Assembly: GCA_018435055.1 (NCBI GenBank)
Contig: JAHDOA010000018.1
Location: forward strand, 248,001-312,000
DNA: 64,000 bases
Reading direction: 5' to 3'
Source: Pelotomaculum sp.
Lineage (GTDB): Bacteria; Bacillota; Desulfotomaculia; Desulfotomaculales; Pelotomaculaceae
The notes under the pieces are model-generated. The model saw only the letters and a program-made list of their open reading frames with translations. It ran no database searches and had not been told where the DNA came from. The translations under genes and the position numbers were made by a program. This document shows positions 1-64,000 of the stretch, one piece after another (position 1 is the stretch's first letter; each line of letters begins with the position of its first letter).

Positions 1-1068
1 CGCTGATGCGCGCGCCATATTTTCAATTTTTACAGGGTCCTTGAGATAATCCTGAACCAGAGATTCCAGATTGGCCAGATCGATCCTGACACCGGCGCCG
101 GCGGCGGTCATGAATTCTGCATTTCTTACCTCTTGACCCGGCAGGGGATCCACAATGAATAGCGGCAGTCCCAAAGCCATAGCCTCAGCACAGGCCAGTC
201 CGCCCGCTTTACCTATCATTAAGTCCGAAGCTGCCATTAATTCGTGAATGTTGTCGACAAAGCCATAAATCTTCACCAGGCATGACATGTCCCACGCCAT
301 ATTGTCCAGCTTTTCCCGCAGAGCGGCATTGACGCCGGCAACACATATCAGCTGGCAGCGGTTGCTATTTCCCAACGCTTTAAACACAGTATCAATAGGT
401 CCCATACCCAACCCGCCACCCATAAGCAGGACAACCGGCAGATCCGGCTCCAGTCCAATCTGTTTGCGCAGCAGGAGCTTATCATAGCGGGCAAAAAATT
501 TCGAGTGTATGGGTATCCCCGTCGCATGCACGCGACCCGGGTCTATGCCGAATGCCAGACACTGTGGTACCAAATCCTCGGAACCAACTATATAGTTGTC
601 TACTTCAGGAAATATATAAAAAGAATGGACGTCATAGTCGGTAATTATTGCAAATAACGGACCACTGAATATTCCTTTTTTCTTAAGAAATGATACTATG
701 CCAAGGGGGAAAGCGTGTGTACAGACAATAATATCCGGCTGGAAATCATTTATGTATTTGACCAGCCTGGGCGCGGCGGCAATGTTTATAATATGGCTGA
801 AGCCGGCCTTGCCTTTCCCCGATAAAGGCTTCCCGCGTCCGGCCTGTCTGTACAGGAACCCATACAGAAACGGCGACTTTTTCAACATTTCCATATAAGC
901 GCCCAGCACCATTTTCCCAAGGAACGGGCTGGCATAGCGGAAGGTGTCCAGAATCCTGATCTCAGCGCGTGGATATAGTACCTTAGCCGCTTCTTTAAGC
1001 GCTTCCGCAGTTCGCATATGGCCGGCCCCAACTGCCACGGACAGTATCAGAACTTTATTGAGTCCCAA
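1..1068 (-). CDS. processive diacylglycerol glycosyltransferase (MGDG synthase/MurG-like), 3' end cut by window
   Basis: Reading the minus strand from a TTG at 1068 gives 356 codons without a stop to the window edge. The N-terminus reads LNKVLILSVAVGAGHMRTAEAL, the nucleotide-sugar transferase entry motif with G-A-G-H seen in YpfP/UgtP and plant MGDG synthases. The C-terminal half has GGGLGMGP and the donor-binding stretch GKAGGLACAEAMALGLP. The expected product transfers sugar from a UDP donor to diacylglycerol at the inner membrane face. The start is supported by an in-frame TAA at 1074-1072 and an AAAGAGG ribosome site about 10 bases upstream. Only the last ~15-30 residues should be missing compared with family length. 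The exact lipid or sugar product cannot be told from sequence. Confidence 0.85.
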   Translation of the reverse strand, partial: MGLNKVLILSVAVGAGHMRTAEALKEAAKVLYPRAEIRILDTFRYASPFLGKMVLGAYMEMLKKSPFLYGFLYRQAGRGKPLSGKGKAGFSHIINIAAAPRLVKYINDFQPDIIVCTHAFPLGIVSFLKKKGIFSGPLFAIITDYDVHSFYIFPEVDNYIVGSEDLVPQCLAFGIDPGRVHATGIPIHSKFFARYDKLLLRKQIGLEPDLPVVLLMGGGLGMGPIDTVFKALGNSNRCQLICVAGVNAALREKLDNMAWDMSCLVKIYGFVDNIHELMAASDLMIGKAGGLACAEAMALGLPLFIVDPLPGQEVRNAEFMTAAGAGVRIDLANLESLVQDYLKDPVKIENMARASA

Positions 1069-1277
1069 AGTTTATGTAACCTCTTTCCGGATAAACATTT
1101 TCGGTAAACATTCCTCAGCCATTCCATCGGGGACATATCTCGGCTCAAAAGAAATGCCACAGATAAAGATGTGTCCCCATTCCGCTGTCCGGCGCCATGC
1201 CACGATACAAATCGCAAAAAAAGCGTGTAAGGAGTGCCAGGAGAACCGTCCCCTTGACACGCGCGCTGAAACCGCAC
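1069..1277. repeat. intergenic block of three dispersed repeat types
   Basis: The 209-bp gap between proS and the glycosyltransferase is almost filled by repeats. 1129-1178 is an inverted pair GGGGACATATCT...AGATGTGTCCCC. 1234-1260 is a palindrome GTGCCA...TGACAC around AGAACCGTCCCC. 1261-1282 is a small hairpin with a TGAA loop that, read on the minus strand, begins TGTAGGTGCGG. Related copies occur elsewhere in the window (6391, 53088, 6501). Short ORFs across this region are not credible genes. Confidence 0.75.
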
Positions 1278-2990
1278 CTACAGTTCTTTTAACATCTCCA
1301 GCACCGTTTGTTCGATTTTTTCCTCCGATACCATGGTTATTTCTCCGGAGCGGCGCGCCTTCACTTCAAGTGTCTTTTCCAAAACGGCTTTTGAACCCAC
1401 AGTAATCCGCAGCGGATACCCGATCAAATCTGCATCCTTGAATTTGACACCCGCCCGTTCGTAACGGTCGTCAAGGATGGTTTCAACACCCGCTGCTGTC
1501 AAATTAGTGTATACTTTTTCTGCCAGAGCAATTTGTTCAGGATCCCTGTTGTTAACCGGTATAACTACCACGTGAAAGGGCGCGATAGCGGCCGGCCAGA
1601 CAATACCGTCCCGGTCATTATTCTGTTCGACGGCAGCAGCCATAGTCCGGGACACGCCTATACCATAACAGCCCATTATTATTGGCTTTGCCTTGCCACT
1701 TTCATCCAGGTAGGTCGCCCCCAGCAGCTTGCTGTATTTATCGCCCAGCTTAAATATCTGGCCCACTTCAATCCCCCTGGCTTCTTTTAATTTTTGGCCG
1801 CAGCGGGGGCATGGTTCACCGGCCTCCACTATCCTGATATCAGCCAGTATATCTATTGAAAAATCACGTCCGGGGTTGACATTTAAGAGATGAACATGAT
1901 CTTTGTTGGCGCCGGTGACTGCGTTAGCGATAGACGACACTTCAAGGTCGGCAATAATTTTAACCCCTTGCAACCCGACCGGCCCGGAAAATCCTCTGGA
2001 TGCCCCGGTCACCTTTTTAATAGTGTTTTCTCCCGCCAGATCCACACGCAGGCATCCCAGCAGATTAAGCAGCTTTATTTCATTAACATCACGGTCCCCC
2101 CTGACGAGTACAGCCACTACTTCAGTGTCTGTCTCATAGAGTAGTGTTTTAATGATTTTCTGCGGGTGGGTACCCAGGAAGCGGGTAACCTCTTCAACTG
2201 TGCGGCAATCCTGTGTTTCTTTTTCAGCCAGTTCATTCATGCTTTCTTTGCCGTTATCCGGCCGGCTAATTTGCGCCGCCCTCTCGACGTTGGCGGCATA
2301 ATCACACGATTCATCTTCACAAAACAGAATTGAAGCTTCGCCGGATTCAGCCAGCACCATGAACTCATGGGTCTCACTACCGCCAATAGCCCCGGAATCA
2401 GCCTCCACCGGGCGAAAATGCAGGCCGCAGCGCTGAAATACCCTGGTATAGGCTTCATGCATTTTCATATAGCTATTTTCCAGGCCTTTTTCATCGCAGT
2501 CAAATGAGTATAAATCCTTCATAATAAATTCCCTGCCGCGCATCAGGCCAAACCTGGGACGCCTTTCATCCCTGTATTTATTCTGGATCTGGTACAGCAA
2601 AAGCGGCAGTTGTTTATATGAATTGACATCCCCCCGCACCAGTGTGGTTATTATTTCCTCGTGGGTGGGGCCGAGGGCGAAATCACGATCATGCCTGTCT
2701 TTCAGCCGGAATAGTTCCGGACCGTAAACATCCCAACGGCCGGATTCCCGCCAGAGTTCCGCCGGCTGTAATATGGGCATCAGCAGTTCCTGTCCGCCCT
2801 GCCGGTCCATTTCCTCCCGGACGATCCGCTTTATTTTTTTAAGGACGCGCATAGAAAGCGGCAGATAGTTGTACACCCCGGCCGCAACCCTCCTGATAAA
2901 ACCAGCGCGCAGTAATAACCTGTGGCTTACAACCTCCGCATCAGCGGGCGCCTCCCTTAGTGTCGGCGCTAATAACGCTGTCGCTCGCAT
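1278..2990 (-). CDS. proS: prolyl-tRNA synthetase, bacterial type with editing domain
   Basis: This enzyme charges tRNA-Pro with proline in the cytosol. The 570 residues match the long bacterial ProS form. Class II motif 2 is visible near residues 138-158 ([16 protein letters not shown]), motif 3 near 440 ([13 protein letters not shown]), and a YbaK-like editing insertion lies between them (about 230-390). A C-terminal anticodon-binding domain follows. The ATG at 2990 has GGGGGAG just upstream and starts 15 bases after ispG stops, so the two are probably cotranscribed. The order frr-uppS-cdsA-dxr-rseP-(ispG)-proS is the classic Firmicutes array. Confidence 0.97.
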
Positions 2991-3005
2991 GAAACTCCCC
3001 CTACA

Positions 3006-4055
3006 TTATATGTTCTCGATTTCTTTCAAAAGCTCTTCCACTAAACTGCCTTCCGGTACCTTGCGGATGATTTTGCCCTTGCGAAATATAAGCCCGAAAC
3101 CCTTTCCTCCGGCGATGCCCACATCTGCTTCCCTGGCTTCACCGGGGCCGTTTACCACACAGCCCATGACTGCTATTTTCAGTGGTCTGTTCACCAGTTG
3201 CAGCTTTTTCTCCACTTCTCCGGCAATCCTGATTAAATCTATCTCCGTGCGGCCGCAGGTCGGGCATGAAATAAGCTCCACCCCCCTGCTGCGCAGTCCC
3301 AGGGCCCTCAATATATCGTAGCCTGCTATAACCTCATGTTCGGGATGCCCGGTAAGGGAAACCCGTATGGTATCGCCTATACCTTCAGACAATAGTATGC
3401 CAATGCCTATCGCAGATTTTACAGTGCCGTAACGCAGTGTGCCGGACTCCGTTACACCTATATGTAAAGGATAGTCTGCTTTTTTGGCCATCAGGCGGTA
3501 TGCTTCTAGCATAAGCGGTACATTAGATGCTTTGAGTGATATTTTAATATTTGTAAAATCTAAATTTTCCAGGATATGAATATGGCCCATAGCGCTTTCC
3601 ACCATGGCGTCAGGCGTGACTCCGCCATGTTTTGCCAACTGCTCTTTCTCAAGCGACCCGGCGTTAACACCGATGCGGATTGGGATACCCCGGTCCTGCG
3701 CCGCCCTTACAACCTCTTCCACCTTGTTCCTGCCGCCAATATTGCCCGGATTAATTCTCAGGCCGTTTACTCCGGCATTTATAGCTGCCAGGGCCAGGCG
3801 ATAGTCAAAATGAATGTCGGCCACCAAGGGGATACTGATGCTCCTTAATATCCCGGGAAGAGCGTCCGCCGCCTCCCGGTCAGGCACAGCCGCGCGGATT
3901 ATATCACAACCGGCCTCAGCCAGCAGGTTGATCTGCTTAACAGTCGACACTGTGTCCCTGGTGTCTGTTTTGGTCATGGATTGCACGCTGACAGGAGCGC
4001 CGCCGCCGACCTGGACCCCGCCGATAAAAACCGGCCTCGTCTTTCTTCTATCCAC
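3006..4055 (-). CDS. ispG: 4-hydroxy-3-methylbut-2-enyl diphosphate synthase (flavodoxin/ferredoxin dependent)
   Basis: IspG is the iron-sulfur enzyme that converts MEcPP to HMBPP in the MEP isoprenoid pathway. The 349-residue product has the N-terminal TIM-barrel part and three conserved cysteines for the [4Fe-4S] cluster in SCPTCGR and GCVVNGPGE (about residues 262-300). The start is GTG at 4055 with AGGTGG 4 bases upstream. The ferredoxin gene at 9.4 kb is a plausible electron donor (inference). The enzyme supplies isoprenoid precursors used downstream by UppS in the same gene string. Confidence 0.97.
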
Positions 4056-4109
4056 AAAACCACCTGCTTAAGTCACTTGCTTACCATTTATTAATACGGA
4101 CATACCATC

Positions 4110-4120
4110 GGGGACATTCT
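4110..4120. repeat. half copy of the GGGGACA intergenic element
   Basis: ACCATCGGGGACATTCT in the 67-bp gap between rseP and ispG matches the left half of the elements at 1129 and 6391, but the right arm is missing. Confidence 0.4.
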
Positions 4121-4122
4121 AC

Positions 4123-5157
4123 TTATCCGGAAATATGCAGTATGTCATTGTACGTTATTATTACCATCAACAACAGCAGCAGGCCGAACCCAACAAGGTG
4201 GATAAAATTCTCCTTAATTGGGTCAACCGGACGCCTTCTAATTTTCTCCCAGATTAGAAAGAGGATACGGCTGCCGTCCAGCGCCGGTATAGGAAACAGG
4301 TTGAACAAACCCAGGTTTATACTCAATATAGCGGCGAGCTTCAGCAGAATTACAAATCCGATCTGCGCCGCCTTGCCGATTTCACTGACCACGCGTACCG
4401 GGCCACCCAGATCGGCCGGCATCTGTCCGAAGATCATTTTAGATACAAAGTCCATAATGGCCGCAGTAAATCTGGCGGTCCATTCTATGCCCAGTGAAAC
4501 CGACTGCAGGAAACCCACCTTAACATATTCCTCCGACGGGTAAATCCCAATTAAACCACGACCGTCTTCAGATTTTAAGGTTGTCAATGTAAACTGCAGT
4601 TCCGAATTATCCCGCAACACGACAACTGAAATGTTCTTTTCGGGCCTTTCATTAATCAAGGCAACCAAATCAGTCCATTTATCAACAGGCTTACCGTCCA
4701 CAGCCACTATCTTGTCTCCTGCGGCAAGACCGGCAATTTGCGCGGGATAGCCGGCGTTAATATCCCCGATCCTGGTCCCGTTTGATGCAACAGGCTCTCC
4801 TTGCAAAGAAAAAACTACGGCAAACAGCAGCGCGGCTAGCAGGAAATTCATGAATGGTCCCGCAAAAATAACTGCGATTCTCTGCCCGACAGTTTTTTTG
4901 TTAAAACCCCGCTCCAAATCCTTTTCATCCACTTCTTCCTCCGGATCCATCCCCGCCATGCGGACAAACCCCCCAAGCGGAAACAGGCGCAGGCTGTATG
5001 ATGTTTCTCCCTTGGGGATCGCAAACAGCTTGGGGCCAAAACCGAGGCTGAACTCGTAGACTTTGATCCCCACCATTTTGGCCACGATAAAGTGGCCGAA
5101 CTCGTGGAACAGTATCAGTATCCCGAAGACAAAAACCGAAGCGATAAATGTTAACAT
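4123..5157 (-). CDS. rseP: RIP metalloprotease (site-2 protease family, RseP/RasP)
   Basis: This is an intramembrane zinc protease that cleaves anti-sigma factors and signal-peptide remnants. HEFGH at residues 18-22 supplies the zinc ligands and catalytic Glu in the first membrane helix. A single PDZ domain occupies about 120-200, and the second active-site segment NLFPIPALDGSRI lies near residue 294. The length of 344 is normal for Gram-positive members, which have one PDZ rather than two. It lies 21 bases from dxr. Confidence 0.95.
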   Translation of the reverse strand: MLTFIASVFVFGILILFHEFGHFIVAKMVGIKVYEFSLGFGPKLFAIPKGETSYSLRLFPLGGFVRMAGMDPEEEVDEKDLERGFNKKTVGQRIAVIFAGPFMNFLLAALLFAVVFSLQGEPVASNGTRIGDINAGYPAQIAGLAAGDKIVAVDGKPVDKWTDLVALINERPEKNISVVVLRDNSELQFTLTTLKSEDGRGLIGIYPSEEYVKVGFLQSVSLGIEWTARFTAAIMDFVSKMIFGQMPADLGGPVRVVSEIGKAAQIGFVILLKLAAILSINLGLFNLFPIPALDGSRILFLIWEKIRRRPVDPIKENFIHLVGFGLLLLLMVIITYNDILHISG

Positions 5158-5178
5158 TACAGCACCTCAAAGCAGTAT

Positions 5179-6339
5179 TTAAGTTGGGTTTTTAATGATT
5201 TTTTCAGCCGTTTTCCTTGCCATGCGGTCGGCCTCCATAATTTCTTCCAACACCGGTGTCTGCAGTGTCTTGTGTTTTAGCATAACACCCTCTACAACAT
5301 CTGGAATTCCCTTAAATGACAGCGCTCCTTTTAAAAACGAATCTACGGCCACCTCGTTGGAGGCGTTCAGCACGGCAGGCATTGTGCCGCCGGTCCGGCC
5401 GGCCTCGTATGCGAGGCGCAGGGAGGGAAACCTTTCAATATCCGGCGTTTCGAAAGTTAATCCTTTTAATTCCGCCATTTTCAGTCTCGTGGCTGGTCCG
5501 TTCATGCGCTCCGGATAAGTAAGAGCGTATTGTATGGGCAGGCGCATGTCCGGCGCCCCCATTTGGGCGATAATCGAGCCGTCGATAAATTCAACAGCCG
5601 AATGAATGATACTCTGCGGGTGAACCAGCACTTCTATCTGTGAGTAGTTTACCCCAAACAACCATTTAGCTTCAATTACTTCCAAACCTTTATTCATCAA
5701 AGTAGCTGAATCGATAGTCACCTTTTTGCCCATATTCCAGTTGGGATGGCGCAGCGCCATCTCTACCGTCACATTTTCCAACTCTGCGGCGCCCAACTCG
5801 CGGAAAGGACCGCCGGAAGCGGTTAAAATGATTTTTTCGACTTCATCCTGTTTATTTCCGTTCAGGCACTGCCACAGTGCGGAATGCTCGCTATCTACCG
5901 GGTATATATTAGTTTTTTTCTGCGATGATAAATCCATAACCAGTTGTCCGGCCGCAACCAGGGTTTCCTTGTTCGCCAGAGCGATATTTTTACCGGAGCG
6001 CAGGGCTGCAATAGTTGGGTAAATGCCGGCCGCTCCGGACACAGCTACAACGACGAGATCAGCCTCGCTCATAGAAGCCAGGGACTCCAACCCTTTCCCG
6101 CCCCAGCCCAACTCGGGAATTTTTCCGGAATCCAGCTCGCTCTTTAAAAGACCCAATTCTCCTGGCCCGGAAAGGACCGCATATAATGGTTGAAACTCCT
6201 TTATCTGTTCAGCCAGCAGGCGCCAGTTTTTTCCTGCAGCTAAACCTGTGACCATAAATTTGCCCGGCAAATTTCTAATTACATCCAGCGTCTGCCGGCC
6301 AATAGAACCAGTACTGCCAAGTATAACAACCTTTTTCAT
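5179..6339 (-). CDS. dxr: 1-deoxy-D-xylulose 5-phosphate reductoisomerase
   Basis: Dxr performs the committed step of the MEP pathway, DXP to MEP with NADPH. The N-terminal GSTGSIGRQTLDV is the NADPH-binding loop. NKETLVAAG and VDSEHSALWQ carry the metal and substrate residues, and the C-terminal helical domain is complete. The length of 386 is usual. With ispG and uppS close by, the region encodes a run of isoprenoid and undecaprenyl-phosphate functions. Confidence 0.97.
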   Translation of the reverse strand: MKKVVILGSTGSIGRQTLDVIRNLPGKFMVTGLAAGKNWRLLAEQIKEFQPLYAVLSGPGELGLLKSELDSGKIPELGWGGKGLESLASMSEADLVVVAVSGAAGIYPTIAALRSGKNIALANKETLVAAGQLVMDLSSQKKTNIYPVDSEHSALWQCLNGNKQDEVEKIILTASGGPFRELGAAELENVTVEMALRHPNWNMGKKVTIDSATLMNKGLEVIEAKWLFGVNYSQIEVLVHPQSIIHSAVEFIDGSIIAQMGAPDMRLPIQYALTYPERMNGPATRLKMAELKGLTFETPDIERFPSLRLAYEAGRTGGTMPAVLNASNEVAVDSFLKGALSFKGIPDVVEGVMLKHKTLQTPVLEEIMEADRMARKTAEKIIKNPT

Positions 6340-6390
6340 CGCCTACTCCAATTTGTAGAATTACCTCTCCATTCCAATCGGCATCCAATC

Positions 6391-6442
6391 GGGGACATAT
6401 CTCTGACCTCAGAGGAATGTCTAATTAGAGAGATGTGTCCCC
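6391..6442. repeat. GGGGACA inverted-repeat element, about 52 bp
   Basis: GGGGACATATCTC at 6391 pairs with GAGATGTGTCCCC ending at 6442. A second, inner inverted pair is seen around CTGACCTCAGAGG. It is a close relative of 1129-1178 and a more distant one of 26193-26241 and 34575-34622. It lies in the gap between the AI-2E-type permease and dxr. Confidence 0.7.
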
Positions 6443-6500
6443 ATTCCTCTGTCTAGGTACCATGTAACGGTATAAGGTTGCAGAAGAGGTCGCCAAAGAT

Positions 6501-6522
6501 GTGCGGTTAAAACGCGCCTACA
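6501..6522. repeat. TGTAGG/TAAA-loop hairpin repeat
   Basis: GTGCGGTTAAAACGCGCC followed by TACA. On the minus strand it reads TGTAGGCGCGTTTTAACCGC. The same format is present at 1261, 26270 and 61398. Confidence 0.55.
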
Positions 6523-6575
6523 AGGGAGTATCCTCCCCCCGGCTCGCATTGTATGGCTAAAGTCGTAACTATAAT

Positions 6576-6596
6576 TCTCACGTCCCATATCTCATT
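6576..6596. repeat. three-unit TCYCAYG heptamer tract at a stop codon
   Basis: Units TCTCACG, TCCCATA and TCTCATT. The stop codon of the 6592-7644 gene (complement of 6592-6594) lies inside the last unit. On the coding strand the tract ends GGGACGTGAGAATT, like the tracts at 45105 and 53148. Confidence 0.6.
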
Positions 6597-7644
6597 TCGG
6601 CCTGGGCAGGAGGATCCCTGCTTTGTAAAAAGACTGGATTGCTATCAGTAAAATAGGACCGATGATCAAGCCTGGCAGACCAAAAGTCCACAGTCCGGCA
6701 TACATGGAGACGAGCGTGGCCAGCGGGTGCAGGCCGAGTTTACCTGATACAATTTTTGTTTCCAGGACCTGCCTCACAATGAGAACTACCAGGTACAGAA
6801 CTGACAGTTTTACCCCGAACATAGTAGCGCCGGTAGCAAAAGACCATACCAGCCAGGGCAGGTAAATAGTTGCCGGTCCTAAAACCGGAATCAAGTCAAA
6901 AACACCAATAATTAATCCAACCAGCAGCGCGTAATCCGCGCCTATTAAATACAGGCCCGTAACGCTCATACACGTTGACACCAAAATTAAAATAGCCTGC
7001 GCCTTTATATATGCCATAAAAGCAGTCGCAACTGCCCTCGACGTGTTAACAATTTTTTCACCCCACGATTCGGGCGCCAGGTGTATTATAAAATTTATAA
7101 TGATCTGCTTGTCACGAGCGATAAAATATGATGACAGCAGTATTACCACCATTACAACAAGGGTGCCCGGAACCATTGAAATAAATGACAGGAGTGAATT
7201 AGCAACCCCGGTGGCTACTCCCTGCAGGCTGGAGGCAAGGCTGTTTAAGCTTTGCTCAATTGATGAGGTGATGCCGGGAGGCAGAGTTACATAAAAAGCG
7301 GTCGTTTTTTCAACCAGGGCCTGGACATAACCCTTTATTTCTACCGTCAATCCCGGCAGCGAAGCAGAGAGATGGATCAATTCGGTAACAAGCCGGATGA
7401 TAAGCAAGGACATGATCACACCTATAGCGCCGAAAACAAGCGCCATGGCGGTCAGGGTGGCCAAACCCCTGGACATTTTCGCTCTTTGCAGTATATTTAT
7501 CACCGGCTCCATGAACATCCCGATAATTATAGCTATAATAAAGGGCACAAGGATCGGCAGCGCATACTTAATAAAAACCATACCGGCCAGTATGGCTGCA
7601 GCGGTATAAATTATTAGTAATAATGGCCTCGGCATCAGGCTCAC
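6592..7644 (-). CDS. AI-2E family / YtvI-like membrane protein
   Basis: The 350-residue polytopic protein has about seven to eight hydrophobic segments. It shows the AI-2E transporter (UPF0118) layout: paired N-terminal helices, a long extracytoplasmic loop near 70-150, and a C-terminal helix cluster with the signature region GVFDLIPVLGPA and the loop KIVSGKLGLHPLATL. Spore-formers have several paralogues (for example YtvI), and the substrate is not known from sequence. It begins 1 base after the cdsA stop, so it is surely cotranscribed with cdsA. Its stop codon is embedded in a heptamer repeat tract. Confidence 0.8.
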   Translation of the reverse strand: MSLMPRPLLLIIYTAAAILAGMVFIKYALPILVPFIIAIIIGMFMEPVINILQRAKMSRGLATLTAMALVFGAIGVIMSLLIIRLVTELIHLSASLPGLTVEIKGYVQALVEKTTAFYVTLPPGITSSIEQSLNSLASSLQGVATGVANSLLSFISMVPGTLVVMVVILLSSYFIARDKQIIINFIIHLAPESWGEKIVNTSRAVATAFMAYIKAQAILILVSTCMSVTGLYLIGADYALLVGLIIGVFDLIPVLGPATIYLPWLVWSFATGATMFGVKLSVLYLVVLIVRQVLETKIVSGKLGLHPLATLVSMYAGLWTFGLPGLIIGPILLIAIQSFYKAGILLPRPK

Positions 7645-7645
7645 C

Positions 7646-8446
7646 TCAATTTTTTATAAACAAGAGCACAAAGTAATAAACCAGCGGTGCAGTAAAAAGC
7701 ATGCTGTCAATACGGTCCAGAATACCACCGTGCCCCGGTATCAGATCGCTGGAGTCTTTAACTCCGGCCTGCCTTTTGAAAGCTGATTCCAGCAGGTCCC
7801 CCACCAGCGCTGCGGCGCCCAGGCACAAACCCAGCAGCAATACCTTGGCCACAGGAAGAAATGTATATAAAACAGAAAACACAGCAGCCACCAGGATGCT
7901 CCCCGCGAAACCGCCGACAGCCCCCTCCAGTGTTTTTTTAGGACTCAGCGTTGGAGCGATCCTTCTTCTGCCGAATAGTTTCCCGACAAAATACGCGGAG
8001 GTGTCAGTGGCCCACGTTGCGGTCAGGGTGAAGATCAACCAGATCCAACCATCAGGCATCATCCTGAGAAGGTAAAAATAATTCAGCAGCCCCACATACA
8101 TTATTCCCATCATGGCGCCGGCGCTGTCAAGCAGTGAATAGCGCGGGTATAACGCTACTGTGGCCAGGAGATACATAAACAGGATAATTGTAATAGTGGG
8201 ACCGGGGTAGCCGTCTTTATAAAGAAATGAACCGGCGGTCATAATTAACCCGCCTGCCAGTGTCAGCCAAAGCGAGGGTTTCAACCCCAGCTTTGTCAGC
8301 ATTTCATTCACTTCCTTAAGACCCAGGACAATAATCAGCCCTATCAGCAGTAGTAAAGGGATACCCCCAAACCATACAGCTATAACAACCAGGGGAATAC
8401 CGACAAAGGCGCTTATAATCCTTTGCGCAAGCAAAATATTCACCAA
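7646..8446 (-). CDS. cdsA: phosphatidate cytidylyltransferase (CDP-diacylglycerol synthase)
   Basis: CdsA makes CDP-diacylglycerol from phosphatidate and CTP at the membrane, feeding phospholipid synthesis. The 266-residue protein has about seven to eight membrane segments and the C-terminal CDP-diglyceride synthetase signature around KKTLEGAVGGF and SDLIPGHGGILDRIDS. It is preceded by uppS with a 27-base gap, the conserved uppS-cdsA pair. Confidence 0.95.
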   Translation of the reverse strand: MVNILLAQRIISAFVGIPLVVIAVWFGGIPLLLLIGLIIVLGLKEVNEMLTKLGLKPSLWLTLAGGLIMTAGSFLYKDGYPGPTITIILFMYLLATVALYPRYSLLDSAGAMMGIMYVGLLNYFYLLRMMPDGWIWLIFTLTATWATDTSAYFVGKLFGRRRIAPTLSPKKTLEGAVGGFAGSILVAAVFSVLYTFLPVAKVLLLGLCLGAAALVGDLLESAFKRQAGVKDSSDLIPGHGGILDRIDSMLFTAPLVYYFVLLFIKN

Positions 8447-8473
8447 CCCGTCAGGTTTGTTCTGTTGTCATTT

Positions 8474-9265
8474 TTACAAACCGCCGAATCGCCTTTCCCG
8501 GCTCTGGTATTCGACTATGGCGTTGATTAAATGTATCCGGCGAAAGTCCGGCCACAATACAGTAGTATGCCAGAACTCGGTATACGCCAGCTGCCAGAGC
8601 AAAAAGTTGCTAACCCGGAAGTCGCCGGAAGGTCTGATCAGCAGATCCGGGTCAGGCTGACCGGATGTGTACAGGTGTTGCGATACAGTATTAACGTCGA
8701 TCTGATCAACGGATAAGCTGCCGCTATTGACTTTTAACGCTATTGCCCGGACTGCTTCAATAATTTCAGTACGCCCACCGTAATTTAAAGCCAGGTTTAG
8801 GACCAGCCCCTTATTAATTTTGCTGCGCTCCACAGCCATGCGCAGCGCTTCAATGACACCGGGCGGCAATTCATTCAGTTTTCCGATTGGATTTACCTTT
8901 ACACCTTCCTGGCACAATTCATCTATTTCTTTGTAAAGGTATTCCACCAGCAGGTCCATTAGGACATTTACTTCATCCTGGGGTCGTTTCCAGTTTTCCG
9001 TCGAAAATGCATAAACGGTTAAAAATTGTACATTAAACTCGGAACAGGCCCTGACAATATCCCTCAGAGATTCCACGCCGGCCTTATGTCCAAAAAACCT
9101 GGGCAGGCCGCGGCTGTTTGCCCACCGGCCGTTGCCGTCCATAATAATGGCGATATGCCTGGGCATTCTGTTCCAATCGATTTTCGCTAATAATTTTTCC
9201 AGATCTGCCCCGCTTTGTCCTTGCGGTTCTTTCTGACGCCACAGGCGGGCAATTCTATTGTACAT
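8474..9265 (-). CDS. uppS: undecaprenyl diphosphate synthase (isoprenyl transferase)
   Basis: UppS condenses eight IPP units onto farnesyl diphosphate to make the undecaprenyl carrier for cell-wall synthesis. The motif HIAIIMDGNGRWA holds the catalytic Asp, and the C-terminal signature RPSGDFRVSNFLLWQ-YTEFW is intact. I place the start at ATG 9265, preceded by GGGAGTGG about 9 bases away, giving 263 residues. An upstream in-frame TTG at 9292 would add nine residues but has no good ribosome site. Confidence 0.95.
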   Translation of the reverse strand: MYNRIARLWRQKEPQGQSGADLEKLLAKIDWNRMPRHIAIIMDGNGRWANSRGLPRFFGHKAGVESLRDIVRACSEFNVQFLTVYAFSTENWKRPQDEVNVLMDLLVEYLYKEIDELCQEGVKVNPIGKLNELPPGVIEALRMAVERSKINKGLVLNLALNYGGRTEIIEAVRAIALKVNSGSLSVDQIDVNTVSQHLYTSGQPDPDLLIRPSGDFRVSNFLLWQLAYTEFWHTTVLWPDFRRIHLINAIVEYQSRERRFGGL

Positions 9266-9354
9266 ATATATCAACCACTCCCAGCCCCTCAAAAAGTAAA
9301 GAACAAGGCAGATTATGCATTCCTGTTATTTCCAATAAATAAGTTTATATAAAC

Positions 9355-9376
9355 AACCCCCTCATGTGAGGGGGTT
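9355..9376 (-). terminator. probable terminator after the ferredoxin gene
   Basis: A perfect 10-bp stem AACCCCCTCA/TGAGGGGGTT with a 2-base centre. In the minus-strand transcript it is followed by GTTTATAT. It lies 10 bases beyond the ferredoxin stop and before uppS. Confidence 0.7.
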
Positions 9377-9385
9377 AAGCGATTA

Positions 9386-9553
9386 CTACTCTTCAATGAT
9401 AGCCCCTGTAGGACAAGCATCAACGCAGGCTCCGCACTCAGCACATTTATCTTGATCGATTACATAAATGTCACCTTCGGAAATTGCATCGTTAGGGCAT
9501 GAATCCAGGCAGCTACCGCAGGCCAGGCATTCATCGGTAATTCTGTATGCCAA
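9386..9553 (-). CDS. 2[4Fe-4S] ferredoxin, clostridial type
   Basis: A small low-potential electron carrier. Two CxxCxxCxxxCP motifs ([12 protein letters not shown] and [12 protein letters not shown]) each ligate a [4Fe-4S] cluster. I choose the TTG at 9553-9551: it gives exactly 55 residues starting (M)AYRITDEC, the canonical clostridial ferredoxin form, and has AGGAGG 8 bases upstream. A longer reading frame upstream would include non-family sequence. The stop of the preceding small gene lies inside this ribosome site, so translation is probably coupled. Possible partners in this window are PorCDAB, IspG and the HgdC-type activators. Confidence 0.93.
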
Positions 9554-9554
9554 A

Positions 9555-9764
9555 TCATCCACCTCCTCTCCTTCTATCTTCAAACACGACAATTACCACC
9601 CCTCTATTTTTCGAGACCTTGTTAAAGCAAACAGCCCGGGGGTTACCTTCAGGTATTGCTTTAACAGGCCGGGCGACCATTATTTCAGCTTCGTATCCTG
9701 ACGCCTGGCATATAAGCAAGGCTGCGTCCAATGGATATCCTATAATATCGGGTACCTGGTCCAT
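9555..9764 (-). CDS. small conserved-looking protein, PASTA-like
   Basis: A 69-residue ORF between frr and ferredoxin on the same strand. It begins [25 protein letters not shown], which resembles the VPD-x-x-G-x-x-x-x-x-A-x-x-x-L opening of a single PASTA repeat. A beta-rich tail and a basic, glycine-rich end follow. It starts 2 bases after the frr stop and its TGA overlaps the ferredoxin ribosome site. No signal peptide or membrane segment is visible. The PASTA resemblance is weak and the function unknown. Confidence 0.6.
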
Positions 9765-9766
9765 TA

Positions 9767-11078
<1,312 letters not shown>

Positions 11079-11112
11079 CTACAACCTATTCAAAACTCCT
11101 TTTGGGAAATTT

Positions 11113-11772
11113 TTATTTACAGACATTTTGGGTCATTGCCTCGACCTCAGCTGCCAGATCCGTCTGTTTCTTATCAATACCCTCGCCCAATTCATACCTG
11201 ACGAAACGCCTGACGCTGATGTTTTCTCCGATTTTAGCTATCTTTTCTGTCAATAGCTGCTGCACAGTCAAATTTGTGTCTTTAATAAATGGCTGTTCCA
11301 GTAAACATACTTCTTTATAATATTTCTCAATGCGGCCGGTAACCATTTTATCTACTATTTTCTCCGGTTTTCCCTCATTGAGCGCCTGGGCGCGCAGGAT
11401 CTCTCTTTCTTTATTCAGCGCTTCCGCAGGTACTTCTTCCCTTCGCACAAACTCCGGTTTGGCGGCTGCAATTTGCATGGCTATATCTCTGGCCAGGCTC
11501 TTGAATTCATCAGTTTTTGCCACAAAGTCAGTTTCGCAGTTAACTTCGACGAGAACACCTATTTTTCCTACACCGTGTATGTAAGATTCTATCAAGCCTT
11601 CGGCTGCTATCCTGCCGGCTTTTTTGGCAGCGGCAGCCAGCCCTTTCTCCCGCAGGTAGGTCACTGCTTTTTCCAGGTCTCCACCCGTTTCGGCAAGTGC
11701 TTTTTTACAGTCCATCATGCCGGCCCCGGTACGGCCGCGGAGTTCTTTTACCATACTTGCTGATATTGACAT
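11113..11772 (-). CDS. tsf: translation elongation factor Ts, short form
   Basis: EF-Ts is the nucleotide-exchange factor for EF-Tu. The N-terminal UBA-like part [19 protein letters not shown] and the core [20 protein letters not shown] are present. At 219 residues it is the shorter type that lacks part of the second core subdomain of the ~290-residue Bacillus protein. GGAGG stands 10 bases before the ATG. Confidence 0.96.
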
Positions 11773-11894
11773 TTATTATTATCCTCCTTATGACAAATTA
11801 AACCTATATATGATATTATAACCATATTTATTAAAGAGATGTCCATACCCCATTTCAAATAAAAAATATTTATTACTAAAACACCAGCAGGCAG

Positions 11895-11934
11895 AAAAAA
11901 GGCAGGGGTTGCTTCGTTTGAATATCCCCCGCCG
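11895..11934 (-). terminator. hairpin with T-run between rpsB and tsf
   Basis: On the minus strand GGCGGGG ... CCCCTGCC is followed by TTTTTTC. It starts just after the rpsB stop and probably attenuates read-through into tsf. Confidence 0.65.
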
Positions 11935-11945
11935 TTATTTTATGA

Positions 11946-12644
11946 TTATTCGTCAATTTGTTCACCTTGTTTTCCTTCAAGGACAGCCTCAGCCATCTTG
12001 CTGGTCAACAAGCGAACAGCTCTTATAGCGTCATCATTTCCTGGTATAACATAGTCTATTTCGTCGGGGTCACAATTTGTATCAACGATGGCCACGATGG
12101 GAATGCCAAGTTTTCTTGCCTCGGCCACCGCGATGCGCTCTTTCCGGGGGTCTATAACAAACAGCGCTCCCGGCAGGCGCCTCATTTCTTTTATGCCGCC
12201 CAGAAATTTCTGCAGTTTTTCCTTTTCATGCATTAATTCCGCTACTTCCTTTTTGGGCAGGACCTCCATGGCGCCGTTAGTTTCCATCTTCTCCAATTCC
12301 TGCAGACGGTCAATCCTGCGCCTGATCGTCTGGAAGTTTGTCAGCATACCCCCCAGCCAGCGCTGGTTGACAAAAAACATGCTGCAACGTTCAGCCTCTT
12401 CTCTAACCGCTTCCTGGGCCTGTTTTTTGGTGCCCACAAAAAGAATGGTATCCCCGTCAAGAGAAAGCTGTTTGACAAAATTATACGCTTCCTCAACCTT
12501 TTTTACTGTCTTCTGCAAATCGATAATATAGATGCCGTTGCGATCGGTAAAAATATAGGGGGCCATTTTGGGATTCCAGCGGCGGGTTTGGTGTCCAAAA
12601 TGCACTCCTGCTTCCAGGAGCTGTTTCATAGATATTACAGCCAC
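11946..12644 (-). CDS. rpsB: 30S ribosomal protein S2
   Basis: S2 binds the head-body junction of the small ribosomal subunit. [26 protein letters not shown] and the [35 protein letters not shown] region are diagnostic. Start is GTG at 12644 with GGAGG 8 bases upstream. It has 232 residues, normal for Firmicutes. Confidence 0.98.
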
Positions 12645-12777
12645 TTACTACACCTCCTTCCCCCTGCGGTTTTTATCCTCCGTTCCCTTCATCTTCTGCA
12701 AGGCCCCGGCGGGGCACCCTCGCACAAATCCGGCAACGTGTGTATTTCACACCATTTGGTATTTTACCACATAGAAA
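12645..12777 (-). promoter_or_regulatory. rpsB 5' leader with possible promoter
   Basis: Between the hairpin at 12774-12800 and rpsB the minus strand has a TAAAAT -10-like hexamer (around 12763-12768). A GC-rich palindrome follows (GGTGCCCCGCCGGGGCCTT), about 60-70 bases before the start codon. This could be a ribosomal-protein leader, but no named family is recognised. Confidence 0.35.
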
Positions 12778-12800
12778 ATCCCGGTGCAAGCCGGGCTTTT
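12774..12800 (-). terminator. second hairpin between codY and rpsB
   Basis: On the minus strand, a CCCGG/CCGGG stem with a 6-base loop followed by ATTTTCT. It lies about 30 bases beyond the stronger codY terminator. Confidence 0.5.
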
Positions 12801-12830
12801 TAAAATTCGCAAGCTTTAGGTAAAACCGTC

Positions 12831-12856
12831 AAAAAAGGCGGGAAGCAATCCCGCCC
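12831..12856 (-). terminator. codY terminator
   Basis: GGCGGGA/TCCCGCC stem with a 5-base loop and a TTTTTT tail on the minus strand, starting 11 bases after the codY stop. Confidence 0.85.
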
Positions 12857-12866
12857 GTGTTAAATG

Positions 12867-13652
12867 CTAATGTTGTTTAAGTTTGTCCAGTTCCTCGATC
12901 AACCGGTCATTTAGCACGCGTATATATGTGCCTTTCATACCGAGGGACTTGGACTCGATTACCCCCGCGCTTTCAAATTTACGCAGGGCGTTTACGATAA
13001 CCGAACGGGTGATGCCGACGCGGTCCGCAATTTTGCTGGCCACCAAAAGCCCTTCTTCGCCTTCCAGCTGCTCAAAGATATGCTGCACAGCATCTAACTC
13101 AGAATATGACAGGGTGCCCAGGGCAACCTGCACAGCCGCCAGCTTGCGGGCGTCTTCCTCAATTTTTTCAGCCCTGGCCCGGAGGATTTCCATACCGACC
13201 ACAGTAGCGCCGTATTCCGCAAGGATAAGGTCCTCATCAGTGAAATAATTTTCAAACCTTCCTAAAATCAGGGTCCCAAGCCTGGCCCCGGCCCCGACTA
13301 TCGGAATAATGGTGGTTACCTTATTATTGTAGCGGCAGGTATCTTCCACAAAAAGGCAGGCGTTTTTGGTCTGGCAGAAGTTCGCCCGGGTCTGCACTAC
13401 CCGCATCAGGTTTTCGTTATAGTCTTCAGGAAAACCACCACGGCCTTCAACAATATTTCTCATAATATCGCAGTTCCAACCTGTGAGATACGAATACCCT
13501 AGAACTTTTCCGTCCCGTTCGAGGATATAGATACTGGCGCCAATGTTTTCGCTTAAAACAACGGCTACCTCATTAAAGTCCACAGAGGTATTTCCCGCTG
13601 ATTTCTGCAGTATCTTATTAATATCCCTGGTTTTTTCCAGTAGTACTCTCAT
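12867..13652 (-). CDS. codY: GTP- and branched-chain-amino-acid-sensing global repressor CodY
   Basis: CodY represses nutrient-scavenging and biosynthesis genes when GTP and Ile/Val are plentiful. The N-terminal GAF domain covers about 1-155 and the C-terminal winged helix ([31 protein letters not shown]) carries the highly conserved CodY recognition helix. At 261 residues it is standard. It sits in the textbook xerC(codV)-hslV-hslU-codY array, 17 bases after hslU. It may regulate amino-acid genes here, including the T-box controlled por operon (inference). Confidence 0.97.
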
Positions 13653-13669
13653 CCTGCCCCGCCTTTCCC

Positions 13670-15067
13670 CTACAAAATATATCGGCTTAAATCTTCATTC
13701 TTCACCAGTTCACCTAATTTTTCGACAACATAATTTTTATCTATCCCGATCTCTTTTACTGTAAGTTCCGGCGCTTCAAAGGATATATCCTCTAAAAGTT
13801 TTTCAAGTATAGTGTGCAATCTACGGGCGCCAATGTTCTCTGTTTGTTCATTAACAGTATAAGCGATTTCAGCAATTTCCACAAGTGAATTTTGCGAAAA
13901 TTTAACCTGCACGCCTTCTGCGGCAAGCAATTCGGTGTACTGCTTAACTATTGCGTTTCGCGGTTCTGTCAAAATCTGTTGAAAATTCTCCCGGGTAAGA
14001 CTTTCCAGTTCGACCCGGATCGGGAAGCGCCCCTGCAGCTCGGGTATAAGGTCGGAAGGTTTTGCCGTATGAAAAGCGCCTGCGGCTATAAACAGCATGT
14101 GGTCAGTCTTAACCGGACCGTACTTGGTCATTACAGTGGACCCTTCAACAATGGGGAGAATATCGCGCTGCACACCGCCCCTGGACACATCCGGTCCATA
14201 ACCTTCACGCCCGGCAATTTTGTCAATTTCATCAAGAAATATAATCCCGTCTTCTTCAGCCCGCTTAACCGCCGCGGTGGTTACTTCGTCCATGTCAATA
14301 AGCTTTTGCGCTTCCTGCTGGATTAATATTTTACGGCCTTCCTGTACGGAAACCTTGCGCTTGCGTTTTTTCTTGGGCAGAAAACCGCCCAGCATATCCT
14401 GAATATTGACGCCCATTTCCTCCATGCCGGAGCCGGTAAACACTTCCAACATTGGGGGTTTAGTATCCTCCACCTCTATTTCTATAAGTTCGTTTTCCAG
14501 CTCGCCCCGCGCTAATTTTTCTGTCAGTATATCCCGTTCAAATTCAACCCTTTTTAACCGCTGGTCCTGGTGGTTCTTATCAACCTGCTCCGCTGGTTTA
14601 CTGGACCCGAAAAGCATTTCCAACGGGTTGCGGGCAGGGGTCTCCTGCACCGGGTAAGGGGCCAGTAGTTCCACAATTTTTTCATTGGCCAGTCTCTCAG
14701 CCCTATCCTGCACCGTGTCCAGTTTTTCCTGTTTGACCATGCGAATCGCCGTTTCAACCAGGTCCCTGACCATGCTCTCCACATCCCTGCCCACGTAACC
14801 CACTTCAGTAAATTTTGTCGCCTCCACTTTAATGAACGGCGCTTTGACCAGCCTGGCCAGGCGGCGGGCTATCTCCGTTTTGCCCACCCCGGTGGGTCCG
14901 ATCATCAGTATGTTTTTGGGTATGACCTCGTCCCTGAAATCATCCGGCAGCAGCTTGCGCCGGTAGCGGTTGCGCAGGGCTACCGCTACCGCCTTCTTCG
15001 CCTGGCGCTGGCCTACAATGTATTTATCCAGTTCCTCTACTATCCGGCGCGGTGTTAATTCCTTCAA
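13670..15067 (-). CDS. hslU: HslU (ClpY) ATPase subunit of the HslUV protease
   Basis: HslU is a AAA+ unfoldase that feeds HslV. Walker [15 protein letters not shown] lies near 55-68, Walker [11 protein letters not shown] near 275, and the pore motif GYVG at 91-94. The 465-residue length is normal, and the C-terminal tail ([12 protein letters not shown]) is the HslV-activating type. It begins 16 bases after the hslV stop. Confidence 0.97.
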
Positions 15068-15083
15068 TTGCTATTCCCCCATA

Positions 15084-15614
15084 TTATAATTCTTCTACTA
15101 TTATATTTTCATTGGTATAAATACATATGTCGGCGGCAACAAAAAGGGCCTCACGCGCAATGTCGCCCGCCCCCAGGGAAGTATGCTTGACCAGCGCCCG
15201 GGCGGCGGCCAGTGCATACGGACCGCCTGATCCGATGGCTGCTACCCCGTCGTCCGGCTCTATCACCTCGCCGCCGCCGGATATGATCAGGAGGTCGTCC
15301 TGATTGGCCACGATTAAAAGAGCTTCCAGCCTCCTCAACACCCGGTCCGTCCGCCAGTCTTTGGCCAGCTCAACCGCCGCCCGCTGCAGGTTGCCGTGGA
15401 ATTCCTCCAGTTTGCCCTCAAATTTTTCAAATAGAGTAAACGCGTCCGCAACTGAGCCGGCAAAACCCGCCACCACCTTATCCTTATAGAGGCGCCTGAT
15501 TTTCCTGGCCCCCTTTTTTATGACAGTATTCTGGGCAAAGGTCACCTGCCCGTCGCCCGCGAGAGCAACCCTGCCGTCTCTTTTGACTGCGACTATGGTA
15601 GTAGCCTGAAACAT
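15084..15614 (-). CDS. hslV: HslV (ClpQ) peptidase subunit
   Basis: A proteasome-like N-terminal nucleophile hydrolase forming double hexamers. The sequence starts [14 protein letters not shown]. The mature nucleophile is the Thr of TTIVAV, unlike the serine used by Bacillus Clp[16 protein letters not shown] and the [14 protein letters not shown] stretch fit the family, and 176 residues is usual. Confidence 0.97.
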
Positions 15615-15684
15615 ATTATTCTCCCTTCAAAAATCATAATATTCCGTTCCGGGCGCCCGTCCGCCGGACAACCCGAAATATGAT

Positions 15685-15711
15685 GAGACAAAAAGGACGT
15701 CTGTCTGTCCC
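15685..15711. repeat. degenerate GAGACAA-type palindrome
   Basis: GAGACAAAAAGGACGTCTGTCTGTCC, in the gap between hslV and xerC, resembles the elements at 22460 and 45031 but has a mismatched stem and a changed centre. Confidence 0.4.
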
Positions 15712-15715
15712 GCCA

Positions 15716-16648
15716 TTAAGTGTCCTCCTTTTCCTCAGCCCTCGGGTGGGCCTTACGGTAAACCTGTCTGAGTCTTTCACTGGTTACATGGGTGTAGATC
15801 TGCGTGCTTGAGAGGCGGGTATGTCCCAGCAGTTCCTGTACTGAGCGGAGATCGGCCCCCGCGTTTAAAAGGTGTGTGGCAAAAGTATGGCGCATGGTAT
15901 GCGGGCTGATCCCTTTCTCAAGATTTATTTCTTTAGCGTATTTATTTAGTATTTTGCGGATTCCTCGTGCGGAAAGCCGGGCGCCCCGGTGGTTGAGAAA
16001 AACCGCGTTGTTTATTTTTTTTTCTGGCGCGTTGGCCAGGAGTCCGAGCCGCGCGCCAGCCAGGTAATGCCGCAACGCTTTAATGGCCTGCGAACCCAGC
16101 GGAACTAGCCTTTCCTTGGTTCTTTTGCCTATAACCCGCACGTACCCGGCACTCAAGTCCAGGTCCCACAGGTCAAGCTGCACCAGCTCGCTAATCCTCA
16201 GCCCGCCCGCGTACAGCATCTCTAAAAGAGCCCGGTCGCGAACGCCAAGCGGGTGTTCCAGGTCCGGCGCCTCCACCAGTATTGCCGCTTCCCTCTCATA
16301 TAAGAAGCGCGGCAGGCGCTTTTCCAGCTTGGGACTGAGGACTCTGGACAAATTATTTTCCTCAATTACTTTTTCTCTTAACAAATATTTGTAAAATGAT
16401 CGCCAGGCCGCCAGCCTCCTGGCCACAGTAGTACGGGCAAGCCCCTTGCTGCGCTGGTGGGCCAGATAGTGACGAAATATTCGATGATCAATTTCCTGCG
16501 GCATGACATCATTATCTTCTTTTCCCAGGTGTAAAGAAAAAAAGTCCAGCCCATCGAAAAGGTCCTTCTGGTAACTTTCTATTGTCCTTGGGGATGCGTT
16601 TCTTTCCACCTTGAGATAAATTAAAAAATTATCAATATGGCTGTACAA
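15716..16648 (-). CDS. xerC: tyrosine recombinase XerC
   Basis: Site-specific recombinase that resolves chromosome dimers at dif. The N-terminal SAM-like core-binding domain covers about 1-95. The catalytic residues are visible: Arg in GLRISELVQLD, HTMRH box, and the Tyr nucleophile in SSTQIYTHV. The gene occupies the codV position next to hslV, which supports XerC rather than XerD; the partner xerD is at 53183. Confidence 0.93.
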   Translation of the reverse strand: MYSHIDNFLIYLKVERNASPRTIESYQKDLFDGLDFFSLHLGKEDNDVMPQEIDHRIFRHYLAHQRSKGLARTTVARRLAAWRSFYKYLLREKVIEENNLSRVLSPKLEKRLPRFLYEREAAILVEAPDLEHPLGVRDRALLEMLYAGGLRISELVQLDLWDLDLSAGYVRVIGKRTKERLVPLGSQAIKALRHYLAGARLGLLANAPEKKINNAVFLNHRGARLSARGIRKILNKYAKEINLEKGISPHTMRHTFATHLLNAGADLRSVQELLGHTRLSSTQIYTHVTSERLRQVYRKAHPRAEEKEDT

Positions 16649-16677
16649 TTTATATCACCATCTTTAATGGGCGCCTT

Positions 16678-18051
16678 TTATAAATCCGCAATACTGTCAA
16701 TTAATTTCAGAGCGCTATCGGATATTATCCGGCAGCGTTCCATCCTGTCCCGGAATTTTACGCCGGGAGGCGGGAAAAGTCCGAAATTAATATTCATTGG
16801 CTGAAAATGCGCGGGGTCCGCCGTTGTAATGTAATGCACGAGGGCGCCGTGAGCAGTACCCGCAGGAAATATAACAGGTTCCTTTCCTTGTACGGCCCGG
16901 GCGGCGTTAATACCTGCCACCAGACCGGACGACGCCGACTCGACATAGCCCTCCACCCCGGTAATCTGGCCGGCAAAAAAAAGGTTGGGCCGGCTCTTGC
17001 TCTGGTAAGTAGGCTGCAGCAATACCGGTGAATTTATGTAGGTATTCCTGTGCATGACCCCGTAACGCACAAACTCCGCGTTCTCCAGGCCGGGGATGAG
17101 GCGGAACACTCTTTGCTGCTCGCTCCATCTTAAACTGGTCTGAAAACCCACCAGATTAAACAGCGAACCCTCGTTGTTTTCCTGTCTCAACTGCACTATA
17201 GCGTAGGAACCCTTGCCCGTGCGGGGATTGGTCAGCCCCACCGGTTTCAGGGGGCCATAGCGGAGCGTGTCCCGGCCCCGGGCAGCAAGGGTCTCCACCG
17301 GCATGCACCCCTCAAAATGCATTTCCCGCTCGAATTCCTTTTTGGGCGCCTTGTCAGCCTTAACCAGAGCTTCCCAGAAGAGATCATATTCATCCCTGGT
17401 AAACGGACAGTTCAGGTAGGCGCCGTTACCCTTCCCATAGCGGGAATAGCGGAAAACCCGCTCCATATTAATTGATTCTGCTGTGACAATGGGCGCTACG
17501 GCATCATAAAAATAAAGGTATTCATTTCCGGTAAAGCGGCGCACAGCTTCAAGCATGGCGTCCGCAGTCAGCGGTCCGGTAGCCAGTATTACCATGTCAT
17601 CATCAGGTATATCGTTAACCTCGCGCCGGACAATCTCCACCAGTGGGTGGCCCGCAAGTTTTTCGGTCACACTCCTGGCAAAGAGGGTTCGATCAACAGC
17701 CAGGGCGCCGCCTGCCGGCACCTTTGTCTCATCAGCGCAGCTAATGATCAGTGAGCCTAAACGTCTCATTTCTTCTTTGAGCAAGCCTACCGCATTTTCT
17801 AAGGCGGTTGACCGGAAAGAATTACTGCAGACCAATTCGGCAAAGTCCCCGCTCCGGTGCGCGGGGGTAGGTTTTTTAGGGCGCATCTCAAATAGCCTGA
17901 CTTTAACACCCCTTTTTACAGCCTGCCAGGCCGCTTCCGATCCGGCCAGGCCGGCCCCGACAATGGTGATCGCCGGTGGTTGCTTGCTGCCGAAAAGGCT
18001 GTTTGCCGGTTTTTCAATCGAGCATTTGATCCTGTCAGGTCCTTTTTTCAT
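16678..18051 (-). CDS. trmFO: methylenetetrahydrofolate-tRNA-(uracil-5-)-methyltransferase TrmFO
   Basis: A flavoprotein that makes m5U54 in tRNA using methylene-THF and FADH2. The N-terminal Rossmann motif is [32 protein letters not shown] and the C-terminal [20 protein letters not shown] segments are family hallmarks. I use ATG 18051, which begins just after the topA stop codon and has AAGGA 6 bases upstream (457 residues). The longer GTG at 18069 lacks a clear site. About 25 residues precede the core domain, slightly more than usual. Confidence 0.95.
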
Positions 18052-18052
18052 C

Positions 18053-20212
18053 CTATGTCCTTGTTTCACCTACCAGGTGCAAATTCACATCTGCTTTTGC
18101 CTGTTTCGCTGATCTCCTGCGGGCTGTCTTATTCTCGGGCTCTACCTTGCAGCCGCATTCCTTGTTTACACAGAGCAGGTAGCCGCCTTTCCCGCTTCTC
18201 TTTTTTTCCACCATCAAATCGCCGCATTTGGGACATTTGACCTTTGCGGGCTGATCCCAGGTAACAAAATCACATTCCGGGAAGCGGCTGCAACCAAAAA
18301 ACTTCCTGCCTTTTTTGCTGCGGCGCGCCACCAATTCACCCGCACAGCGTGGGCAATTTACCCCCACCGGCTCTAAAAGCGGCTTGGTGTTGCGGCATTC
18401 GGGAAAACCCGGGCAGGCCAAAAATTTGCCATAACGGCCTATCTTTATTACCAGGTTACGGCCGCACTGCTCACAGACCTCTTCGGTCACTTCGTCAGGA
18501 ACCTTGACGTGGCCGATTTCCTCCTCGGCCTTTTCCAGGGTGCGGCTGAAGGGCTGATAAAAGTTATCCAGGACCTCGACCCAATCCTGTTCTCCATCTT
18601 CGATTTTGTCCAGTTTTTCTTCCAGCCCGGCGGTAAATTGGACATCGATAATATCATGGAAATGTTTTTTCAGCATAGCTACGACGATATCGCCGAGCTC
18701 TGTAGGATAGAACTGTTTCTTCTCCCTGACCACGTAAGCCCTCTTGATAATCGTCTCGATAATCGGAGCGTATGTACTCGGCCTGCCTATGCCCTTTTCT
18801 TCCAGCATTTTAACCAGCGTCGCCTCTGTATAACGGGGCGGCGGCTGCGTGAAATTCTGTTTCGGGGTAAGCGAGCGTGCTTCGATTTCCTCGCCTTCCT
18901 TTAACTCCGGCAGCAACCCTTCTTCTTCTTTATCTCCATTGTCCCGGCTTTCTGTGTAAACTTTAATGAATCCGGGGAAAACAATGACTGAGCCGGCAGC
19001 ACGAAAAATATACATACCGGCGCTAATATCCACACTGGTTGTGTCATATACCGCCTGGCTCATCTGGCTGGCCAGGAAGCGGGACCAAATTAACTTATAA
19101 AGCTTATACTGGTCATTGGTCAGGCGCCCTTTAATTTGCTCCGGCTCCCTTTGAATTGCAGTCGGGCGGATTGCTTCATGCGCGTCCTGGATTTTACCCT
19201 TACCTTTGGTAGCAGCGGTTATCCTGCCGACGTACTGGTCGCCGAAGCGCTCTGTGATGTATTTTTGCGCCTCTTCCCTGGCAGAGGATGATACCCGTGT
19301 TGAATCTGTCCGGATATATGTTACCAGGCCGGAGGTCCCCTCCTTGCCCAGATCAAGACCCTCGTACAGCTGCTGCGCCACCATCATCGTTTTTCTGGCG
19401 GTAAAATTCAGCTTGCGGTACGCCTCCTGCTGGAGAGTGCTGGTTGTAAAAGGCGGGGCAGGCTTGCGGGTCTTTTCTTTGCGCACAATCTTGGAAACCA
19501 CATAATGAGCGCCCTTGAGTTCATCCAGTACTTCCTGCATTTTATTTTCATTCGTTATTTCAATGTTTTTATTCTTGTATTTTAGAAGCCTGCCTTCAAA
19601 AGGCGCCCACCCGGTCTTAACAAATAACCCGCTCAAGATCCAGTATTCTTCCGGTTCAAAAGCCTGGATTTCGGCCTCCCGGTCACAAATAAGGCGCATG
19701 GCTACCGACTGCACCCGGCCGGCGCTCAGTCCTTTTTTTATCTTGCGCCAGAGCAGCGGACTCAAGTTATAGCCCACCAGGCGGTCCAGGATACGACGAG
19801 CCTGCTGCGCGTTGACCCGGTTAAAGTCGATGGGCCGCGGGTTGCGCGCCGCGTTTTGAATGGCCTGTTTGGTGATCTCATTGAATTCAATACGGCAAGG
19901 TGTCTCAGCGGGGATATCCAGGATGTTCTGCAGATGCCACGCAATCGCCTCCCCCTCACGGTCGGGGTCGGATGCAATCAGCACCTGGCCGGCTTTCTTC
20001 ACCGCATTTTTCAGTTCTTTTATGATATCACCTTTGCCGCGTATGGTGATATATTTCGGGGCAAATGCTTCTTTAACATTAACCCCGAACTGGCTTTTCG
20101 GCAGGTCCCGGACGTGCCCCATGGAAGCCTTAACAATATATTTTTTTCCCAGGAATTTGCCGATCGTTTTTGCTTTGGCCGGCGATTCCACAATAACCAG
20201 TATTCTAGACAA
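18053..20212 (-). CDS. topA: DNA topoisomerase I
   Basis: A type IA topoisomerase that relaxes negative supercoils. The Toprim domain ([18 protein letters not shown]) is at the N-terminus, and the active-site Tyr is in [12 protein letters not shown] (about residue 300). Three C-terminal zinc ribbons follow (CEQCGRN...C, CPRCAGE...C, CPKCGDL...C). The 719 residues are a normal bacterial length. The stop is followed immediately by trmFO. Confidence 0.97.
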
Positions 20213-20296
20213 AAAAACACCTCATTTTTATTCGCCCTTCTTAAATTGCCATCTATTATTGCTATTTTTCTTAAATCTATCCATTATGAAAATATT

Positions 20297-21451
20297 TTAG
20301 AACGAGCCCCAACCTGCGCGGACGTATAATTTCCCCGGCATCTGCCTGGTCAAACCCTTTATTTCCAGGTAGGCCAGGGCCGCCAGAACTTTTTGCGGCA
20401 GAAAACCTGTCCTGTCAATCAGTTCGTCCAAAGAAACAGGCTCCAGCGACAGCAAATTGTACAGCGCCTTTTCCTCCACGCTCATTTTGACTTTCCCGCC
20501 GGCATCTTCTTCCTGGATCGGGAAGAGCCTTTCCAGTCCCATCTCATCTATAATATCGCCGGCCCCTTCGACCAGTCTGGCGCCCTGCTTGATTAGCTTG
20601 TGCGGCCCGCGACTTAAAGGGCTGACTACGTTTCCCGGTACAGCCATTACGTCACGGCCCTGTTCCAGCGCAAAGTCAGCCGTGATCAGGGCGCCGCTCT
20701 TCTCAGCAGCCTCAATTACTACCGTTCCCAAAGACAGACCGCTGATAATCCTGTTTCTAGCCGGGAAATGCCAGGGTTCTGGTGGAGTCCCCAGCGGGTA
20801 CTCGCTGATCACGGCTCCGCTATCTACAATTTTTTCCATAAGCCTTTTGTTTTCTCGCGGGTAAACCACGTCCAGGCCGCAACCCAGCACGGCGACTGTC
20901 CTGCCGCCGCCTGCCAGGGCGCCTTTATGGCCGGCTGTATCAATACCCCGGGCCATGCCGCTTACCACCGTTACACCGAGCGCCGCCAGGTCCTTAGCAA
21001 GTTTTTCAGCGACCAGAAGGCCGTAGGGTGACGGCTTGCGGGATCCTATAACTGCAACAGCCAATTTGTCCAAAGACTTTACGGATCCCTTAATAAAAAT
21101 AACCGGAGGCGGGTCGAAAATTTGCAGAAGGTTCTCCGGGTAACCGGGTTCATCATAACAGATAAATTTCATTCCGGCACACCGGAGCCTGGCAGCCTCT
21201 TTAGCGGGATCGAATTCCGCCCTGCGGCGCGCAAGGTTTTCCGGATCATTTGCGCCAATTCCAGGTACCCCGGTAAGTTCCTTAACACTGGCTTCCCAGG
21301 CTGCCCGCGGAGAACCAAAGTGTTTCAGCAAAAGCCACAGTTTCTTACCCTGCTCCGGCATCAGGCACTGCCAGCCCAGCAGGTATAATCTATCCTCCAA
21401 CAGATATTCTCCCCTCAAGTTATCTTTAATCCCATTCTTTTCGGGGCGCAA
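20297..21451 (-). CDS. dprA: DNA-processing protein DprA (Smf)
   Basis: DprA loads RecA on incoming single-stranded DNA during transformation. The Rossmann-like core is clear: AVIGSRKPSPYG, VVSGMARGIDTAGHKGAL and GSGALITADFALEQGRDVMAVPG. An N-terminal helix-hairpin-helix/SAM-like region (LTGVPGIG) and a C-terminal winged-helix-like domain complete 384 residues. Its presence upstream of topA follows the Bacillus order. Natural competence is not proved by this gene alone. Confidence 0.95.
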   Translation of the reverse strand: MRPEKNGIKDNLRGEYLLEDRLYLLGWQCLMPEQGKKLWLLLKHFGSPRAAWEASVKELTGVPGIGANDPENLARRRAEFDPAKEAARLRCAGMKFICYDEPGYPENLLQIFDPPPVIFIKGSVKSLDKLAVAVIGSRKPSPYGLLVAEKLAKDLAALGVTVVSGMARGIDTAGHKGALAGGGRTVAVLGCGLDVVYPRENKRLMEKIVDSGAVISEYPLGTPPEPWHFPARNRIISGLSLGTVVIEAAEKSGALITADFALEQGRDVMAVPGNVVSPLSRGPHKLIKQGARLVEGAGDIIDEMGLERLFPIQEEDAGGKVKMSVEEKALYNLLSLEPVSLDELIDRTGFLPQKVLAALAYLEIKGLTRQMPGKLYVRAGWGSF

Positions 21452-21504
21452 GCAAAATCTTCCTGCATACTGGCAATGTTTTCTTTTTCTGTCATGTTGT
21501 TTAA

Positions 21505-22401
21505 TTAAATCATGTTAAGTAAATTGTTTATATTCTGCTTTTTTTTAAGTACACCTGCAAAAACATCGCCGTGCCTGCTAATTCTGTTGAAGATAGTATT
21601 AATATTATAATCTTCCGGCTGAATGGAGCCTTCCTCTATTTCCTCCCAAAGCAAGGGAGTTGATAACGGCGCCCCTGGGCGGGGACGCAGGCTGTATTGA
21701 AACGCCATTGTCTTCCCCCTGCCATTTTGCAGGTAGTCGAGGTAGACTTTGCCTGCTCTTTTTTCTACTTTTCTTTCCAGGGTAACCTTGTCTGGATAAA
21801 CATTTTGCGCCAGCTCCGCGACATATTTCATGGACCTGGTGACCTTCTGCCATGAATAAACCGGCTCAAGCGGGATGAAAAGGTGCACACCGCGGGAGCC
21901 GGATGTTTTGGGAAAACATTCAATGCCAAATTCATCCAGGATCCGCTTTACCAGCAGGCTTATCTTCAGTATGTCCGCGAAGGTGGCGCCTTCCGCCGGA
22001 TCCATATCCATAACAGCGATGTCAGGGCATGTCAGGTTCTCCAGCCTGGCCAGCCAGGCGTGCATTTCAATACAGGCCTGGTTGGCCAGCCAGATCAAGG
22101 TCGCTCTGTCGTTGCAGATAATATAGTTTATTATCTTTTCAGTATGCTCTACCGGCTGCCTGATGATCCAGTCCGGCGCGTAATCGGGAATTTCCTTCTG
22201 GTAAAACGCTTCACCCGTCAGACCGTGCGGGTAGCGTTTCATTACAAAAGGCCGGTTATATAGATGCGGCAGTATGTAGGGCGCGATATCTGAATAATAC
22301 TTAACCAGGTGGGCCTTGGTCAGGCCTTCCGGCCAGATCGGCTTATCAAGGTTAGTAAGCTTGACCTCATGCCCATCCACATTTACATAAGATTCCTTCA
22401 C
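21505..22401 (-). CDS. stand-alone LigD-type polymerase (archaeo-eukaryotic primase fold)
   Basis: It matches the polymerase domain of bacterial NHEJ LigD, here as a separate 298-residue protein. It begins with the typical KLTNLDKPIWPEGLTKAHLVKYY segment. The acidic metal motif is seen as MDMDPAEG, where the family usually has DLDP, followed by KTSGSRGVHLFIPL. Such enzymes add nucleotides, often ribonucleotides, to broken ends during Ku-dependent repair. It sits alone after dprA, about 11 kb from the ligase (33406) and Ku (34657) that would be its partners. Confidence 0.92.
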   Translation of the reverse strand: MKESYVNVDGHEVKLTNLDKPIWPEGLTKAHLVKYYSDIAPYILPHLYNRPFVMKRYPHGLTGEAFYQKEIPDYAPDWIIRQPVEHTEKIINYIICNDRATLIWLANQACIEMHAWLARLENLTCPDIAVMDMDPAEGATFADILKISLLVKRILDEFGIECFPKTSGSRGVHLFIPLEPVYSWQKVTRSMKYVAELAQNVYPDKVTLERKVEKRAGKVYLDYLQNGRGKTMAFQYSLRPRPGAPLSTPLLWEEIEEGSIQPEDYNINTIFNRISRHGDVFAGVLKKKQNINNLLNMI

Positions 22402-22459
22402 CTAAAACACCCCGTTTTTAGCTTTTACAGAAATCAGCCCTGCCAAACAGATTATTTCT

Positions 22460-22557
22460 GAGACAAGGGGACGTTCCTTTTGTCTCCCTGTTAAAAGCCA
22501 TTTTGCGATGAGACAAGGGGACGTTCTTTTTGTCTCCCTGTTAAAAGCCATTTTGCC
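22460..22557. repeat. two tandem 50-bp repeats, each with a GAGACAA palindrome
   Basis: Units start at 22460 and 22510. Each has GAGACAA, then GGGGACGTTC(C/T)TT, then TTGTCTC (a 7-bp inverted pair), followed by an identical tail CCCTGTTAAAAGCCATTTTGC. The units differ by a single base in the palindrome. They lie between the LigD-type polymerase start and the plus-strand gene at 22648. Confidence 0.8.
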
Positions 22558-22647
22558 ATATCTAAAAATTATTTAGTTTCACAAACTGTAATTTTGACTT
22601 AGACCAACCCCGATGACAAATACTAATCCAGGAAGGGGTTAAACAGT

Positions 22648-23454
22648 ATGAGCAGAAAGACCATAACAAAGTTAACGCTGGATACAGCCATGGCTGTTTT
22701 ATTTATAATCCTTATTTGCGCTTACGACACAGGGCTTGTCTTCCATGAACTCGCGGGGCTGACCATCTTGGCCCTCTTTACAGTCCATATCTTTTTAAAC
22801 TGGACATGGGTTAAAAGCCTCACAAAAAACCTGTCTACATCAAAAATTAAGATAAAGCCCAAGTTGACGTATGTCCTGAATACAGTGCTGTTATTCAGTA
22901 TTGGCGCCATAATCGTTACAGGTATTATGATTTCAAAAGTTGTTTTTGACTTTGGATTAAACGGCGATACCCATATACTTGCCGCCGTGCATAAATGGCT
23001 TGCATATGCCTGCCTGGGACTGCTTGCCGTCCATATCGTGCTGAACCGGCGGTTTGTCTCAGTAACTACGCGCAAAATACTCCATGATTATAATGAAAGC
23101 AAACTATGGAAGTCAATTCAGACACTTGGAGCAGCGGCATTGATTATTTTAGTAGTGTATTCCACCGTCATGCCTGCTTCTGGCAAGAAAGCTCAGCAAT
23201 CAGCGGCAGTTAAAGACACCTTACGCAAGAATTCCGCCATGATAAATAATGAATATAAAACCAAAGATGATAATGATTACACAATTTCAAACCCACAAAG
23301 TGATCCTACAGCAACTGTCAGCCTTACGGATTATCTGAGCAATATGTTTTGTACCGGTTGCAACAAACACTGCCCTCTTTCAAACCCGCAGTGTAAAACA
23401 GGCCAGGCGCAGACGCAGGCCGCCAGAATTCAATACGAAGAGCTATACAGGTAG
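22648..23454 (+). CDS. DUF4405-like membrane protein with C-terminal cysteine motif
   Basis: A 268-residue protein with about four to five hydrophobic segments. Paired histidines in or near helices (FHELAG, VHIFLNW, AVHKWLAY, VHIVLNRRF) are the arrangement used to bind haem b in cytochrome-b561-like and DUF4405 proteins. A fifth helix near 170 is followed by a soluble tail ending in CTGCNKHCPLSNPQC, which could bind a metal or Fe-S cluster. It is the first plus-strand gene, divergent from the LigD-type polymerase, with GGAAGGGG before the ATG. A role in membrane electron transfer is inferred; the partner is unknown. Confidence 0.75.
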   Translation: MSRKTITKLTLDTAMAVLFIILICAYDTGLVFHELAGLTILALFTVHIFLNWTWVKSLTKNLSTSKIKIKPKLTYVLNTVLLFSIGAIIVTGIMISKVVFDFGLNGDTHILAAVHKWLAYACLGLLAVHIVLNRRFVSVTTRKILHDYNESKLWKSIQTLGAAALIILVVYSTVMPASGKKAQQSAAVKDTLRKNSAMINNEYKTKDDNDYTISNPQSDPTATVSLTDYLSNMFCTGCNKHCPLSNPQCKTGQAQTQAARIQYEELYR

Positions 23455-23491
23455 ACAGGGGGATAATCAGGAACTATATATCCCTTATAGC

Positions 23492-23536
23492 ATTAAAGGG
23501 TTTCTCCTGTTATCTTTAGAGGAGAAACCCTTTAAT
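23492..23536 (+). terminator. perfect 17-bp inverted repeat after the DUF4405-like gene
   Basis: ATTAAAGGGTTTCTCCT (23492-23508) and its exact complement (23520-23536) are separated by 11 bases. It lies about 40 bases after the plus-strand stop and about 110 bases before the end of the convergent methyltransferase gene. There is no T-run, so it may be a weak bidirectional terminator or a transcript-stabilising stem. Confidence 0.6.
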
Positions 23537-23643
23537 ACTATGTTAAGCAGTACCCAAAACCTTCATGATCAGACTGCCAATTTCCTCGTCTGTTGAATCA
23601 ATGCTAATAGACATTGGTTATTTCCGTACTTTTCAAATAAAAA

Positions 23644-24291
23644 CTAAATATTTTTTTGAGATCCCGCTTCCGCACTGTTCTTCTCAAAGACTATCCACAT
23701 GCCAATTGGACTATGATCGATATAATAATCAGCAATGCCGGCTTCAGCCATTACTGTACGATATTTCTCAGGTGCAGCCGCCCCGATATTTTCGCGGAGA
23801 TGTTCTGACCAATTTGGATGACGCTGCCGCATTTCCTCATCAATCTGCTTTTTTAACTCGGAGGTGCCAAACCCACCACCGATAAAGGCCATACCGCCGG
23901 GCGCCAAAACCCGGTATATCTCCCTGAAAGCCCGTGGCAGGTCTTGCCAAAAAAACACAGAACCCCTGCTTACAACAAGCTGTACCGAACCGCTTGCCAG
24001 GGGAATCTGATGCACATCCGCCAACAGTATGGATGCTCTGTTTTGCAGCTGACAGTCGTTTATATTTCTCCGGGCAATAGCCAGCATTTCCGGGTCGCTA
24101 TCCACCAGGCTGACCTTTAAATCGCTCAGCTCGGCTATGGCCAGGCCCAGATAACCGCTGCCGCAACCAAGATCCAGGCATAAACCGCTTGATATTTTGC
24201 TTTTCTCCAGAAATTGTCGGGCTATCACCGGATAAACCGGTGCAAAAAGATGGCGGGCAAGTTGGTCAAATTGTTCTGCTTTAGTGCTCAT
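23644..24291 (-). CDS. class I SAM-dependent methyltransferase
   Basis: A 215-residue cytosolic methyltransferase of the UbiE/Methyltransf_11 type. Motif I is LDLGCGSGYLGLAIAE (about 38-53), the acidic SAM-ribose residue lies in SLVDSDPEML, and the motif IV region is DVHQIPLASGSVQLVVSR. The gene follows an ABC permease by 41 bases and closes a seven-gene same-strand run, so its substrate may be linked to that transport system (inference). The substrate is not deducible. Confidence 0.85.
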   Translation of the reverse strand: MSTKAEQFDQLARHLFAPVYPVIARQFLEKSKISSGLCLDLGCGSGYLGLAIAELSDLKVSLVDSDPEMLAIARRNINDCQLQNRASILLADVHQIPLASGSVQLVVSRGSVFFWQDLPRAFREIYRVLAPGGMAFIGGGFGTSELKKQIDEEMRQRHPNWSEHLRENIGAAAPEKYRTVMAEAGIADYYIDHSPIGMWIVFEKNSAEAGSQKNI

Positions 24292-24332
24292 CTACTTTAC
24301 CTCCGTTTCTTATATAGATTGCTGCACACTAA

Positions 24333-25103
24333 TCATTCAGTCAGCTGCTGCCCGTGAGCGCCCCAGCGTTTCAATGGACGGATGATAACAAATTCCAGGC
24401 CGACAAGAATTACGAGTAGCACCATGATCCAGGCAAAAAGATGATCTGTTTCCAGATAAGCACGGGCAATGGCCACTCTTTGCCCCATTCCTTCACGAGC
24501 GCCAAGCATTTCAGCCATGATCGTCAAGCGGATTGACGAAGCCATTGCCAGCGATAACCCGGCAATCAAGCAATGCCGCATGCCCGGCAGATAAATCTTG
24601 CTGATAGTAAGCAGCCGGGGCAAACGATAGACCTGAGCCATTTGCAGTAAAGCCTGGTCAATAGACTTGAGACCTTCCGCGGTATTGGTGTGCATTACTG
24701 GAAATACCAGCAATGCCACCAGAAAGATCGTCATTTTTGTCCCCATGCCAAGCCAAACCATAGCCATGGTCACAAATATAATTGCCGGCACTGCCAGCAA
24801 AAAGCTGATCAGCGGCTGCATCAGCAATTCCAGGCGTTTTAAGCAACCAGCCAACAGGCCGCTGCACAGCCCGACAGCTATGCCAATACTTACACCCACT
24901 ATCTGGCGCTGGAAAGTAATCATCAGGTTTTCTCTTAATTCACCGCTATTATAAAGCACCGCCAGCGCTTGCAGCGTCTCAACCGGCGAAGGGACCAGCA
25001 CCTGGCTGTAGCGCATTGAAAGCGCCTGCCAGCACAGCACAAGCAAAAATACTCCGGCCAGATAGTAATATCTCTTAGTTAGCTTGGCAGTAGAATTTGG
25101 CAT
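24333..25103 (-). CDS. ABC transporter permease, nitrate/sulfonate/taurine type
   Basis: Inner-membrane permease with about six hydrophobic segments and a BPD-transport loop near EGLKSIDQALLQMAQVYRL, fitting the SsuC/TauC/NrtB group. ATG 25103 gives 256 residues. A TTG at 25121 is possible, and both overlap the end of the upstream binding-protein gene, so translation is coupled. The ligand is unknown. Confidence 0.85.
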   Translation of the reverse strand: MPNSTAKLTKRYYYLAGVFLLVLCWQALSMRYSQVLVPSPVETLQALAVLYNSGELRENLMITFQRQIVGVSIGIAVGLCSGLLAGCLKRLELLMQPLISFLLAVPAIIFVTMAMVWLGMGTKMTIFLVALLVFPVMHTNTAEGLKSIDQALLQMAQVYRLPRLLTISKIYLPGMRHCLIAGLSLAMASSIRLTIMAEMLGAREGMGQRVAIARAYLETDHLFAWIMVLLVILVGLEFVIIRPLKRWGAHGQQLTE

Positions 25104-26097
25104 CGGGTATTTTGCCGCCAAAGGCCCGGATATCCGCAGTCTGACTTAATTCCTTAAAGAATGCCTCCACCTCTGCCTGGCAGTTAACAGCGTGCTGGGG
25201 CTGCAGACGGGCGTATTTAAGAGATTGGCTTACTGCCGCGGCCTTCATGGCTGGAACATGTTTTTCAACTATGGGACCTATTTCCGCTGGATTATTGTTG
25301 ACCCATTCCGCAGTATCAATATAGGCTTTTGCGAAACCGGCCGCCTGTTCGGATGTAATCCCGCTGCCATTTACAACGATGATGCCGGCCATAGGCATAC
25401 GGGCATTTTCCTGTCCGGGCAGCTCATTCCACTCCTGAGTCAGATCCAGTACGCGGTGTAGCTGGACACCGGATTTCTGCGCGTTTAAAGTAGCTATACT
25501 GGATTGTGGTTCATTTAATACGGCATATTTTAGCTGACCGGCCGCCAAACGCGAGGAGGCTTCGGACATATCCAGATAGCTAAGCGTAAGGTCACTATCC
25601 GGATTAATGCCGTTCTTGATCAGCAGGTGGCGGAAGATCAGATCGTGAATGCCGCCTTTCCCGGACAGCGCCACTTCTTTGCCTTTTAAATCCTGTAATG
25701 ATTTAACATCAGACTCGGTGCTCATGACATAGAGCATCCCCCAGACGGTAACCATCAGCAACTGGGTATCCAGGCCTTTATTGTAAGAAAGCACGGCGTT
25801 GTTGAGCGGGGTGCTGCACAGCTGCACTTCCTTGGTGGTTATCATTGCGGTTAATTGCTCACCACCCTGCCAGGGCTTGAGGATTATATTGCTGTTTTGT
25901 TCGGCCATCCGCGCCAGGGGATATGTGACAGGGCCTGGCGCGCTACCGATAGCAAGTTTGAGGTCTTCAAGCTTGACTGTGCCTGAGGCCTGTTGCACCG
26001 GCGCGGCCGGTGATTCCTGGCCGGCTTTTTGTGCGCATCCTGAAAAGTTAAGCACCAGAGTAAAAGCTACCAATAGGACTATGAGATTTCTTTTCAC
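25075..26097 (-). CDS. ABC transporter substrate-binding lipoprotein (SsuA/NMT1-like)
   Basis: A 340-residue protein with a lipoprotein signal peptide (lipobox LNFSGC, Cys near residue 21), then a Pro/Ala linker and a type-2 periplasmic-binding fold. KGKEVALSGKGGIHDLIFRHLLIKNGI resembles SsuA/TauA/NMT1 proteins. Start is GTG at 26097 with GGAGG 9 bases upstream. It is anchored outside the membrane and passes ligand to the permease encoded next. The ligand class (sulfonate, nitrate, pyrimidine or other) cannot be told. Confidence 0.87.
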   Translation of the reverse strand: MKRNLIVLLVAFTLVLNFSGCAQKAGQESPAAPVQQASGTVKLEDLKLAIGSAPGPVTYPLARMAEQNSNIILKPWQGGEQLTAMITTKEVQLCSTPLNNAVLSYNKGLDTQLLMVTVWGMLYVMSTESDVKSLQDLKGKEVALSGKGGIHDLIFRHLLIKNGINPDSDLTLSYLDMSEASSRLAAGQLKYAVLNEPQSSIATLNAQKSGVQLHRVLDLTQEWNELPGQENARMPMAGIIVVNGSGITSEQAAGFAKAYIDTAEWVNNNPAEIGPIVEKHVPAMKAAAVSQSLKYARLQPQHAVNCQAEVEAFFKELSQTADIRAFGGKIPDAKFYCQAN

Positions 26098-26358
26098 TTT
26101 GTAAATCCTCCCATTATTGAACGTGCAATATCCTGAAAAAACATCCTGGTTACCTGAAAATTGCAGGCGTGACTTTAGTCGTTAGAGGAAGCGGGGACAC
26201 ACCTCCCTTATAGGTATTTCTGCATGCCGAGGAATGTCCCCATATGTTACGAGGAAACTTAACAAGTTAGGCGCTAAAGCGCCGTGTTAATCGAACCTAC
26301 ATGCTTGATTTTCATCCTCTGCCGGCGCCGCATAGTCTATCTTGATAAGTTGGCGTTC
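26098..26358. repeat. repeat-filled gap inside the ABC cluster
   Basis: 261 bases without a gene. It contains a GGGGACA...TGTCCCC element (26193-26241) and a TAAA-loop hairpin GGCGCTAAAGCGCC followed by an AACCTACA tail (26270-26302). It separates the ATPase gene from its binding-protein gene, so the seven-gene run may be two transcripts. Confidence 0.6.
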
Positions 26359-27078
26359 TTACATACATGCGCCTAATTTTACCGGATTAAGAGCATCTGT
26401 TAAGATTCGTTCCATTTGCCTGGCATAAGACGGCTTGCATCTTTGTTCAGGTTCAAGATAAAGATCCAGCACGATCTGGCAGGGCCGGCCCCGTACCACC
26501 ACTATCCGGTCGCTAAGTCTTACGGCCTCCTTTAGATCATGCGTGACCATGACAGTAGTGCATGCATGCCATTGTCCCAAAGAAAGCAACAGTTCCTGCA
26601 TGTCCTTTTTAAGCCTTTCATCCAAGCCGCAAAATGGCTCGTCCAACAATAGCAAGTCAGGCTCAATGGCGAAAGCTCGTCCGATGGAAACACGTTGTTT
26701 CATACCACCGCTTAATTGTCCCGGATAGTACCCGCCAAAGCCGGCCAGCCCCAGCAAGGGCAGCAGGCTTACCACGCGCCGGCGGCGCTGCCGGGAAGGC
26801 AGCCCCAAATTATACAAACCCAACTGCAGATTTTCCTCCACTGTCAACCAGGGCAACAGTCGCGGTTCCTGGAAAACGTAAGCCAGTCTCCGGCTGTTTG
26901 ATGCAACCCGTCCGGATCGGGGCTTGACAATGCCGGCCAGAATATTCAATATACTGGTCTTGCCAGTCCCTGAAGGGCCAAAGAGACAAATAAACTGCTG
27001 CCTGTCACAGTTCAGGTTAAAATGCTCAAGTACTTTTAAGCCGCCGTATTGCAATTCAATGTCATGCAGGCCAAACAT
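26359..27078 (-). CDS. ABC transporter ATP-binding protein (SsuB/TauB-like)
   Basis: A 239-residue ATPase with Walker A GPSGTGKTS (about 34-42), Q-loop FQEPRLLPW, signature LSGGMKQRVSIGRA, Walker B LLLLDEPF and H-loop VTHDLKEAVRLSDR. Its best fit is the nitrate/sulfonate/taurine importer ATPases and it should energise the permease at 24333. ATG 27078 has GGGAGGG upstream and lies 21 bases after the preceding stop. Confidence 0.9.
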   Translation of the reverse strand: MFGLHDIELQYGGLKVLEHFNLNCDRQQFICLFGPSGTGKTSILNILAGIVKPRSGRVASNSRRLAYVFQEPRLLPWLTVEENLQLGLYNLGLPSRQRRRRVVSLLPLLGLAGFGGYYPGQLSGGMKQRVSIGRAFAIEPDLLLLDEPFCGLDERLKKDMQELLLSLGQWHACTTVMVTHDLKEAVRLSDRIVVVRGRPCQIVLDLYLEPEQRCKPSYARQMERILTDALNPVKLGACM

Positions 27079-27099
27079 TTGTCGTTTTCCCTCCCAGCC

Positions 27100-27990
27100 T
27101 TAACCGTCGGAACCTTTAATTGCGTTTATAAAATCATCCCAGCCCCGCCACATTAAACTAAAATTATGTTCCGTCAGGACCTGGGGGATATCCACAGCGG
27201 TCGAAACAGGCACAAATGTTTGGAGCGCCAAGTACTCCTGTACCCGGCTGGACAGTAAATAATCCCCGATCTCAAGCAATCGAGCATCTGCTTTTTTACT
27301 CCAAACCATCACCTGGGGCATGCAGAACATCCCGTCCCGCGGCCAAAGCAAGCGGATATTTTTATTGCGTGAGACACGGGCGAAAGAAATATTGGTAATA
27401 CCCAGCGGGTACCGCCCCTCATCCACAGCGTTAACCACATTGATGGGAGCGTCGTCATAAACTAGATTCTGCCGCAAGGCAGCGAATCTTTCCGGATAAT
27501 ACGCCTGCATGAAGGCCCGGATCATTTTTGGCGCCATATGATGTTCAGCCGGCATAAGAATTTTTTCCCGCCAGCGTACATCCAGCAAGTCCGCCCATAC
27601 CTGCGGCCGCTCCTTTTCCTCAAGCACATCAGGGTTGTAAAAAATGGCAAACGGGATGATCACAAAAGGATGGAAATATCCCCTGGGATCCTCAAACCCC
27701 GCACCGGCGAGTTCCGGACGCAGAGGAAAACGGCCGGGCAGCGGACGAAAATGTTCCTCCAAATAATTCCCGGGAAACCTCAAAAAATAGTTGGCATTGC
27801 CAACCAGCAAGTCAGGCATGGCATCTATTTCTATATCTTTGCCCTGCTCATCAGCCGGCGCGCATTGGTGCTGACTTTCAACATCCAGCTTTATCCCGAG
27901 CTTTTGTTCCATCTCCCGTCCAAATTCTTTTAGCATTTCTTCAATCGCCCTGCTGATATTCAGCGGCAAGTGCACTAAAACTTTTGCCAT
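27100..27990 (-). CDS. substrate-binding-protein-like protein lacking a signal peptide
   Basis: 296 residues resembling type-2 periplasmic binding proteins of the ferric-iron/polyamine kind: a PDLLVGNANYF entry, IIPFAIFYNPDVLEEKERPQVWADLLD hinge-like stretch, and MVWSKKADARLLEIGDYLLS near the end. However, the N-terminus (MAKVLVHLPLNISRAIEEM) has no signal sequence or lipobox, so it should stay in the cytoplasm. It overlaps the ABC ATPase gene upstream by 16 bases. It may act as an intracellular ligand carrier for the ATPase/GTPase pair (inference). Confidence 0.7.
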   Translation of the reverse strand: MAKVLVHLPLNISRAIEEMLKEFGREMEQKLGIKLDVESQHQCAPADEQGKDIEIDAMPDLLVGNANYFLRFPGNYLEEHFRPLPGRFPLRPELAGAGFEDPRGYFHPFVIIPFAIFYNPDVLEEKERPQVWADLLDVRWREKILMPAEHHMAPKMIRAFMQAYYPERFAALRQNLVYDDAPINVVNAVDEGRYPLGITNISFARVSRNKNIRLLWPRDGMFCMPQVMVWSKKADARLLEIGDYLLSSRVQEYLALQTFVPVSTAVDIPQVLTEHNFSLMWRGWDDFINAIKGSDG

Positions 27991-28790
27991 AAAACCAACC
28001 TCTCCTTTTCATTGTCTTCTTCCCTGTTGTCATCCAGGCCGATGCTTTTCCCCCGGCGCAAATGCTCCCTCAGACCGGCCACCTGTTTTTCCACTCTAAC
28101 CAGGTCTTCCAGTATTTTTCGCTCCTTTGGCGTGGTCCGGCAAATCTTCTCCATTCCGCCGTTTTTCATTACTACTCTTTGTCCGGCCATCAGCATCAGC
28201 GTCGGGTCATGCGAAACCACCAGCACGATCTTCCCCTGCCCTGTCAGTATTTCCAGCGCCTGCAGGCGGTCAATGCCGGCATTCTCAATTTCATCAATCA
28301 ATACAACCGGCGCGTTGCTGATTATGGCAACATCCGCGACCATCAACGCCCGGGACTGCCCGCCGCTCAGCTGCGTCAAGTTCGTCGAAAAAGTTACCGG
28401 TTCGCCAGACAAATGGTTGGTTATGGCCAGCACTTCCTCAATTGTTCGGGCAGGCTCCCGGATGCCCCTCACCTGAGCATGCATTAACAGGAACTCTTCG
28501 ATAGACATATCGATCACGAAATTCATATTTTGCGATACCTGGGCAATCAAGTAACGCAAAGATCTTTTATCTTTATTCTTATTTACCGGCTGATTGTTGA
28601 TTAAGACGCTCCTGCCGGTCAATGTTTCTTCCTCGGCATACTGCTCGATATCGGATATTAATTGTGTTTTGCCGGAACCGGTCGGCCCGACTGCCGCCAG
28701 CACTTCACCAGCTGCAATTTCAAGCCTTTGAACCTTCTCCGGCATGCCGTTTTTATCCAGACCGCCCAGAATAGTGATTTTATCCAGCAT
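27975..28790 (-). CDS. ABC-type ATPase without its own permease
   Basis: 271 residues. Walker A is GPTGSGKTQLISD, followed by a signature TQLSGGQSRALMVADVA, Walker B VVLIDEIENAG and a switch His in VSHDP. The C-terminal 50 residues are charged and probably helical (VEKQVAGLREHLRRGKS). No permease is paired with it: its immediate partners are a GTPase (sharing one base, TAATG) and a signal-less binding-like protein. It is more like a soluble maturation-type ABC ATPase than an importer subunit. The function is unknown. Confidence 0.72.
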   Translation of the reverse strand: MLDKITILGGLDKNGMPEKVQRLEIAAGEVLAAVGPTGSGKTQLISDIEQYAEEETLTGRSVLINNQPVNKNKDKRSLRYLIAQVSQNMNFVIDMSIEEFLLMHAQVRGIREPARTIEEVLAITNHLSGEPVTFSTNLTQLSGGQSRALMVADVAIISNAPVVLIDEIENAGIDRLQALEILTGQGKIVLVVSHDPTLMLMAGQRVVMKNGGMEKICRTTPKERKILEDLVRVEKQVAGLREHLRRGKSIGLDDNREEDNEKERLVLWQKF

Positions 28791-29485
28791 TAATTACCTC
28801 TCCCAAAATCCACTTTTTTTATAATTCCCATCTGGTGGCTTTTGCCAATAATGGTTTCCCCGGCGCAGTAAGAACAGCTGGCCGCCGGCATAGGGTTTCT
28901 CAGCTCTCTGCCGCTGATGCCCTCAAGCGGCCTGCAGTTCAAAATCTCATTCTTCAACGCCAGCGCCCCCTGGCCTGTCAGCCCGTTAAAATCTAAAATG
29001 CGGGCCTGCGGGTTCTCCATTTCGACCTTATAGCGAAACACCTCCCGCTCAGCCTGGGAAACAATATCACCCTTGGTAATAACCACAATATCCGCTGAGC
29101 TTAACATCGGCCCCACTTTCCTGGGAGTATCGACACCAACCAAATTGTCGATGACGCAAACAGACAGGCAGTCATATACTGCCGGCGCACAGCGGTGACA
29201 TAGTCCCGCAGTTTCCAAAACCAACACATCCGCTTTCTGGCCCTGGGCCCAGGTTTCAATTTCCTCCAGGTTGGCCACATAAAAATGGTCCGGGCAAATA
29301 TAGTCACTGAGACCCACAGCCACCGGTATGCCAAGCCGGCTGTATCTCGCATCATCTGAAGTCTGCAGGCAGTCAATTTTACAAGCTGCAACCGCAAGAT
29401 TGCTTCTTAACAGATGACGGATGGTGTGCACCATTACCGATGTCTTGCCCGACGAAGGCGTCCCGGCGACAATAACAAAACGCAT
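28790..29485 (-). CDS. CobW/HypB/UreG-like GTPase
   Basis: A SIMIBI-class P-loop protein. Walker A GTPSSGKTS is at the N-terminus, the second acidic motif is VLVLETAGLCHRCAP with a Cys-x-x-Cys pair, the base-specificity motif is TKGD, and a second C-x-x-C (SCSYC) precedes the C-terminal segment. Such GTPases usually deliver metals (Ni, Co, Zn) to enzymes, and the cysteine pairs suggest metal handling. ATG 29485 gives about 231 residues; an upstream GTG at 29494 is possible. The gene overlaps the next ABC ATPase by one base. The target enzyme is unknown. Confidence 0.75.
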   Translation of the reverse strand: MRFVIVAGTPSSGKTSVMVHTIRHLLRSNLAVAACKIDCLQTSDDARYSRLGIPVAVGLSDYICPDHFYVANLEEIETWAQGQKADVLVLETAGLCHRCAPAVYDCLSVCVIDNLVGVDTPRKVGPMLSSADIVVITKGDIVSQAEREVFRYKVEMENPQARILDFNGLTGQGALALKNEILNCRPLEGISGRELRNPMPAASCSYCAGETIIGKSHQMGIIKKVDFGRGN

Positions 29486-29494
29486 CTTCAACAC

Positions 29495-30043
29495 ATTCTT
29501 TCGTAAATAATTTTAGTTTCATTGCTAATTGAGCTTTTTAAATTCCGGCTCCCCTCAAAAATATATTAATTAAGCAATTACCAAGCAACCAGGCCCCCAC
29601 GGGCATAACTGCACATAAGAATACAAGACTAAACAATACATTTACCACGACCAATGATAAATAACTCCGCTAATTAAAAAGTATAATACATAATCTCCCT
29701 CCAGTCTATGCCTGGCCGGCAAAATTATATCGAAAATCTACATAAACCAACACAGGGACACAGGGAAAGGTTCCTTGTCCCGTCCCGGAGAAAAGCGTAA
29801 TATCATCAGAGTAACAACTGCCTGTTCTTTGTTTTTCTTTTCTAGCGACAAACCTTTGTCATGCTTATAAAAATCTGTTTTTAGGACTAACCTGACCAAC
29901 AGCAACATTCGCATTGACGTGGAGCGCTGTTGGATCAAGCTGCCAAAACTGGGCTGGGTAAAATACGCAAATGATAAAAGAGAAAACTGGAGATAAGAAA
30001 AAAAAGATTGGAACAAGGGAGCTGTCCCTTGTCCCGAATTCCC
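29495..30043. repeat. 549-bp gap with GGGACA palindromes
   Basis: The right half holds two palindromic repeats: 29754-29786 (GGGACA...AAGGTTCC...TGTCCC type) and 30010-30035 (GGAACAAGGGA/TCCCTTGTCCC). The left half is AT-rich and would contain the promoter of the GTPase-ABC run. A 92-codon ORF across the repeats shows no credible coding features. Confidence 0.5.
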
Positions 30044-31225
30044 CTATTCATCGAACATCTTTACAATTTCCAGAGCCAGGCCCGCTGTATGCCCTATCTT
30101 GCTGATGTCCAACAAATCCATGGTGTCATTTACAGTGTGCGTGACCTTGCCCAGAAGTTCCATACACATGGACGTGAAGGCAAGAGTCGGAATCCCCAGC
30201 GGCCAGAAGAAGCCGTGATCGCTCTCGTAAAACGGTCCTTCGATGAAATTCCCGAACCTTTTGGCGGTCTCTGTGATCCGGGATACCAGCTCATCCGGAC
30301 ATCCAAAAAACGCCGCCATCCTGTTTGCATCCTTAAATCCTATGCCGTCAATGTTGATCGCCGCGATGAGATCATCCGGCGGATACTCCTGTATGTACAG
30401 GGCGTCCCCGGGAAACCAGCTGTCCTCACCGCCGTAGGCCACCAGCTCGATTGCCGCTTTGGTTTCCACTTCCCTGAGGTTGCGGGCCAGCAGCAGCAAA
30501 GCCGCAATCCCGGCAGCATTGTCCATGGCTCCCGGCGTTCCGGGAAATGAGTCGTAATGAGCGCATAAGAGGATCTTTTTTTCACCGTTCCCGCGCCGCC
30601 CAATCAAATTGGAACCGGTGCTCTCTCTGCTTTCAGCGACTATTTTCAGCCTGGCCGCAGAGCCGGAATTCCCCAGCAGGAGCGGTACCTCATCCCTGTG
30701 TACCGAAACCGAAGGGATGTCCAATTCGCTGTCCTGCAGCACCGGCAGCGGAATATCATAGTGACTCACCGCAATAATAGCAACCGGTCTGCTCCTAACC
30801 AGAAGTTCGATGAAGCGGTCCTTTATCTCATCAAAATAATAACGGCGGTCGAAGTTCCTGGGCATAAAACCGCCGCGGGTGATATCACCATGCACCAGCG
30901 CGATTTTGCCGGTCAGGTCGATGTCCCGCAGGTCCTCAGCCGACGAAACCGGAACCAGTACGCCTTCGGTATCGCAGGACGGTGAATGGGTGTTCACGAT
31001 AGCAGGCACCTTTTTCCCGGCCACCGTCAGCTCGACTGATAATGCCCGCCAATCGGGACAGGGGTATTCCTGTACTGTCACTTTATACCCCGCCTGCTCC
31101 ATCTCTCCGGCAATAAAATCCGCCGCCGTCCGGTTAGCCCGGGACCCTGCCGGCCGCTGCCCGATCTCCACCGAAAGCTTCTTCAGACAGCGCTCAATAT
31201 ACTCATCCTGGTTAAAGATGACCAT
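30044..31225 (-). CDS. M28-family zinc aminopeptidase
   Basis: Metallopeptidase with the M28 ligand set: His/Asp in AHYDSFPG, bridging Asp in GAMDNAAG, Glu pair in AYGGEDSW, Asp in NIDGIG and a final His in HTVNDT. A protease-associated-like insert lies between about 90 and 200. I start at ATG 31225, which has AAGGAGGG 7 bases upstream, giving 393 residues. The frame is open for 53 more codons upstream, and that segment encodes a truncated MerR helix-turn-helix (see next entry). No signal peptide is seen, so it is probably cytosolic. Confidence 0.85.
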   Translation of the reverse strand: MVIFNQDEYIERCLKKLSVEIGQRPAGSRANRTAADFIAGEMEQAGYKVTVQEYPCPDWRALSVELTVAGKKVPAIVNTHSPSCDTEGVLVPVSSAEDLRDIDLTGKIALVHGDITRGGFMPRNFDRRYYFDEIKDRFIELLVRSRPVAIIAVSHYDIPLPVLQDSELDIPSVSVHRDEVPLLLGNSGSAARLKIVAESRESTGSNLIGRRGNGEKKILLCAHYDSFPGTPGAMDNAAGIAALLLLARNLREVETKAAIELVAYGGEDSWFPGDALYIQEYPPDDLIAAINIDGIGFKDANRMAAFFGCPDELVSRITETAKRFGNFIEGPFYESDHGFFWPLGIPTLAFTSMCMELLGKVTHTVNDTMDLLDISKIGHTAGLALEIVKMFDE

Positions 31226-31384
31226 AACAAAACCCTCCTTCACAAGATGGATTTCACCGTACACCCGGTAGCCGTTCTCCGCCCTTGGGACCGGCGGTAT
31301 GTAATCAAGTTCTTCATACAGCCTCACCGTATTCGGATGTACTCCGCATAAAGCCGCAATTTGCGATGTTTTGTAAGTTTTCAT
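31226..31384 (-). pseudogene. truncated MerR-family regulator, in frame with the M28 peptidase
   Basis: Codons 1-47 of the open frame encode a clear MerR N-terminus: YKTSQIAALCGVHPNTVRLYEELDYIPPV then NGYRVYGEIHL, the helix-turn-helix and first wing. The sequence then stops resembling MerR and runs into the peptidase ribosome site (which reads KEGF). The dimerisation helix and effector domain are absent. Either this is a deletion remnant, or a 446-residue MerR-peptidase fusion is made. I favour a remnant because the peptidase has its own strong site. Confidence 0.6.
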
Positions 31385-31527
31385 TAGATTACTTCACTCT
31401 AGTTTTAATTTGACCAGGCAGATCAGCCAGAGCATTTACAGACATGCCCTCCTGCTTTTTCCCATATTTTACTGCAATACACCTGTTAAACACAATAGAA
31501 CCATGAACTGTCCGTTAATTAGAGTGT

Positions 31528-31556
31528 TTGACTGTACTGTCAGGTTATATTATAAT
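31528..31556 (+). promoter_or_regulatory. sigma-A-type promoter for the dedA gene
   Basis: TTGACT at 31528-31533, a 17-base spacer, then TATAAT at 31551-31556. Transcription would start near 31563, leaving a leader of about 200 bases before dedA. Confidence 0.65.
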
Positions 31557-31562
31557 TCCAAC

Positions 31563-31761
31563 ATGTGTTAAAATGCTGAACCTGCTTATTACACATCTTA
31601 AGACCAGCAAAACTTATTCGCCACTAAATTTAATTCTTCCTATGAGATGGGGGCCCTAACCGGGGAATTTTGCCTCACTCCAGGCTGGGAAAGAGCGGCA
31701 GCCTACTGGCTCGTTCATCAAGTACAAATCCCTAGCTAGGATTAAAAATAATGAAAGTGAG
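31563..31761 (+). promoter_or_regulatory. long 5' leader of the dedA gene, possibly structured
   Basis: About 200 transcribed bases with a TGTGT...TACACA pair near the start. A GC-rich stretch (31645-31715) contains AGGCTG/CAGCCT and GAGC/GCTC pairs. No known riboswitch class is recognised. Confidence 0.3.
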
Positions 31762-32439
31762 TTGTCCAACTTAACAATGTTTCACTCAATAGTTGAACAG
31801 TTAACCCATATAGCCATTACCTTAACGGAAACTCTCGGTTACTGGGGTATCTATATCGGCATGATCATTGAAAGCTCCTGCATCCCGCTGCCGAGCGAGG
31901 CAATTATGCTGTTTGGCGGCTTCATGGTAGCTGTTGGATTGTTAAACTTCTGGATTGTTGTAGCCGCGGGGGTGCTGGGCAACCTTACCGGCTCTGTCCT
32001 CACATACTGGTTCGGCGCCAGCGGCGGCCGCGCCCTCCTGCTGAAATACGGCAGGTACGTTTTGATCAATGCGGAACACGTGGAAAAGGCGGAGCGGTGG
32101 TTTAACCGCTACGGGGACTGGACGGTTTTTTTCACCCGTAACCTGCCGGTTATCCGGACTTTTATCTCCCTGCCGGCGGGTATAGCCAGGATGAATTTCG
32201 TCAAGTTTTTTATCTATACCCTGGTAGGCTGTATACCCTGGAATATCGCTTTAACATACCTGGGTTTTAAGCTGGGGAAGAACTGGCATTGGATCGAACC
32301 TTATTTCCGCCCGGTAAGCTATGCAATACTGGCAGCCCTTATCGCAGGCGCAGTTTGGTTCTTTGTTAAAAGTTTCCGTAACCGAAAAGAGCCACGCAAA
32401 AATAAGAGTGAGGTACTAAACCAGGCTAATCCCGATTAA
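31762..32439 (+). CDS. DedA-family membrane protein
   Basis: A 225-residue polytopic protein of the DedA/SNARE-associated family, which acts in lipid-carrier recycling and membrane homeostasis. The family signature is present: E-x-x-C-IPLPSEAIMLFGGF near 35-50, and F-TRNLPVIRTFISLPAGIARMNFVKF with the conserved Arg pair at about 130-155. It ends with a basic cytoplasmic tail. The frame starts with TTG 31762 (next candidate ATG 31777). Neither has an ideal ribosome site, so the start is uncertain. Confidence 0.88.
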   Translation: MSNLTMFHSIVEQLTHIAITLTETLGYWGIYIGMIIESSCIPLPSEAIMLFGGFMVAVGLLNFWIVVAAGVLGNLTGSVLTYWFGASGGRALLLKYGRYVLINAEHVEKAERWFNRYGDWTVFFTRNLPVIRTFISLPAGIARMNFVKFFIYTLVGCIPWNIALTYLGFKLGKNWHWIEPYFRPVSYAILAALIAGAVWFFVKSFRNRKEPRKNKSEVLNQANPD

Positions 32440-32449
32440 AAAGACAAGC

Positions 32450-32626
32450 ACACAGGGACAATTCCCGTGTGTTTCCATAACATATATCAAAAAAACAGGG
32501 TCTTTTTTTGCCGGAAAGCCCCATTTTTGGCAGACATGCCGGGCCCACCAAGACTGGGACAAGGGACCTGTCCCCTTGTCCCGTCTCCGCGCCCTTGTGC
32601 CGGTATCCCCTTGTCCCGGACGACTA
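32450..32626. repeat. cluster of GGGACA-type palindromes between dedA and the ferritin-like gene
   Basis: 32450-32472 is ACAC-GGGA-CAA-TTCCC-GTGT-type. 32556-32582 is a 27-base palindrome GGGACAAGG...CCTTGTCCC. A further partial arm CCCCTTGTCCCGG ends near 32620. It lies between the convergent dedA and ferritin-like genes, where it could also serve as a terminator. Confidence 0.65.
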
Positions 32627-33118
32627 TTAAAGGGTGTTGTAAAGAACGCCAAATTGTGTGGCGTGCTCCAATTCATCAACCATTGCCAGGTAAAACGTAT
32701 CTCTAACCAGTTGATCTGTGGTGGAAAGCTGTACATCACGGTAAAATCCTCCAGCTTCCAGCTCGCCTTTTAAAGCCATCAGTATGCCTTCTTTGTATGT
32801 CCGATACTGTATGGGCTGGATAGTGTACCGGGGGCTCTGTCCGGTAAAATGCCGGTACAGCCTGGTAAAGGCATCCAGATGTTCCAGTTCGTCCTGGTAG
32901 GCATGCTGGATAAACTCTCTGTGCAGGCTGTCCGGCGCTTCTCTTAACAGTCGGGAGTAAAATTCCGCCGCAGTCGCCTCATCCACTATGGAGTCGTATA
33001 TATTCCTCAGCAGTCTCCCAAAATCGTTAGGCCCAAGGAGCGGCAGTTGAGGGGTCTGAATTTTAAAAGCTGTATTACCGTTAGGAATGCCTGACCCGGG
33101 CGGCTGATGGTAATTCAT
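32627..33118 (-). CDS. ferritin-like di-iron/manganese domain protein
   Basis: 163 residues. A Gly/Pro-rich N-terminal 35 residues precedes a four-helix ferritin-like domain with paired carboxylate-His motifs: IVDEATAAEFY, DELEHLDAF and a second DELEHATQF. This is the arrangement of rubrerythrin-like or spore-coat-associated ferritin-like proteins of Firmicutes. There is no rubredoxin domain. Oxidative-stress or coat function is inferred only. Confidence 0.75.
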   Translation of the reverse strand: MNYHQPPGSGIPNGNTAFKIQTPQLPLLGPNDFGRLLRNIYDSIVDEATAAEFYSRLLREAPDSLHREFIQHAYQDELEHLDAFTRLYRHFTGQSPRYTIQPIQYRTYKEGILMALKGELEAGGFYRDVQLSTTDQLVRDTFYLAMVDELEHATQFGVLYNTL

Positions 33119-33405
33119 GTAATCACCCCTGAATTTAATTTATAATTCAGGGTATTATACAACCAGACAAAGTGTCCCAAAAAAAGTCGTGAAAATAAAC
33201 AACCCTTCGTACATTTATGACTTGTGGGACTTCAAAGAAATAAATAACGACATAAACAGTTAACCTCCCGACTAATTGGGAAGGTTAATTATTGGCCCCC
33301 CTGTCACACTCTACATACGGATTAAGGAGTTATTGCTAACGTTCCTTTTCCCCCATGGCTTCAGGTAAGAGATAATCAATTATGACTCTGGAAACCAAAT
33401 CCTCC

Positions 33406-34362
33406 TTAATTGCCCTCGACAGCCACACACTCTTCCGGTGGTTTGTCCCGGCGTATGCCGCGGTATACCGGGTGGCGTAGGTAGCCTTCACTGGTGGTGG
33501 TGAGATAATCCACGATGCAGACCAGCATCGGCCGCACAAAGATGGTGCGCCTTCTTTCCTCCTGTGGGACCTTGACTATCTCCCGCGACAACTCAATTTT
33601 TTGCAGCGCTTCCAGCAGAGCTGCCGCTTCACGTTCACTAAAACCAGTCCCGACCTTTCCCTGGAAAACCAGATTTCCGTCCCGGTAGCCGCCCAGCACC
33701 AGAGAACCAAGTCCCCTGCCGGAAGATCCGCGCTGATATCCGCAGATAACCAGGTCCACCTCCCTGGTATGCCTGAACTTATGCCAGTATGGTGAACGCC
33801 TGCCAGGCAGGTAGGCGCTGTCAAGTTTCTTAGCCATAACACCTTCCAGTCCTTGAGCAACACACGCGCTGTATAAATCCAGTCCGTTCTTGTGCACGTA
33901 CTGAGAGATGGAAATTTCTTCAGCGCCTTGATCGACCATTTCCTCAAGCAGTCCCTTGCGCTTTTCCAACGGCAAATCCATAACACTCTTACCGCCTGAA
34001 TATAGCACGTCAAAAACTATAAAAACAGCCGGACGCTCCAGGGAAGTCCGGCCGATTGTTTTGATGTTTTTCATCCTGCCCCGGGATTGGAGAGCGGCAA
34101 AGGAAGGCTTCCCTTCTTTAAAGACAACAATTTCCCCGTCAAGTATTGCCGGCGCGCTGTTAACCCTCCCGTGCAGTTTGACCAGTTCCGGAAATTTTGC
34201 GCTCAGATCAATGCCGTTCCTCGAGTACAGGACCGTAGTGTTCCCCTCCAGGTAGGACAAACAGCGGTAACCGTCCCACTTCACTTCAAAAAGATGTTCC
34301 CCGCTGTCATATGGCTTAGAGCTTGTAGCCAGCATGGGGCGAAGAAGCGGCAAGTTTTCCAT
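33406..34362 (-). CDS. ATP-dependent DNA ligase, LigD-type stand-alone ligase
   Basis: 318 residues with the adenylated Lys in motif I EVKWDGYRC (about residue 28), motif III ILDGEIVVF-x-F, motif IV EGVMAKKLDSAYLPGRRSPYWHKFRH and an OB-fold C-terminal half. It matches the ligase domain of LigD without the polymerase or nuclease parts. With Ku 294 bases upstream and the LigD-type polymerase at 21505 it completes a three-gene NHEJ repair set for double-strand breaks, typical of spore-formers. Confidence 0.93.
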   Translation of the reverse strand: MENLPLLRPMLATSSKPYDSGEHLFEVKWDGYRCLSYLEGNTTVLYSRNGIDLSAKFPELVKLHGRVNSAPAILDGEIVVFKEGKPSFAALQSRGRMKNIKTIGRTSLERPAVFIVFDVLYSGGKSVMDLPLEKRKGLLEEMVDQGAEEISISQYVHKNGLDLYSACVAQGLEGVMAKKLDSAYLPGRRSPYWHKFRHTREVDLVICGYQRGSSGRGLGSLVLGGYRDGNLVFQGKVGTGFSEREAAALLEALQKIELSREIVKVPQEERRRTIFVRPMLVCIVDYLTTTSEGYLRHPVYRGIRRDKPPEECVAVEGN

Positions 34363-34656
34363 AGTACTTTTTAAGCCTCCGGGTTAACTGTTTCAGGCAA
34401 ATCACAGCACCGCACTGGCACGCGACACAGCGATGAATCTGGAACTTCAGCACAAGTTTGGGGGATAACTCCCTCCCTGCAAACCGTGGGATTAATGTAA
34501 CTCCAGTGCTATTTGACGGGATTAAAACCGCCCAGCTTTTGTCGCAGGAAGAGGATTACACTAATGAGATTAACGGGCACACCTCTCTCACAAGCATTTC
34601 TGCATGCAAGGTAATGTCCCCCGATTGGAAATACCGGGTGGTATCATAGTAAATAC
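34363..34656. repeat. gap between ligase and Ku with one GGGGACA-type element
   Basis: 34575-34622 aligns with 26193-26241 (shared CACACCTC, GCATTTCTGCATGC and AATGTCCCC). The rest shows no convincing gene; a 63-codon plus-strand ORF at 34458 has no recognisable homology. Confidence 0.5.
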
Positions 34657-35532
34657 TTATGATGTTTTTCTGCGGGCACGGGTTTTTGCTGCCTTTAATT
34701 CTACATCAGCGGCAGCATCCGCAGGCTTGTTCCCCTTTGGCGCCTTTTTCTGTTCTCTTTCTTCCTTGGCCAGGTTGATACTGGCTTTCAGAGCCTCCAT
34801 GAGGTCGACAACTTTACCGCTTTCCGGCCTGGCGGGAGTTGCTATCACTTCTCCGGCTATTTTCGCCTGGATTTTTTCCATCAGGCTCTGCCTGTATGTG
34901 TCGGTGTATTTTTCAGGCTGGAATTTCGCCGACAGGCTGTTGATCAGGTTTACCGCCATTTTAACTTCGTTATCGTGCAGGCTGACCTGGTAACCCAATT
35001 CGGTCAGCGCGCCGGGATGCCTGATCTCGTCCGGATAATGCATGGCGCTCATCACAATGGTACCGCCGCTGACCCTGATCGCCGCCAGGCTCTCGCGGCT
35101 GCGGATCATCACCCTGGCTATGGCTACCTTGCCGGTCTGATCCATAGCCCTTTTCAATAGTTCGTACACCTTGGCCCCCCCGTCGCCCGGCGCCAGGTAA
35201 TATGATTTTTCGTAATAGACCGGGTCAATCTCAGAGAGGTCGACAAAATCCAGGATTTCAATGTTTTTTCCCGGACCGTTCGCCGCGCCATGGGCAAAGT
35301 CTTCATCCTCAAGGATTACATACTTGCCTTTTTCATATTCATACCCGCGCACGATGTCGTCCATGGCTACCTCTGTCTGGCAGTATGGACAATATTTCCT
35401 GTACTGCACAGGGTTTTTACATTTTTTATGAAGGTAATTAAACCTGATGTCTTTCTGCTCGGTTGCGGCGTAAAGTTTAACCGGCACGTAAACCAGACCA
35501 AAACTTATGGCGCCTTTCCACATGGAGCGCAT
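34657..35532 (-). CDS. ku: non-homologous end-joining protein Ku
   Basis: Bacterial Ku homodimer that caps DNA double-strand ends and recruits LigD-type enzymes. MWKGAISFGLVYVPVKLYAAT is the conserved N-terminus, and VRGYEYEKGKYVILEDED and MAVNLINSLSAKFQPEKYTDTYR are core elements. The Lys/Ala-rich C-terminal tail probably contacts DNA. I choose ATG 35532 with GGGGTG 5 bases upstream (291 residues); an ATG at 35550 is possible. Confidence 0.95.
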   Translation of the reverse strand: MRSMWKGAISFGLVYVPVKLYAATEQKDIRFNYLHKKCKNPVQYRKYCPYCQTEVAMDDIVRGYEYEKGKYVILEDEDFAHGAANGPGKNIEILDFVDLSEIDPVYYEKSYYLAPGDGGAKVYELLKRAMDQTGKVAIARVMIRSRESLAAIRVSGGTIVMSAMHYPDEIRHPGALTELGYQVSLHDNEVKMAVNLINSLSAKFQPEKYTDTYRQSLMEKIQAKIAGEVIATPARPESGKVVDLMEALKASINLAKEEREQKKAPKGNKPADAAADVELKAAKTRARRKTS

Positions 35533-35646
35533 CATTTCACCCCAAATCATTTTGCTATATTTACACTATTATTTCCTTCGCCGGCAAAGTAATGCGGCTG
35601 TGGCAAAAAGTAAACCCGGGTTTTTTAGATACCCGGGTGTAGTTTA

Positions 35647-36102
35647 TCAGGATAATACCGGAGGCGCGGCGCCCGGCGCCTGCGGCGCGGTCTGTGTTTG
35701 CGTCTTGTCCCCGCCGCCTCCGAACATGGATTGGATCTGTGCAATTACCTGCGGCGCAACATCTATTAACCGGTCATATATGGCGTTCCCATCTACCGGA
35801 AGCAGGCGGATCTGTCCGTTGCCCGCTACCAGGAAACCAATAGGCTTTACAGATACACCTGCCCCGCTGCCGCCGCCAAAAGCCGGCATCTGGGACTCCT
35901 TACCTTTTTCCCCGCGGGTGGCGCTGATTTCAAACTCGCCGCCGCCGGCGGCAAAACCGCAGGCTACACGGGAAATTGGAATTATCACGGTACCGTCCGG
36001 AGCTTCAACCGGATCCCCGACTACAGTGTTCACGTCTACCATTTCTTTAATGCTTTCCATCGCCGTTTTCATTAAACCTTCTATCGGATGCTGCTCAGGC
36101 AA
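35647..36102 (-). CDS. ytfJ: sporulation/germination protein GerW (YtfJ)
   Basis: 151-residue protein of the GerW family: HPIEGLMKTAMESIKEMVDVNTVVGDPVEAPDGTVIIPISRVACGFAAGGGE, then a glycine-rich centre and a SVKPIGFLVA strand. In Bacillus it is forespore-made and needed for normal germination. It follows the DUF2953 gene by 18 bases, the same ytfI-ytfJ pairing as in Bacillus. Confidence 0.93.
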   Translation of the reverse strand: MPEQHPIEGLMKTAMESIKEMVDVNTVVGDPVEAPDGTVIIPISRVACGFAAGGGEFEISATRGEKGKESQMPAFGGGSGAGVSVKPIGFLVAGNGQIRLLPVDGNAIYDRLIDVAPQVIAQIQSMFGGGGDKTQTQTAPQAPGAAPPVLS

Positions 36103-36120
36103 GCCATATCACCCACCTTT

Positions 36121-36804
36121 TCATTTTAATCTTATTGCCAGAGCCTTAAGACTTGTGAAGATAATATAGCCAAATCTTACTTCAAATATGCAATCGAGAC
36201 TGGTGTTAAAACAGGCCGTTTTAAAATTCGGCTTGACATTTATGACTGGATTTGCCTCACCGGCTGTAAACATACGGTAAACATAACTAAAAACAAAACC
36301 CTTTAATCCCCAGGCCGTGCCCGTTAAGATTCCGGTCTGGGAAGGTTCTGCCATGCCTATTTCAGTACACCAGCAAAAACGTCTAAGTTTAATATGCTTG
36401 AGCAGGTATCGCACCACGGGGTAATATTTTTTAATCTTTAAAATCGCCCAGTATAAAATATTAAATAAATTGGCCACCCCGGTGAGTTGGAATCTTTTTT
36501 TTTCTTTTGCTATCAGCCTGTCGCCCTTCCCCCTTATTTCTGTCTGAATTTTATAAGCGGGCTGCGGCCATAGCAGCGGTCTTAGTCCCGGCTGCTTTTT
36601 TTTCTGTTGCTTATCTAATGCCTGTGTTTTCATGACCGGTATTTCCAGCTTATAATGAATAAAACCACGCCAGAGTGTTAAATCAAGCGCGAAATGATCA
36701 TTCCTTCCCTGTTTCCGGTAACGCAGCCGCATGGTTATATTTGTGAGAAAAATGACAAGTAGAAAGATTGTAGCGATTATGACCAGTAGATATGCCCTGC
36801 CCAC
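36121..36804 (-). CDS. ytfI: DUF2953 membrane-anchored protein (YtfI-like)
   Basis: 227 residues with one N-terminal membrane helix (about 5-22) and a soluble domain containing LWRGFIHYKLEIP and the C-terminal IGMAEPSQTGILTGTAWGLKG region of DUF2953. It is paired with ytfJ and therefore probably forespore-expressed; the molecular function is not known. Confidence 0.8.
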   Translation of the reverse strand: MGRAYLLVIIATIFLLVIFLTNITMRLRYRKQGRNDHFALDLTLWRGFIHYKLEIPVMKTQALDKQQKKKQPGLRPLLWPQPAYKIQTEIRGKGDRLIAKEKKRFQLTGVANLFNILYWAILKIKKYYPVVRYLLKHIKLRRFCWCTEIGMAEPSQTGILTGTAWGLKGFVFSYVYRMFTAGEANPVINVKPNFKTACFNTSLDCIFEVRFGYIIFTSLKALAIRLK

Positions 36805-37012
36805 CCGCTTCCCTCCCGGTCATATTTTTCCACCTTTTGGCGGGAATATACTGCGACATTTTTTGCCGTACCTGCTGGGAAGCGTAATGCTGGCCGTAGT
36901 CCTATTTGCGGCGAAGGAGAAGATATCACGATATAACCCGGCAACCAACCTGCGATAAGTGCAGGGCTTCCCGGAATTCATGTCATTACAGCAGGCGTTG
37001 CCCCAATAAAGC
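36805..37012. other. 208-bp gap between trpS terminator and ytfI
   Basis: I see no feature that can be assigned. A plus-strand frame ending at 36958 encodes one hydrophobic helix and a basic tail but has no plausible start with a ribosome site. Confidence 0.4.
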
Positions 37013-37045
37013 AAACAGCCGCCGTTCTAATACCCGGCGGCTGTT
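37013..37045 (-). terminator. trpS terminator
   Basis: An 11-bp stem AACAGCCGCCG/CGGCGGCTGTT, with TTTGCTTTATT following on the minus strand, 5 bases after the trpS stop. Confidence 0.85.
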
Positions 37046-37049
37046 CTTT

Positions 37050-38024
37050 TTATTCTTTCCAGTAATCCAGCCCGACGTTGCGCCTGGCTTTTTCCAGGTA
37101 TACGGAGGCAACCTGTCTCGCCTTATAAGCGCCTTTCTTCATGGTGTCAACCACAAACTCCCTGTCTGAGGCCAGCCTTTTCCGCTCATTCCTGTAGGGT
37201 TCGAAGTAATCCCAGATGACGCTAAATATTTCTTTTTTCAAGTCGCCGTATTTAAGTCCCGGGGTGAGAAACCTCTCCTTGAGCTCTGTCCTGCCCTTTG
37301 TGTCTAAAAAAAGCGCATAAATATCATAAAGGGGATTCCCCTCTACCGGCTTTGGCTGGTCAACCGGCGTGGAGTCCGTCTTAATGCTCATAACTTTCTT
37401 TTTTAACAACTTCTCATCGCTGAAAATTTCGATGGCGTTGCCGTATGACTTGGACATTTTCTGGCCGTCGATGCCCGGCACAACCGCCAGTTCGTCCTCT
37501 ATGTCCGGCTCCGGCGCCACAAAGGTCTCGCCGTAAGTGGAGTTGAAGCGAATGGCGATATCCCTGGCGATTTCCAGGTGCTGTTTCTGATCCTTACCCA
37601 CCGGGACCTTATCCGCCCCGTACAGCAGGATATCCGCCGCCATCAGCACCGGATAGGAAAACAGGCCATGGCTGGCGGGGATGCCCTTGACCACTTTGTC
37701 CTTGTAGGAATGGTTGCGCTCGAGCAAACCCATGCCGGTAACGTTGGAAAGAAGCCATGTCAATTCGGTTACCTCCGGCACATCGGACTGGATATAGAAA
37801 ACTGATTTGTCAGGATCGAGCCCCAGGGCTAAAAAATCACAGGCCGCCTCGTAGGTCTGCCGCCTTAAAAAAGGCGCGTCGAAAACAGAGGTAAGGGCGT
37901 GGTAATTTACCAGGAAACAAAACAGCTCATTGTTTTCCTGGTAGTCCACCATCCTTTTCATCATCCCGAAATAATTGCCCAGGTGCAGGGAACCCGAGGG
38001 TTGAATGCCTGAAAGAATACGCAT
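37050..38024 (-). CDS. trpS: tryptophanyl-tRNA synthetase
   Basis: Class I synthetase charging tRNA-Trp. GIQPSGSLHLGNYFGMM holds the HIGH-like motif and GQKMSKSYGN the KMSKS motif. The start is ATG 38024 (324 residues), with AAGGAGG 6 bases upstream. An in-frame codon at 38060 would add 12 residues with no homology. It is followed by a strong terminator. Confidence 0.97.
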   Translation of the reverse strand: MRILSGIQPSGSLHLGNYFGMMKRMVDYQENNELFCFLVNYHALTSVFDAPFLRRQTYEAACDFLALGLDPDKSVFYIQSDVPEVTELTWLLSNVTGMGLLERNHSYKDKVVKGIPASHGLFSYPVLMAADILLYGADKVPVGKDQKQHLEIARDIAIRFNSTYGETFVAPEPDIEDELAVVPGIDGQKMSKSYGNAIEIFSDEKLLKKKVMSIKTDSTPVDQPKPVEGNPLYDIYALFLDTKGRTELKERFLTPGLKYGDLKKEIFSVIWDYFEPYRNERKRLASDREFVVDTMKKGAYKARQVASVYLEKARRNVGLDYWKE

Positions 38025-38073
38025 TATTTGCCTCCTTGCTGGTGATATAAGCCCGGCCAAATCAAATAAATCA

Positions 38074-38691
38074 TCAAAAGATTCCGGCCAATCTCAATAA
38101 AACGTTAACTATAGGTATGACAAAAATTTTAAAGATATAGCCTATTGCCCCGGAAAACACCAGCAGGATCAATATAATCATCCCATACGCTTCAAGGTGA
38201 TACAGCCACTCCTGCCGGCCGGGCAGAATGCCCGCCAGTATTTTTGATCCATCCAGGGGTGGTATCGGGAGCAGGTTAAAGATAGCTAATACTACGTTGA
38301 TATAAATGATGTAAAACATGATCTCAGTAAAATAAGGAAGCCGCAGGTCTACCAGAGCGAGATGGATTACCACAGCCGCTATGGCCATCAGCAGATTCGT
38401 AGCCGGTCCGGCCAGGGATACCAGGAGCATGCCCCTGCGCATATCTCCCGTGAAACTCAGGGGATTTACCGGTACCGGTTTGGCCCAGCCAAACCCGGCC
38501 AAAAAAAGCAGGACCAGCCCCACTGGATCGACATGCGCCGCCGGGTTAATCGTCAGCCGGCCCTGCAGGCGGGCAGTGTCGTCTCCCAGCCTGTAGGCCA
38601 CCAGGCCGTGCGCATACTCGTGAAATGTGAGCCCGATAACTATGGCCGGCAGCATTAAAGCTATTTGGTGCAGGCTTGGCAAATTAAACAC
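38074..38691 (-). CDS. site-2-protease-like M50 metallopeptidase
   Basis: 205-residue polytopic membrane protease of the YwhC/FtsH-independent S2P type. HEYAH at about 24-28 supplies zinc ligands and Glu, and the second motif NLLPIPPLDGSKIL lies near 140. No PDZ domain is present, unlike RseP at 4123. It overlaps the DHH-CBS-nucleotidyltransferase gene by 8 bases. Confidence 0.9.
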   Translation of the reverse strand: MFNLPSLHQIALMLPAIVIGLTFHEYAHGLVAYRLGDDTARLQGRLTINPAAHVDPVGLVLLFLAGFGWAKPVPVNPLSFTGDMRRGMLLVSLAGPATNLLMAIAAVVIHLALVDLRLPYFTEIMFYIIYINVVLAIFNLLPIPPLDGSKILAGILPGRQEWLYHLEAYGMIILILLVFSGAIGYIFKIFVIPIVNVLLRLAGIF

Positions 38692-41332
38692 TATCTATCG
38701 CTCCTTCATAGCCGGAAAAAAATTCTTTCACGTAGCTGAGTTCTTCCTCCCTGGTCCGCACTACACCATCCAGCCGGGCTTGCCATACCGCGTCTAATGC
38801 TTTCTTGAAAGCGGGGCCCGGCTTAAAGCCAAGTTTGCGCAGATCTTTTCCGTTAATGGACGGCTTATCGTAACAAATGGCGGTAAGCACCTGCCGGAAT
38901 CTCCGCCTGGCCGTATTGTTTGGTAAATAGGTCAGAATCAGCGGGTAAGATTCTCTGGGCACGGCCATCACGCGCCTGGCCAGTTCACTCGTAGAAAGAT
39001 CTGCGGGGTTTTCCAGACCTTCCACAGCCCGTTCCCATTCATTCAGCGCCGCCGCCACTTTTTCCACCTGTCGTTTGTTAAGATTATACTGCGTGCTGAT
39101 CGCCAGGGCTGTTTCCCAGTTCGTCCGGTGCAGCGCCGCAATGAAATAAACCATCCACGGCTCGTCAGGCTCAGCCATGTCCCAGGATCTGAGCGCTTTG
39201 ATCGAACAGTGTATGTCGTTCAGCGCATCTTTAATTTTTTCATAATCCACATCCGCAAAAATGCTGTCCCACAGCTGCAGTTCCTCGAGGCGTGAAAGCA
39301 CGGCGCTCGGGCGCGGTTCCAGGAGGATATATTTTAATTCTTCCCATACCCTCTCTTTGGAAACCCTGGCGAGCATATTGTTACACACAGCCTCATTGAC
39401 CAACTTCAGGGTCTGCGGCTCCAGTGTAATACTATATCTTTTTTCAAACCTGATTCCCCTCAAGATCCGGGTTGGGTCTTCCACGAAACTCAAATTGTGC
39501 AGTACCCGCAGCAAGCCTTCCCTCAGGTCTTCCCGGCCGCCGAAATAGTCGACAATATCCCCGAAATCATCACTGTTCAGCGATACTGCCATGGCGTTGA
39601 TAGTGAAATCCCGCCTGTAAAGATCCTGGTGCAATGACGATGCTTCTATTTGCGGCATAGCTGCCGGATACTGGTAAAATTCCACCCGCGCCGTGGCCAC
39701 ATCCACCTGCCGTCCAGGGGAAAAATGGACAGTGGCGGTAAAAAATTTCGGGTGGACCCTGACCCTTCCGCCCAAATCCCTGCCAAGATTTCTGGCCAGC
39801 TCAATACCGTCCCCTTCCACTACCAGGTCTATGTCGCTGCAGTCCATGCCAAGCAGCAGGTCGCGTACTATACCGCCGGCCGCGTATATTTTATAACCCA
39901 TGGAGGAGGCTATTTTGCCGGCATGCTCCATGATCTCCATATATTCCGGCGCAAGCCCCCGGCGCATCAATTCCCGGATATTTGTGTGGGAATGTCCGGC
40001 GTTACTGCCGCCGCAAACCTTTTTGTGCCTGGCCTGGACCTCGCCGTGCAGGGTGCGCAGTACGTCCGTGCGGGATACTATCCCCACCAGTTTACCCTCT
40101 TTCAGTACAGGAAGCCGTCCAATGTCATGCCGGATCATCAATTCCCGCACTAGTGACACAGGAGTTGCGGGGCTGACAGTAATCATGTTGCTGGTCATAA
40201 ACCCTTTGGCGGGAGCGTGCCCCAGGCCGTGGTGGGTGGCTTTCTCAACATCGCGGCGGGAGATTACGCCCACCACCTGCTCGCCCCTTACCACCGGCAG
40301 GCCGGTATGGCCGTATCGCAGCATCAGCCGCCCCGCTTCCTCAATTATTGTTTCCGGGGTTATTGTCTTCACCGGGCTGGACATAATTTCTGCGGCCGTC
40401 GCCGGCGGCCTGACCTTTGAGCGGATAGCCTCCAAAAGTAGTTCAGCCACCTCATCGACTTTCGCCTTTTTTATAATGGCCGAGGCAGCGGCAGGATGTC
40501 CCCCGCCACCCAGCCCTTCAAGTACCTCTTTAACACTGAGCTCGGCTATGCTGCTGCGGGCGACGATATGAACACGGTCATCCATCTCCACCACGGTAAA
40601 AACCGCATCCAGGTGGGCAAAATCCACCAGTTTGTGGGTCAGCAGGTCGAGACCGCCGACAAATTCGTCTACATTTCCTTTTGCGATCAGGATATTAACC
40701 CCATTTATTTCATATTGCTCGGCTGATACCAGCAGGGCTTTTAAAAGGGCACGCTGTCCTGCGGAAAGAGGCCTTTCCAAAAACTCCGCGACCACGGCCA
40801 GGTTGGCTCCCTGCTCCAGCAAGTAGGCTACCGCCCCGGCGTCTCTGGCTGTGGTGCTTGGGAAAACAAGAGAGCCGGTATCTTCATAAATACCAAGCGA
40901 AAATACCGTCGCCTCCATCGGGGTTATAAAAATGTTCAGTTCTCTCATCTTCTCCACGAGTAAAGTGGTAGTCGCCCCGACCATTTCTACAACCTCTAAT
41001 TTACCAGTAGCGTCACCTTCACCCCGCGGGTGGTGATCATAAATATGTATTTCAATGCCGGTCTTTTCCAATAAACCCGCCAGCCTGTCCAGGCGTCCTG
41101 CTGTTTTCGTATCGACCAGAATGATCCTTTTGACCAAATCCCGGTCAATGTCTTTGACTGTCCTTACATTAAGCGTGTCTTTATGCAGGGCCATGAATTC
41201 TTCTACGTTTTTTAAAAGGGGCCCGGGGAAAACCATTACGGCGCCCGGGTAGATTTTTTGGGCAGCTACCATGGAAGCAAGAGCGTCCATATCTGTGTTG
41301 GTATGACTTGTGATAATTTCCACGGCCTGCAC
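38684..41332 (-). CDS. DHH phosphoesterase - tandem CBS - tRNA nucleotidyltransferase fusion
   Basis: An 882-residue three-part protein. Residues ~1-310 form a DHH/DHHA1 phosphoesterase (SHTNTDMDALAS, DHHPRGEG, GGGGHPAAASA). Residues ~315-435 hold two CBS domains (PVKTITPETIIEEAG..., MITVSPATPVSLV...). Residues ~465-882 form a class II poly(A)/CCA polymerase (AAGGIVRDLLLG, DIDLVVEGDGI, DFTINAMAVSL, LRGIRFEKR). It would add A or CCA to tRNA 3' ends; the DHH part may hydrolyse nanoRNA or a nucleotide signal, and the CBS pair may sense adenine nucleotides (inference). Such fusions are known in several Firmicutes and deltaproteobacteria. Confidence 0.93.
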   Translation of the reverse strand: MQAVEIITSHTNTDMDALASMVAAQKIYPGAVMVFPGPLLKNVEEFMALHKDTLNVRTVKDIDRDLVKRIILVDTKTAGRLDRLAGLLEKTGIEIHIYDHHPRGEGDATGKLEVVEMVGATTTLLVEKMRELNIFITPMEATVFSLGIYEDTGSLVFPSTTARDAGAVAYLLEQGANLAVVAEFLERPLSAGQRALLKALLVSAEQYEINGVNILIAKGNVDEFVGGLDLLTHKLVDFAHLDAVFTVVEMDDRVHIVARSSIAELSVKEVLEGLGGGGHPAAASAIIKKAKVDEVAELLLEAIRSKVRPPATAAEIMSSPVKTITPETIIEEAGRLMLRYGHTGLPVVRGEQVVGVISRRDVEKATHHGLGHAPAKGFMTSNMITVSPATPVSLVRELMIRHDIGRLPVLKEGKLVGIVSRTDVLRTLHGEVQARHKKVCGGSNAGHSHTNIRELMRRGLAPEYMEIMEHAGKIASSMGYKIYAAGGIVRDLLLGMDCSDIDLVVEGDGIELARNLGRDLGGRVRVHPKFFTATVHFSPGRQVDVATARVEFYQYPAAMPQIEASSLHQDLYRRDFTINAMAVSLNSDDFGDIVDYFGGREDLREGLLRVLHNLSFVEDPTRILRGIRFEKRYSITLEPQTLKLVNEAVCNNMLARVSKERVWEELKYILLEPRPSAVLSRLEELQLWDSIFADVDYEKIKDALNDIHCSIKALRSWDMAEPDEPWMVYFIAALHRTNWETALAISTQYNLNKRQVEKVAAALNEWERAVEGLENPADLSTSELARRVMAVPRESYPLILTYLPNNTARRRFRQVLTAICYDKPSINGKDLRKLGFKPGPAFKKALDAVWQARLDGVVRTREEELSYVKEFFSGYEGAIDSV

Positions 41333-41400
41333 CCGCCTTACAAAATATGCATTTTATTATATCACACCGGCACATACAAAAAAAGCGTCCTGATAAATTA

Positions 41401-41431
41401 GAAAGGGGCGCCCCTTGCAGGCGCCCCTTTC
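41401..41431 (-). terminator. trpB2 terminator
   Basis: A perfect 12-bp stem GAAAGGGGCGCC/GGCGCCCCTTTC with a 7-base loop, 28 bases after the trpB stop. The minus-strand tail is TAATTTAT. Confidence 0.75.
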
Positions 41432-41458
41432 GGATCATTTAGCGTCCATTCTAAATTT

Positions 41459-42814
41459 TTATATTTGCGGCAGCCCGGCCAGCGCTTGTTTCAAGCTTTC
41501 TTCAGATAGGGGTTGGTCTACCAGCTTTTGATTAAGGTAGAACTCATATGACGGTAAATCCAGCAGGCCGTGTCCGCTCAGGTTAAACAGGATTGTCCGC
41601 GCCTCGCCGGCTTCTTTGGCGGCCAGGGCTTCCTTCACGGCGCCGTGGATGGCGTGTGACGATTCAGGCGCCGGTATGATACCTTCGCACCTGGCGAATA
41701 GGACGCCGGAATCAAATACAGCGGTTTGTCCATATGACTGCGCTTCGGCAATGCCATCCTTTACCAGCTGGCTGACCAGGGGGGAGGCGCCGTGGTAGCG
41801 CAGCCCGCCGGCATGAATACCGGGAGGCATAAAATCCTTGCCGAGTGAATACATACACAGCAGCGGTGTAAATCCTGCCACATCGCCAAAGTCATAACCA
41901 TGATGACCCCTGGTAAGTGTAGGGCAGGCGCTGGGCTCTACAGCAACCAGCCTTACCTTGGATTCTTTTTTAATTTTGTCGTAGGCAAAGGGGAAGGCGA
42001 TTCCGCCAAAATTGCTGCCGCCGCCGCAGCAAGCAATAACCACATCGGGATACTCTTCAACCATTTCCAGCTGTTTTTTGGCTTCCAACCCGATCACTGT
42101 TTGGTGTAATAAAACGTGGTTCAAAACACTCCCCAGCGCATAGTGGGTATCGTCGCGCCCGATAGCGTCCTCCACCGCCTCACTGATGGCCATGCCAAGG
42201 CTGCCCATGTTATCCGGATCCTCCCGCAGGATTTGCCGGCCGGTATCCGTGTTGTCACTGGGACTGGCATACATCCGGGCGCCAAAAGCCTCCATCATGG
42301 TACGGCGGTAAGGTTTCTGCTGAAAACTTATCTTGACCATGTATACGATACATTCCAACCCGAAGAAATTACAGGCCTGGGACAGAGCTATACCCCATTG
42401 GCCCGCCCCCGTCTCGGTGGTAAGCCTTTTCATCCCCTCGATTTTATTATAGTAAACCTGTGGAACGGCAGTGTTCAGCTTATGGCTGCCGGCAGGGCTG
42501 ACGCCCTCGTGCTTATAGTAAATTTTCGCCGGGGTATCAAGCGCCTTCTCCAGGCGGCGCGCCCTGATTAGCGGCGATGGTCTCCAGAGTTTGTAGATTT
42601 CCATTACCTCATCGGGTATTTCTATCCACCGTTCCGTGGTGACTTCCTGCATAATCAAGGCCATGGGGAAAATTGGCGCCAGATCTCCGGGGCCAACCGG
42701 CTCCTTTGTGTCCGGGTTCATCGCCGGCCTGGGCAGGTTCGGCATGTCGGCCTGGATGTTGTACCATGCCCGCGGCATGTCTTTCTCTTCCAGAAAAATT
42801 TTAACTTTACTCAA
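41459..42814 (-). CDS. trpB: TrpB2-type tryptophan synthase beta chain
   Basis: 451-residue PLP enzyme of the TrpB2 subgroup, which is longer than TrpB1 and works without TrpA. The PLP Lys is in [12 protein letters not shown] (near residue 110), the glutamate-rich loop in TETGAGQWG, and the phosphate cradle in [10 protein letters not shown]. The N-terminal extension [18 protein letters not shown] is typical of TrpB2. No other trp genes are nearby, so it probably scavenges indole or acts on an unidentified substrate. Confidence 0.93.
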
Positions 42815-42917
42815 CTCTTCTTTCTCCTCTCTGCTCTGGTATTTTTAAAACACTAAACACATTTTAACCGAAGGACAATTATTTTGGCAATATGTAATAT
42901 TGTATCAGGCCATTGTG

Positions 42918-43898
42918 TCAACTTATTTTTTCTTCTCTTAACGCATTCGACCACTTGCCGCAGCGGTCCCCCCAGCGAGCGATTATTCTGCCATCTTCTG
43001 TAACCTGAATCACTTCACAGAGGTTGGAACACCCCGGGCATTCAAAACTGCCGGTCTTGTACTCCATATCCGATATCCCAAACCCTTTAAAAAGGCTATA
43101 GCCTTTTTTTGCCGCGGTTTCGCGGGCCAGCAGGGCCGCTCCTACAGCCCCCATGACATTATAGTATGGCGGCACCTTTATCGGCAGTCCAAGGGCTTGT
43201 TCAAATGCCCTGATCATACCCACATTGGCGGCCACACCGCCCTGAAAGACTACCGGCGCTAAAATTTCTTTGCCCTTGCCGACATTGTTGAGGTAGTTGC
43301 GCACCAGAGCCTCACACAGTCCCGCCAGTATATCAGGCAGTCCGCATCCCATTTGCTGTTTGTGGATCATATCCGACTCCGCGAAAACAGCGCACCTGCC
43401 GGCAATTCTAACCGAAGACCCGGACTGCAGGGCGATCTCCCCGAATTGATCAATGGAAATATTCAGGCGGGCAGCCTGCTGATCCAGAAAAGATCCCGTA
43501 CCTGCCGCGCACACCGTGTTCATGGCAAAATCCGTGACTACTCCGTTGCGCAGTATTATAATCTTGGAGTCCTGTCCCCCGATCTCTAAAATCGTCTGTA
43601 CACCGGGGACTACCTGGGAAGTAGCAATGGCATGCGCGGTAATTTCATTTTTAACAGCATCCGCCCCCACGATAATCCCGGCCAGGTTCCTGCCGCTGCC
43701 GGTGGCGCCCACTCCTCTTACTTTGCTACCTGCGGGCAGCCTGCCGCTTAGTTCCTTCAACCCTTTTTGCACCATGGCGATGGGCTGACCCTGTGTCCTC
43801 AGGTAAATTGCATCGGCTACAACCCCGCCGTCATCTATAAAAATAATATTAATGCTGACTGAACCAACATCTATACCAATATACCCTTTCATTCGCAT
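42918..43898 (-). CDS. 2-hydroxyacyl-CoA dehydratase activase family ATPase (HgdC/BcrAD-type)
   Basis: 326 residues of the ASKHA fold. GIDVGSVSINIIFID is phosphate-1, TGSGRNLAG and EIGGQDSKII follow, and NTVCAAGTGSFLDQQAARL holds one cluster Cys, with another in GRCAVFAESDMIH. In HgdC these Cys bridge a [4Fe-4S] between two subunits that fires electrons into a dehydratase. A C-terminal extension with CPGCSNLCEV adds a possible second metal site. It overlaps the preceding gene by 10 bases. Confidence 0.9.
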   Translation of the reverse strand: MRMKGYIGIDVGSVSINIIFIDDGGVVADAIYLRTQGQPIAMVQKGLKELSGRLPAGSKVRGVGATGSGRNLAGIIVGADAVKNEITAHAIATSQVVPGVQTILEIGGQDSKIIILRNGVVTDFAMNTVCAAGTGSFLDQQAARLNISIDQFGEIALQSGSSVRIAGRCAVFAESDMIHKQQMGCGLPDILAGLCEALVRNYLNNVGKGKEILAPVVFQGGVAANVGMIRAFEQALGLPIKVPPYYNVMGAVGAALLARETAAKKGYSLFKGFGISDMEYKTGSFECPGCSNLCEVIQVTEDGRIIARWGDRCGKWSNALREEKIS

Positions 43899-44989
43899 GA
43901 AGCCTCCTTAATTTCCTTTTTCCTGGCCAGCAGGTCGACGAAAGCTTCAAGACGGGTTAGTGTGCCAGCCTCGCCGGTATGCTCGTCCATGATCATCGTC
44001 ATGACCGGCGTACCATAGTCATCTCTCATTTTTGGCAAAATGCTTTCTGCTACTATTTCCGGCATGCAGGTAAAGGGAAAAACCTGAATGATGCCATCGT
44101 AGCCCGCCCGGGAATAATTAACAGCGTTCCCGACGCTTTCCTGCCCGTGACCGCCGACAAAATGCCGCAGGTAGGGTTGCGCCGCTTCACATGCTTCTTT
44201 TCTTGACCTAATCCCCTTGACCAGTCCCATAAATATGTGTTCGTTTACCCACTCACTCAAGTATATCGAACGATCCACCTCAACCCCCAAATGGCCCAGT
44301 TTTCTTTCCAGGTATTGATTGGAAAAGGGATCCAGCACGGTATAAATTTCACCGATCAACCCTATCTTAACAACCTCTTTTTTACTATCCACGGCAACAG
44401 CGGACATTAATTCATCCGCATTTCTTTTGGCCTCAGCAAGCGTTATCTGAGAGACGGACCTGTCTAACATCTCCAGCGATCTAACATAGGCTTTTTCCGT
44501 TGAGCCAGGCGTCAATTCCCTCGGTCTGGCCCAAAAGGCGGCCTTTTCCACCTTGTCCACAGCCTTTGCTTTCTGGTAGCCAAAGCGTATGGACTGAAAA
44601 ATATGCCACCAGGAGCTGTTTCCCGACAACTCCTTTATTTTGGCCAGCAACTCGGATAAATACTCTTGCGGCGGCTCCAAAACAATTAATTTCATGTCAT
44701 AGCCCAAATCTTCCAGAATAGCATGTTCTATTTGGGCATAGTAACCAAAACGGCACGGCCCGCATCCGCCGGCCATAATAATCGTGTCCGCCCCCTTTTC
44801 GCTGGCCTCAATAAAGTTGCCAAGGTTTAATTTTAACGGCAGACAGGCGAATTCTGGTCCATATTTGGCCCCGATGGTCAGGGTTCTTTTACTGGAAGGC
44901 GGCGGCACTACTACATCAACCCCCAGGTATTGCAGCATTCCCTTAACAGGAATAAATAAATTCCCCATATGAGGAAAAGTAACGCGCAT
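43889..44989 (-). CDS. HgdAB/DUF2229-like Fe-S protein (activase partner), copy 2
   Basis: 366 residues. Candidate cluster cysteines lie in EFACLPLK, MAGGCGPCRFGYYAQ and VFPFTCMPEIV. The C-terminal motif DEHTGEAGTLTRLEAF is shared almost exactly with the protein at 45142, so the two are paralogous partners. It resembles CoA-dehydratase D-component/double-cubane-cluster-type proteins. It overlaps the activase gene, so they form one translational unit. The substrate is unknown. Confidence 0.8.
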   Translation of the reverse strand: MRVTFPHMGNLFIPVKGMLQYLGVDVVVPPPSSKRTLTIGAKYGPEFACLPLKLNLGNFIEASEKGADTIIMAGGCGPCRFGYYAQIEHAILEDLGYDMKLIVLEPPQEYLSELLAKIKELSGNSSWWHIFQSIRFGYQKAKAVDKVEKAAFWARPRELTPGSTEKAYVRSLEMLDRSVSQITLAEAKRNADELMSAVAVDSKKEVVKIGLIGEIYTVLDPFSNQYLERKLGHLGVEVDRSIYLSEWVNEHIFMGLVKGIRSRKEACEAAQPYLRHFVGGHGQESVGNAVNYSRAGYDGIIQVFPFTCMPEIVAESILPKMRDDYGTPVMTMIMDEHTGEAGTLTRLEAFVDLLARKKEIKEASCE

Positions 44990-45030
44990 AACTCTCTCCT
45001 TTTACTTGACCGGATTTTGAGATACAAGGG

Positions 45031-45057
45031 GAGACAAGGGGACGTTCTTTTTGTCTC
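45031..45057. repeat. GAGACAA-type palindrome
   Basis: GAGACAA - GGGGACGTTCTTT - TTGTCTC. The 7-bp stem is identical to those of the tandem copies at 22460 and 22510. It sits between the two HgdAB-like genes. Confidence 0.75.
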
Positions 45058-45104
45058 ACTTCACGTCTCACGTCTGTCATGCGACAAATAAGGAATACCC
45101 CGGT

Positions 45105-45146
45105 TCTCACGTCCCATGTCTCATGTCTCATGTCCCACGTCTCACG
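45105..45146. repeat. six-unit TCYCAYG heptamer tract at a stop codon
   Basis: TCTCACG, TCCCATG, TCTCATG, TCTCATG, TCCCACG, TCTCACG in exact 7-base register. The stop codon of the gene ending at 45142 is inside the last unit. A shorter degenerate stretch lies at 45053-45080. Confidence 0.8.
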
Positions 45147-46116
45147 AGCCGAATGCGGCTTTCCGCCAGCGCACCATATCTAAAAAGGCCTCCAACCTGG
45201 TCATTACCCCGGCCTCCCCGGTATGTTCGTCCAGGGTCAGGTTTAAAAACGGTATGCCGGAGCTGTGAGCGTATCTTTCTATAATCCCGCCTGTCATAGA
45301 ATCGGGACCACAGCCAAAAGCTGCGACATGTACCATGCCGGAGATACCGGGTTGTTCTAGATAATGAAATGCCGCCCCGATCATCCGGTTACCCAGGCTC
45401 CAGAAAAGTTTTTTTGGCAGGCGTGCAGCATAATTCCTGACAATTTTTCCAGAAACATGTTCCGCTGTGGCTACCACAGCGCCCATTGCGCGAAAGCGGT
45501 TGATTATGTCCATGCTTATATAAGGGTCGTAAATATTATAGGGGTGACCGAGCAGGGCAATATTCATTTTCTCCCCGTCAGGCAGAGATTTATCTTCCAC
45601 CCTGCCTTCGATCAAGGCCAGGGCTTCAGATGGCATCAAACCCATCTGCATCAGCTTAAAATATTTTTTCTGGGCCTTAAGCGCTTTGAGACAGGCGCCC
45701 CATATATCAAGGTGGTTTTTAGTGAAAATGTTACCTATGTTTTTTACTGCACTATAAAAATCCTTATTATTTTTATAAAGGTTTATATCTACTTCGATCA
45801 GGGGAGGCAGGTTTTTGAGACAGCGGATCATATCAGGCAGGCCTAAAAATTTAGGGCAGATATATTCCCGCTTTTCCACACTGACGATCCTTGGCAGAAA
45901 AATCATGTCCGCCTTTCCCACCAGATCCAGCACATGGCCGTAGAACATTTTAACCGGCAAGCATACTTCATCCACAGCGTTTTTCAATCCTGCGGCCAAA
46001 ATCCCCTTGGCCGAGTGGGATGATAGCACAACCTCAGCTCCCAATTCCTCAAAAAAAACCCGCCATAATGGATAATAATAATAATACAAAAGCGATCTGG
46101 GGATGCCAATTTTCAT
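45142..46116 (-). CDS. HgdAB/DUF2229-like protein (activase partner), copy 1
   Basis: 324 residues starting MKIGIPRSLLYYYYYPLWRVFFEELGAEVVLS, the DUF2229 opening. Cysteines in DEVCLPVK, REYICPKF and AAFGCGPDS could ligate Fe-S, and the C-terminal DEHTGEAGVMTRLEAF matches the neighbour at 43889. It is first gene of the three-gene set. Larger versions exist elsewhere as single activase-DUF2229 fusions; here the parts are separate. A role in ATP-driven low-potential electron transfer is inferred. Confidence 0.8.
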   Translation of the reverse strand: MKIGIPRSLLYYYYYPLWRVFFEELGAEVVLSSHSAKGILAAGLKNAVDEVCLPVKMFYGHVLDLVGKADMIFLPRIVSVEKREYICPKFLGLPDMIRCLKNLPPLIEVDINLYKNNKDFYSAVKNIGNIFTKNHLDIWGACLKALKAQKKYFKLMQMGLMPSEALALIEGRVEDKSLPDGEKMNIALLGHPYNIYDPYISMDIINRFRAMGAVVATAEHVSGKIVRNYAARLPKKLFWSLGNRMIGAAFHYLEQPGISGMVHVAAFGCGPDSMTGGIIERYAHSSGIPFLNLTLDEHTGEAGVMTRLEAFLDMVRWRKAAFGS

Positions 46117-46209
46117 CGATATTAAACTCCTCAGGAGATTTCTTTTAATTATGGGCCAGGATAAAAGAAATGCTGATTATTGACTGGAATAAAACATCAT
46201 GCCGCGCTG

Positions 46210-46767
46210 TTAATGGTTTTTGGCCAGAATGCTTTGCAAAGCCCTTGTTGTCAGCGGCGCCCCTTTATCCACGTCGTCCGCTCCGTCCATTTTGCCGATA
46301 TCACCGATGCCCACAATCAATGGTATATCCAGCTTGTCAATAATCTCCACAGTGTCGCCTTTCAGCAAATCGTCCCCGGGCCGTCCCAGCTTATCAACCG
46401 GTTTTTCAATAATTTCACCGTCCCTGGACACTGACAGATCAACCGTACAGCCGCATGTTTGCGCGGTATTTGAGGCCACCGCCAGGACCCCGAGCACCTG
46501 TATATCCGGGTGCCTGGCGATGTAGGCCATAGCTTTCTCACCGCAACCCGCGCCGTTATATCCCCGGTCATCAAGCATAACTACAACAGGATCTTTCGGC
46601 GCTGTTTTGATTAAATCTACCAGTTCTTGTCCCGATTGAGTGGTCGGGTTGCCTGCTGAGCGGGAAATACAGCGGGCTCCGATATTTCGGGCGGCTGCCT
46701 CAACCGCCCTTTTGGCGATCATGTCACCGTCGGTGACAAGGATTACTTTTCTTTTTTTGGCAGACAT
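46210..46767 (-). CDS. spoVAE: stage V sporulation protein AE
   Basis: 185-residue soluble protein matching the SpoVAE(a) family: RKVILVTDGDMIAKRAVEAAA, RSAGNPTTQSGQELV, VVVMLDDRGYNGAGCGEKAM and VLGVLAVASNTAQT. In Bacillus the spoVA operon is forespore-expressed and moves dipicolinate; the role of this subunit is not firmly known. Here it stands alone, without spoVAC/AD. It has an unusual GC-rich leader (46768-46945). Confidence 0.9.
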   Translation of the reverse strand: MSAKKRKVILVTDGDMIAKRAVEAAARNIGARCISRSAGNPTTQSGQELVDLIKTAPKDPVVVMLDDRGYNGAGCGEKAMAYIARHPDIQVLGVLAVASNTAQTCGCTVDLSVSRDGEIIEKPVDKLGRPGDDLLKGDTVEIIDKLDIPLIVGIGDIGKMDGADDVDKGAPLTTRALQSILAKNH

Positions 46768-46945
46768 ATTATACCTATCCCCTCGGCTTGGAGGTCAGCG
46801 CCGTGAGGCAACCGAAAACTACAGCATGTTATCCCTGCGGCGGTGGTAACTCCCCCGGTAAAAGCGCTCAGGATTCTTTTTTGGGACGTTCCGTTGATCG
46901 CTCCCCGGGCCTGCAGGCGCCCGTTACCGGCCAGGGTTCACCTCA
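46768..46945 (-). promoter_or_regulatory. GC-rich leader upstream of spoVAE, possible structured RNA
   Basis: About 170 bases between the dodecin terminator and spoVAE, rich in short complementary blocks (GGGCGCCTGCAGGCCC, CCGGGGGAG, GCCGAGGGG). The 3' part GGCGCTGACCTCCAAGCC faintly resembles the tail of ydaO (c-di-AMP) riboswitches, but the rest does not fit convincingly. No class is assigned. Confidence 0.3.
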
Positions 46946-46978
46946 TTTTCATTGTTTCCCCGTTTATTCGGTGTTATA

Positions 46979-47002
46979 CAAAAAGGACACCTTACGGTGC
47001 CC
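46979..47002 (-). terminator. dodecin terminator
   Basis: On the minus strand GGGCACC-GTAA-GGTGTCC is followed by TTTTTG, 11 bases past the dodecin stop. Confidence 0.75.
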
Positions 47003-47012
47003 CGGTGTGTTA

Positions 47013-47204
47013 CTAGGTGTGGGCTATTTTGACATTTGCCTTATATTCAACCAGATGACCGTCTTCAACATTAGCTGTAAAATTTACAATTTCTACGGCA
47101 ACAATATTATTCATCGTTTTTGAAGCCTCTGTTATAGCTGATTGGACGGCTCCCTTCCAACTGTCAGCCGAGCCTCCGACCATTTCGGATACTTTAACGT
47201 GCAC
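47013..47204 (-). CDS. dodecin-family flavin-binding protein
   Basis: A 63-residue small protein: VKVSEMVGGSADSWKGAVQSAITEASKTMNNIVAVEIVNFTANVEDGHLVEYKANVKIA. This is the dodecin pattern (strand-helix-two strands), forming dodecamers that bind flavin or CoA. GTG 47204 is preceded by GGGGGG about 8 bases away; a longer frame upstream is non-homologous. It is transcribed alone between sigF and spoVAE. Confidence 0.88.
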   Translation of the reverse strand: MHVKVSEMVGGSADSWKGAVQSAITEASKTMNNIVAVEIVNFTANVEDGHLVEYKANVKIAHT

Positions 47205-47333
47205 AATTTTACCCCCCTTTTTATTTTTGCAATCTGTATTATGTGTAAATAAACGTTTTTTATGCAAACACCTTCATTTACTGGAGCAAATAAAAAAAGG
47301 ACCGGCCAGTCCAAGTAAATTTGACAAACTACA

Positions 47334-48110
47334 CTAAGTATTGCCGCCAAGTAAATCTTTCAGCTTTTTTAAAGCCTGCCTTTCCAGGCGGGAGACCTGG
47401 ACCTGTGACAGACCAAGCTTACCGGCGATCTCTGACTGCGTTTTATCCTCAAAAAACCGCCATGATATTATATTTCTGTCACGTTCCGGCAGGTTGTCCA
47501 GGAGTTCTTTGATAGATAAGCTTTCCAGCCACGGCACATCCCCATTTTCATCACCTTTTAACTGATCAAGCAGATAAATCGGATCTCCGTCCTCCTGGTG
47601 CAGCGTTTCATATATAGAAGTTGGAGACTGGGTGGCCTCCATGGCGTTTACAACTTCTTCCCTGGACAAACCTAGTTCAGACGCTACTTCACTTATCGAA
47701 GGCTCCCTGCCCAGGCGCGCTGTCAGCAACTCTCTGATCTGCTGTATCTTATAGGCGGTTTCCTTAACAGAGCGGCTTACTTTAACCGGGCTGTCATCTC
47801 GCAGAAACCTCCTGATCTCACCTACGATCATCGGCACGGCATAGGTCGAAAACTTGACCTCATAACTGAGATCAAATTTATCGATAGCTTTCATCAAGCC
47901 GATACAGCCAATTTGGAATAAATCTTCCAGCTCGTAGCCCCTGTTCTGAAAACGCCGCACGATATTAAACACCAGCTTCAAATTGCAGTTAACCAGTTTA
48001 TCCCGGGCAAAACTGTCACCATCTTTTGACCTGATCAGCAATTCGCGTATCTCTTTATCCTTCAATAGCGGAAAGCGGGGCAGGTTCATATCCACCAACC
48101 TGCTGCTCAT
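47334..48110 (-). CDS. sigF: forespore sigma factor SigF
   Basis: 258-residue sigma-70 family factor: region 2 ELEDLFQIGCIGLMKAIDKFD-FSTYAVPMIVGEIRRFLRDD, region 3 PSISEVASELGLSREEVV, and region 4 RDRNIISWRFFEDKTQSEIAGKLGLSQVQVSRLE. Its position as third gene after spoIIAA and spoIIAB identifies it as SigF rather than SigG. It directs early forespore transcription. GGAGATGG precedes the ATG. Confidence 0.96.
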   Translation of the reverse strand: MSSRLVDMNLPRFPLLKDKEIRELLIRSKDGDSFARDKLVNCNLKLVFNIVRRFQNRGYELEDLFQIGCIGLMKAIDKFDLSYEVKFSTYAVPMIVGEIRRFLRDDSPVKVSRSVKETAYKIQQIRELLTARLGREPSISEVASELGLSREEVVNAMEATQSPTSIYETLHQEDGDPIYLLDQLKGDENGDVPWLESLSIKELLDNLPERDRNIISWRFFEDKTQSEIAGKLGLSQVQVSRLERQALKKLKDLLGGNT

Positions 48111-48192
48111 ATATCCATCTCCTGTCTATGGCCCCAAAAATGCTAAACCTTTTCAATGGGTCCGGCAAATAATGGCTTTTTACACCTGTGAA

Positions 48193-48642
48193 CTATGTTG
48201 CCTCACTGGCCCGGACCATATTGTTGCCAGTGCTTTTGCTCATAATAACCGTGGTGCCGCGGCCCCTTGTTGACTCAACCCGAAAATTTTCCATAAAAGA
48301 CTGCATAAAGACAAAACCAAGGCCCAGGCGTTCCGCATCTGTGGAAAACGCCGGCTGGACCGCCTTTTCTATGTCCTCAATACCCTTGCCGTCGTCTTCC
48401 ACTCTTATTTCCAGGGTATCCAGCGTCAGCGCGGCATACACCCTGACAAAACGGTCAGGCACATGCTCATAACCATGAATAATTGCATTGCCCACTGCCT
48501 CTGACACGGCCACCTTAATTTCTTCCAGGTCGGCCAGTGTAAAATCAAGCTGGGAAGCAAAAGCGGCTACCGTCACCCGGGCAAAGGCTACATTGGCTGG
48601 TATGCTAAGAAATTCAAGCCTCATCTGGTTTATTAACTGCAT
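48193..48642 (-). CDS. spoIIAB: anti-sigma-F factor, serine kinase
   Basis: 149-residue GHKL ATPase that holds SigF inactive and phosphorylates SpoIIAA. The N-box is EIKVAVSEAVGNAIIHGYE, the G1 box VEDDGKGIEDI and the G2 region RLGLGFVFMQSFM with GRGTTV. It sits between spoIIAA (14 bases) and sigF. Confidence 0.96.
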   Translation of the reverse strand: MQLINQMRLEFLSIPANVAFARVTVAAFASQLDFTLADLEEIKVAVSEAVGNAIIHGYEHVPDRFVRVYAALTLDTLEIRVEDDGKGIEDIEKAVQPAFSTDAERLGLGFVFMQSFMENFRVESTRGRGTTVIMSKSTGNNMVRASEAT

Positions 48643-48656
48643 TTAAGTCATCCTCC

Positions 48657-48995
48657 CTACCCAATCTTCTCCAGCGCCTCGTTCTCATTTGGATACTCAT
48701 TCATGATCCGCAGCAGTCCTGACAGATCGAGGACCTTTCTTACCTGGGGCTGCGGCGCCACAATAAATACTTTTCCACCATTTTTGGACACCCGGTTATA
48801 GCGCCCCAGGAGCACACCCAACCCTGAGCTGTCTACAAAAGAAACCTTTGTCAGGTTGATAACCAGATTCTTTGCCTTCCCCTTTTCAATGGTCTCATCC
48901 AGAGCCCTCCTGAAGCGGTCGGCCACTCCCAGATCAAGTTCCCCGTTAGGCCTTACAAACAGGGTGTCCTTTTTAATTTCAATGTCCAGAAGCAC
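48657..48995 (-). CDS. spoIIAA: anti-anti-sigma-F factor
   Basis: STAS-domain protein that, when dephosphorylated by SpoIIE, frees SigF. The phosphorylated Ser is in VSFVDSSGLGVLLGRYN. I start at GTG 48995, which has AAGGAGG 6 bases upstream and gives 112 residues; the frame open to 49025 adds ten basic residues not found in the family. Confidence 0.95.
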   Translation of the reverse strand: MLLDIEIKKDTLFVRPNGELDLGVADRFRRALDETIEKGKAKNLVINLTKVSFVDSSGLGVLLGRYNRVSKNGGKVFIVAPQPQVRKVLDLSGLLRIMNEYPNENEALEKIG

Positions 48996-49091
48996 AGGAC
49001 TCCTCCTTTTCTTCCCGTCAATCAACTGTACTGTATTATTGCCCTTTTGCTAAATCTTACCAAAAATATTTTTAAAAGGCAAGCAGTATAA

Positions 49092-49115
49092 AACGGGCCT
49101 TTTCACAAGACCCGT
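49092..49115 (-). terminator. dacF terminator
   Basis: AACGGG(T/C) stem pair with a 10-base loop, followed on the minus strand by TTTTATAC. It separates dacF from the spoIIA operon. Confidence 0.7.
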
Positions 49116-49198
49116 TCCCCTGGATTTTGAGATTCCTCTGTTCCTTCTAATCAGGATATGCAAGTGAAGCCGCACCTGCATTACCCACATCTTACATC

Positions 49199-50383
49199 TC
49201 AATAAACGCTGTCTAAAAATTTCCTCATCTGCTGGCCCAGCGACGCCTTTGGTATGTCTGCCCCGGCCACCAGTTTTACCCGCAATGCCTCCTGCCCATT
49301 TTTGGTGACAACATATGATCCAACTTCCTGACCTTTTTGCACCGGCGCGTTGATGCTGCCTGGCAGTTCCATGCCAGTTTCAAATCCTTTTTCCTCACCT
49401 TTTGGCACAACCACGCTAATCTTATCCAGGGCTAAAACTTCCACCTGTTCGGATTGTCCTTTGCTCACCCTGAGTTGCCCGACTACCTCCCCCTGTTCAG
49501 CAAAATTTACAGACTTATACCTGGCAAAACCATAGTCGAAAATTTTCATTGATTCACTAAAGTGACTTTTCACTTGTTCAGTACCGAGGACCACGCAGAT
49601 AAACCTGAGGCCATTTCTCTCCGCTGACGAGGCCAGGCAGTATTTGGCCGCCTCCGTCCAGCCGGTTTTGCCGGCGTCAGCCCCATCATACCACCAGAGA
49701 AGTTTATTTGTATTCCAGAGCTTGAAGGCGCCGCCCCGCAGGTCATATTCCTGCATGGCGCTTATCTTTTTGAAAAGCGGGTTTTTCAGGCCTTCTTTTA
49801 AAATTTGCGCCAGGTCATAGGCGCTGGTGTAATGGTTATCTGCGGTAAGCCCATGGCAGTTAACAAAGTTTGTATTTTGCAATCCAAGGGACCTGGCCCG
49901 TTCATTCATGTTTTCGACAAAGGCCTCTTCAGAACCCGAGATATGTTCGGCAACAGCCACACTGGCGTCATTGGCGGACTGCAACCCAATGGCCGTAAGC
50001 AGATCCCACAGGCTCATCTCTTCTTCAGGTTCAAGGTAAATCTGTGAGCCACCCATTTCCCAGGCGTTTTCGCTGGTAACTACGTTATCATTTAGCTTAA
50101 AATCCCCCTTTTCCACAGCTTCGGTAGCCAGTAAAAGGGTCATCAGCTTGGTTACGCTGGCCATGGGCAGCCTCTTGTCCTTTTCTTTTTCGTAAACAAT
50201 TACGCCTGTTAGCGGTTCTAATAGCACTGCCGCTTCAGCGGTAGTTTCCAAACCTGCCGGCGCAGTCCCACTGACGGCGGGTTTTTCCTTTGGCGCTTCC
50301 GGCGCCGCCCATGCCGCCCGGGCTATGGCCATACTGAAAACCAGAGCTGCAACCAATACGATAACCAACCGTTTTTTACTCAA
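49199..50383 (-). CDS. dacF: D-alanyl-D-alanine carboxypeptidase (DacF-type)
   Basis: 394-residue penicillin-binding protein with a signal peptide (hydrophobic 6-22, AWA-A cleavage near 27). The catalytic motifs are SVTK (Ser near residue 77), SAN (near 138) and KTG (near 243). A C-terminal beta domain and amphipathic anchor follow. It trims cell-wall or spore-cortex peptides outside the membrane. It precedes spoIIAA as in Bacillus, supporting DacF, but has its own terminator here. Confidence 0.93.
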   Translation of the reverse strand: MSKKRLVIVLVAALVFSMAIARAAWAAPEAPKEKPAVSGTAPAGLETTAEAAVLLEPLTGVIVYEKEKDKRLPMASVTKLMTLLLATEAVEKGDFKLNDNVVTSENAWEMGGSQIYLEPEEEMSLWDLLTAIGLQSANDASVAVAEHISGSEEAFVENMNERARSLGLQNTNFVNCHGLTADNHYTSAYDLAQILKEGLKNPLFKKISAMQEYDLRGGAFKLWNTNKLLWWYDGADAGKTGWTEAAKYCLASSAERNGLRFICVVLGTEQVKSHFSESMKIFDYGFARYKSVNFAEQGEVVGQLRVSKGQSEQVEVLALDKISVVVPKGEEKGFETGMELPGSINAPVQKGQEVGSYVVTKNGQEALRVKLVAGADIPKASLGQQMRKFLDSVY

Positions 50384-50461
50384 ATAGTTTACCTCCTCCT
50401 GTCTTCTTGGTCATTTTCTATTATGTTTACAATAATTAAAGTTATACACTTAAAGTGATTT

Positions 50462-50497
50462 AAACAGAGAAGGAACCAAGCGGTCCCTTCTCTGTTT
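50462..50497 (-). terminator. hairpin between deoA and dacF
   Basis: Perfect 12-bp stem AAACAGAGAAGG/CCTTCTCTGTTT with a 12-base loop, about 47 bases past the deoA stop. The tail is only TTTAAATCACTTT, so it is a moderate terminator. Confidence 0.65.
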
Positions 50498-50543
50498 CCC
50501 TATATACTCTCCCCCCAAAGCCATATTTTCATGAGTCCTGCCT

Positions 50544-51857
50544 TTATAGCTCCCCCGGTATTGAACCCAGTATAAGCCGTACAGGCTCTGGTTTGTTATC
50601 ACCAATTTGATAGGCGCTCCAGACATGCTCCTTGACCTGGTCCAGCCGCTCTGTGCCGTTGGCGTGTATCAGCGCCAGGGTTTCCCCTGACTTTACAGCA
50701 TCGCCCACCTTTTTTTGCAATATGATACCGGCAGATGGATCGATCTGTGATTCTTTATTCTCCCTGCCGGCGCCCAGCAACATGGCTGAGTGACCAATAA
50801 TCGCCGCATTAATCGCCTTGATATAACCCGAAGCAGACGCGGGAACGGCTACAGTTAATTTAGCCGCCGGCAGCACACCGTCCCGCCGGGCTACCTGCGG
50901 GTCACCGCCCTGGGCGGAAATAAACTCGATAAATTTATTAAGAGCCCGGCCGCTTTTCAGCAGATCAAGCAGTTTTCTTTTTCCGCCCTGGACGTTATCC
51001 ACCATTCCCGCCAGCAACAGCATAGTCGCCCCCAGTTCCAGGCAGATTTCCAACAGGTCCGGAGGTCCTTGACCTTTCAATGTATCTATTGCCTCTTGCA
51101 CTTCCAGGGCATTGCCGACGGCATAACCCAGAGGCTGATTCATATCTGTAATTACGGCAACGGTCCGCCGTCCTGCCCGGCTGCCGATATCAACCATGGT
51201 CAGGGCTAGTTTTAAAGCGCTTTGTTTATCCCGCATAAAAGCGCCGCTGCCCACTTTGACATCAAGGACAATCGCATCGGCGCCGGAAGCAATTTTTTTA
51301 CTCATTATACTGCTGGCTATAAGAGGGATGCTGTCTACAGTAGCAGTAACGTCCCTGAGGGCGTAAAGCTTTTTGTCCGCCGGCGCCAACAGGCCGGTAG
51401 GCGCCGCCACTGCGGCGCCTACCCTGCGGACCTGGGCGATAAACCGGGCAGGCGAAAGAACAGCTTTAAAGCCGGGTATGGATTCCAGCTTGTCTATCGT
51501 ACCGCCTGTATGACCGAGGCCGCGTCCGGACATCTTGGCCACCGGCGCCCCCGCCGCCGCCACCAGTGGTACCAGTACCAGGGTGGTTTTGTCTCCCACA
51601 CCCCCGGTGCTGTGCTTGTCCACCTTGACACCGGGGATAGCGGAAAGGTCTGCCTGCTCTCCCGAGTCGCAGATTGCCATAGTAAGATCAGCGGTCTCCC
51701 TCTCATTCAGACCGCGAAAATATATGGCCATAAGCAGGGCGGACACCTGGTAATCCTGGATACCACCACCCATGTAACCGTTTACAAAATACTGAATTTC
51801 TGCAGTGGTTAACTCCCGTCCATCTTTCTTTTTTTGGATTATATCGTACATGCGCAT
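50544..51857 (-). CDS. pdp: pyrimidine-nucleoside (thymidine) phosphorylase
   Basis: 437-residue enzyme that cleaves thymidine or uridine with phosphate. The family signature KMSGRGLGHTGGTIDKLESIPGF is complete, KHSTGGVGDKTTLVLVP binds phosphate, and the C-terminal PYNP domain holds the usual NGTERL stretch. It lies 35 bases after deoB, making a nucleoside salvage pair: the phosphorylase frees (deoxy)ribose-1-phosphate and DeoB isomerises it. Confidence 0.95.
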   Translation of the reverse strand: MRMYDIIQKKKDGRELTTAEIQYFVNGYMGGGIQDYQVSALLMAIYFRGLNERETADLTMAICDSGEQADLSAIPGVKVDKHSTGGVGDKTTLVLVPLVAAAGAPVAKMSGRGLGHTGGTIDKLESIPGFKAVLSPARFIAQVRRVGAAVAAPTGLLAPADKKLYALRDVTATVDSIPLIASSIMSKKIASGADAIVLDVKVGSGAFMRDKQSALKLALTMVDIGSRAGRRTVAVITDMNQPLGYAVGNALEVQEAIDTLKGQGPPDLLEICLELGATMLLLAGMVDNVQGGKRKLLDLLKSGRALNKFIEFISAQGGDPQVARRDGVLPAAKLTVAVPASASGYIKAINAAIIGHSAMLLGAGRENKESQIDPSAGIILQKKVGDAVKSGETLALIHANGTERLDQVKEHVWSAYQIGDNKPEPVRLILGSIPGEL

Positions 51858-51892
51858 TTTGTCATATTCCCTTTTAGCTGGACTGCCGTCAA

Positions 51893-53065
51893 TTATCCCT
51901 TATACACCTGTTTCCAGAAGCTCTTTCCCACTTCGAACTGCAGGCCGAAAATTTCCGCGACTGTTGCTGCTATATCGGCAAAGGTCTCTCTCACACCAAG
52001 GTTTACCCCGCCTAAAACCTGCCTGCCGTATATCAGCAGGGGAACATATTCCCGGGAATGATCTGTAGAGTAAGTTGTGGGATCACAGCCGTGATCGGCG
52101 GTAATTATTAATACATCGTCTTCTTTCAGCGCGTTAAGAAGCTGGGGAAACCAGCGGTCAAACTCCTCGAGGGCGTCACCGTAACCGCGAGGGTTGTTGC
52201 GGTGACCGTACAGCATATCAAAGTCAACCAGGTTGGTAAAGACCAGACCGCTGATGTCGGATTTTATCAATTGCAAAGACTTATCCATGCCCTCGTTGTT
52301 GCCCCTGGTTAATACGGAGTTTGTTACACCCTGCCCGTCAAATATATCTTTTATTTTACCCACAGCGGTAACTTGCACGCCGTTTTCCACCAGCAAATCC
52401 AACAGTGTGGGGCCTGTTGGTTTAAGGGAAAAGTCGTGCCTGTTCACTGTGCGGCGAAAGCGCCCCGGCTCTCCTGTAAAAGGCCTGGCGATTACCCGCC
52501 CTACAGCATGCTCGCCGGTCAGCATTTCCCTGGCTATCCGGCAGATCCTGTACAATTCTTCCAGCGGGATTATCTCTTCGTGCGCGGCCACCTGGAATAC
52601 GCTGTCGGCGGATGTGTATACGATGGGAAAACCTGTCGCCATGTGTTCCGCGCCAAGCTCCTCAATTATAGCGGTACCGGAAGCGGCCTTATTGCCAAGC
52701 GCCTTGCGGCCTATTTTTTCTTCGTAAGATTTTATCAAGCCGGCGGGAAAACCAGCGGGATAAACCGGGAAAGGCTTTTCCATGATTATGCCGGCCATCT
52801 CCCAGTGGCCGGTGGTGGTGTCCTTACCAGCAGACTTTTCAGCCATGCGTCCGTATGAAGCTGCCGGATCGTCCGCCGGCGGCACACCTTCTATGTGGAT
52901 TATGTTCCCAAGGCCGAGCCGGCCGAGGTTGGGCATATTAAGCCCGCCCACAGCGCGCGATATATTGCCCAGGGTGTTGCTGCCGCTGTCTCCGTAATCT
53001 CCCGCATCCGGCAATTCACCCACACCGACGCTGTCAAGCACAAACAATGCTACTCTGTTTATCAT
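51893..53065 (-). CDS. deoB: phosphopentomutase
   Basis: 390-residue alkaline-phosphatase-superfamily enzyme interconverting (deoxy)ribose 1- and 5-phosphate. Metal motifs are visible: [12 protein letters not shown] at the N-terminus, [12 protein letters not shown] with the phosphorylatable Thr, and [19 protein letters not shown] near the C-terminus. It is followed by the phosphorylase gene. Confidence 0.96.
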
Positions 53066-53087
53066 ACTGCGCTTCCTTCCAAAATCA

Positions 53088-53112
53088 TGTCAAGGGGACG
53101 GTTCTCCTGACA
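53088..53112. repeat. TGTCA-type palindrome with GGGGACGG centre
   Basis: TGTCA-AGGGGACGGTTCTCC-TGACA, between xerD and deoB. This is the same centre as the GAGACAA elements with a different but still complementary stem. Confidence 0.7.
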
Positions 53113-53147
53113 CGGTTTAATAAATAATAAATTAGGATTACCAGAAT

Positions 53148-53182
53148 TCTCACGTCCCACGTCCCACTTCTCACGTCTCATA
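53148..53182. repeat. five-unit TCYCAYG heptamer tract next to a stop codon
   Basis: TCTCACG, TCCCACG, TCCCACT, TCTCACG, TCTCATA, directly adjacent to the xerD stop at 53183-53185. On the coding strand it ends GGGACGTGAGAATT. Confidence 0.75.
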
Positions 53183-54067
53183 TCAGGCTCTGGGGTGGGT
53201 CCGGTCATATATCTCTTTCAGTTTATTCCTGGTGAGGTGAGTGTAAATCTGGGTTGTGCTGATGTCGGCATGACCCAGCATTGCCTGCACCGATCGTATG
53301 TCAGCGCCGTTCTCCAGCAGGTGTGTGGCAAAAGAATGCCTGATGATGTGAGGAGTTACTTCTTTTGTTATTCCCGCCTGGCCGGCGTACTTTTTAATGA
53401 TTTTCCAGAAACCCTGCCTGGTTAGCCTTCTGCCGTGCTGGTTTACAAAAAACGACGGGTTATTCTCCCTGATTAGTTTGTGCCTGCCCCCAGTCAGGTA
53501 TTCCCGCAGATAACGGGCGGCTATATCACCTATTGGTACAATCCGTTCCTTTTCGCCTTTACCGAAACAGCGGATAAAACCGTTGTCGATATGGACCTGG
53601 TCCAAATTCAGAGAAACCAGTTCGGAAACCCTGATCCCGGTAGCATATAGGAGCTCGAGCATGGCTTTATCCCTTAGACCCGCCGGCTCTTCGGTTCGTG
53701 GCTGTCCAAGCAGCAGGTCCACTTCTTCGGCTGTGAGCACCCTGGGCAGTTTTTGGGGCAGTTTGGGTGATTCCAGATCCGCGGTCGGATCCTGGAGCAT
53801 CATCCCCTCACTAACCAGGAATTTATAAAATGACCGCAGGGACGCCAGGTGGCGGGATACTGTGGCGGAAGAGCGCCCGTTTATTTGAAGCGTGTATATA
53901 TACGCCATGACCGTGTCTTTGTCTGCTTTAGCGAGACATTCCACTTTCCGCTTGCGCAAATATGCAAGGTAAGCGGCCAGGTCCGCGCGGTAGGATACCA
54001 GGGTGTTTTCAGACAGACTCCGCTCAACTGCAAGGTAATATAAAAACTCATCCAGATATCTTTCCAT
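53183..54067 (-). CDS. xerD: tyrosine recombinase XerD
   Basis: 294-residue site-specific recombinase. The N-terminal SAM-like DNA-binding domain covers about 1-85. Catalytic residues lie in TGIRVSELVSLN (Arg), HIIRHSFATHLL (His-x-x-Arg) and STTQIYTHL (Tyr). It acts with XerC (15716) at dif. The location by deoB and spoIIM fits the xerD position in related spore-formers. Confidence 0.93.
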   Translation of the reverse strand: MERYLDEFLYYLAVERSLSENTLVSYRADLAAYLAYLRKRKVECLAKADKDTVMAYIYTLQINGRSSATVSRHLASLRSFYKFLVSEGMMLQDPTADLESPKLPQKLPRVLTAEEVDLLLGQPRTEEPAGLRDKAMLELLYATGIRVSELVSLNLDQVHIDNGFIRCFGKGEKERIVPIGDIAARYLREYLTGGRHKLIRENNPSFFVNQHGRRLTRQGFWKIIKKYAGQAGITKEVTPHIIRHSFATHLLENGADIRSVQAMLGHADISTTQIYTHLTRNKLKEIYDRTHPRA

Positions 54068-54180
54068 TTCCTTACCTCTACAAAATAAAAAAGTAGAGCC
54101 CTTAAATAGTCTCTATTTCCACACCGGCCAAAAGATTCCTTTTAAAACAAATAACTCATTCGGAATAATAATGTGAACCA

Positions 54181-54400
54181 CCCCTCCCTTCGCTAACGCT
54201 CAGGAAGGGGCTTCCGGAAGCATAGGCGAAGTTTAGAGCTTCCTGGTTCATCGTAGGCCCCCAAGCAGCCTAGCTCCCCAGGCATCAACTGCCGTTCCGG
54301 CAGCAGTTTATTTATGAAGCCCTTTTCAGGATATTGACTGCTGCGTTGTGGTCGCGATCGATAACGAGGCCACAGTTTTTGCAAATATGTGTCCTTACCG
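54181..54400 (-). ncRNA. probable omega RNA (reRNA) overlapping the tnpB 3' end
   Basis: Downstream of the tnpB stop the minus strand has about 130 bases rich in paired blocks (GGAACGGCAGTTGATGCC, GGGGGCCTACGATGAACC, GGAAGCTCTAAACTTCGCC), ending at the right-end hairpin and TGGTTCAC. This is the architecture of TnpB guide RNAs, whose guide would be the flanking sequence below 54174. The boundaries are approximate. Confidence 0.5.
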
Positions 54401-55235
54401 ACAGGTCTTTTTTCACGATAAAACTACACCTGCTGCATTCCTGCGTCGTCCCGTGAGGTGAAACTTTCTCTACTGTTCTACCGGCGCTTTCAGCCTTGTA
54501 AGTCAGCATTGAAATAAATTCACCCCACCCGGCGTCGGATATACTCTTTGCTAAACGGTGGTTTTTGAGCATGTTGGAAATTTTGCAAATCTTCTACAAC
54601 GATTTTGTCGTATTTTTTGACAAGCTCGGCGGACACCTTGTGGTGAAAGTCCCTACGTTGGTTCTTGACTTTTTCGTGCTGTCTGGCCAGTTTTAACCTA
54701 GCCTTAGTCCGGTTTTTAGAGCCTTTCTTTTTGCGGGCTAAACTTCTTTGCAGGGTTTTGAGTTTCTTCTCAATTTTTCGCAGATGTTTCGGGTTAGCGA
54801 TTTCCTCACCATTAGACAGCACGGCAAATTCTTTAATTCCAACGTCTATACCAATAGACTGTTCGGACGGCGGGTACAACACGGGGGAAATTTCCACAGC
54901 TAGTATCGCATACCATTTTCCGGATTGCTCTTTCTTGATGGTACAGGTTTTAACTGTACCAAGGATTTCCCGGTGCAGTTTAATCTTTACTAGACCGATT
55001 TTAGATAGCTTTAGTTTACCATTAACAAGCGATGCGCCCAGACCATCCCCAAATTGGGTATAGGTAATAGAATTGTACCGACCTAAACCTTTATACCTGG
55101 GATAACCGGGCTTTTCACTGGTTTTTGCGGTCGGCTAAAGCAGAATTATAGATAATCCGGCAGGATCTCCAGCCAGTTTTTTAATTTGCGTTCCTGCTTT
55201 TTGTTGGGATATATGCGAAACTTGTAGTTACGCAT
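54312..55235 (-). pseudogene. tnpB: decayed TnpB RNA-guided nuclease
   Basis: Translation in three frames recovers most of a TnpB: it starts MRNYKFRIYPNKKQERKL at ATG 55235 (overlapping the tnpA stop). There is a one-base insertion near 55164, an internal deletion of roughly 50-70 codons near 55112-55118 between LADRKNQ and KPGYPRYKG, and an extra A in the run at 54581-54584 that shifts frame in VEDLQ. RuvC residues ([23 protein letters not shown]) and the zinc finger (CSRC...CKNC) remain readable. It cannot give a functional protein as written. Confidence 0.85.
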
Positions 55236-55632
55236 TCCCTTGAGATTGGACATATTTTTTGACATCTTCAAGCTTTACCTCCCCAACGGTGGATAAAAAA
55301 TAGCTGGGAGACCAAAAACTACCGCCCCATAACTGCTTTTTAACATCCGGATAATCACGAAATATCAGCCTGGCCGTTGTAGACTTCAAAGTGTTGATGA
55401 ATTCGGAAAGCTGAACTGCTGGTTTTGAGGCAAAAATTATGTGAATGTGATCCACATCGGTTTCTTGTTCGATTATTTGTATGCCAAACTTATCGGCTAT
55501 GTTTTTATTCGTTTCTTTCAGGTACTTCGATACCTCCGGTGTAAGTGCCTTATGCCGGTATTTGACGCAGCAAACATAGTGGAACCGAAGTGAATAGATT
55601 GAGTGACATCCTTTGTCAATAGTGTATTTCAT
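55228..55632 (-). CDS. tnpA: IS200-type single-strand transposase TnpA
   Basis: 134-residue Y1 HUH transposase that cuts and joins single-stranded ends of the element. HIHII supplies the HUH metal site (about residue 62), and the nucleophile Tyr lies in DVKKYVQSQ near the C-terminus. FHYVCCVKYRHKAL and GGSFWSPSYFLSTVG are family-typical. The protein looks intact, so the element could still move and could mobilise related ends in trans. Confidence 0.93.
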   Translation of the reverse strand: MKYTIDKGCHSIYSLRFHYVCCVKYRHKALTPEVSKYLKETNKNIADKFGIQIIEQETDVDHIHIIFASKPAVQLSEFINTLKSTTARLIFRDYPDVKKQLWGGSFWSPSYFLSTVGEVKLEDVKKYVQSQGNA

Positions 55633-55748
55633 AACTATATTATACCAAAAGAACCGTTGTAGAACAAGTGTTTCCTATTGTTGCCTTATCCCGCCTTTCA
55701 TCCCCTCCCTTCGCTAACGCTCAGGAAGGGGACTTCCCGGCGGGTGAG

Positions 55749-56378
55749 TTAAAACATATAATTAGCGGCAATCTTCACCAGAAAAGGTGTGAAATAAACC
55801 TCCACCAGGCCGGCTGCTGCTGCACAGACCAAAACCACGATAATTAAGCCACTGTACCCTACAAAACTCGGCCAGACAATAATTTTTGAGTTATTAAACC
55901 GCCTGGCCAGCAGCACGGCAAAGGAAAGTGAAGCTACCCCGGCCAGTAAAAGGGCTGGTATCAGTATTAGGTTCTGGGGCAGGACGGCGGCACAGACCAG
56001 AGCAATCCCCTGTAAGCTCTTCTCACCGGTCAGGAAGCTTACGGCATAACCCAGTATAAAGCCGCGGGTAAATATTATCCCCAGTATCACCGGGATGCCA
56101 ATCACTGTAAGGCCAAGGAGGTAAACTGCCAGTATTACTACAATATCCCTATAGAAGACGTCATGCAGGGCTTTTGCAGTGTCAACCTCAATCACGCCGG
56201 CCTGCGCCATAAACTGATCCAGGTACATGCTTAATTCCTGCGCCTGGTCCGCATTGAGCCTCTGAACACCAAGGGCGCCCGCCGCTATACCAAGGGTAAA
56301 CAGAAGCAGGATCGCCAAATAAGCAGGCCAACTCTGCCGGAGGGAACTGGCCCAGAGAACCAGAAGCCTGTTACCCAT
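55749..56378 (-). CDS. spoIIM: stage II sporulation protein M
   Basis: 209-residue integral membrane protein with about five hydrophobic segments, part of the SpoIID-IIM-IIP engulfment machine in the mother-cell membrane. N-terminal LRQSWPAYLAILLLFTLGIAAGALGVQRL and the central RGFILGYAVSFL segment match SpoIIM. The IS element stands between it and xerD. Confidence 0.92.
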   Translation of the reverse strand: MGNRLLVLWASSLRQSWPAYLAILLLFTLGIAAGALGVQRLNADQAQELSMYLDQFMAQAGVIEVDTAKALHDVFYRDIVVILAVYLLGLTVIGIPVILGIIFTRGFILGYAVSFLTGEKSLQGIALVCAAVLPQNLILIPALLLAGVASLSFAVLLARRFNNSKIIVWPSFVGYSGLIIVVLVCAAAAGLVEVYFTPFLVKIAANYMF

Positions 56379-56540
56379 CCCTCTACCCCCTTTACAGCAA
56401 AGATTAAATTTCCAACAGTAAACCTTATTTGCAGCCGCTGTTTATTTCTATGGCCAGGCTTGAAATTTTATGACAGCCTGTAAGATCGGGCAGCATTCAC
56501 ATCGCACCGGAAGGAAAGCTTATAAAACCCGCCCGGGCCG

Positions 56541-56570
56541 GCATAATCTATCCTCCCTGCTCATATATTA
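56541..56570 (+). promoter_or_regulatory. possible forespore (sigma-G/F-like) promoter
   Basis: GCATA at 56541-56545, a 16-base spacer and CATATATTA at 56562-56570, about 30 bases before the small ORF. The match to the sigma-G consensus is partial. Confidence 0.3.
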
Positions 56571-56601
56571 AACATGCTTGCAGAGAGTAGGGGGATTTAT
56601 C

Positions 56602-56730
56602 ATGAGAGTATACACCCAGTATGATGGGATCTTTATCTGCGGAAAAATAAAAGAAGTCCGTCTCCTGCTCAGCGAATACAGCAGCAGGTACCGGACTGTC
56701 AGGGAACTTATAACGGAATTATTTAACTAA
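56602..56730 (+). CDS. 42-residue small protein, unknown
   Basis: ATG 56602 with AGGGGGA and a 6-base spacer upstream. The product reads MRVYTQYDGIFICGKIKEV, then RLLLSEYSSRYRTVRELITELFN. It has an amphipathic, charged C-terminal helix and no membrane segment. I do not recognise a family. It is a plus-strand gene in a minus-strand landscape near spoIIM, with a weak forespore-like promoter, so a sporulation role is possible but unproven. Confidence 0.55.
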   Translation: MRVYTQYDGIFICGKIKEVRLLLSEYSSRYRTVRELITELFN

Positions 56731-56754
56731 AAGTGAGTTTTTGCCCACCTCGTC

Positions 56755-56845
56755 TTTTGCGATTTCCAACAGGTAAACCGCATTTTAGCTGAGGTCGACC
56801 AGGGCTATATACTTCCCGTTCGGCGGTAAAGCGTTTCAGTAAGCG
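56755..56845 (-). pseudogene. fragment of an M20-type peptidase gene
   Basis: The minus strand reads GKYIALVDLS-stop-NAVYLLEIA, matching EYIALDDLTGSAVYLLKIV at the C-terminus of the peptidase at 60220. Just upstream LTETLY matches its VTETLYHDF. The stretch between these two parts is deleted and an in-frame stop is present. The remnant lies just beyond porB in the same orientation as the intact copy that precedes por. Confidence 0.75.
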
Positions 56846-56865
56846 GATACTAAACATAGTAATTA

Positions 56866-57804
56866 CTAAATCGTAATCTTCGCCCGCTCCCGCATAAAAG
56901 CGATCTGGCGGTCGATGTCACCTTGAATTTCAGCGATGCGCTGCGCGGCGTCGGGGCCTTTAAGCAGGCGGTTAAAGCGACCCTGCTTCATTACGTATTC
57001 ATCCACCGGGTCAGCGTCTTTTATGCCGCTGACGATAAACGAGCTGGGGTTATTAAAACTGATCTTGCCGTTTTCCGCTTCCCATAACAGCCAGGCGCCG
57101 CTGCGTACAGCCATACGGCTCATCTGGACGGTATCAGGCATATCAAACTGCCAGCCTAAATAACAGGGGGCCAGAATTTCGATGTATTTCATGCCGGGGA
57201 TACTTTTGGCTTTTACCACCTTGTCGTATAAATCGCCGGGGTAAGCCACAGTGGCGGTAGCCACGTAGGGAATATCGTGCTCCAGCATCAGCAGGGCCAT
57301 GTTTTTCTTGGGCTGGCGCTTGCCGCCGGGAGTAGTGGTGGTAAAGCTGCCGCGCGGGGTGGCGCCGCTGCGCTGCACGCCGGTGTTGCTGTATGCTTCG
57401 TTGTTATAGCAAAAGTGAATTATATTATCGTTGCGCTCGGCTGCGGCAGAAAGAGCCTGGAAACCGATGTCATAGGTGCCGCCATCACCTACCCAATTGA
57501 ATACGGTGGGCAGTTCGCCCTGCAGGCGGCCCTTTTCCTTCAATATTTCAACCGCCTGTGCAATACCGGAGGCAGAAGAGCCGGCTGTCGCAAAGCAAAC
57601 ATTAATGCAGGGCCAGTTATAGGCCAGCCTGGGGGTCATGCCCATGCTGGCTACCGCGCAGGAGGGGGTCAGCAGCATAATGGCGTTGGGACCCAAAGCT
57701 TTGCCCACGATACGCAGCGCCATTGGGGAGGGACAGCCGCCGCAGGAGCCGTTGCCGCTTAAAACCTGCTCATTATCCGGTAATTGTTTAATACTGGTAG
57801 TCAT
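56866..57804 (-). CDS. porB: 2-oxoacid:ferredoxin oxidoreductase, beta (TPP) subunit
   Basis: 312-residue TPP-binding subunit of a four-subunit oxidoreductase. GNGSCGGCPSPMALR supplies cluster cysteines. WVGDGGTYDIGFQALSAAAERNDNIIHFCYNNEAYSNTG is the TPP/Mg motif, and another Cys lies in APCYLGW. It interconverts a 2-oxoacid plus CoA with acyl-CoA, CO2 and reduced ferredoxin. It is last in porC-porD-porA-porB. Pyruvate is the default substrate guess; branched-chain oxoacids are an alternative suggested by the T-box. Confidence 0.92.
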   Translation of the reverse strand: MTTSIKQLPDNEQVLSGNGSCGGCPSPMALRIVGKALGPNAIMLLTPSCAVASMGMTPRLAYNWPCINVCFATAGSSASGIAQAVEILKEKGRLQGELPTVFNWVGDGGTYDIGFQALSAAAERNDNIIHFCYNNEAYSNTGVQRSGATPRGSFTTTTPGGKRQPKKNMALLMLEHDIPYVATATVAYPGDLYDKVVKAKSIPGMKYIEILAPCYLGWQFDMPDTVQMSRMAVRSGAWLLWEAENGKISFNNPSSFIVSGIKDADPVDEYVMKQGRFNRLLKGPDAAQRIAEIQGDIDRQIAFMRERAKITI

Positions 57805-57850
57805 ATCTCGTCCATTCCTTTCATGGTCTATCTTTCATGGTCTACGCTTT

Positions 57851-58981
57851 TTATTCATCCATCATGGCGCGAATCTCAGCAGCCATGTAGCGGCGGGTCA
57901 GGTCGACGCCGCCAATGCCCATGACCCGGTTTTTAACCGTGATGTCGCTGCGCCGGCCAAAGAGAACGCTTTTCAGCTCTGCAGCCAAAATGCCGCCGGG
58001 GTGGCCGAAGTTATAGTTGCGGTCCAGTACCATTACCTGCGCATTTTGCGGCAGCGCGCTGACGATATCATCGGCAGGAAATGGCAGGTACAGGCGCAGC
58101 CGCAGCAGGCCGGCTTTGATGCCCTGCTCGCGCAGGATATCGATGGAAAGTCTTAATTCCGCCGCCATACTGTTAACAGCAAAGGCTACCACTTCGGCGT
58201 CTTCCAGCCGGTAGGCGTCGATGGTATCGCCGTCCCACATGCCTGTGATATCCTTATATTCCTGCGCCGCCTGCTTTACCAGCGGGATGGACGCCATGAT
58301 ATCGCTGGACAGCATCTGGCGGAAGGGCGCGTATTCGGCGGCGTTGGTCACATTACTGAAGGAAGAGGGATGAGCCGGGTCGAGCCGCCATTCCGGTTTA
58401 TGCGGGGGCAGGAAACGGTCGATATCCTCCTGTGGCGGCAGGGTCAGGGGCATCAGACAATGGGAGATAGTAAAGCCGTCAAAGTTGACCATCACCGGGA
58501 TATTAATCTGTTCGGCCACGCGGAAGGCCTGCAAAATGGTGTTGAACACCTCCTGGTTGGAGGAGCAATGATATTGGATCCAGCCGGTATCGCGCTGGGC
58601 AAATGAGTCCTGCTGGTCGGCCCACAGGGTCCAGGGGGCGAAAATACCGCGGTTAACGTTACACATTACCACCGGCAAACGTCCGCCGGCAGCCATATGT
58701 AAAACTTCATGCATATAAAGCAGGCCGTTGGACGAGGTGGCTGTGAAAACGCGGGCGCCGGCGGCGGCAGCGGCCACGGCGGCGGCCAGGGTGCTGTGTT
58801 CTCCTTCCACCGGAATGAAGCGGGCGTCCAGCTCGCCATTTTCAACCATAGCGGCCACCGCTTCCATAATGCTGCTCTGGGGGGTGATAGGGTAGCCGGG
58901 CACCACGTCCACCCGGGCGCTTTTAACAGCCAGAGCGGCGGCATGGGCGCCGGTGTCCATTATAACTCGCGCTTCTTTCAT
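57851..58981 (-). CDS. porA: 2-oxoacid:ferredoxin oxidoreductase, alpha subunit
   Basis: 376 residues from ATG 58981 (GGAGG 9 bases upstream); the frame open further to 59185 overlaps porD and is not used. DVVPGYPITPQSSIMEAVAAM, EGEHSTLAAAVAAAAAGARVFTATSSNGLLYMHEVLHMA and the C-terminal VMVLDRNYNFGHPGG are typical of PorA/VorA. It provides the pyrimidine-binding part of TPP and the oxoacid site. It begins 4 bases after porD stops. Confidence 0.93.
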   Translation of the reverse strand: MKEARVIMDTGAHAAALAVKSARVDVVPGYPITPQSSIMEAVAAMVENGELDARFIPVEGEHSTLAAAVAAAAAGARVFTATSSNGLLYMHEVLHMAAGGRLPVVMCNVNRGIFAPWTLWADQQDSFAQRDTGWIQYHCSSNQEVFNTILQAFRVAEQINIPVMVNFDGFTISHCLMPLTLPPQEDIDRFLPPHKPEWRLDPAHPSSFSNVTNAAEYAPFRQMLSSDIMASIPLVKQAAQEYKDITGMWDGDTIDAYRLEDAEVVAFAVNSMAAELRLSIDILREQGIKAGLLRLRLYLPFPADDIVSALPQNAQVMVLDRNYNFGHPGGILAAELKSVLFGRRSDITVKNRVMGIGGVDLTRRYMAAEIRAMMDE

Positions 58982-58985
58982 ACTG

Positions 58986-59243
58986 CTACTCCTCCTTTTC
59001 CATGCTGATCGCGCCGGTGGGGCATTCTTTGGCGCACACGCCGCAGCCCTTGCAATAGCGGTAATCAATAGTAATTTCATGGCGGTCAATGACCGCTTCG
59101 GGACAATATACCCAGCATAATTGGCATTTGGAGCATTTCTTAGTATCAACAACCGGACGGTGCGATCGCCAGGAACCGGTATCACCGCCGGACCCTTTCA
59201 TCGGCCAGGAAATAGGCCGGTAGGCTTTGGTAACAGATTTCAT
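58986..59243 (-). CDS. porD: 2-oxoacid:ferredoxin oxidoreductase, delta (2[4Fe-4S]) subunit
   Basis: 85-residue ferredoxin-like subunit. CSKCQLCWVYCP and CKGCGVCAKECP ligate two [4Fe-4S] clusters that relay electrons from the TPP site to external ferredoxin. A 35-residue N-terminal arm contacts the other subunits in the family. Confidence 0.93.
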   Translation of the reverse strand: MKSVTKAYRPISWPMKGSGGDTGSWRSHRPVVDTKKCSKCQLCWVYCPEAVIDRHEITIDYRYCKGCGVCAKECPTGAISMEKEE

Positions 59244-59282
59244 TTATTTCCATTCCTTTCGCTTACCCGAATATAAAGCGCT

Positions 59283-59825
59283 CTATACGCTAATCTGCTT
59301 TACGGTGTTATAAGCCCTGGCAGCGGCGTCCAGGTTGCGCTCACCGTTTTTGCCCGGCCATTTATGCAAGATGGTTTGTTCCATAATATTTTGCGGGATG
59401 TTCAGTACCCGGCACACCGCGCCAAACAGCGGAATATTGATAAAGAGCCCGTCGGCGGAAAACAATCCGGCTTCGCGGGCGATGGCGTCCGCGTCCACCT
59501 GCCAGGTAGGGCGCTTCTCCACGGCTGCGGCGTGAGGAGCATTGATGATTACGGCGCCGTTCTCAGCAATGCCTTCACTGACCGCCGCTGCGGTGAGCTT
59601 TTCGCTCATCACTACCACATAATCCGGCAGCTCGCATTGACTGTGCGCGTGGATAGCCGTGGGAGACATGCGCACTGCCGCCCGCACCGGCGCCCCGCGG
59701 CGCTCCACCCCGAAAAAAGGCAAGGCCTGTCCCTGCTCACCGTTTTCCAGCGCAGCCTGCGCCAGCAGGTGAGCCAGGGTAACGGAGCCCTGCCCGCCAA
59801 ACCCGTTGATTCGTAGTTCTAACAT
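59283..59825 (-). CDS. porC: 2-oxoacid:ferredoxin oxidoreductase, gamma subunit
   Basis: 180-residue CoA-binding subunit: INGFGGQGSVTLAHLLAQAAL, QALPFFGVERRGAPVRAAVRMS and LPDYVVVMSEKL are hallmarks. It is first in the operon, with AAAGGAGG before the ATG and the T-box terminator 60 bases upstream. Confidence 0.93.
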   Translation of the reverse strand: MLELRINGFGGQGSVTLAHLLAQAALENGEQGQALPFFGVERRGAPVRAAVRMSPTAIHAHSQCELPDYVVVMSEKLTAAAVSEGIAENGAVIINAPHAAAVEKRPTWQVDADAIAREAGLFSADGLFINIPLFGAVCRVLNIPQNIMEQTILHKWPGKNGERNLDAAARAYNTVKQISV

Positions 59826-59884
59826 AGCGTTATCCTCCTTTCATGGTACTGCCATAGGCACAATGTTATCTTAAAGTATAAAAA

Positions 59885-60158
59885 TATAAACCCTTCGTTC
59901 AGAACTCTGAGACGAAGGGGTTAACTCCGCGGTACCACTCAGATTAACGGCTAATGCCGTTCACTCCATCAGGAGGCGAGATCTTAAGAGCCGATATCCC
60001 TTCCTTTTAACGGTCGAAGTTCCGTCCGGGCCTACTTTCTAAAATGATTTCGGTCGGCAACTCCAGGATGAGTTCGGCTTGCCTCTTCGACCGCCTCACA
60101 GCAAACAGCGGTTCTCTGCAGCCCAAGGATCAGCTTACTATTCCCTGTCATCGTCATT
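59885..60158 (-). promoter_or_regulatory. T-box leader controlling the por operon
   Basis: On the minus strand the leader contains a stem I with AGTA and AGAGA-type elements and a specifier loop GAACUCAUCC-UGGAG. The conserved T-box TGAGTGGTACCGCGG is at 59927-59941, and it ends in a terminator (ACCCCTTCGT/ACGAAGGGTT, 59888-59922, then TTTATATTTTT). Uncharged tRNA would favour antitermination and por expression. The best specifier reading is CUC (Leu) followed by the conserved A, with the base helix CAGGG/UCCUG; AUC (Ile) is the main alternative. Confidence 0.92.
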
Positions 60159-60173
60159 TTGCATATTGCATTT

Positions 60174-60203
60174 ATTATAACTGACCAGTTATTTTTCTGT
60201 CAA
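60174..60203 (-). promoter_or_regulatory. sigma-A promoter of the T-box/por transcript
   Basis: TTGACA (complement of 60198-60203), an 18-base spacer and TATAAT (complement of 60174-60179). It is the best vegetative promoter in the window, placed just beyond the peptidase stop. Confidence 0.85.
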
Positions 60204-60219
60204 CTTATCCGGCTATGCC

Positions 60220-61350
60220 TTATGACATGCCCCTGAGACCTGTTGCTGATTCCACAATTTTCAACAGGTAAACAGCGCTACCGGTGAGATCGTCCAGGGC
60301 TATATACTCCTCGGTGGTATGCACTTTTTTCATGCCGACGCCCAACACTGCCGTGGCGATACCCCTGCTGTTAAAAATATTGGCGTCGCTGCCGCCCCCG
60401 GTTTTTTCAAGCTTCGGCGTCAGACCCAGTTTTACCGCGGCCTCAACGGCCAGCCGCACCGGCGGCGATTCTTCGCTTAAATCAAAATCATGGTAAAGTG
60501 TTTCAGTAACTATATCGAGTCCTGCGCCGAATTTGGCGGCGGCATCCCTGATCGCCCCGCACATAAGGGCGGTCTGGGCCTCTCTTTTCCCGGCGTCCAG
60601 GCTCCTGGTCTCCCCGTCCAGGGTAGCGCTGTCAGGTACAATATTGGTGGCTTTACCGCCTGTAATTATTCCTATATTGCAGGTTGTCTCATGGTCGATG
60701 CGGCCCAGTTTCATCTGGGCGACAGCATGCGAGGCCACCTGGATGGCGTTAATTCCTTCCTCCGGGTTTATCCCGGCGTGGGCCGCCCTGCCTTTTATAG
60801 TGGCGCCAATCCTGTCCTGGGAAGGCGCCCTGGTTATGATCGTTCCCGGCGGGCCGTCACTGTCGAGCACAAAACCGCTCCTGGCGCTCAAGTGGCCATA
60901 CTCCAGGTTCTTGGCCCCAAAAAGCCCTCCTTCTTCCCAGATGGTGAAAACAACTTCCAGCCCGGCATGGCTGATATTCTGCTCCCGGATAATCCTTAAA
61001 ACCTCCAGGATGGTGACAATCCCCGCTTTATCGTCAGCCCCCAGCACCGTATCGCCGGAGGAACGGATAACGCCGCTTTCTATGCGAGGTTTTACACCAT
61101 GGCCCGGCTCAACAGTATCCATATGGGAACACAGCATCAGCACCGGCCCGCTGCCGCTCCCGGGCAGCCTGCCGATAATGTTGCCGGTGTCGGAGCCCAC
61201 CTTGCCGCCCGCTCGATCTTCCAGTACTTCAAGGCCGAGTCCTGCCAGTTTTTCTTTAAGAAGATCAGCTATCTGCCGTTCTTTTCCGGATACGCTGTCA
61301 ATTTGGACCAGCTCCAGAAACTCTTCGACCATTCTTTTGGGATTGACCAA
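60220..61350 (-). CDS. M20-family peptidase, PepT/YqjE-like
   Basis: 376-residue two-zinc peptidase. CSHMDTVEPG (His and catalytic Asp), GADDKAG (bridging Asp), TIWEEGGLFGA (general-base Glu and ligand Glu), LDSDG and a final His in KKVHTTEEYI are all visible, with a dimerisation lid in about 180-290. It is related to peptidase T and the YqjE group and probably releases amino acids from small peptides. It lies upstream of por with its own stop 17 bases before the por promoter. Confidence 0.9.
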   Translation of the reverse strand: MVNPKRMVEEFLELVQIDSVSGKERQIADLLKEKLAGLGLEVLEDRAGGKVGSDTGNIIGRLPGSGSGPVLMLCSHMDTVEPGHGVKPRIESGVIRSSGDTVLGADDKAGIVTILEVLRIIREQNISHAGLEVVFTIWEEGGLFGAKNLEYGHLSARSGFVLDSDGPPGTIITRAPSQDRIGATIKGRAAHAGINPEEGINAIQVASHAVAQMKLGRIDHETTCNIGIITGGKATNIVPDSATLDGETRSLDAGKREAQTALMCGAIRDAAAKFGAGLDIVTETLYHDFDLSEESPPVRLAVEAAVKLGLTPKLEKTGGGSDANIFNSRGIATAVLGVGMKKVHTTEEYIALDDLTGSAVYLLKIVESATGLRGMS

Positions 61351-61397
61351 AACAGCACCACCTTATCTAAAGGTAAGGGTGGGATACACTTTCCGAG

Positions 61398-61421
61398 ATG
61401 TGCGGCTAAAGCTGCTTGCAA
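61398..61421. repeat. TAAA-loop hairpin repeat upstream of the M20 peptidase
   Basis: GATGTGCGGCTAAAGCTGCTTGCA; same format as 6501 (GATGTGCGGTTAAAACGCGCCTACA). It lies in the peptidase 5' region. Confidence 0.5.
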
Positions 61422-61486
61422 GGAAAAAACATTACAACAACTATTATATACCCTGAAGTGAATTTTTTGAATATTTAAAGTCAAAC

Positions 61487-61536
61487 ATAAAAAAACACCT
61501 CCGTTTAAATTGGCGTTACCAATTAATACGTGGTGT
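61487..61536 (-). terminator. spo0A terminator
   Basis: A long stem (ACACCACGTATTAATTGG ... CCAATTTAAACGGAGGTGT with mismatches) followed on the minus strand by TTTTTTTATG, 80 bases after spo0A. Confidence 0.75.
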
Positions 61537-61615
61537 CAGTGGGTTTTGTCTACTAAAAATTCTAAATATAAAATGAATAATTCCGGTAATTTGTTAAACC
61601 CTTGCCCTGCTTGCT

Positions 61616-62383
61616 CTAGCTTACCTTCTGCTCAATTCTCAGTTTATCGGCCACCATCGCGATAAATTCACTGTTGGTGGGCTTGCCGCGCTCCAGGTTG
61701 ATGGTGTAACCAAAAAACTTGGCCATCATTTCCACATTGCCGCGATCCCAGGCAAGTTCAATGGCATGCCTGATTGCCCGCTCCACTCTGCTCGGAGTCG
61801 TCTGGAACCTTTGGGCAATCATCGGGTACAGTTCTTTGGTTACGGCGCCCAGCAGGCCGACTTCGCCTATGACCATTAAAATAGCATCGCGCAGGTAATG
61901 ATAACCCTTGATATGCGCTGGCACTCCCATCTCGTGAATGATATTTGTCACTGAAACGTCAAGGTTTTTCGTTTTGGCTGGAGTAATATATTGTGATACA
62001 TTGACCCCATCTGCGAGCTGGCGGATACGGGTAGCCAGAACATTAAAATCAAATGGCTTTAAAATATAATAATCCGCACCCAGTTCTACCGCCCTTTGTG
62101 TTACGCTCTCCTGACCAAAAGCTGTCAGCATAATAATTTTGGGCTTGCTGCCGGAACCTGACACAAGTTTTTCCAGGACCCCGATCCCATCGAGGTGGGG
62201 CATGATGATATCCAAAACAACCACGTCGGGGTTTGTCTCTTTTATCATTTGCAATGCTTCCAGGCCGTTATAAGCTATACCGGCAAGGCCCATGTCCTCC
62301 TGTTGGGAAAAAAATTCCTTGAGCAGCTCGCAGAAGTCTCTGTTGTCATCTGCAATTAATAGACGAATAGACTTCTTAACCAT
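61616..62383 (-). CDS. spo0A: sporulation master response regulator Spo0A
   Basis: 255 residues. The receiver domain has the acidic pocket ([10 protein letters not shown]), the phosphoryl Asp in [12 protein letters not shown] (about residue 56), and Thr and Lys switch residues (LTAFG, LKPFD). The C-terminal DNA-binding domain contains the near-invariant [21 protein letters not shown]. It is downstream of spoIVB as in all Bacillus/Clostridium-type spore-formers. Confidence 0.98.
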
Positions 62384-62537
62384 AAAGTTCCCCGCCTCCT
62401 AAATCTTTTTCTATTTGTTAATTTATTCTATTACCTAAGATTCGACGGGTAAAATAAAACTCCTTCAGATAAATATGACAAATGGGATAAAATGGCTATT
62501 AATTTTAGTAATGAACAGATAGGTATGATTTATCAAA

Positions 62538-62572
62538 AAAAAACAACCCCGGCCATAAAGCTAACCAGGGTA
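62538..62572 (-). terminator. spoIVB terminator
   Basis: ACCCTGG...CCGGGGT stem followed on the minus strand by TGTTTTTTTTT, 10 bases after the spoIVB stop; spo0A therefore probably has its own promoter in 62384-62537. Confidence 0.65.
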
Positions 62573-62581
62573 AAATAGTAT

Positions 62582-63856
62582 TTAAGCGGCCGGTTGTTCA
62601 ACAATCCGGTCATATTTATTCTGTAAACCAGATTCCTCAATCATCCATTCAGCCGGTATTCCATACCCTTTAGCCGGATCATTAACAAATACATGGGTTA
62701 CCGCTCCGATAAGCCTGTTGTCCTGGATAATCGGGCTGCCGCTCATACCCTGTACAATGCCGCCGGTTTTCTCTAAAAGCCGCTGGTCGGTAACTTTTAT
62801 TACCATTGCTTTACCGTCATGTCTTGCCAGGGGGTTTATTTTAATAATTTCTATTGCAAATTTTTCAACCTTATTGTCCTCTATCACCGTTAACATCTCG
62901 GCCTGTCCTTCATGAATCTGATTAACCATAGCCACCGGTATCGGCTCAGCATAAGTATCTTTTGAGAAAACATTTTTTAAATCGCCGAAGATCCCCTGCC
63001 TGGAATTCTTGGTAATAGTGCCGCTTACTTTTTTATCACCTGGTAATAATCCTATTTTTTCGCCGGGCTGCCCTCTTTTTCCCCTGTGGATAGACTGGAC
63101 ATCAGCGTTTATAATCTGACCATCCGATATCTCCACGGGACGGGTGGAATCGCTGTCTGTGACCATGTGACCCAGAGCGCCGTAAATCATACTTTTCGGC
63201 TCATAGAAAGTAAGTGTGCCGATACCTGCCATGCCGTTCCTGATCAGCAGCCCTACCTGGTAGCTCAACGTGTCTCTGCAGAATACCGGGTTAACACTGG
63301 CAACAAATGTCCGGTCGCCACGTTTTACCTCCATAGTTAGAGGTTTTCCGGCGGCGCCCGCCTCCGCAACAGCCTCGCGGAACTGCCCCTCGCTTTGCAG
63401 GACCTCGTCGTTAATCTTTAAAATAACGTCCCCTTCCTGCAGAGCTTCTGACGGATTAACATGGTTGCCGGACTGATCAAGAACTGTAGAATGCCCGGCC
63501 ACTATTAGTCCCTGAGAATGGATTAAAACCCCGATTGACTGGCCGCCCGGTATAACCATTACCTGCGGGACAACACTCACCAGCACATCCCTTACCGGTA
63601 TTATGCCAAACAGGCTGAGCCTTATTTGATACTGTCCCGGTTCCGTTGCGATCGGACAGGCGGCTGTAAGATTTTCATTTCTAATAAACTGTGTTTTTAG
63701 CGTCTTTTGTAACGGGGCGGGGAACTCTAGTCTTAGCGGTTCACCAACAACAACGGACTGCTTATCCGGCAGCTGCATTATACCCTGTGCCTGACAGGAT
63801 AACAAACCGGAAAAAAACAGAATACAGCATAAGAGTCCGAGAAATCTTCCCCTCAA
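62582..63856 (-). CDS. spoIVB: SpoIVB serine peptidase (S55)
   Basis: 424-residue secreted signalling protease that crosses from forespore to trigger SigK processing. It has an N-terminal signal/anchor (LGLLCCILFFSGLLSC), a PDZ domain about 110-190 (SEALQEGDVILKINDEVLQ), and the S55 catalytic Ser in VQGMSGSPIIQDNRLIGAVTHVFVND (about residue 375). Start is TTG 63856 with GGAGG 8 bases upstream. Confidence 0.96.
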   Translation of the reverse strand: MRGRFLGLLCCILFFSGLLSCQAQGIMQLPDKQSVVVGEPLRLEFPAPLQKTLKTQFIRNENLTAACPIATEPGQYQIRLSLFGIIPVRDVLVSVVPQVMVIPGGQSIGVLIHSQGLIVAGHSTVLDQSGNHVNPSEALQEGDVILKINDEVLQSEGQFREAVAEAGAAGKPLTMEVKRGDRTFVASVNPVFCRDTLSYQVGLLIRNGMAGIGTLTFYEPKSMIYGALGHMVTDSDSTRPVEISDGQIINADVQSIHRGKRGQPGEKIGLLPGDKKVSGTITKNSRQGIFGDLKNVFSKDTYAEPIPVAMVNQIHEGQAEMLTVIEDNKVEKFAIEIIKINPLARHDGKAMVIKVTDQRLLEKTGGIVQGMSGSPIIQDNRLIGAVTHVFVNDPAKGYGIPAEWMIEESGLQNKYDRIVEQPAA

Positions 63857-64000
63857 GCATCACTCCTCCAATTTTATTGCCAGCCACCTCCAAATAAAAA
63901 GAAAGTTCAAGAGAATTTTATTAATTCGACAATATTACGTGTAATATTAATATAACCATTGAAAAACGCTTTTATTAAGCCTAAATGTTCCTTAACTTGT

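Follow-up and report, generated by a model that had tools for sequence, protein, structure and literature searches.

A leucine-specifier T-box leader precedes a 2-oxoacid:ferredoxin oxidoreductase operon in Pelotomaculum and suggests a role in branched-chain 2-oxoacid synthesis

The locus considered here lies in a window of 64,000 nucleotides (the whole stretch of DNA that was analysed) from Pelotomaculum sp., and contains four genes of one strand forming a single operon for the gamma, delta, alpha and beta subunits of a 2-oxoacid:ferredoxin oxidoreductase (OFOR): porC (gamma; 59283-59825 (-); TIGR02175, 136.6 bits, cut-off 81.1), porD (delta, with two [4Fe-4S] motifs; 58986-59243 (-); TIGR02179, 105.5 bits, cut-off 60), porA (alpha; 57851-58981 (-); PF01855 and PF17147) and porB (beta, TPP-binding; 56866-57804 (-); PF02775). 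PorC and PorD score above these NCBIfam cut-offs, and the Pfam domains POR, POR_N, PFOR_II and TPP_enzyme_C are found in PorCDAB. The gamma-delta-alpha-beta composition is shared with archaeal-type POR and VOR enzymes (9bt4 POR; Pyrococcus VOR), as are the YPITP and NR motifs of the alpha subunit and the TPP motif and cysteines of the beta subunit; unlike these enzymes, the por products of the window represent a subtype of their own, associated with a TIM-barrel protein and an acyl-CoA synthetase (see below). Elsewhere in the window, downstream of spoIIM, a short open reading frame (55228-55632 (-)) resembles an IS200/IS605 TnpA transposase, as judged from its translation.

Upstream of porC, a T-box leader comprising Stem I, the Stem II/III region and the antiterminator was detected computationally by a covariance scan (60160-59905 (-); RF00230, 106.6 bits, E 1.5e-22, gathering score 93), with all 219 model positions covered; across the whole window, this is the sole Rfam match at gathering score. 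The leader is preceded by a sigma-70 promoter (60203-60174 (-)) of the form TTGACA-N18-TATAAT, whose -35 (60203-60198) and -10 (60179-60174) boxes carry 12 of 12 consensus bases (promoter-like sites in shuffled sequence, used as a control, averaged 0.5), and which aligns with, and is largely kept in, the por leaders of 13 relatives. The T-box element UGGUACCGCGG (59937-59927 (-)), read from the sequence, contains a UGGU that could pair with the ACCA 3' end of a tRNA; the intrinsic terminator hairpin (about 59922-59888 (-)), obtained by RNAfold of this segment in the window and the 13 relatives, overlaps the 3' side of the antiterminator and runs on into a U-rich tail that reaches about 59876, hairpin and tail ending about 50-60 nt upstream of the porC ATG (59825). 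The por leader thus displays the UGGN element with competing antiterminator and terminator which defines membership of the T-box class. The original prediction had claimed precisely a complete T-box leader, a near-consensus promoter and a terminator 60 bases before porC, and had named a covariance search failing on Stem I and the antiterminator as the result that would speak against it; the full-length match to the Rfam model and the structure common to the relatives agree with it on every point. A near-palindrome, TAACTGGTCAGTTA, lies within the promoter spacer (60197 to 60180) and resembles the second half-site of two T-box-less por promoters (L078 and L089); it was set aside, since the T-box promoters of other loci do not keep it as a palindrome.

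The comparison of the window leader with those of the 13 relatives indicates that the structure is maintained: T-box pairing is present in 83% of cells of the 14 leaders, compared to 23-46% with the partners slid, the covariation score exceeds that of 500 out of 500 shuffles, 93.8% of cells in the terminator hairpin are paired, and the alignment shows no variation in the T-box element or in most of the antiterminator. Plain minimum-free-energy folding of the window leader alone was not significant (z -1.06), and a simple terminator scan did not report the terminator of the porC leader. It may be asked whether the T-box is a decaying, non-functional one, por being expressed from an upstream peptidase gene or constitutively; the upper Stem I pairs are indeed imperfect in the pair counts of the 14 leaders, and in Pelotomaculum sp. 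UBA4789 (G003), a congener which also has the por operon, the leader is absent and porC directly follows an M20 peptidase gene. Such decay is scarcely credible, because promoter, invariant specifier, T-box element, antiterminator and terminator are kept in the 14 leaders despite many substitutions elsewhere.

The specifier codon of the por leader is CUC, for leucine (60072-60070 (-)), as read both in the Rfam alignment and by an offset rule that counts a constant distance from the 3' side of Stem I; all 14 por leaders aligned (the window genome and 13 Syntrophomonadaceae-type loci) have this codon without variation. Applied to synthetase leaders of the same genome, the offset rule returns codons that fit the enzymes: CTC for leuS, ACC for thrS, ATG for metG, ATC for ileS, TTC for pheS, GGC for glyQ, GTC for valS and AAC for hisS (AAC being a specifier of hisS-aspS leaders); it returns TGG for both trpB and trpE and ATC for the ilv operon, the genes behind these leaders being named from their translations. 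Two further leaders may be recorded here: in three genomes a Leu T-box leader encloses an entire tRNA-Ala(GGC) gene immediately upstream of the antiterminator (the window genome, L002, C57:22964-23258 (-); a congener and a Syntrophomonadaceae-type genome, L218:802-876 and L227:204-276), and two tandem T-box antiterminators precede a gene for an ABC-transporter substrate-binding protein (L003/L017; C36:18625-19015 in the window genome). A CUC triplet is also that of the Leu-class T-box of the Bacillus subtilis ilv-leu leader (Marta 1996, cited in PMC2494555), with which the por leader shares the T-box element and the competing antiterminator and terminator upstream of an operon; the difference is that the por leader controls a ferredoxin-dependent OFOR and not a synthetase, a transporter or an ilv/leu gene, and ferredoxin is not mentioned in the main text of that T-box survey (PMC2494555).

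No specifier had been named in the original prediction, which suggested leucine or isoleucine; the leucine part stands for the por leader, and an isoleucine T-box is found instead on a second OFOR subtype. In one locus (L082) a second OFOR operon lies behind a second T-box whose specifier is AUC (isoleucine), and among members of this subtype at more than 78% identity a T-box leader is present in 12 of 12 sampled genomes, always with an isoleucine specifier (11 ATC, 1 ATA); these leaders (L082:6690-6916 and L231-L242) carry an atypical UGGUAUAGCG element. Homologues of lower similarity in the loci fetched, among them the one of the window genome itself at 60%, have no T-box leader. The two OFOR subtypes are therefore labelled with different amino acids by their specifiers; in family scores, the isoleucine subtype behaves like POR and the leucine subtype leans towards VOR.

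Named relatives place this por operon (PorA identity 86-93%) in Syntrophomonadaceae, including Syntrophomonas zehnderi, and the linkage between T-box and por, which the original prediction had proposed to look for in related genomes, is present upstream of porC in 13 of the Syntrophomonadaceae-type loci examined. In a tree of concatenated porC-A-B the window sequence and that of UBA4789 are paired (100/100) among Syntrophomonadaceae sequences, several forks being open; this nesting suggests that the por operon entered Pelotomaculum by horizontal transfer. Around half the por operons of Syntrophomonadaceae type are without a T-box, and in most of those a DNA palindrome, TGGTCTGACCA, directly follows the -10 box upstream of porC (L078, L079, L083, L087, L089, L091, L096, L064 and L068); a stricter pattern containing it occurs at por only, in 3 of the 10 genomes searched. 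The palindrome is probably an operator of GntR/FadR type, putative as yet, and since some por leaders carry the T-box and others TGGTCTGACCA, control of one and the same operon seems to differ by lineage, being exerted by RNA in some lineages and probably by a DNA-binding regulator in others.

In other families of Bacillota the same por subtype (47-60% identity) forms an operon with genes for an AMP-forming acyl-CoA synthetase of fatty-acid type (PRK12583-like) and a xylose-isomerase-like TIM barrel, in the order synthetase-TIM-porC-D-A-B (L072, L074, L075, L076, L104 and L208; in L073 the TIM gene is beside por without the synthetase); in L072 this operon lies directly downstream of ilvD and ilvN. 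The window genome encodes the two partners as a single TIM-synthetase fusion of 849 aa (L061:2952-5501), on a different contig from por and with its own upstream T-box, whose specifier is CTC. A T-box lies directly upstream of such fusions in 15 of 20 loci, with CTC in 15 of 15; one of the remaining five ends at a contig edge and four are without a T-box match, three of these four retaining a terminator and possible leader remnants. In UBA4789 a CTC T-box is followed by an acyl-CoA synthetase gene and then by leuS; that synthetase gene (L222:6002-7625) is split into two overlapping frames by an apparent frameshift, either an assembly error or a pseudogene. The synthetase or the OFOR is thus connected with leucine in three different arrangements, and through operons and CTC T-boxes both kinds of gene are linked to this amino acid, as expected of a pathway of isovalerate carboxylation.

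In the phylum sample and outside two families (f33 and f145), the TIM protein is present in 10 of 10 genomes with this por subtype, adjoining por in 8 of them; its overall figure in the sample is 43 of 398 genomes. No match to it was found in UBA4789, where por is present, nor in the Syntrophomonadaceae-type genomes tested; in the latter the acyl-CoA must therefore have another source, which may be fatty-acid oxidation, for example. In alignment the TIM barrel keeps E142, D170, H197 and E239, which we take to be the four residues expected for the metal site of that family. An AlphaFold model of it, built from 3 sequences (pLDDT 80.6), retrieved in a fold search the broad sugar-epimerase superfamily only, at 15-21% identity and with no clue to the substrate.

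As arbiters of the substrate of PorCDAB, the family models do not decide, PorA and PorB lying under every POR and VOR equivalog cut-off (POR: PorA 365/550, PorB 307/405 and PorC 135/270; VOR equivalog or subfamily: alpha 339/646, beta 326/405); likewise, when aligned with the known structures of POR, the sequences were seen to keep the catalytic motifs and revealed no specificity determinant. Below the cut-offs, PorA scores 339 bits with PRK08366 (VOR) versus 285 with PRK08367 (Pyrococcus-type POR), VOR being ahead by 54 bits, and PorB scores 326 bits with the VOR-beta subfamily NF008818 versus 307 with PorB NF008819; the other PorA of the window genome has the reverse preference, the POR model being above the VOR model. 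That the porCDAB label may hide a branched-chain oxoacid enzyme, as originally suggested, is consistent with these leanings and with the Leu T-box context.

Two other assignments of an anabolic substrate have to be weighed against these data. A true pyruvate synthase, whose induction through the Leu T-box would raise the supply of pyruvate for leucine and other amino acids, would agree with the best single family score of PorA, which is that of archaeal pyruvate synthase PorA (the 365 bits given above), and with the fact that leucine synthesis draws on pyruvate; against it stand the shortfall from the cut-off of 550, the 54 bits by which the VOR alpha model beats that of Pyrococcus POR, the fatty-acid-type nature of the partner synthetase, and the presence in the window genome of a fused PFOR beside malate dehydrogenase, for pyruvate, and of another PorCDAB, so that this assignment is quite unlikely. 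A VOR-type enzyme converting isobutyryl-CoA to 2-oxoisovalerate, for use by LeuA and for valine, with the Leu T-box sensing the end product, is unlikely: the PorA and PorB scores lean that way, and LeuA, LeuC and LeuB are available to use 2-oxoisovalerate, but Val or mixed Leu/Val specifiers would then be expected, and CTC is invariant in the por and fusion leaders, and the ilv operon of the genome has an Ile specifier. The canonical leu genes of the window genome are in an ilv-leu operon under that Ile T-box. Matches to LeuC and LeuB were found in all genomes tested (one LeuB match being weak) and to LeuA nearly always, so that a por route substituting for a missing leu pathway was rejected; given the presence of the canonical genes, the route would supplement them.

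The reading that we prefer, with a probability of roughly 0.6, is that porCDAB encodes a leucine-regulated branched-chain 2-oxoacid synthase, fed in part by the TIM-synthetase fusion under its own Leu T-box. From the sequence context we infer the response to tRNA, the substrate, the direction of the reaction and the role of the TIM barrel. Uncharged tRNA-Leu, on accumulating, would base-pair both to the Stem I specifier CUC and to the T-box bulge, stabilising the antiterminator and allowing transcription to read into porCDAB; the enzyme would then combine reduced ferredoxin, CO2 and a branched acyl-CoA, most likely isovaleryl-CoA, into 2-oxoisocaproate, to be converted into leucine through transamination by IlvE. 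The acyl-CoA would be supplied at least partly by the TIM-barrel/acyl-CoA synthetase fusion, and the net route, induced by leucine starvation, would lead from a branched acid (most likely isovalerate) via acyl-CoA and 2-oxoacid to leucine. Since the T-box turns the operon on when leucine is short, PorCDAB is expected to make, and not to burn, a leucine precursor. OFORs are reversible, and the VOR of Thermococcales runs in the oxidative, catabolic direction, which would lend itself to an oxidation of leucine-derived 2-oxoisocaproate to isovaleryl-CoA with reduction of ferredoxin; this is very improbable here, the T-box inducing the operon at leucine scarcity and the partner synthetase, also under a Leu T-box, consuming ATP. 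The anabolic, branched-chain role suggested in the original prediction is well supported, for leucine, by comparison: by a specifier that reads CUC, by the conservation of the leader, by the synthetase partner under a Leu T-box and by the VOR-leaning scores of PorA and PorB.

The formation of leucine by carboxylation of isovalerate is known from the rumen (Allison 1962, 1966, cited in PMC7356843), and the predicted route shares with it the branched acid, its activation with CoA, the reductive carboxylation and the transamination; the difference is that the rumen work concerned labelling chemistry, and what is described here are candidate genes of syntrophs and other Bacillota whose regulation is specific to leucine. 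A CoA ligase beside an OFOR occurs also in the window genome itself, where IorAB adjoins a PaaK-type CoA ligase (L210); OFOR family and ligase are different there, and in the IorA loci scanned no T-box match reached the gathering score. To our knowledge, no set of bacterial genes has been assigned through its regulation to leucine formation from isovalerate and CO2; a limited literature search found none, and no report of a T-box with an OFOR or with an acyl-CoA synthetase was found in the open-access literature. Each part of the system is of a known kind; the combination is, as far as checked, new.

More broadly, and with a confidence somewhat short of even, it may be proposed that the specifier reveals the substrate in a family of reductive carboxylases each dedicated to one amino acid: an OFOR under a Leu T-box, together with a TIM/synthetase that is also under a Leu T-box, and a separate OFOR under an Ile T-box. 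Jointly these would allow leucine and isoleucine to be made from short acids and CO2, the TIM barrel catalysing a so far undescribed step. The por and synthetase genes are strong candidates for the synthesis of leucine by addition of CO2 to a branched short-chain acid, and would turn the labelling observation of the 1960s into a testable set of genes that carry their own label in the specifier codon; T-boxes can thereby guide the annotation of OFORs, which are poorly assigned by sequence similarity alone, and the T-box regulon would gain ferredoxin-dependent, CO2-fixing enzymes.
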